IMG/VR virus record: IMGVR_UViG_3300032665_002541
Coordinates: 1-22,883 of that record
Source of the DNA: a virus
Length of the DNA: 22,883 nucleotides
Strand: one strand, 5' to 3'
Made by a program: the position numbers and the translations under genes. A model generated the notes under the pieces. It saw nothing but the letters and a program-made list of their open reading frames with translations. It did not search any database and was not told the origin of the DNA. Below, one piece after another: positions 1 through 22,883 of this stretch (its first letter is position 1; every line of letters starts with the position of its first letter).

Positions 1-190
1 GGTTCCGCAACGATATCTCAATGCATATCACTATCCTCTTTATCGAAACAAAGGGGCAAAAAATAACCTAGACGCCATGGGATTCAGCGGCCAGTGGCAT
101 AAAGGAGATTTTTTGATACACTGCCCAGATCATCCGATGCATGTGCGCATGTCCTTGTTTAATCAGATACTGCCCGAGGTGATTACCTGA
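1..190 (+). CDS. C-terminal end of a probable glycosyltransferase (partial)
   Basis: An open frame runs from base 2 to the TGA at 188-190 and its start lies before the window. About 62 residues are visible, beginning VPQRYLNAYHYP, with a later W-H-K-G-D-F-L-I-H-C stretch. A PQ..lNaY segment followed by W..GDF.iH resembles the C-terminal part of GT34-type (GMA12/MNN10) galactosyltransferase-like proteins. This is from memory of the family pattern, not a search. The stop overlaps the next start by one base (TGATG), so it belongs to the downstream sugar operon, which fits a glycosyltransferase. That it is coding is fairly sure; the family is tentative. Confidence 0.55.
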   Translation, partial: VPQRYLNAYHYPLYRNKGAKNNLDAMGFSGQWHKGDFLIHCPDHPMHVRMSLFNQILPEVIT

Positions 191-1017
191 TGCGTGTTTT
201 CATAACAGGTGCATCCGGATTCATCGGGCGCAACCTGACAGAATATTACAAAGATCACGATGTAATAGAATACAAACGCGGAGAACCGTTGTTCGACTGT
301 TTGCTAATGGCAGATCCAGATGTAATAATTAACTGTGCAGCGGAAATATACAATCCCGATCTAATGTGGCAAGCAAACATAGGCATAACGGCAACTTGTC
401 TAAGCTATCTAAAAGGCTGTGAAAACAAAAAGATGATACAAATTGGATCAAGTTCAGAATATGGTCCAATGCCGCATGCAAGCTCTGAAACGGATCGTAT
501 AAATCCTGTGGACATGTACCAAGCGACCAAGGGCATGGCAACAATACTTTGCCAAGGCGTGGCTAGAACATACGATCTAGACGTGAAGATTGCAAGGCCA
601 TACAGCGTCTACGGCAAATATGAAAAGCCCCACAGACTATTTCCAAGACTGTGGCGAGCATATCAGCTCAACCAACACATGACCTTATATGACGGTGAGC
701 ACGATTTCATCTACATAGATGATTTCATCCGTGGTGTTGATATGTTGGTAAGCTCTGGTAATAAAAATCCGGGCGAAATCATCAATTTTGGTTCAGGTGT
801 GCAGCATAGCAATGTAGAGGTGTGGAACATGTTCGACAAAATTACATCCAGAACTGCGCCAGTAAAGCATGTACCAGGCATGATAAAGAACTTTGAAACA
901 GAGGTTTGGCGTTGTGATACCACATATGCCAGAGAGAAATACGGCTTTGAGTGCAGTTATGATTTAGAAGCCGGGATCAGGGATTTCCTCGCCACAGCCA
1001 ACTTTGATAAGGATTGA
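190..1017 (+). CDS. NAD-dependent epimerase/dehydratase (extended SDR family)
   Basis: This 275-residue protein is an extended short-chain dehydrogenase/reductase acting on a nucleotide-activated sugar. The Rossmann nucleotide-binding motif GASGFIG is at residues 7-13. The catalytic Ser lies in the GSSSEYG stretch (86-92), and Tyr110-x3-Lys114 (YQATK) completes the catalytic set. The C-terminal substrate domain has RPYSVYG and HDFIYIDDF, as in GDP-mannose dehydratase, GDP-fucose synthase and UDP-glucose epimerase relatives. At 275 residues it is slightly short for the family (300-350). It overlaps the preceding gene by one base and is followed after 2 bases by a methyltransferase. The exact sugar and reaction cannot be told from sequence alone. 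Confidence 0.88.
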   Translation: MRVFITGASGFIGRNLTEYYKDHDVIEYKRGEPLFDCLLMADPDVIINCAAEIYNPDLMWQANIGITATCLSYLKGCENKKMIQIGSSSEYGPMPHASSETDRINPVDMYQATKGMATILCQGVARTYDLDVKIARPYSVYGKYEKPHRLFPRLWRAYQLNQHMTLYDGEHDFIYIDDFIRGVDMLVSSGNKNPGEIINFGSGVQHSNVEVWNMFDKITSRTAPVKHVPGMIKNFETEVWRCDTTYAREKYGFECSYDLEAGIRDFLATANFDKD

Positions 1018-1019
1018 AC

Positions 1020-1733
1020 ATGAAGCTTTTTCGCCAGCTGGTCACTGCCAACAGAGGGGTGGTTACCATAGATACTGATGATCAACACATACTGGATCAT
1101 TTTGCAAATCCTGCAAACTACGCCGATGTTGTGCTTGATATGTTTAACAATGACAGGTTTTACGATGGGTTTTTTAATGGCTGGAGCGATCTAACCATAC
1201 TTGATATTGGTGGAAACATCGGATTATTTTCTCTTTACATACAAGACAAGGCCAAAGAGGTTTATAGCGTAGAACCAACACCAAGCCATTTTTCCATATT
1301 AAAGGAAATGACAAAGGAGTACAAAAATGTACATCCTATTAACATTGCATTGCATTCACAGGACGGTCCCATTGATTTCTATATCAGCAACGAAAACAGC
1401 ACAATGAACAGTTCTGTCAATCAATACGGGGTAAAAACCACCGTGCAGGGCAAGACCCTTAAAACGCTGATAGCAGACCTGGGTCTTACAAAAGTTGATT
1501 TTGTCAAATGCGATATCGAAGGTTCTGAAATGTCAGCGCTGACACAAGAGACGATAGGTGCTGTAAAGGATATCGTATCGGTTTGGAGCATTGAGGTACA
1601 CGCAACTGATAAAACGGTCCACCCTGAAATCAGTTTGAATCGCAATCGAAACCACATAATGCAAATCTTGATCAACAATGGCTATAATGCATTGAAGCAT
1701 AGATATGATTGCATATATGCCTACAAGGTTTAA
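1020..1733 (+). CDS. FkbM-family SAM-dependent methyltransferase
   Basis: This 237-residue methyltransferase probably O-methylates a sugar or glycan. SAM-binding motif I is ILDIGGNIGLFSLY (about residues 60-73), followed by VEPTPSHFSIL and the FkbM hallmark VDFVKCDIEGSE. I chose ATG at 1020 over the in-frame TTG at 1014 because AAGGA at 1009-1013 sits six bases before the ATG but directly abuts the TTG. The gene starts 2 bases after the SDR stop and ends 3 bases before the split transketolase. FkbM enzymes are common in phage and bacterial surface-glycan clusters; the acceptor here is unknown. Confidence 0.87.
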   Translation: MKLFRQLVTANRGVVTIDTDDQHILDHFANPANYADVVLDMFNNDRFYDGFFNGWSDLTILDIGGNIGLFSLYIQDKAKEVYSVEPTPSHFSILKEMTKEYKNVHPINIALHSQDGPIDFYISNENSTMNSSVNQYGVKTTVQGKTLKTLIADLGLTKVDFVKCDIEGSEMSALTQETIGAVKDIVSVWSIEVHATDKTVHPEISLNRNRNHIMQILINNGYNALKHRYDCIYAYKV

Positions 1734-1736
1734 AAA

Positions 1737-2345
1737 ATGCATCCAATAGAACGACGTATAATTGATATAACCTACCAGGAAAAGTTAAGCCACCTTAGTA
1801 GCTGCTTGTCGGCTTGGCCCATCATACATGAAATATATGGCAAGAAGTCCGATGATGAGGTTTTCATTCTTAGCAACGGACACGCAGGTTTGGCATTGTA
1901 TTGTGAGCTCGAATCACGATACGGAATTGACCCGATAATGCTGCTACACAAGCACGGCATACACCCTGGTAAGGATCCTGAAAACCGGCTATTTTGTTCA
2001 ACAGGCAGTTTAGGCAGTGGTTTACCAATAGCCGTTGGACATGCACTTGCGGATCGTAATAAAAATGTTTACTGCATGATAAGCGACGGCGAAGCAGCCG
2101 AAGGTAGCATCTGGGAAAGCCTACGATTCATACATACTGCTAAACTTACCAACTTGCATGTTTATGCCAATATCAACGGCATGTCGGCATATGAATACAT
2201 TGATGTTGACTATCTGATCAAGCGTCTTGTGGCATTTCTACCACGCATTCATATCAGGGTGTCTGACTCGATCAAATTACCATTCGTTAGTGGTCTTCTT
2301 TCCCACTATTACGTGATCAAACCAGAGGACTACCAATCACTATGA
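1737..2345 (+). CDS. Transketolase N-terminal (TPP-binding) subunit, short form
   Basis: This 202-residue protein matches the thiamine-diphosphate-binding half of transketolase. Visible marks are LSNGHAGLALY (family LSKGHA), GIHPGKDPENRL, STGSLGSGLPIAVGHAL (87-103), and the TPP/Mg motif SDGEAAEGSIWE starting at 116, with Asn147 thirty residues after Asp117. The usual GDG is SDG here. Two-gene transketolases have an N-terminal subunit of about 270 residues, so this one is trimmed, mainly after the TPP motif. Its ATGA overlap with the next gene (the other half) supports a coupled two-subunit enzyme. It may transfer a two-carbon ketol unit to a sugar; the substrate is unknown. Confidence 0.85.
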   Translation: MHPIERRIIDITYQEKLSHLSSCLSAWPIIHEIYGKKSDDEVFILSNGHAGLALYCELESRYGIDPIMLLHKHGIHPGKDPENRLFCSTGSLGSGLPIAVGHALADRNKNVYCMISDGEAAEGSIWESLRFIHTAKLTNLHVYANINGMSAYEYIDVDYLIKRLVAFLPRIHIRVSDSIKLPFVSGLLSHYYVIKPEDYQSL

Positions 2346-2824
2346 GAAAAGAATGCATGGATTTGTTATTTCATTCCATGGCGGATAACCAAAATATCAT
2401 GGTTCTCACTGCCGATCTTGGTTTTGGCCTATTGGATAACATACGAGACACATATGCTGATAGGTATTGGAATGTGGGCGCAGCCGAACAATTAATGGTT
2501 GGGGCAGCGGTTGGACTGGCAGAATCAGGTAAGATCCCGGTATGCTACAGCATGAGCAGTTTCCTGCTTTACCGTCCATTTGAAATGTTACGTAACTATG
2601 TCAATCATGAAAAGGTTCCTGTTAAATTGATAGGCAGCGGACGTGATCGTGATTATTCGCATGACGGAATAAGCCATTGGGCACACGACGATGAAGAATT
2701 ATTGCAAGCCTTACCAAACATTGAAATATACAAACCAGCCGATGTGCGTGAGTTAGAAAGCTGGTGGCCGCAATTTATATTTGGTTCAAAACCTGCTTAC
2801 CTGAACCTAACGAGGAAGATATGA
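2342..2824 (+). CDS. Transketolase pyrimidine-binding subunit, C-terminal domain missing
   Basis: This 160-residue protein matches the pyrimidine-binding domain of transketolase. It has WNVGAAEQLMVGAAVGLAES with the Glu that activates thiamine diphosphate, then RPFEMLRNYVNHEKVPVKLI, SHDGISHWAHDDEELLQAL and IEIYKPADVRE. Stand-alone C-terminal subunits are normally about 300 residues, because a transketolase C-domain follows. Here the protein stops right after the pyrimidine domain, and the next gene begins inside its last codons (ATGA at 2821-2824), so the missing domain is not encoded downstream. It pairs with the TPP-binding half just upstream. Active-site residues are kept, so a minimal working enzyme is plausible. 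Confidence 0.83.
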   Translation: MRKECMDLLFHSMADNQNIMVLTADLGFGLLDNIRDTYADRYWNVGAAEQLMVGAAVGLAESGKIPVCYSMSSFLLYRPFEMLRNYVNHEKVPVKLIGSGRDRDYSHDGISHWAHDDEELLQALPNIEIYKPADVRELESWWPQFIFGSKPAYLNLTRKI

Positions 2825-3771
2825 CAACCAAAGTGGTGTATGTAACTGGTTGCTTGGGGTTCATTGGCGGCTACGTGACCAGAGCCTGCTTACAGCGCGG
2901 TTGGCATGTAATGGGTGTTGACAGCCAAACATATGCTGCTAATGTCAACTTGCTAGAAGAGTTTAACAGGCACGTTAACTTTACTTATCAACATAAAAAC
3001 ATCAATGATCTCAGCTTGCTATACGATTGCGATTACATTATCAATACAGCAGCAGAGACCCACGTGGACAACAGCATTGTTAACAGTGACGAGTTTATTC
3101 GCAGCAACATCGACGGTGTGCATAACCTTTTACGCTTGATACAAACCAAAAGCAGATTTAAAATGCCAACATTGGTGCATTTCAGCACGGATGAGGTTTA
3201 CGGTGATTCTGAAGTTGGTAGTTTCAATGAAACGCAGCTGATGAAACCAAGCAACCCGTATGCTGCTACCAAAGCGTCTGCAGACATGCTGATAATGGCA
3301 TGGAATCGAACCTACGGTGTGCCATATATCATCGTTAGACCCAGCAACAATTATGGCATTGGTCAATACATAGAAAAATTCATACCAAAAAGCATACAAT
3401 ATCTTTCGTTGGGAAAACGGGTCCCGTTACATGAAAATGGCATGCCGCGCAGGACCTGGCTCCATGCGCAGGATACAGCTGACGCTGTTTTGTTCCTGAT
3501 TGAAAATGGTTCTCCTAATGAGATTTACAACATCTCCGGCAACTATGAGGATACCAACATAAACGTATTCAAAAAAATGCTAGCTTGTTTGGATCTTAAC
3601 CTCAACAACTATCACCAGTATGTTGATTTTTCGGTCAAGAGACCGGGACAGGATGTTAGATACAGCATAGACGACGGTAAAATCCGATCCATGGGTTGGA
3701 ATAACAATAGGCTGTTTGATCAAGAGCTCCCTGCCATAGTTGATTATCATAGCAAAAGGTTTGTCTGGTGA
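2821..3771 (+). CDS. dTDP-glucose 4,6-dehydratase-like enzyme (RmlB-type SDR)
   Basis: This 316-residue extended SDR probably converts a nucleotide-hexose to its 4-keto-6-deoxy form. The NAD-binding motif is TGCLGFIGG (9-17). HFSTDEVYGD (120-129) carries the Thr-Asp-Glu typical of 4,6-dehydratases, and Tyr147-x3-Lys151 (YAATK) is the catalytic pair. Later RPSNNYGIGQ, FIPKSI and PRRTWLHAQDTA are also RmlB-like. An in-frame start at 2764 would add 19 unrelated residues. ATG 2821 is preferred because GAGGAA lies just upstream and it forms an ATGA overlap with the previous gene. It is somewhat shorter than RmlB (about 350). It probably supplies the keto-sugar used by the neighbouring enzymes. Confidence 0.88.
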   Translation: MTTKVVYVTGCLGFIGGYVTRACLQRGWHVMGVDSQTYAANVNLLEEFNRHVNFTYQHKNINDLSLLYDCDYIINTAAETHVDNSIVNSDEFIRSNIDGVHNLLRLIQTKSRFKMPTLVHFSTDEVYGDSEVGSFNETQLMKPSNPYAATKASADMLIMAWNRTYGVPYIIVRPSNNYGIGQYIEKFIPKSIQYLSLGKRVPLHENGMPRRTWLHAQDTADAVLFLIENGSPNEIYNISGNYEDTNINVFKKMLACLDLNLNNYHQYVDFSVKRPGQDVRYSIDDGKIRSMGWNNNRLFDQELPAIVDYHSKRFVW

Positions 3772-4481
3772 GGATTGCATTACAGATAAGTGGAAGGTTG
3801 CGTTTCACCGAAAGCAGCCTTAGCAGCTTGATCGGTGCAATAGTTGAACCTTTGCAACCTGATATTTTCTTCAACTTCTGGCAGCCTGATCACATATCAA
3901 CACTGTCATATTACAAACAGTGCTTGGATCCTAAATTGGTTGAAATTGAGGATCAAGGCTTGGTACGGCCATACCTGGATGATCTATTCCATTTCAATGT
4001 GCACAAAAACATGCCCAGCATGAGCTACAAGTTTTACAAATCAAGCCAGCTGCGAAAATCCTGGGAAACAGCCACCAATACAAACTATGACGTGGTAATA
4101 CAAGCACGTAGCGACAATTTATTCTTTGAAAAATTAGACATCCAACGATGCCAACATGCGCTTGATACACGCGCAATACTTTGTGCTAATCAAGGGTACA
4201 ATCCCGTAATTGACGATCATATAACACAACCACGAATGGTTGATAATTTCTATCTTGGTCCAACAGATCTGGTTGATCAAGCAAATAATACTTTCTGGAA
4301 CCTGCGCTATCAAGCACAGGAGTACACAGAACGTGGACAACTGCATCATGTACGGATACCTGAAATAATACAAACCAAGATATGGCAAGACGCTGGTATC
4401 GCCATTGCAGGATTGTCAGGAAAGGGTGCTGTAGGAAACTTTTGGTACGACATAGACCGCAGCGAAACAAAATGGAAATGA
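3768..4481 (+). CDS. Unrecognised protein, possible glycosyltransferase
   Basis: I do not firmly recognise this 237-residue protein. It starts with GTG (GTGA overlap with the previous stop), and AAAAGG lies eight bases upstream. The N-terminus MRIALQISGRLRF, the MSYKFYKSSQLRKSWE stretch and YDVVIQARSDNLFF (about residues 107-120) resemble phage and environmental proteins often found in glycan clusters. ARSDN could be a DxD-like nucleotide-sugar site, but that is weak. No signal peptide or membrane segment is visible. Its place between a 4,6-dehydratase and a GT4 glycosyltransferase suggests sugar transfer or modification. Coding status is secure; function is an inference from context. Confidence 0.6.
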   Translation: MRIALQISGRLRFTESSLSSLIGAIVEPLQPDIFFNFWQPDHISTLSYYKQCLDPKLVEIEDQGLVRPYLDDLFHFNVHKNMPSMSYKFYKSSQLRKSWETATNTNYDVVIQARSDNLFFEKLDIQRCQHALDTRAILCANQGYNPVIDDHITQPRMVDNFYLGPTDLVDQANNTFWNLRYQAQEYTERGQLHHVRIPEIIQTKIWQDAGIAIAGLSGKGAVGNFWYDIDRSETKWK

Positions 4482-4485
4482 TCTA

Positions 4486-5439
4486 ATGAAGCTATTATTT
4501 GTTGTACATCGCTATGGATATCCCGGAGGGTCTGAAATCTATGTGCAAGGCATGGCAGAGGAATGCGCACGCAGAGGCCACCAAGCAGCGGTATTTGCAG
4601 GAGAACATAAGGGTAACATGAATAACGTGATGATTACACATGATGCAACCATATTAGGACATGCATGGGACCTTATCGTCGTACATGGCGGCGATGTTGC
4701 CATCCAAAATTTTGTGCTAACGCATGCCAAGCAGATAAAAAGTCCCATATTGTATCTTTTAGTGCTACCCAGCAACAGCAATGTGTGCCTGCAAGCATTG
4801 CAAGACTGCTCATACATCGGCTGTAGCACCAAGCAAGATTGGATACATTGCCAACGCCACGGAGTTATTGATAAAGCCATTGAGGTTCGGCACGGAATAA
4901 CCTGGCAGGATTGCATCGGCAAACCCGGATTTAGGGAAAAATACGGAATATCGGGAACGATGTTTTTGAGTTGCGGAGGATATTGGCCAAACAAAGCCAT
5001 GCGAGAACTTGCTGCTGTATTTGATCGGTGCAGGCCTGCAAATTCAGTGTTGGTAACAACTGGTTATGATAATCGCATGGATCTGATGCCGCTGGAAACT
5101 GATGTTGTAAAGCCATTTTTGCTTGATGATAGGACCGATGTATTAAGCGCGATACACGATGCTGATTGTCTCGTCATGCACAGCTATCAGGAAGGATTTG
5201 GCCTTGTATTGCTGGAAGCAATGCTAAACCAAACACCCTGGATAGCCAGGAATATAGCGGGTGCCAAAACACTGGAAAAATTTGGTAAAACCTACACAAA
5301 TGATTCTCAATTGGAACTTTTGCTACAAGATTTCAATAGAAATCAGTTTGATATCAGGGCCGCATACGAGCATGTATGCAGCAATCATCTTATCAGCAAT
5401 ACGGTTGATGACATTCTATCCGTGTTGTATCGGTCATAA
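4486..5439 (+). CDS. Glycosyltransferase family 4 (GT-B fold)
   Basis: This 317-residue protein is a retaining GT-B glycosyltransferase. The N-terminal acceptor domain opens MKLLFVVHRYGYPGGSEIYV, with the Gly-rich GGSE loop usual for GT4. The C-terminal donor domain has FLSCGGYWPNKAMREL, then HDADCLVMHSYQEGFGLVLLEAM, where Glu236 and Glu244 form the conserved E-x7-E motif. It is somewhat short for the family (350-400). It starts 4 bases after the preceding stop and is the last gene of the plus-strand operon. It meets the minus-strand oxygenase gene tail to tail, with a 6-base overlap. It probably attaches the sugar made by the upstream enzymes; the acceptor is unknown. Confidence 0.88.
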   Translation: MKLLFVVHRYGYPGGSEIYVQGMAEECARRGHQAAVFAGEHKGNMNNVMITHDATILGHAWDLIVVHGGDVAIQNFVLTHAKQIKSPILYLLVLPSNSNVCLQALQDCSYIGCSTKQDWIHCQRHGVIDKAIEVRHGITWQDCIGKPGFREKYGISGTMFLSCGGYWPNKAMRELAAVFDRCRPANSVLVTTGYDNRMDLMPLETDVVKPFLLDDRTDVLSAIHDADCLVMHSYQEGFGLVLLEAMLNQTPWIARNIAGAKTLEKFGKTYTNDSQLELLLQDFNRNQFDIRAAYEHVCSNHLISNTVDDILSVLYRS

Positions 5440-6117
5440 GTTAACAGCATCAAACAATGCCAGAGGATGCCTGCGCCCGCAGTGGTCGTTAGGTATCCAT
5501 ATACCATCGGCTGTGTCAAACCAGGTCACGAAACTCAAAATGAGATGTATCCTAGGTGTTGGACTTGATACGGTGGTGAAAACCCGATGATATGTGCTTT
5601 GATCAAACGCATAAATGTTTCCAGGTTCTAAACATATATCTGGTTGGTTTTCCATCTGGAACCGATAGGATTCGCTGCTGGTAATGGGCACTATAACCCG
5701 CAAAACCTCAAACGGTGTTTCATCCCTGTGCCAGCTGTTGACATTATGATTGGTTAATTCTCTTCCATCCAAACAGCCAATCTTGCACCTAACCAAGGGG
5801 AAATCCCCCAGATCTCCCAATAGATCCTGCGGTATCAGTTGATCATACGCCAGTGTATCCTGATAATCCAACCTGTTACCATGATTACCACAAAGTTGTT
5901 TCGTAACCGGTTTCAACTCACATCGCTTGTTGTAATGCAGGCCGGTGCCCGTGTAATAGGGAGCATCGGGCCAAGCATGATGCTCTACGCTATGCCAATA
6001 ATCCTGTACCTTATTGATCAGTTCGGTTTTCAAAAGTGGTCTTGATAAGACCTTGTCGTGTTTCCAAGGTGTTGATTTGAACCTGTATGTGCTCTTCAAA
6101 CTCTTGAAAACGGTCAC
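5434..6117 (-). CDS. 2-oxoglutarate/Fe(II) oxygenase, Asp/Asn beta-hydroxylase-like
   Basis: This protein of about 227 residues has the double-stranded beta-helix pattern of Fe(II)/2-oxoglutarate oxygenases. His130-x-Asp132 (SWHRDE) and distal His177 (STYHRVF) would bind iron, and Arg189 (TPRIHLIL) would bind 2-oxoglutarate. The spacing and the ICLEPGNIYAFDQSTYHRVF stretch resemble the aspartyl/asparaginyl beta-hydroxylase family (PF05118). No ATG is available near the N-terminus. GTG 6117, which overlaps the upstream gene's TGA (GTGA), is preferred; TTG 6120 is possible. Phages commonly carry such oxygenases, with virion, host protein or nucleic-acid targets proposed. The target here is unknown. 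Confidence 0.72.
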   Translation of the reverse strand: MTVFKSLKSTYRFKSTPWKHDKVLSRPLLKTELINKVQDYWHSVEHHAWPDAPYYTGTGLHYNKRCELKPVTKQLCGNHGNRLDYQDTLAYDQLIPQDLLGDLGDFPLVRCKIGCLDGRELTNHNVNSWHRDETPFEVLRVIVPITSSESYRFQMENQPDICLEPGNIYAFDQSTYHRVFTTVSSPTPRIHLILSFVTWFDTADGIWIPNDHCGRRHPLALFDAVNL

Positions 6118-6659
6118 CAATACCCGCCCTTGGCACTGCTGCTAGGAGCCCTGCAACTCCAGTAGCGGGCTGTTTTAGGGTCCTTAGCGGTTGCGCAATG
6201 ATGCCGGGCAGCAAAACTTTTGCGTCTTGATGCACTGCCTTTTCTAACGCGCAATTTGCTACCATGTGGACTGCCAAATTCGACCTTTTTGGCTATTACA
6301 TGTCCTTCCTTGTCCTTGCGACCGCTGTTGACGTATACCTTATGGCGCTTTGAGTCGCCTTTCATCACCTTGCGCAGTGGCACCGTTCTACCGGCATATA
6401 CCGCTTCTTCCACGGTGTCCCTGCCGTCCTCGATCCACCCATAGCGCAGGAAAAACCTGTCATCATCATCATATTGTTCATCCAACACGGTAGTGGATTC
6501 ATTCAAGGTGTTGTAGAATCCTTCCTGCCATCCGTCAATCCATGCGCTTTCGGCCAGGCTGTCCGGCCGATAGATGCAGGAATCCAACTCCTGCCCGTTA
6601 GCATATGCTTCTAGCCCTTGTGTTCTTATCTGTTCAATATCAATATCTGCGTATCTCAT
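6114..6659 (-). CDS. Basic phage protein with Rmf-like N-terminus
   Basis: This 181-residue protein has two recognisable parts. Residues 12-48 follow the ribosome-modulation-factor/CrpP pattern: G..AY.NG, then C28-x-Y30, then SAWIDGWQEGF. In Rmf this segment binds the ribosome. Residues 104-170 are basic and Cys/His-bearing (KRHKVYV, KKVEFGSPHGSK, ASRRKSFAARHHC, ARYWSCR). That pattern recurs, fused to different partners, in T4-like marine phages. The end, SSSAKGGYW, is low-complexity. The start ATG has no Shine-Dalgarno; instead GGTAAATA lies six bases upstream. It is in an operon with the oxygenase (overlap) and the mosaic gene (32-base gap). The motif calls are by eye; the biological role is unproven. 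Confidence 0.6.
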   Translation of the reverse strand: MRYADIDIEQIRTQGLEAYANGQELDSCIYRPDSLAESAWIDGWQEGFYNTLNESTTVLDEQYDDDDRFFLRYGWIEDGRDTVEEAVYAGRTVPLRKVMKGDSKRHKVYVNSGRKDKEGHVIAKKVEFGSPHGSKLRVRKGSASRRKSFAARHHCATAKDPKTARYWSCRAPSSSAKGGYW

Positions 6660-6664
6660 GATGA

Positions 6665-6672
6665 TATTTACC
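6665..6672 (-). promoter_or_regulatory. Late-promoter-like box GGTAAATA before the Rmf-like gene
   Basis: GGTAAATA followed by TCATC ends six bases from ATG 6659. The same eight bases occur at 19259-19266 upstream of the portal gene. There is no Shine-Dalgarno, as with the gene starting at 9182. Confidence 0.35.
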
Positions 6673-6691
6673 GTTGGTTTAATGGTGTGAT

Positions 6692-8308
6692 TTACTTTTT
6701 GCTGTGGCCGCGTCGCATGTTGATCTGCCAGCGTGCTAGCTGACCCTTACGTCCAGGGGCCTTGGCTGCTTTTTGTAACTGGGCCATGGTGGCATTTTTA
6801 GGGATTCCATGACGCCGGCTGTCACCCGGCCGACCTGGGCCCTTACCATCCGCGAAGTTTTCGTCTATGTAGTTTTCCCATTCGTCCGGATCGCCTGATA
6901 ATTTTTGGAATTTCACATCGCCAGTTTCAAACTTTATATCGGGTATCTTCGTCCAAGAGTAGCCTCCGCCTTGTTCGTATACATGATACGGTATGTCAAT
7001 CTCATAGATACCTTCGTCAAATTTTGCCACAACATATACATGTTGTTCCATGGAGCAACTTACGGGCGTACAGTCTATTCCAGTTTGACCCAATACATCA
7101 CAAATTCCATCTGCTATTATATGACAGATGCCGCCGCCTGCATATGTGTCACGATCTGATTCGTCCCAATCATCATATATTTTTTGTGCTTTGGCTAATA
7201 TCTGCGGCATAAGGGCTTTTGCTTGGTTAACAGAAGGCAAGTTTTGATTCTCAACATCGTCATGTTCAAGATTTTCTCTTACACTTTTGCTCTTGGTTAG
7301 CGCATGCCGCTGTCGTTTTTTCCTGGCAGCACAATGGGCACGCTGGCTAAAGCCTCGCGGATTCTTGCAATTGATGCTGCGCTTGTATTTCTTGCTCCAG
7401 GTTTCGGATAGTGAATCAGACGCCTGTTGGGCTTCCCAGTCCATGAATGACTCTGCCAATTGATGACAGAAGGCACGTATGGCCGGATTGCTGGTTTCGA
7501 TTATGTTGAAATGTCGCTGCTCTTCAGGCTGTGTAGGATCATCATATCCTGCATATACCTTGTGTATGTTACTGCGATTTATCAGATCCGTGCAGCTTTC
7601 TTCGTATCTATCACCCATGCGTTCACTGCATGGACTGCACGTGGTTATGCAAATGCTGCCATTGGGAATATCACCATGGAGTTGCTCATATTTCATCATG
7701 GCACATCTTTCCGCATGATGCCATTTACCACGGATTTTCCTTCCTGTACTGGAAACAAGCCTATTGTCAGGATCCAATATGGCAGCAGCAACCATGCCGT
7801 GTGTATCAGGATCCTGCCGCTGACCATTAACAACCAGTTCACACAATTTTACAAGTATGACATCCAGCTTGTGATAGTTATAAATTTCCCAATCAGATCG
7901 TTTTTCATCCAGGGTATGTGATAAATGGCTTTGGTCAGAATTTCCATCCTCTATACCAGATCGTTCCCAATGCTTGAATATAGGATGGTACTTGTTTATT
8001 GCACTATATGGTTCCATGCTGCGATAGGCATAATCATCGTTGCCCATATACTGGACATATCCTTTTACTGCCCATTCACCCATTGCAGGTGCCATGCTAT
8101 TATGTGTAAAGTTTGCCGAATCCGCAGCAACCACTGTGCCATCTTTGTAGATTACAAATCTACAACTGTGAAACCGGTTATTTTTGGCCAATGCTTTCAG
8201 TGCCGATATGGTGGGATTTTTGTGTACAATTTCTTGCGCACGGTATTCATTTAACTGACTATCGTTTTCAACGCTTTCTAATAGGTTGATTATTTTTCTA
8301 ATATCCAT
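6692..8308 (-). CDS. Mosaic protein: deaminase-like, cysteine-protease-like and basic tail motifs
   Basis: This 538-residue protein is counted from ATG 8308; a GTG at 8320 is less likely. Residues 1-12 (MDIRKIINLLES) contain L-L-E, a T4-type prohead-protease site. Residues 45-120 form an unassigned domain (CRFVIYKDGTVVAADS). Residues 170-260 look like a zinc deaminase: H198-A-E200, P226-C227 and C239. The last zinc ligand is spaced as in RibD-type rather than PCxxC enzymes. Residues 306-332 are a basic SINCKNPRGFSQRAHCAARK motif seen in many phages. Residues 390-440 have a possible Cys395-His423-Asp438 triad (GGGICHIIAD, QHVYVVAKF, YEIDIP). The tail (487-533) is a basic GPGRPGDSRRHG / ARWQINM motif. 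Its 5' end lies 4 bases after the upstream stop. Function unknown. Confidence 0.65.
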   Translation of the reverse strand: MDIRKIINLLESVENDSQLNEYRAQEIVHKNPTISALKALAKNNRFHSCRFVIYKDGTVVAADSANFTHNSMAPAMGEWAVKGYVQYMGNDDYAYRSMEPYSAINKYHPIFKHWERSGIEDGNSDQSHLSHTLDEKRSDWEIYNYHKLDVILVKLCELVVNGQRQDPDTHGMVAAAILDPDNRLVSSTGRKIRGKWHHAERCAMMKYEQLHGDIPNGSICITTCSPCSERMGDRYEESCTDLINRSNIHKVYAGYDDPTQPEEQRHFNIIETSNPAIRAFCHQLAESFMDWEAQQASDSLSETWSKKYKRSINCKNPRGFSQRAHCAARKKRQRHALTKSKSVRENLEHDDVENQNLPSVNQAKALMPQILAKAQKIYDDWDESDRDTYAGGGICHIIADGICDVLGQTGIDCTPVSCSMEQHVYVVAKFDEGIYEIDIPYHVYEQGGGYSWTKIPDIKFETGDVKFQKLSGDPDEWENYIDENFADGKGPGRPGDSRRHGIPKNATMAQLQKAAKAPGRKGQLARWQINMRRGHSKK

Positions 8309-8312
8309 GATT

Positions 8313-9182
8313 TTATACACCAGTGGTTCTTGATTTTAATACTTTATCAACATAATCAAAAGGTTCGTTTCGTGGAGCATCTCTCTTTAGATATCTGTTT
8401 TCTGGAGGTATAACACCTGATCTAGTCAACATATCACTATGCGTTCCAACATTTTTAGTTGTTGCTTTAAATGCTTTATCTTCCACGAATGATAAGAATT
8501 GCTTATCTTGATTGGTTTGAACAAATCCCTTAATAACATTTGATAGTATGTTAATGGATTCATTATAAGCAGCAGGATCAAAAGGTATGAGCTGCGGTCC
8601 TGTGCCGAATAGTTTTTTCCAATCACTTTTAAACATACCTCCTGTTCGTTGCACATTGTCCTTAAACAGTCCAGGATTGTCATATTGCGGAAAATCATTC
8701 CATAGCGACTGGGGAACCATGCCTAATGGTTCACTTACCGTAACAAAATACACCGGATATCTGTTGTCGTTTATTATCTTGTTGTAGCTCTTATACAGGC
8801 CCCTGCTGGCACCTGCCCAGGGTTTTGTCTTGGCACAGGGCACGAACGCAATGGTTGAATAGCGATCCGGAACCTTATATGTGACGATTTCATCATGCCA
8901 TGATTTTATTATAGGATTTTTTAGGAGATGTATCGTTTCGCCTGGCGTATATGCAGTAAGATTGGTATCCAATTCAGGATTTGATGCCAGGCTCCTAGCC
9001 ACCAAAAACTTCCTAAAACGCGGCCAATCTTCTCGTGATATGTATCCAGGTGTGCCCAGTTGACCATATTCAACCTTGGATAATTTTGAGTATGATTCCG
9101 CGATTTCTGCAGGGGAAAGCGTACCAGCAGCGGCAGGAGTCACTGATTTTATGGTGGCTTCAATTATTTCAGATATTAGCAT
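8313..9182 (-). CDS. DUF5591/archaeosine-synthase-core-like protein, possible packaged head protein
   Basis: This is a 289-residue protein. Residues 111-172 carry IAFVPCAKTKPW (Cys116), GLYKSYNKI, YFVTVSEPLGMVP and FPQYDNPGLF. That order (PC..TKP, then S.PLG.VP, then YD.P) resembles the DUF5591 domain of archaeosine synthase (ArcS) and related 7-deazaguanine enzymes. I recognise it by pattern only; a DUF6884-like phage family is an alternative. The first residues MLISEIIEA contain I-I-E, a T4 prohead-protease-type site, so residues 1-8 could be a capsid-targeting peptide. A perfect TATAAATA box ends six bases before the ATG, and no Shine-Dalgarno is present. The gene leads the minus-strand accessory operon down to the oxygenase. 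Confidence 0.58.
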   Translation of the reverse strand: MLISEIIEATIKSVTPAAAGTLSPAEIAESYSKLSKVEYGQLGTPGYISREDWPRFRKFLVARSLASNPELDTNLTAYTPGETIHLLKNPIIKSWHDEIVTYKVPDRYSTIAFVPCAKTKPWAGASRGLYKSYNKIINDNRYPVYFVTVSEPLGMVPQSLWNDFPQYDNPGLFKDNVQRTGGMFKSDWKKLFGTGPQLIPFDPAAYNESINILSNVIKGFVQTNQDKQFLSFVEDKAFKATTKNVGTHSDMLTRSGVIPPENRYLKRDAPRNEPFDYVDKVLKSRTTGV

Positions 9183-9187
9183 GGTAA

Positions 9188-9195
9188 TATTTATA
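9188..9195 (-). promoter_or_regulatory. T4-type late promoter box TATAAATA
   Basis: This is a perfect match to the T4 late promoter -10 box, on the minus strand, ending six bases before ATG 9182 of the DUF5591-like gene. With the usual start site 6-7 bases downstream, the mRNA would begin at or very near the start codon. No Shine-Dalgarno is present. Confidence 0.6.
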
Positions 9196-9226
9196 AAAGA
9201 AACCAGTACTGGTATTGATTAATTGG

Positions 9227-9234
9227 TATAAATA
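9227..9234 (+). promoter_or_regulatory. T4-type late promoter box TATAAATA
   Basis: This is a perfect TATAAATA on the plus strand, 25 bases upstream of ATG 9260 of the homing endonuclease gene, followed by an AGAGG ribosome binding site at 9249-9253. It faces away from the minus-strand box at 9188-9195, so the 77-base gap is a divergent late promoter region. Confidence 0.65.
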
Positions 9235-9259
9235 TTGCACACTTAAATAGAGGTAAATA

Positions 9260-10120
9260 ATGAAATTTATATGTAGAGAATGTGGCAGAGGATTTGGTCA
9301 AATCACGGGCAAACATCTGAAAACACATGGTATCAACACGGTAGCAGAATATCTGGCAAAATATCCAGGTACAGAAACGGTACGTGCCAGGAGAGATTCT
9401 CCAGAAACTTTGGAACGCAAGCGGATTGCTAGGACTGGCAAGCAGCATAGCGACGAGGCCAAAGCAAAGATCGGTGCCAAGCACAAGGGCAAGAAGCGTA
9501 CAGAGCAGGAGATAGATAAATGGCGTGCCAGCTATAAGGAATATCTCGACGAACACGGTTCGCCAATGCTAGGCAAGGATCGCGGTGCCGCATTCAAGGC
9601 AAAGATGAGTGCCATCGCCAAGGCTAGGCCCAAAGAGATGGTCGATGCAAAGGTCGCACAGATGTTGGCTGCGCGGCGCGGTAGCAAGACCACACCGGAG
9701 CAGAGGGAGAGATATTCTGCTGCCAGGATAAAATACATGATTGAGAATCCTGATAAGCTTGGACCAACAAAGCTCTTTAACACTCGGCCTGAATTGGAAT
9801 TTGAAAAAGAATTACAGGACCGATCGGTGCCATACAGAAAAAATGTACCTATTGGAGGTTATCTTTACGATTTTTTAATAAATGATGATCTCATTGTTGA
9901 AATTGACGGCCCTTATCATTATGATAAGAATCTTTATGGTTCAAAAACAGATCCAGAGTCGATGAAGCTCGAAGGGCTTGCTCGAACACAAGCAAAGGAT
10001 GCAAAAAAGGACAAACGTGCAAGCGAGCTAGGATATAAGATGTATAGGATCAAAGTAGGAGGAAAACTGCCAGACGACTGGTATCAACAGCTACTTGAAC
10101 AAAAATGGTTTTATTTCTAA
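9260..10120 (+). CDS. Free-standing homing endonuclease, Vsr/DUF559-like (EDxHD type)
   Basis: This 286-residue protein reads as a three-part homing endonuclease. The N-terminus has a MucR-like zinc finger (Cys5, Cys8, His19, His23) followed by INTVAEYLAKYPG. Residues 62-115 are basic with NUMOD3-like repeats (SDEAKAKIGAKHKGKK), which usually bind DNA. The C-terminus (174-270) is a PD-(D/E)xK nuclease: NTRPELEFEKEL, GYLYDF (Asp204), LIVEIDGPYHYD (Glu214, Asp216, His220), then KDKRASELGYKMYRIKV. It is the only plus-strand gene in this region and sits between two minus-strand genes. It has its own TATAAATA box (9227-9234) and AGAGG six bases before the ATG. It probably cleaves a neighbouring phage gene in endonuclease-free relatives; the capsid gene is the obvious candidate. 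Confidence 0.82.
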   Translation: MKFICRECGRGFGQITGKHLKTHGINTVAEYLAKYPGTETVRARRDSPETLERKRIARTGKQHSDEAKAKIGAKHKGKKRTEQEIDKWRASYKEYLDEHGSPMLGKDRGAAFKAKMSAIAKARPKEMVDAKVAQMLAARRGSKTTPEQRERYSAARIKYMIENPDKLGPTKLFNTRPELEFEKELQDRSVPYRKNVPIGGYLYDFLINDDLIVEIDGPYHYDKNLYGSKTDPESMKLEGLARTQAKDAKKDKRASELGYKMYRIKVGGKLPDDWYQQLLEQKWFYF

Positions 10121-10125
10121 AAGAA

Positions 10126-10149
10126 AAACCCGACATTGCTGCCGGGTTT
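10126..10149. terminator. Hairpin terminator between endonuclease and capsid genes
   Basis: AAACCCG at 10126-10132 pairs with CGGGTTT at 10143-10149. The stem is A-rich on one side and followed by TTTCCTTT on the other. It lies six bases after the endonuclease stop and could end transcription from both directions. Confidence 0.6.
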
Positions 10150-10157
10150 CCTTTAGA

Positions 10158-10180
10158 TACAGCGTTAAGAAAACGCTGTA
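10158..10180. terminator. Second hairpin downstream of the capsid gene
   Basis: A perfect 9-base stem, TACAGCGTT (10158-10166) with AACGCTGTA (10172-10180), has a 5-base loop. It is 12 bases past the capsid gene stop. No clear T-run follows on the minus strand, so it may be an mRNA-stabilising or processing hairpin acting with the neighbouring terminator. Confidence 0.5.
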
Positions 10181-10191
10181 ACCCATTGAAA

Positions 10192-11391
10192 TCAAAGGAA
10201 CTTTAGATGGGCGGTATTGATTCCGATACCAGCCAAATAGTCGGCCGCATTACCAAGGCTTGAAGCGGTATTGTTAAGTTCAAGGTAACCGTACCTTGTC
10301 ATAAAAGAAACCACCGGTTCAAAGTTACTTGGGTCGATAATAACACCGCTGCTTGTTAGCGGAACATATGGGCAGTAATAAGCTGCGGCATCGATCTCGC
10401 CTGGGCCCTTGTAACCAACAAGAACGTTTGTGTCATCAGCAGCATACTGGTCAACATAGACGCGCATGCTGTTGTTTAGGGTTCCAACAAACTTGGTGTT
10501 GGTTGGAGCCTCGAATGTGCCTTCAGTTGTACGTGCAAAAGCTGATGTTGTTGCACTCTGCAGGATGGTAAGAGCGGTTGGGGAAACCACAACCCAGTTA
10601 CCAGCACCACGACGTGTACGAGCAGCGATCAGGTTAGCACCACGGTTGATGAGCACCGCAAGAGCAGCATGCTCGTCACCAACGTATGTAGCAGTACCGG
10701 AAACGGCACCCTGGTCATATGTTAGTGTTGTACCAGCAAGTGTACGCAGGCTGACGAGGATTTCCTGGTCAATTTCAGCGGTTATTTCCTGGGCCAAAGC
10801 AGCCATGATTTCTGCTTCAATGTCGATACCCTGCTGTGCCTGTGCATCCTGTGCAGCTTCAAAGGTCCAACGAGCCGACAGCTTACGTGTCTTGGCTTCA
10901 ACTGTTTCCTTGAGGATCTGGATGTTCAAGCGCTTACCAGCAGTTCCTTCGAGCACGCTTACTGGAGCAGCAGCTGGATAGGTGCTGTTACCGTTACCAG
11001 AATAGAAACGTGCGATATCGAATGGGCTGAGGGCTTCGCTACCTGCAACCACTGGAGTTGGTGTACCGAAGGTGTCAGCGTAACGAACGCGGAGTGTGTG
11101 GATCTGTCCAACCGGACCGCTCATTGGCTGAACACCGACGATCTCGTTGGCGATAACCGTTGGCATAACACGACGGATCACCGGAAGGATAACCTTGTTG
11201 AGCGTGGCAACGTTACCAGCGCTGGTTGCGCCTGGAGTTGCACTTTCAAAAAGTATTCCACTCTTTGACTGTAGGTCCTTGCGTGTGTTTTCTAGGACAA
11301 CTTCCATGACCTTCTTGCGATTGCCGGTTAGACCTTCGCAGAGGGCGGTCTTTGTGGCCGTCCAATGTGTCTCAAATAAGTTCTTTGACAT
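10192..11391 (-). CDS. 23: Major capsid protein, T4 gp23-like
   Basis: This 399-residue protein is the main shell subunit, HK97 fold. After an N-terminal propeptide, the mature part has VIRRVMPTVIANEIVGVQPM and SGPVGQIHTLRVRYAD. This matches the T4 gp23 signature (VRRAIPNLIAFDICGVQPM followed by PTGQVFALR). GILFE|S at residues 45-50 is a prohead-protease site (L-x-E), giving cleavage after Glu49. The protein is shorter than T4 gp23 (521), as in many marine relatives that lack the insertion domain. AAGGAG stands ten bases before the ATG. It follows the scaffold gene by 14 bases and is the last gene of the protease-scaffold-capsid operon, which ends at hairpins near 10126-10180. Confidence 0.95.
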   Translation of the reverse strand: MSKNLFETHWTATKTALCEGLTGNRKKVMEVVLENTRKDLQSKSGILFESATPGATSAGNVATLNKVILPVIRRVMPTVIANEIVGVQPMSGPVGQIHTLRVRYADTFGTPTPVVAGSEALSPFDIARFYSGNGNSTYPAAAPVSVLEGTAGKRLNIQILKETVEAKTRKLSARWTFEAAQDAQAQQGIDIEAEIMAALAQEITAEIDQEILVSLRTLAGTTLTYDQGAVSGTATYVGDEHAALAVLINRGANLIAARTRRGAGNWVVVSPTALTILQSATTSAFARTTEGTFEAPTNTKFVGTLNNSMRVYVDQYAADDTNVLVGYKGPGEIDAAAYYCPYVPLTSSGVIIDPSNFEPVVSFMTRYGYLELNNTASSLGNAADYLAGIGINTAHLKFL

Positions 11392-11405
11392 TTTAATTTA
11401 GCTCC

Positions 11406-12620
11406 TTAATTTTTGATACCTGCGAGGTGAAGGAGTTTTCCAAGGCCGACATCGTCCTGGGTTTCTTCAATCACTGCTTGGGCGAGTTTGTTGTTGCTTC
11501 TGTCACCGGTAACGGCTACAGACTTTGGTCGGGCGGTTTCAGCAAGGTTAACCTTGGTCTGCGAACCTTGTGCGCCGTTTACCACGGCTGGCAGATAACG
11601 TGTAAAAGCTTCCTTCAAGCTCTGTGTCTTGACATCTCTCAACATATCTTCCATTACGGCCTTCTTATCGCGTGACAGCGGGACGAGAAGCTCTTTGAGA
11701 GTTTCTTCACGCAGTATGCGATCCTGAGCAGCACGAACCTTTGCATTGGCAGCCTCTACAAGCTTCTTTTGCTCGTTGATTTTTGCCTGTGCATCGGACA
11801 ATGCGGCCTTTTGCTCCTGAAGCTGACGACTGAGCTTTTTGACTTCACTACCCTCTGATAGGTAGCTGGCCATATATTCCGCTGCCACGGCTTCAAAGAT
11901 GCGACGTCCGAAGTTGTTCTGACGAGCAACCTTGATGTCATCTCTCCACTGCACAAGCTCGCTTTTGATCACCTCGTTGAGTGTCTTGTCGACGGCTACA
12001 ACGGCGCGATTAATAAACTTCGTCTGTGCTTCGGTGATTTTCTTTTTGCCTTCCTGTGCCAGCTTCACACGTTGCTCAACCAATGCTTTTTTATCAGCGT
12101 GGAATTCAGCTATTTCCTCGCTTAGCTGTTTGAGAACGAATCCTTCTAGCTTGTTAACGCGAGTAACTAGCTCGCGCTTGCTGCTTTCCTTGACTGTTTG
12201 CAGTTCCTTTGCCATTTCACGACGCTGTGCGGTGAGGGTCTTGCGATCCTCAACAAACTCGGCAATTTCTTCCTTGAGCTGCTTAGCCACGAATGAGTTT
12301 AGCATCTTTGCATGCTCAACCATTTTTGACTTGTACATGTTCTTGGCTTCTAGTGTTGCCTGGCTTAACTTAGCGCGCTGTCTAATTGTTGCGGCACGAT
12401 CCTCCGCAAATTCATTCAGCTCACTACGAATGGTATCGTCCAGCATCTTGTCTATGGCTTCAACGAGCTTTGCCTTATCGTTTGTATAACGAACGGCGTA
12501 GTCTTCCTGGAGCTTCTGCTCCGCGGCTTTCACCTTGTTGTTAAAGGCCTCCTGTAGAGCAGTCTTGACGTCTTCGCCAAGCACTTCATTTTCCAGGAGA
12601 TCTTTTATTTCCTTTTCCAT
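11406..12620 (-). CDS. 22: Prohead scaffold (core) protein, T4 gp22-like
   Basis: This 404-residue protein is nearly all charged helix and should form the coiled-coil core on which the capsid assembles. Support is its position between protease and capsid genes, a DLLE cleavage site at residues 7-10, and the conserved NNFGRRIFEAVAAEYMASYL stretch (235-254) typical of gp22. It is much longer than T4 gp22 (269). The extra length is four copies of a 51-residue repeat, with EF.eDr-type cores at Phe71, Phe122, Phe173 and Trp225. The C-terminal half has a second heptad-rich helix (258-310) and a flexible tail. AAGGAG precedes the ATG. The protein is expected to be degraded by gp21 during maturation. 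Confidence 0.88.
   Translation of the reverse strand: MEKEIKDLLENEVLGEDVKTALQEAFNNKVKAAEQKLQEDYAVRYTNDKAKLVEAIDKMLDDTIRSELNEFAEDRAATIRQRAKLSQATLEAKNMYKSKMVEHAKMLNSFVAKQLKEEIAEFVEDRKTLTAQRREMAKELQTVKESSKRELVTRVNKLEGFVLKQLSEEIAEFHADKKALVEQRVKLAQEGKKKITEAQTKFINRAVVAVDKTLNEVIKSELVQWRDDIKVARQNNFGRRIFEAVAAEYMASYLSEGSEVKKLSRQLQEQKAALSDAQAKINEQKKLVEAANAKVRAAQDRILREETLKELLVPLSRDKKAVMEDMLRDVKTQSLKEAFTRYLPAVVNGAQGSQTKVNLAETARPKSVAVTGDRSNNKLAQAVIEETQDDVGLGKLLHLAGIKN
11930..12425 (-). repeat. Four 51-residue repeats in the scaffold protein
   Basis: The scaffold protein contains four copies of a helical unit. Cores are ELNEFAEDR, EEIAEFVEDR, EEIAEFHADKK and ELVQWRDD at residues 67-75, 117-126, 168-178 and 221-228. 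The aromatic residues at 71, 122, 173 and 225 are 51, 51 and 52 apart. Each core is preceded by a leucine-rich half (MLDDTIR, NSFVAKQL, EGFVLKQL, KTLNEVI). Confidence 0.75.
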
Positions 12621-12633
12621 AGGCCACTACTCC

Positions 12634-13281
12634 TTAAATAAGTTTCAACTCATCGACCCAGCTAAGTAGAATCTTCTTCAGGTGCTTTTGTGCAACTGCG
12701 TCATGTTTCATGCTTTCTGCCAGTTCATGAATCTTGTAGCCGTGCTTGCGGTTCATGATTGCCTCATACATTGGTGTAGGGTAAGCATTTGGCGCGCTTG
12801 GCTTTGCCACTATGTCAACGGTCAACATATCAAAATCAGATACCCGACCATTATCGTCAACGTTACCTGAACCACGAGAGCTAACACCTAGTTTAACTCC
12901 ACAGTCCAATAACGTTTTTACGATGTTACCGCAAGGTGTAGGAAGTATTTGCAACTTACCATACCCATTAGCACCATCCATCCACATCTCGGTAATCTTG
13001 TGGCTGACCCGATCTAGATGTATTTGTAGTTCTTGTGGGTGATCACATTCTCCTAGAACACCCGAATCGCTTCTTATTGCTTCTCTTATGTTTTCAACTG
13101 CCTTGCGTATTTCATTTACTGGATACACACGGCCATTGTGATTGCGAAGGTCACCTTGTATGAAGATGCCTTTCATGTAGACTTTTTTATCGCCACCTGG
13201 AGTGGCCGCGTCCTCAAGGATGACCTCAGCTTTCGCTGTATCATAGTTAAGTTGCTCAATTAGTATTCCATGGTTCGCCAT
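12634..13281 (-). CDS. 21: Prohead maturation protease, T4 gp21-like
   Basis: This 215-residue serine protease cuts scaffold and capsid precursors after L/I-x-E. Visible family features are YMKGIFIQGDLRNHNGRVYP (36-54), LGECDHP with catalytic-candidate His81, and KLGVSSRGSGNV with catalytic-candidate Ser134/Ser135. FDMLTVDIVAKPSAPNA (150-166) is also typical. LIE|Q at residues 7-9 is itself a candidate self-cleavage site. Length agrees with T4 gp21 (212). The leader has ATTAAATA at 13319-13326 followed by a TTACCAT stretch, and an AAGG about ten bases before the ATG. It is therefore probably the first gene of a late transcript that continues through gp22 and gp23. Confidence 0.93.
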   Translation of the reverse strand: MANHGILIEQLNYDTAKAEVILEDAATPGGDKKVYMKGIFIQGDLRNHNGRVYPVNEIRKAVENIREAIRSDSGVLGECDHPQELQIHLDRVSHKITEMWMDGANGYGKLQILPTPCGNIVKTLLDCGVKLGVSSRGSGNVDDNGRVSDFDMLTVDIVAKPSAPNAYPTPMYEAIMNRKHGYKIHELAESMKHDAVAQKHLKKILLSWVDELKLI

Positions 13282-13318
13282 ATTTGTTTTGCCTTGTCGG
13301 TAGACACCGTTATGGTAA

Positions 13319-13326
13319 TATTTAAT
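13319..13326 (-). promoter_or_regulatory. Late-promoter-like box ATTAAATA upstream of gp21
   Basis: ATTAAATA on the minus strand is followed by a TTACCAT stretch, 37 bases before the gp21 ATG. The same eight bases stand upstream of the prohead core gene and of the portal gene, supporting a shared late-promoter variant. Confidence 0.5.
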
Positions 13327-13367
13327 AAGTTATTGCAGATAGTTGGTTTTTAGGTCCAATAATCACC

Positions 13368-13396
13368 AAAAAAGGCTGGTGAATTAATCACCAGCC
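13368..13396 (-). terminator. Rho-independent terminator after the prohead core gene
   Basis: GGCTGGTGA (13374-13382) pairs perfectly with TCACCAGCC (13388-13396) around a 5-base loop. On the minus strand the stem is followed by six Ts (13373-13368). It is 18 bases downstream of the core gene stop and separates that transcript from the gp21-gp22-gp23 operon. Confidence 0.8.
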
Positions 13397-13414
13397 CTTT
13401 TTCGTACTCATATA

Positions 13415-14428
13415 TTACTTAAGGTTGTCGCCGCCTTTACTTAGTGGGCTCATCTTGCCAACCGTGTCTGCACCAAACTGCTTGGCAGTTGTATTGAGTG
13501 CTGCGTTTGGCTTATTGCCTTCCTTGTTTTCACGTGACATGCCGTTAGCATATGACTTACGACGATTGTCGGCCTTCATGTCTGGATCGGCTATCTTCAT
13601 GGCATCCATTGTATGCTTTGGAGCGTTTTCTAGCTCATAACCCTTGTGGTCTGGACCGGCACCAATGTCAACTGGCTTTGCACCAAAACGTGTTGTCTGG
13701 CTTGGAGGAGTTGGGCTGCGTGCATCATTGCCATCGCTCATGCCGCTTGAAGCTGCACCAACGTCCTTGGCAGGAACGCTTTTTTCCATGTTCTTGGTTA
13801 CAACTTCAAGATCAAGGCTCTCAGCAATGTCATCGAAGTCTTCGTCCATTTCCCAGGACTCTTCTTCATCCTCATCGCCCTCATCGTGGCCTTCATCCTC
13901 GTCGTCCTCGCCTTCGCCGTGCTCTTCGGCTTCCAGCTTTTCAAATTCAGCCTTTAGCTCAGCCAGCGCTGTTTCAAGATCGCTCATTTTGCCCATGATT
14001 GCTTCATGGTCTTCATGATCTTCGCCGTCATCCATTGGCATATCATCGCTGACGTCCATGTCCATTTCGTCGCCATCAACATCCAATGACAATTCATCCT
14101 CATCATCGGTGGTGGCCTTGAATTCGTCAAGGTTATCCTCGTTCATGGTCTCTTCGAAATCAATTTCGTTTTCCATGGCACGGATTTGTGCATCAACGGC
14201 TTCGCTGTGTGCATCCTGACCGCGTGCGTTTACCGCATTGCGGAAGTCCTTGCCTTCGTCGCCGCTACCGCCGATATCTTCTTCCATATCGTCGTCGTGG
14301 CTCATCATCTCTTCATGGATAGCACGGGCCTTTTCAATAAATACCTGGTGAAGAAGTTCCTTGGCCTTCTCATCATCGTTCTTGATAAGATATTCAAGAA
14401 CTTTGGTTAGCTTTGAATTGTTAATCAT
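13415..14428 (-). CDS. Acidic prohead core protein (gp67/gp68-like)
   Basis: This is a 337-residue, very acidic, low-complexity protein. The N-terminal helix AKELLHQVFIEKARAIHEEM (residues 17-36) matches the conserved start of prohead core proteins in T4-like cyanophages. Residues 60-205 are dominated by Asp and Glu with Met and His, interrupted by a short helix (KMSDLETALAELKAEFEKLE). DDIAE|S (about 200-205) fits the L/I-x-E protease code. The C-terminal third (220-337) is polar and disordered-looking, rich in Asn, Lys and Gly. Its place just before gp21, a strong AAGGAG seven bases before ATG and its own hairpin terminator support a late head-assembly gene. It is longer than the T4 counterparts (80-141 residues). 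Confidence 0.78.
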   Translation of the reverse strand: MINNSKLTKVLEYLIKNDDEKAKELLHQVFIEKARAIHEEMMSHDDDMEEDIGGSGDEGKDFRNAVNARGQDAHSEAVDAQIRAMENEIDFEETMNEDNLDEFKATTDDEDELSLDVDGDEMDMDVSDDMPMDDGEDHEDHEAIMGKMSDLETALAELKAEFEKLEAEEHGEGEDDEDEGHDEGDEDEEESWEMDEDFDDIAESLDLEVVTKNMEKSVPAKDVGAASSGMSDGNDARSPTPPSQTTRFGAKPVDIGAGPDHKGYELENAPKHTMDAMKIADPDMKADNRRKSYANGMSRENKEGNKPNAALNTTAKQFGADTVGKMSPLSKGGDNLK

Positions 14429-14469
14429 TTTGTAGCTCCTTTGTCAAAAGTGTGGGACAGACTCGGATT

Positions 14470-14477
14470 TATTTAAT
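14470..14477 (-). promoter_or_regulatory. Late-promoter-like box ATTAAATA upstream of prohead core gene
   Basis: ATTAAATA on the minus strand lies about 41 bases before ATG 14428 and is followed by an AAGGAG site. It is identical to the boxes upstream of gp21 and the portal gene. Confidence 0.5.
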
Positions 14478-14517
14478 CAAAATTAATAGATCACTGTTTA
14501 TCAATGTAAAAAATACC

Positions 14518-14533
14518 AAATTTGGCTAAATTT
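14518..14533 (-). terminator. Weak AT-rich hairpin after the tail fibre gene
   Basis: AAATTT, a 4-base loop, then AAATTT; on the minus strand GGTATTTTTTAC follows. It is the only terminator candidate between the fibre gene and the prohead core gene, but the stem has no G-C pairs. Confidence 0.3.
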
Positions 14534-14536
14534 AGG

Positions 14537-15655
14537 TTAAAACCCGAGATTAATGATGTAAACGGTTGTGCCCAACGGTGCGAGATTTGGGGTTGTTAAG
14601 GTCCCTCCACCAGGTAATGTAATCACCTGGCCGTTGCACAACGCCCAGCCTGTTGGAATCAATCCTGGGTTGTTCCACAGAATTATTCCTTGCTGTGGTA
14701 TCGCGTTGTTGTTATTGGCGCTTATGACCAGTCCGTTGGCACCAACCTGTACGTTGCTGTAAAATCCTGGCATTACATTGGATTGGGTGTTGATGAACAC
14801 ATTTGCCGTCCATGTTGCACCATTAGCCACCGTGTTGCCATTTACATCGCCTATGAAGTTGATGATCGAAGGTGGTACATATCCTAGTGCGGTCGTAACG
14901 TCCGTATTAACAAGTGCCGTAGCATCAGTTACGATGCCGTTTGAATTTACATAGACATTGGTAAACCAGCTTGGAATGGAAGTTACATTTGCGTTTGAAA
15001 TAACTTGACCTTGTAGGGCATCAATTAGCGTGGTTTCTATCACCGCATTGCTGCTACCGTCAAACACCACGTTGCCCTGCGCAGATCCTGTTAGTGATAT
15101 GTTTCTTCCGGTGGCCAATACATTTGCAGATGTTGCCGTACCTACAAACTGATAACCGTGTGGATCCGTGGCAAGGGTTATGCCAGGTGCGATGCCAGCA
15201 GGAAACCTTGTTTGGAATGGATAATTTGTATCACCAATCGTTGCATAGAGTGGCAGATCAGCCGGCGACAGTGCAAAATGACTTAAAGCGCTTACTATAA
15301 GGCCAGCACTAAACGATACCATGACCTCTACTTGCGGATTTACTGCTGTTATCAGTACCTGCGCTGTGCCTGCATCGCCATCAAACGGCGGCGATAAAAC
15401 CTGCCATTCGGCTCCATCATAAAAATTCATAACCGATGTGATTGAATTGTACCAAATTTGTCCTTGTATCGGACTGGCCGGTGGTGTGCTGCTGCTGAAA
15501 TTTTGGAGGAGATAGATGAAATTTTCATTCATTACCAGCCCAAAATTTACGCTATTTTGCCCAATTAATCCTAGGCTTGTGGTTGTTGTGTTGATCGTGC
15601 TGTTTGGTACGCTGACCAGAAAGCTACCATCATAGTTTAATATATTGTATGGCAT
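14537..15655 (-). CDS. Tail fibre protein with C-terminal collar-like domain
   Basis: This 372-residue protein is a probable receptor-binding or fibre subunit. The N-terminus (10-75) has the phage pattern INTTTTSLGLIGQNSVNFG, then NENFIYLLQNF, then SPIQGQIWYNS, common in structural proteins of marine myoviruses. The middle is beta-rich, with many Asn, Thr and Val (NVTSIPSWFTNVYVNSNGIV). The end IPQQGIILW, IPTGWALCNGQ, TTPNLAP resembles the phage tail collar domain (Pfam Collar) of short tail fibres. Its ATG overlaps the previous stop by one base (TAATG), with GGAGGA upstream. Finding a fibre gene between portal and prohead core genes is unlike the T4 order. Confidence 0.78.
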   Translation of the reverse strand: MPYNILNYDGSFLVSVPNSTINTTTTSLGLIGQNSVNFGLVMNENFIYLLQNFSSSTPPASPIQGQIWYNSITSVMNFYDGAEWQVLSPPFDGDAGTAQVLITAVNPQVEVMVSFSAGLIVSALSHFALSPADLPLYATIGDTNYPFQTRFPAGIAPGITLATDPHGYQFVGTATSANVLATGRNISLTGSAQGNVVFDGSSNAVIETTLIDALQGQVISNANVTSIPSWFTNVYVNSNGIVTDATALVNTDVTTALGYVPPSIINFIGDVNGNTVANGATWTANVFINTQSNVMPGFYSNVQVGANGLVISANNNNAIPQQGIILWNNPGLIPTGWALCNGQVITLPGGGTLTTPNLAPLGTTVYIINLGF

Positions 15656-15885
15656 TAGAACGCGGGTCCTCCAGTAACTGCACCTTCTTCTCCGGAACCG
15701 CCATAGATGATTTCAAGAAAATCACCGCGCATAAGTTCTTCCAAATCTTTTGCCGCTCTCATTTTTTTTAACCGATTTAGGTGTGTTAGGGTAATGGTGG
15801 GCTTGCGCGAGTCATCCGTTTGTCGCTGCATTATCCTATCGTTGTCGTTGTCTCTGTATGATGGATCTATTTCATTGGCATTCAT
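15655..15885 (-). CDS. Small head-region protein of unknown function
   Basis: This is a 76-residue protein. ATG 15885 is chosen over upstream in-frame starts because AGGAA lies about eight bases before it and because it begins after the portal stop; earlier starts would read back into the portal gene. The sequence is polar at first (PSYRDNDNDRIMQRQTDDSR). It then forms a basic helix (ITLTHLNRLKKMRAAKDLEE) with LMRGDFLEIIYG, and ends Gly-rich. Similar small proteins sit next to gp20 in marine T4-like phages, in the slot where T4 has gp67 (80 residues). I infer a head-assembly or portal-associated role from position only. Confidence 0.66.
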   Translation of the reverse strand: MNANEIDPSYRDNDNDRIMQRQTDDSRKPTITLTHLNRLKKMRAAKDLEELMRGDFLEIIYGGSGEEGAVTGGPAF

Positions 15886-15907
15886 TGCGGTGTTCCTCGT
15901 ACAGTAT

Positions 15908-18900
15908 TTATTGTCCAGGTGCAGGGCCCAACGCCCCCGTTGCAGCTTCCCCTCCAGGGGTTGCCACCGCACCGCCTGTTTCAGTTGGCGCCGGGGCTTC
16001 TTCAGCTGGCAGCTCTTGTCCAGGTACTTGGGTTTCATTGTTACCCTGCGGACGAATTCCTACGTTTTGTAGGCCAGGCTGGTCTTCGCTGCCTATCTGC
16101 ACACCGATCTTATCCTTGACCTTTTTGGCGTTTTCCTCTTTCCAGAGTTTTTCGTTTTCAAGTATGTCCTCGTCCGTCCAGTTTAGATATCTCTTCAGCG
16201 CAAATCTCTTGCTGATATATTTTGCTGCTTCTGTTTGTATCAAGCTTGAGAAAACCGTGATTTGCTCCGCGTCAAGTGCCATTTGTCTATACTGGCTAAA
16301 GCTTTGCGGTTCCCACATTTGCAATTCAAACGTATCGCTTTCAATTTCAATACCCCTTGACTTGACATAGAGCTTGAATTCCTTATCAAGCACAGGAGCC
16401 ATGAGATTCTGCAAACGCTGGCAAACCTTGGCAAATCTAAATTCCTGTACATATGCTGTGCCTACCTTGCCATCCGTGTAAGCGGTTGTGCCGTCTTCTG
16501 GGCCCGTTGGTAGATAGCTGCTGGGTATTCCAAGACCGCGGATCATCTTGTTGTTGAAATATTTCAGGTCGTCGATCTGTCCAAGATTCTCTCCTCCGGG
16601 CAGTGTTTCAATCTTGGTACCCTTACCTTCGCTGTTGGTGGCAAGGAAGAAATCCTCATTTATGGCTATTGGGCTGTAGGCAGCATCAAGTATACTATTG
16701 CATACGAACACGCCAGATTGCGTGGCAAAATTATGAAAATCATGATAAATTTCATTGCCATCGACGGTGATAGTTCCGGTGTCCATAGTTTCATCTAACC
16801 ATTCTATAGCAACAACTTTATGATTATACTGCGATGCTTTATTTTTGAAATCTGTCCATCCTTTATATCCAAATGAAGTCAGCATGGTATTTACGGTACT
16901 ACTTGTTATTTTTGTAATTTTTGCATTACCACGTTTATGCTTATTTTCATCTATCAATAAATCAAAAAATTCCTTATTAGCATTCAATACATCTGGTAAT
17001 TTTGATTTTGTAAGATTTTTATCTTGTTTAACCATGTCAGACAAAATAGATATGTGTCGTTGATTAAACGCTATTTTTAGAGATTTTTTTTGAATGTTAT
17101 AGCCAAATGATTTTGTAAAAGCTGACCATGATTTATAACCAAACGATTTGACTAATTTGGTTATGGTATCTTTTGAAAATTTATCACAATTAATTTTATT
17201 GAGCATTCCTTCTCTAGGCATGTTCAGTAATTTATAATGTTTCATAAACTCTTTATCATCTGACAATGCAATACATACTGCCTCTATATTAGATCCAACG
17301 TATGAGACCATCTCTATACATTTTGATAACATAAATTCATCAAATGAATTTGCCTGATTTTGAAACTTTCCTTCCGGATGTAATTTCAAATATTGAGTTC
17401 TATATTCAGATTTCTTTTTGATAAATTCTGCATAAGTTGACGATGTTTTCAAACGCTGCCAGTGAACAACCGCTGCTTTCGACATCTTTTCTCGTATCGA
17501 TGGGTTGTTTTTGTGTGCCAGTTTGATACTATTTGATAGTTTCACACCAAGTTCTAAATTATTTGCATATGCTGCTCTGACAGCTTTGGCATTCTTTTGT
17601 CTGTGTTCAAACTGTTGCTCAACAGTTAACGAATTCCACCATTCAGAATACTTGTTTGCGTGCAATTTAAAATGATCTGCGCCGTTCATGAATGCTAAAT
17701 TTTCTGGAGAATTATTATATTTGTTGTAATCTATATGATGAATAACTGATTTACGTTCATCAACAAAACGTCGGTCATATACTAACTCATTGTGCAAATT
17801 GATTAACTTAAAGTAATTTGCAACCATACGATGGGTAAATTCCCATTTTTTTGAAGCATGATTGAATAGTTGGTGATATTGCGGATCATCACTATTGCGG
17901 TTTTCATTTATTGATTCATATCTAGTTCCAAAGCTGATCAAGCTATCTTTGTTTATTTCAATATCTTTTGCTTGAATATTACCTTTACCCATAATTGGAA
18001 TTTTATGGTCTGGTGTAACAATCAAAGTTTGACCGTTGTCCAGTGTTAGTTTTATAACTTGTGTATGCGTTCTAGTCACACCTGCCCACGAAATCAATCC
18101 TGGAACAATTTGACCAGTTTTAACATCAACTGAATATACCCAATTTGTTGCGCCATTATTAAACTCGGTGATCAATTGAGATAATTTTAAAGATCTACCA
18201 TCAAGTAATGGTACTATTGTATCCAAATCAAGACATTGTCCGCCCCCGGTTCTATTAGGTATTCTGCGTTGATATATTTCATTTTTCATTCGCTCTATGA
18301 CCTGCTGGGCCCTGGGTCCGCTTAGGCTTCCGGTATCTATGTAAAACACGCGGCGTTCTGGGGCCCTGACAACTCGATAGATCAGGATACAGTCCTCGAG
18401 CAGATCCTTCTGCTTGTATACCTTGTAGATGCTTTCCAGTATGCTGGTACCAAACGGCCACTGGCTATCCATGCCTTCGCTTAGGCTGAGATGTACGACA
18501 TGCGTTGCATCAACGGCTAATTGGTTTGGTTGCAAATCAAATCGGCTTGTTCTGCTGCCTGGACTGCTGCCAATGCCATAGTTGATGGTTCCTGCGCCAG
18601 CCGCAGGGTTGCTGCTGCGAGGATAACCTCCAGGAAAGCTATAGTTGTCGTGTATCAACATGTTGCTGCCAACCAATGTGGTGAGATTTAGATCAAGGTC
18701 CTTGATAACATATTGTTCAGCGCTCTTGCCCTTGTCTTCGTTGACGATAATCTTTTCCACCTTGGTAGGATCAATCCAGATGAGCTTGAACGTTTCAGGA
18801 TCCCTTACGAAAATCTGATCGCCATATTTTAGGGTATTCCTGAATGCTCGCCATAAACGTTGCTGCCATCTATTCAGCTTGCACCATTGCTTGAGCATGC

Positions 18901-19231
18901 CCTTGAGGATTTTTATCTCTGTTTCCGTCATTGTATCGTTGTATATAAGCTGGAAAGGGTCGTCTTTTACCTCATAGTTCTGTACGGAATAATCCGCTAG
19001 AACATCAAGGCCTTTGCTTATTTCACTGTCAAGGTCCATTTGTTCATATTGAACATAGCGTTCGACCCGATTTGGAGCTCCGCTATAAACTTCCGGCAGA
19101 TAGCTTGCATACTTTGCACCTGAACCCGCTCCTGAACCACCAGATCCACCCGATCCGGAATGTTGGCTTAATTTTTGATTTAAACGTGTTTGGCTAGGTA
19201 CTGCCGAAAAATATTTCTTCCAAGACGCCAT
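15908..19231 (-). CDS. 20: Portal vertex protein, T4 gp20-like, interrupted by an intein
   Basis: The reading frame encodes 1107 residues; removing residues 333-845 (an intein) leaves a 594-residue portal, close to T4 gp20 (524). Portal features include YASYLPEVYSGAPNRVERY, the MLKQWCKLNRWQQRLWRAFR helix, GDQIFVRDPE, SLSEGMDSQWPFGTSILESI, and RAPERRVFYIDTGSL. After the intein come EDFFLATNSEGKGTKIETLPGG and IPSSYLPTGPEDGTTAY. The portal ring joins head and tail and passes DNA. The N-terminus has a Gly/Ser linker (25-38) and the C-terminus a Pro/Ala/Glu-rich tail, both likely flexible. AAGGG lies eleven bases before ATG, and late-promoter-like boxes are at 19259-19266 and 19285-19292. Confidence 0.95.
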   Translation of the reverse strand: MASWKKYFSAVPSQTRLNQKLSQHSGSGGSGGSGAGSGAKYASYLPEVYSGAPNRVERYVQYEQMDLDSEISKGLDVLADYSVQNYEVKDDPFQLIYNDTMTETEIKILKGMLKQWCKLNRWQQRLWRAFRNTLKYGDQIFVRDPETFKLIWIDPTKVEKIIVNEDKGKSAEQYVIKDLDLNLTTLVGSNMLIHDNYSFPGGYPRSSNPAAGAGTINYGIGSSPGSRTSRFDLQPNQLAVDATHVVHLSLSEGMDSQWPFGTSILESIYKVYKQKDLLEDCILIYRVVRAPERRVFYIDTGSLSGPRAQQVIERMKNEIYQRRIPNRTGGGQCLDLDTIVPLLDGRSLKLSQLITEFNNGATNWVYSVDVKTGQIVPGLISWAGVTRTHTQVIKLTLDNGQTLIVTPDHKIPIMGKGNIQAKDIEINKDSLISFGTRYESINENRNSDDPQYHQLFNHASKKWEFTHRMVANYFKLINLHNELVYDRRFVDERKSVIHHIDYNKYNNSPENLAFMNGADHFKLHANKYSEWWNSLTVEQQFEHRQKNAKAVRAAYANNLELGVKLSNSIKLAHKNNPSIREKMSKAAVVHWQRLKTSSTYAEFIKKKSEYRTQYLKLHPEGKFQNQANSFDEFMLSKCIEMVSYVGSNIEAVCIALSDDKEFMKHYKLLNMPREGMLNKINCDKFSKDTITKLVKSFGYKSWSAFTKSFGYNIQKKSLKIAFNQRHISILSDMVKQDKNLTKSKLPDVLNANKEFFDLLIDENKHKRGNAKITKITSSTVNTMLTSFGYKGWTDFKNKASQYNHKVVAIEWLDETMDTGTITVDGNEIYHDFHNFATQSGVFVCNSILDAAYSPIAINEDFFLATNSEGKGTKIETLPGGENLGQIDDLKYFNNKMIRGLGIPSSYLPTGPEDGTTAYTDGKVGTAYVQEFRFAKVCQRLQNLMAPVLDKEFKLYVKSRGIEIESDTFELQMWEPQSFSQYRQMALDAEQITVFSSLIQTEAAKYISKRFALKRYLNWTDEDILENEKLWKEENAKKVKDKIGVQIGSEDQPGLQNVGIRPQGNNETQVPGQELPAEEAPAPTETGGAVATPGGEAATGALGPAPGQ
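16697..18235 (-). mobile_element. Intein with HNH homing endonuclease in the portal gene
   Basis: This 513-residue in-frame insertion corresponds to portal residues 333-845. It starts with Cys333 after GGGQ. Splicing block A is CLDLDTIVPLLDGRSLK, and block B is LIVTPDHKIPI with Thr406 and His409. The C-terminal blocks are NHKVVAIEWLDE and DFHNFATQSGVFVCN, followed by Ser+1. The usual penultimate His is Cys844. Residues 495-524 form an HNH nuclease (VIHHIDYNKYNNSPENL, ADHFKLH). Two DNA-binding-like repeats with SFGYK cores at 696 and 786 follow. Base composition is strongly AT-rich: 27% GC at 16981-17040 against 53% at 18421-18480, counted by hand. This supports horizontal arrival. Splicing would restore RTGGGQ-SILDAAY in the portal. 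Confidence 0.93.
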
Positions 19232-19284
19232 TATGAAACTACCCTTGTTATATGGTGTTATTTACCATGCATTTATGCAGGTTG

Positions 19285-19292
19285 TATTTAAT
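19285..19292 (-). promoter_or_regulatory. Late-promoter-like box ATTAAATA upstream of portal gene
   Basis: ATTAAATA on the minus strand overlaps the TAA stop of the large structural gene and lies 53 bases before the portal ATG. A second box, GGTAAATA at 19259-19266, is nearer the gene and is followed by ACACCAT. Either could drive the portal transcript. Confidence 0.45.
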
Positions 19293-22200
19293 AAACAGTT
19301 CCGCTGGCGTTGTTTATTGCAGATGACACGCTGCTAAACCCATCCGTTTCAACGGAGATAAGCTTTTGAGTGTTTGCATTTGCGATCGTAAGCAGTTCAA
19401 TCATCTTATCAAATTGGCCTATTGTTTTGGCATAGTAGTCGGTGGTAGCCGAATCTATCGCTGCTGCAACAGATGGTGTTGGTGAAGCAGCAGGTACAAC
19501 AATAGGTGAACCTGACCCAAATATCGCTGCATTTAGGTCATGTAGCTGGTTAATCCCTGTTAGATCGAGATCACTTATGGCATTGATTGCGTTGACACCT
19601 CTAATGATGACGTTTTCGCTATCGGCAAATCGTTGAAAAACACTGACAAATCCATCAATATTCTTAAGTGTACGTGTGGTGTTACCAAAATCACCAAACA
19701 TTTCGTTAAGCTTGCTTATGGCTGTCAGCTTGTCCATGTTTATATTGATAGAAAATAAGGCTGCTAGTGTTCCTATGCCACCTATGATTTTTTCCTTGGC
19801 CTGACCAAATATTTCAAATAATTTTGTAAAACCATCTATATAACTAGGATCAACGGTGGCTTTAAACATTTTCCCAATGCCTGTTGATGAAAACATATCC
19901 AGCAATTGTGCAAAGGAATCAATTTTCTCCTTTGATACTGAAATATCCATTAAAGCCTGCAGGGCATTGCTGCCAGAAATTATCCTATCCTCGCCCTTGG
20001 CAAGCTCTGCAAACATTTTCACAAATCCTGCAACATAGTCAGGATCAACCGTGGCTTTGAACAGGCTGCCAAACCAAGTGGAGCTGAACATATCTGCAAG
20101 CATGTTCAATCCCGATACCTTATCCGATGTTATTTTTATTGAAAACATGGCAGCAAGGCTTCCAGCACCTGAGATTATTTGCTCCCTGCCTCGGCCAAGT
20201 GCTGCAAACATTCCGGTAAACTTACTGACCAATCCTGGATCGATTTCGCTGTGGAACATGCGATATAGCCAGCCGCCTAGATTGCCCGCACCTTTGCTGA
20301 ACATTTCGCTTAAAACCTTGAAGCCTTTTACCTTGTCTTCTGTTATATCATTGTCGCCTATTGCCCGCAATGCATTGGAACCTTTTATGATATCTTCCTC
20401 GCCATTACCAAGCAATGCAAACATATTTGTAAAATTGATTATCTTGCCATAATCAATCGTGCTGTTGAAAAGATTGTGCAATGCGCCACCTGCTGCTCCG
20501 CCATAAGAACTAAACATGTCAGTTAATCTTGCAATACCAGCCATTTTATCAGATGATAGATTGATGGTACCAAGTGCTGCAACCGTGCCGGCACCTTTTA
20601 TTATGTCCTCTTTTGCATCACCGAGTTGCTTAAATATCTTTGCAAATTCAGCAATTGCTCCACTATCAGCTGTCATGTTCATGAATGGCAAATCAAATGT
20701 CATGACGCTAGCGATCATTCGCAATCCCTTGGCTGTTTTTTCCAGTGCTCCTCCATCAATGCCTGCGATTTTTCCAATGCTCTCAACCATGCCGTTGATT
20801 GCAGCCGGTCCAGAATTTTGAACGGCCGTTGCAATACCTTCACCAATGCGTTCAATCGCATTGGCCATGACCTTTGAGCCTATCCATATAAAGGGTGCAG
20901 CCGCAGCAGCAGCGGAGAGTGCTATTGTTAACTCGCCAATGGCCGGTCCTGCTGCCAAAAGTGTTGCCCAGCTAACACCGCGCAAGGATGCAAATATGGT
21001 TCCTATTGCCGTACCAAATGCGGTTATGGCAGGAGCGGCCAAATTCATGGCATATGCAAAAGGTATCATTGCAGCACCAAACCCTGCTAGCAGCAGCTCG
21101 GCGATGCCAATGTCGACAACATTGGCTGCAAGTATGGCCGAAGTCGCTGCAACGGCCGTTGCAAATGTTTCCATACCAAGACCGGCGGCAACCATCACCA
21201 CGCCCGCTTTGGCCAGGCTGCTCCAGGATACGTCGTTAAATTCCTTCATGGCCTTGGCAAAGAGATACAGATCGCCTGCCAACCCTGCTATTGCAAGGGC
21301 ACCTAAGAGCACCCGAGGACTGCCAAAAGCTTCCACACCTTGCGCGATTTCCTTAAGAAGAGAGCCTGCGTATTTTGGTACCCCTCCTAATGCTTTTCCA
21401 GCACCTCCTAGCATGCTGCCCATACCTTTGGTGGCCGCACCAGGAAGCTCACCTAGGGCCTTACCTGCTCCTGTAAGTGCGCCTAATCCAGACGAGGCCA
21501 GGCGTTTACCCACACGCATGAGGCCGCCTATGCCCTTGCTGGAATACATGACCGCTAAAACGGTAGGAACCGCTGCGGTTACTATTTCTGCTATCGTACC
21601 TGTGGCGCCACCACCACTTATAACACCCGTGATTTTATTAACAAAGCCTGCCAAAGTTTCAAATGCGTAAGATACCATATCAACCGCGGGCAAGATTATA
21701 TTGCTTAGGGAAACCGCAAGCTTGTCAAAGGCGTTGCCAAATCTTGCAAATGCAGCAGTAACCCTGTTATTAACCGCTAGCGCACGTTCCGCCTCCGCCT
21801 TCCTTTGTTTTTCGTCATCAATCTCAGCATCGGTCATTTTTGATCGACGTTGCTGTGTTTCAGTAGCTTGGCGCGAAGCTTGGCTTAGTTCCGTGAGTTT
21901 TGCCGCAGCCTCTGGATATGTATTGGCCAGTTGTGCCAATTTCTGTCTGGTTTCTGGCGAATCTAATAGTTCAGCCATCCGCTCGGCAGCACCTGGTATG
22001 TTATTGCTGGCATCCCGGAAAGCATCACCTAATCCGCCAATGCGGGTTATAATGGTGGCCATGTCACCTGGTAGGGTTCCAAAGCTGCCGTGGGCAAGAC
22101 GTATTTGGGCAATCATGGATCCAAGTTCTGGCGCAACTTTATCACCAAATGTAGCACTAACATCAGCGAGGGTTTTATTAAATTGTGCAGCGTCCTCTGG

Positions 22201-22883
22201 ATTCATCGCCCTAAGCAATATATCAATGTTGGGCAGCTTCGCCATGGCATTGGTTGTTTTGATTATTTCTTCCCTGTTTCTTCCTGTAGCCTGTGCTAGT
22301 TCGTTGTAGGAATTTAAAAGATCCTTGCCTGTTTTGACTATGCTGTCATTGCTACGACCAACAAGCTGCCCACTGCTTCGCATCATTTCAATCGTTTGCA
22401 TGAATGAATCGCTTGCTTCCTGCTGTGTCATCATTAAATCTGCACCCAGGTTGGTCTGTTGCAGGAACATGGCATTCAACTTGCTGATCCTATCAACTCC
22501 CAGTGTGGCGGCTGCCGCTCCGTAATTTGTTAATATCTTACCAAATTCTGTAACACTAAGTCCTGCGGCGCTGGCAGCATCAGCCATGCCTTGCATACCA
22601 CCCCTGAATATCAGGCCTGTTGCATAGAGGCTTTCCGTTGTTTTTGTGAGTAGTTCCAGTTTTTCGTAATAAATTCCTAGTTCTGCAACGGTGGCCCCAA
22701 GTCCAGTCACCAACGCTGATACGGTCGGATTCATTTCGGAGAATAGTTTGCCTATCTGACCAACTTGGCTGCCTAGGCTTCCAAACAGCGTTTTGGCATC
22801 GGCGGCCCGTGTTAATGATGCAAGTCCGCTGGATATCTCCAAACCAACATCACGCAATGCTTGGCGATTTAATTTACCGCTCT
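19288..22883 (-). CDS. Large tail tape-measure-like structural protein (5' end outside window)
   Basis: The frame is open from the window edge to TAA at 19288-19290, nearly 1200 residues. A TTG at 22857 is not a convincing start because the frame continues upstream to the edge. The visible N-terminal part is helical (SALVTGLGATVAELGIYYEK, MTQQEASDSFMQTIEMM). A charged helix (RRSKMTDAEIDDEKQRKAEA) is encoded near 21770-21860. A long Ala/Gly-rich hydrophobic stretch is encoded near 20880-21330. The C-terminal part has six degenerate 61-71-residue repeats ending in IIxG-type cores. Size, helicity and hydrophobic core fit a tape-measure-like or internal virion protein. T4 gp29 (590) is much smaller, and this is not its usual place. 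Confidence 0.6.
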   Translation of the reverse strand, partial: SGKLNRQALRDVGLEISSGLASLTRAADAKTLFGSLGSQVGQIGKLFSEMNPTVSALVTGLGATVAELGIYYEKLELLTKTTESLYATGLIFRGGMQGMADAASAAGLSVTEFGKILTNYGAAAATLGVDRISKLNAMFLQQTNLGADLMMTQQEASDSFMQTIEMMRSSGQLVGRSNDSIVKTGKDLLNSYNELAQATGRNREEIIKTTNAMAKLPNIDILLRAMNPEDAAQFNKTLADVSATFGDKVAPELGSMIAQIRLAHGSFGTLPGDMATIITRIGGLGDAFRDASNNIPGAAERMAELLDSPETRQKLAQLANTYPEAAAKLTELSQASRQATETQQRRSKMTDAEIDDEKQRKAEAERALAVNNRVTAAFARFGNAFDKLAVSLSNIILPAVDMVSYAFETLAGFVNKITGVISGGGATGTIAEIVTAAVPTVLAVMYSSKGIGGLMRVGKRLASSGLGALTGAGKALGELPGAATKGMGSMLGGAGKALGGVPKYAGSLLKEIAQGVEAFGSPRVLLGALAIAGLAGDLYLFAKAMKEFNDVSWSSLAKAGVVMVAAGLGMETFATAVAATSAILAANVVDIGIAELLLAGFGAAMIPFAYAMNLAAPAITAFGTAIGTIFASLRGVSWATLLAAGPAIGELTIALSAAAAAAPFIWIGSKVMANAIERIGEGIATAVQNSGPAAINGMVESIGKIAGIDGGALEKTAKGLRMIASVMTFDLPFMNMTADSGAIAEFAKIFKQLGDAKEDIIKGAGTVAALGTINLSSDKMAGIARLTDMFSSYGGAAGGALHNLFNSTIDYGKIINFTNMFALLGNGEEDIIKGSNALRAIGDNDITEDKVKGFKVLSEMFSKGAGNLGGWLYRMFHSEIDPGLVSKFTGMFAALGRGREQIISGAGSLAAMFSIKITSDKVSGLNMLADMFSSTWFGSLFKATVDPDYVAGFVKMFAELAKGEDRIISGSNALQALMDISVSKEKIDSFAQLLDMFSSTGIGKMFKATVDPSYIDGFTKLFEIFGQAKEKIIGGIGTLAALFSININMDKLTAISKLNEMFGDFGNTTRTLKNIDGFVSVFQRFADSENVIIRGVNAINAISDLDLTGINQLHDLNAAIFGSGSPIVVPAASPTPSVAAAIDSATTDYYAKTIGQFDKMIELLTIANANTQKLISVETDGFSSVSSAINNASGTVY
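19500..20690 (-). repeat. Six degenerate 61-71-residue protein repeats
   Basis: Within the large structural protein, a unit recurs with the pattern F..MF..LG.G.E.II.G...L.A, then DK..G...L.DMFSS. The II.G cores are encoded near 20605, 20392, 20178, 19983, 19790 and 19607, giving spacings of about 213, 214, 195, 193 and 183 bases. The units are clearly related but not identical, so this is old duplication. Confidence 0.72.

Follow-up and report, generated by a model that had tools for sequence, protein, structure and literature searches.

The portal protein gene in a 22,883-nucleotide stretch of viral DNA (IMG/VR record IMGVR_UViG_3300032665_002541; hereafter the window) is interrupted by an intein that ends in Cys-Asn, with cysteine at the penultimate position where histidine is common. 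The reading we favor, at a probability of roughly 0.8, is that this is an active and mobile class 1-type HNH intein from a clade lacking the penultimate His, in which a block-F His substitutes for the missing residue, the penultimate cysteine (Cys512) is tolerated, and the copy in the window arrived by recent homing. What appeared to be a one-residue curiosity becomes a natural experiment at the level of a family, with more than 100 portal inteins whose penultimate position is no longer fixed and has been filled by any of eight different residues.

The interrupted portal gene

The host gene (15908..19231, minus strand), from an uncultured T4-like phage, encodes a T4-like portal protein (gp20) of 1107 residues, including the intein in frame. 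A Pfam profile search of this ORF matched Portal_T4 (PF07230, E 6e-95) in two stretches flanking an insert at residues 333-845, and by tblastn both exteins are 43-50% identical to the portals of jumbo phages. Pfam, NCBIfam and PHROGs placed portal sequence on either side of the insert and, inside it, intein splicing and HNH endonuclease domains. Homologues of the portal ORF were found in 2,023 INPHARED records; among the isolated phages in INPHARED, we found none with a clear member of the intein clade described below.

Elsewhere in the window, genes of a sugar or cell-surface type lie beside the head genes (190-5439, plus strand) and encode NAD-dependent epimerases, a methyltransferase, a split transketolase-like pair and a glycosyltransferase. 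Additionally, the product of a gene at 6692-8320 (minus strand), 542 residues long, contains a cytidine/deoxycytidylate deaminase domain (PF00383) and gives a weak AID/APOBEC-like match.

Boundaries, core residues and class of the intein

The intein spans 513 residues from Cys1 to Asn513 (16697..18235, minus strand), starts with CLDLDT and ends with HDFHNFATQSGVFVCN, followed by Ser+1. The element is supported by the profile matches, the AlphaFold model with its HINT fold, and its exact absence from an otherwise matching allele in contig L132 (below). The insert matched NCBIfam TIGR01445 (intein N-terminal region) at 32.2 bits (cutoff 24.5) and Pfam Intein_splicing at 33.8 bits, slightly below the cutoff of 35.8. 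The match to HNH_3 (PF13392), at 21 bits, is below its cutoff of 24.8, yet it is aligned at the HNH core. This homing endonuclease core, IHHIDYNKYNNSPENLAFMNGADHFKLH (residues ~162-192; 17660..17752, minus strand), was located with PF13392 and PHROG HNH profiles, several PHROG HNH families matching the insert with a best E of 3.7e-8. Residues H166, H167, N174, N175, N179, H188 and H192 are invariant in alignment A1, and the catalytic core of an HNH homing intein is present.

To score the splicing residues we used an alignment of 61 relatives (A3), where the residues tested include Cys1, Thr74, His77, His501 and Asn513. Cys1, the block A nucleophile (18233..18235), Thr74 (B:7) and His77 (B:10) in the block B motif TPDH (18005..18016), the standard block-F histidine His501 (F:13; 16733..16735) and the C-terminal Asn513 (codon AAT; 16697..16699), all encoded on the minus strand, are invariant. 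The sole core residues that vary among the 61 relatives are the Asp at F:4 and the His at G:6. On the same strand of the window, an alignment of 205 viral inteins places Thr488 (16772..16774) at F:4, where Asp is usual, and the penultimate position G:6 is Cys512 (Cys844 of the ORF; codon TGC; 16700..16702). Comparison with relatives also revealed an extra block-F histidine, His498 (16742..16744, minus strand), three residues ahead of the standard one.

The splicing domain was modeled by AlphaFold at a pLDDT of about 95-98 and has a HINT fold, with 39 PDB matches (E up to 0.001) led by inteins; the NpuDnaE and SspDnaE inteins are among the best. The element is therefore an intein on two counts, as an in-frame insert with uninterrupted homologous alleles and by its HINT fold. 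Cys1, T74 and H77 of block B, the C-terminal N513 and Ser+1 place it in class 1, where the penultimate His, replaced here by Cys512, is common but not defining. A class 3 mechanism was rejected because Cys1 is present and F:4 is Thr488, not the Cys of the WCT triad.

An empty allele and conservation of the Cys-Asn ending

Contig L132 represents the same phage without the intein: its portal gene reads straight through NRTGGGQ|SILDAAY, exactly 1539 bp are absent, and DNA identity to the window is 99.7% in both flanks (4.0 kb and 2.2 kb). The portal is likewise uninterrupted in contigs L136 and L137. As L132 lacks exactly these 1539 bp, the intein boundary is exact. The first-pass annotation, which had described a 513-residue portal intein at this location with Cys844 before Asn845|Ser+1 and with the block-F His of DFHNFA retained, was correct in each of these points. 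It had also named two faults that could overturn its reading, and both are excluded. A boundary elsewhere with a normal His-Asn end is ruled out by L132. A sequencing error in the Cys codon is ruled out since the Cys-Asn ending recurs in other assemblies and in a less closely related intein occupying the window's insertion site: the intein of another IMG/VR contig (L001) is identical in DNA to that of the window, those of two further IMG/VR contigs (L002 and L003) share 98% amino acid identity and keep Cys-Asn, and the L138 intein, at 72% amino acid identity, keeps it with the codon TGT rather than TGC.

Absence of the penultimate histidine across a viral clade

We searched with a viral pattern, HNFAxxxGVFVxN, which leaves the penultimate codon free. 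Viral contigs gave at least 106 distinct endings, at least 88 of them with His, 9 with Lys, 3 with Met and 2 with Cys; rarer endings among the matches listed were 2 Ser, 1 Arg and 1 Tyr. In cellular genomes every ending among the matches listed was His (111/111), which makes His the likely ancestral state of inteins as a whole. The pattern HTFAxxxG[IVM][FY]TxN gave 97 distinct viral endings among the matches listed, and none has His: 60 have Lys, 17 Cys, 10 Tyr and 5 Phe, and the remainder are 3 Arg, 1 Gln and 1 Leu. For nearly all of these the C-extein is T4-like portal sequence, and the insertion sites are many but confined to one region.

We built a tree from 198 splicing domains with positions F:4 and G:6 left out. 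In it, a single branch (SH-aLRT 80) set apart 110 of 112 His-less inteins, along with 4 His inteins. The loss of His lies deep, with just 4 changes in 198 rows. Judged from these sequences, the missing penultimate His is a property of a large virus clade, found mostly in T4-like portals, and the clade appears to have lost its G:6 His before the window intein arose. The uniform His of those cellular inteins that share the C-terminal motif could suggest instead that the window intein is an independent mosaic, which alone lost its His through a single substitution. This is contradicted by the depth of the loss in the tree and by the nearest relatives at every portal site, which lack His in 97/97 cases among the matches listed, and we give it almost no weight. 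The comparison with other phage portal inteins that the first-pass annotation had proposed bears out the absence of His, while the Cys is no lone oddity or special replacement in one intein: the loss is clade-wide, Lys is the commonest residue, and others occur as well.

Penultimate Cys arose at least twice in the tree, once in the window/L138 pair and once at the portal site YDA|STGE, where all 16 inteins sampled keep the Cys at splicing-domain identities down to 61%. This recurrence and retention would fit a special catalytic or regulatory role for Cys512, either as a redox switch (for example through a disulfide with Cys1) that makes splicing condition-dependent or as an aid in acid-base chemistry. 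Cys-based redox control is known in inteins, a DnaE redox trap (3nzm) is among the fold matches, and one report describes the DnaB intein as a sensor of oxidative stress (PMC6195587). Against such a role, sister inteins at the same or neighboring sites carry Lys, Tyr, Phe, Met, Arg, Gln or Leu, and penultimate Cys, Phe and Tyr are all seen at the window's own site. There is also no evident redox logic for a portal made in a reducing cytoplasm. We consider a dedicated role for Cys512 unlikely; the altered or redox chemistry that the first-pass annotation had suggested takes its cue from the identity of the residue and is unsupported. A side chain that is tolerated at a released position remains our preferred account of the Cys.

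The searches also returned several further portal genes with inteins. At the window's site, contig L117 (9287-9787, minus strand) has a 167-residue mini-intein without an endonuclease, 59% identical to the window intein and ending in GVFVYN, which is a compact candidate for splicing assays. A T4-like portal ORF in L297 (562-2805, plus strand) holds three successive inteins of 417, 157 and 149 residues with penultimate Lys, Met and Lys, and with extein spacers of only 13 (SILEDFFLPRREG) and 12 (SKGTEITTLPGG) residues between them. Portal genes in L296, L265, L112 and L284 contain two inteins at neighboring sites, those of L296 being ~11 residues apart. Lastly, the PNR|SGGG portal site, 5 residues upstream of the window's, is occupied by 555-residue inteins ending in TKN (L133 and L152; L216 and L280).

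Changes in block F that accompany the loss

Among the 205 viral inteins listed, 84 have both the F:4 Asp and the G:6 His, 112 have neither and 9 are mixed. The His inteins have Asp at F:4, in a block F that reads VYDLTV. In the His-less clade the block-F Asp is gone and F:4 is Thr or Cys. Inteins with Thr at F:4 have a longer block F, and 90/94 of those listed carry a second His three residues ahead of the standard one; this extra His occurs in 1/84 of the listed inteins with F:4 Asp and penultimate His. Inteins with Cys at F:4 lack the extra His in 9/17 listed cases and lack the penultimate His too. Because they often have neither, His498 is not needed clade-wide. The +1 residue is Ser in 113/114 listed His-less inteins, and Ser, Cys or Thr in the His inteins.

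The raw table of F:4 against G:6 for the matches listed gave a Fisher value of 2.6e-46, and the value was 7e-10 in a sample found with a pattern that left both positions free. The tree holds only 3 supported independent F:4/G:6 pairs, of which 2 change together and 1 does not. As the association mostly reflects one ancestral event and the independent pairs are too few, we dropped it as statistical proof of co-change and put functional coupling forward as a hypothesis.

One tentative possibility, to which we assign less than even odds, is that these phage inteins form a mechanistic subclass where block F has, in effect, taken over the catalytic His of block G, leaving the penultimate position free to vary. 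The inserted His (HxxH[NT]F, His498) together with loss of the block-F Asp would then replace the penultimate His, and the signature of the subclass would combine HxxH[NT]FA with Thr at F:4, Ser+1 and the absence of a penultimate His. Should the extra block-F His indeed take over, this would reveal how the active sites of inteins are rewired, and the subclass might yield new tools for splicing, with Ser+1 and in short mini versions of about 146-170 residues.

Evidence for recent homing into the portal gene

Over ~6.16 kb the window and L132 differ at 19 positions, 18 of which lie within -43..+24 of the insertion and one elsewhere. All 18 clustered mismatches, in 67 nt around the insertion, are silent; mismatches spread uniformly would cluster like this with a probability of ~1e-34. 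The window base is that of L002 at 15/18 of these positions. Upstream (-1 to -43; 18236..18278, minus strand) there are 12 silent differences from L132, 11 of them matching L002, and downstream (+1 to +24; 16673..16696, minus strand) there are 6, of which 4 match. The inteins of the window and L002 differ at 9 nt in 1539, and their flanks are about 75-80% identical. We interpret the cluster, from its sequence, as a co-conversion tract, which indicates that the intein homed into this portal gene recently. In the proposed event, the endonuclease would have cleaved an empty, L132-like portal allele, and repair from an L002-related donor would have copied the intein and short flanks into the cut allele. 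The tract gives indirect support to an endonuclease that is probably active. Paired alleles with and without the intein, together with the tract, document in sequence what is seldom recorded, a recent homing event among uncultured phages.

A separate gene in the window (9260-10120, plus strand), on the opposite strand to the capsid genes and adjoining gp23, encodes a free-standing nuclease (DUF559, motif EIDGPYHYD) that may be a free-standing homing endonuclease.

The homing record also bears on whether the intein is defective or decaying, in which case C-terminal cleavage would fail and the portal would be lost or only partly rescued. Both the penultimate His and the block-F Asp are absent, and all 8 of 8 codon differences between the window and L002 inteins are nonsynonymous; purifying selection is therefore not visible on the shortest time scale. 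Over longer times it appears to have acted with the Cys kept, as the window and L138 inteins differ by a dN of 0.19 and a dS of 1.64 (dN/dS ~0.12), a constraint that argues against decay. The frame is fully open in an essential gene, the copy homed recently with a co-conversion tract, and the loss is shared by more than 100 relatives, every one of which has an open frame and retains the remaining core residues. We regard decay as very improbable. Given these relatives and the recent jump, the odd ending was inherited and is almost certainly functional. Since the portal gene is essential the intein would have to splice, as the first-pass annotation had expected from selection, and we infer that it almost certainly does. 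That annotation, right about the intein and its Cys, had missed the change from Asp to Thr in block F, the extra His and the recent homing.

A proposed splicing pathway

An active intein of this kind would probably follow the usual four steps. Cys1 would form a thioester, aided by Thr74 and His77, followed by transfer to Ser+1. Cyclization of Asn513 would come third, with His501, perhaps together with His498, covering the task of the penultimate His, and an acyl shift would complete the reaction. Cys512 would serve as a tolerated side chain and not as a catalyst. We infer the catalytic role of His498 and His501 in place of the missing His, for which there is precedent. As the first-pass annotation had noted, some natural inteins do splice without a penultimate His: the RDF intein of mycobacteriophage Bethlehem, with Gly at this position, splices, and restoring the His slows it (PMC5050341). 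According to earlier work as cited in that paper, a block-F His can assume the role of the penultimate His, and a catalytic model without this residue has been presented for SspDnaE (Sun et al. 2005, as cited in PMC4031507).

Comparison with known inteins

Inteins without a penultimate His, portal inteins and genes with several inteins are all already known. In the open-access literature, we found no description of a penultimate Cys in inteins, or of an environmental portal intein clade with the combined signature.

The SspDnaE and NpuDnaE inteins have the HINT fold in common with the window intein, but they are split, cellular and without an endonuclease, whereas the window intein is from a phage and has an embedded HNH. 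Their block-F Asp is retained, and their last two residues are Ala-Asn or Ser-Asn.

Other class 1 inteins likewise do without the His, among them mycobacteriophage inteins with penultimate Gly, Lys or Ser (PMC5050341) and those reviewed in PMC4031507. These and the window intein share a phage host, Cys1, the block B Thr and His, the block-F His, the terminal Asn and Ser or Cys at +1, and an embedded endonuclease is found in many of them as in the window intein. The window's clade differs in having Thr for Asp in block F, the extra block-F His and a near-universal Ser+1, and the window intein itself differs in its penultimate Cys. The PORT inteins of mycobacteriophage cluster C1 (PMC5050341) also lie in a phage portal, although, by their description, in another portal family and phage group. 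Lastly, the neighboring inteins of haloarchaeal MCM (PMC10643990) resemble those described here in their clustered sites within one gene, homing into empty alleles and co-conversion of flanks. The MCM inteins carry LAGLIDADG endonucleases in a cellular helicase, whereas the window intein carries an HNH endonuclease in a virion portal.
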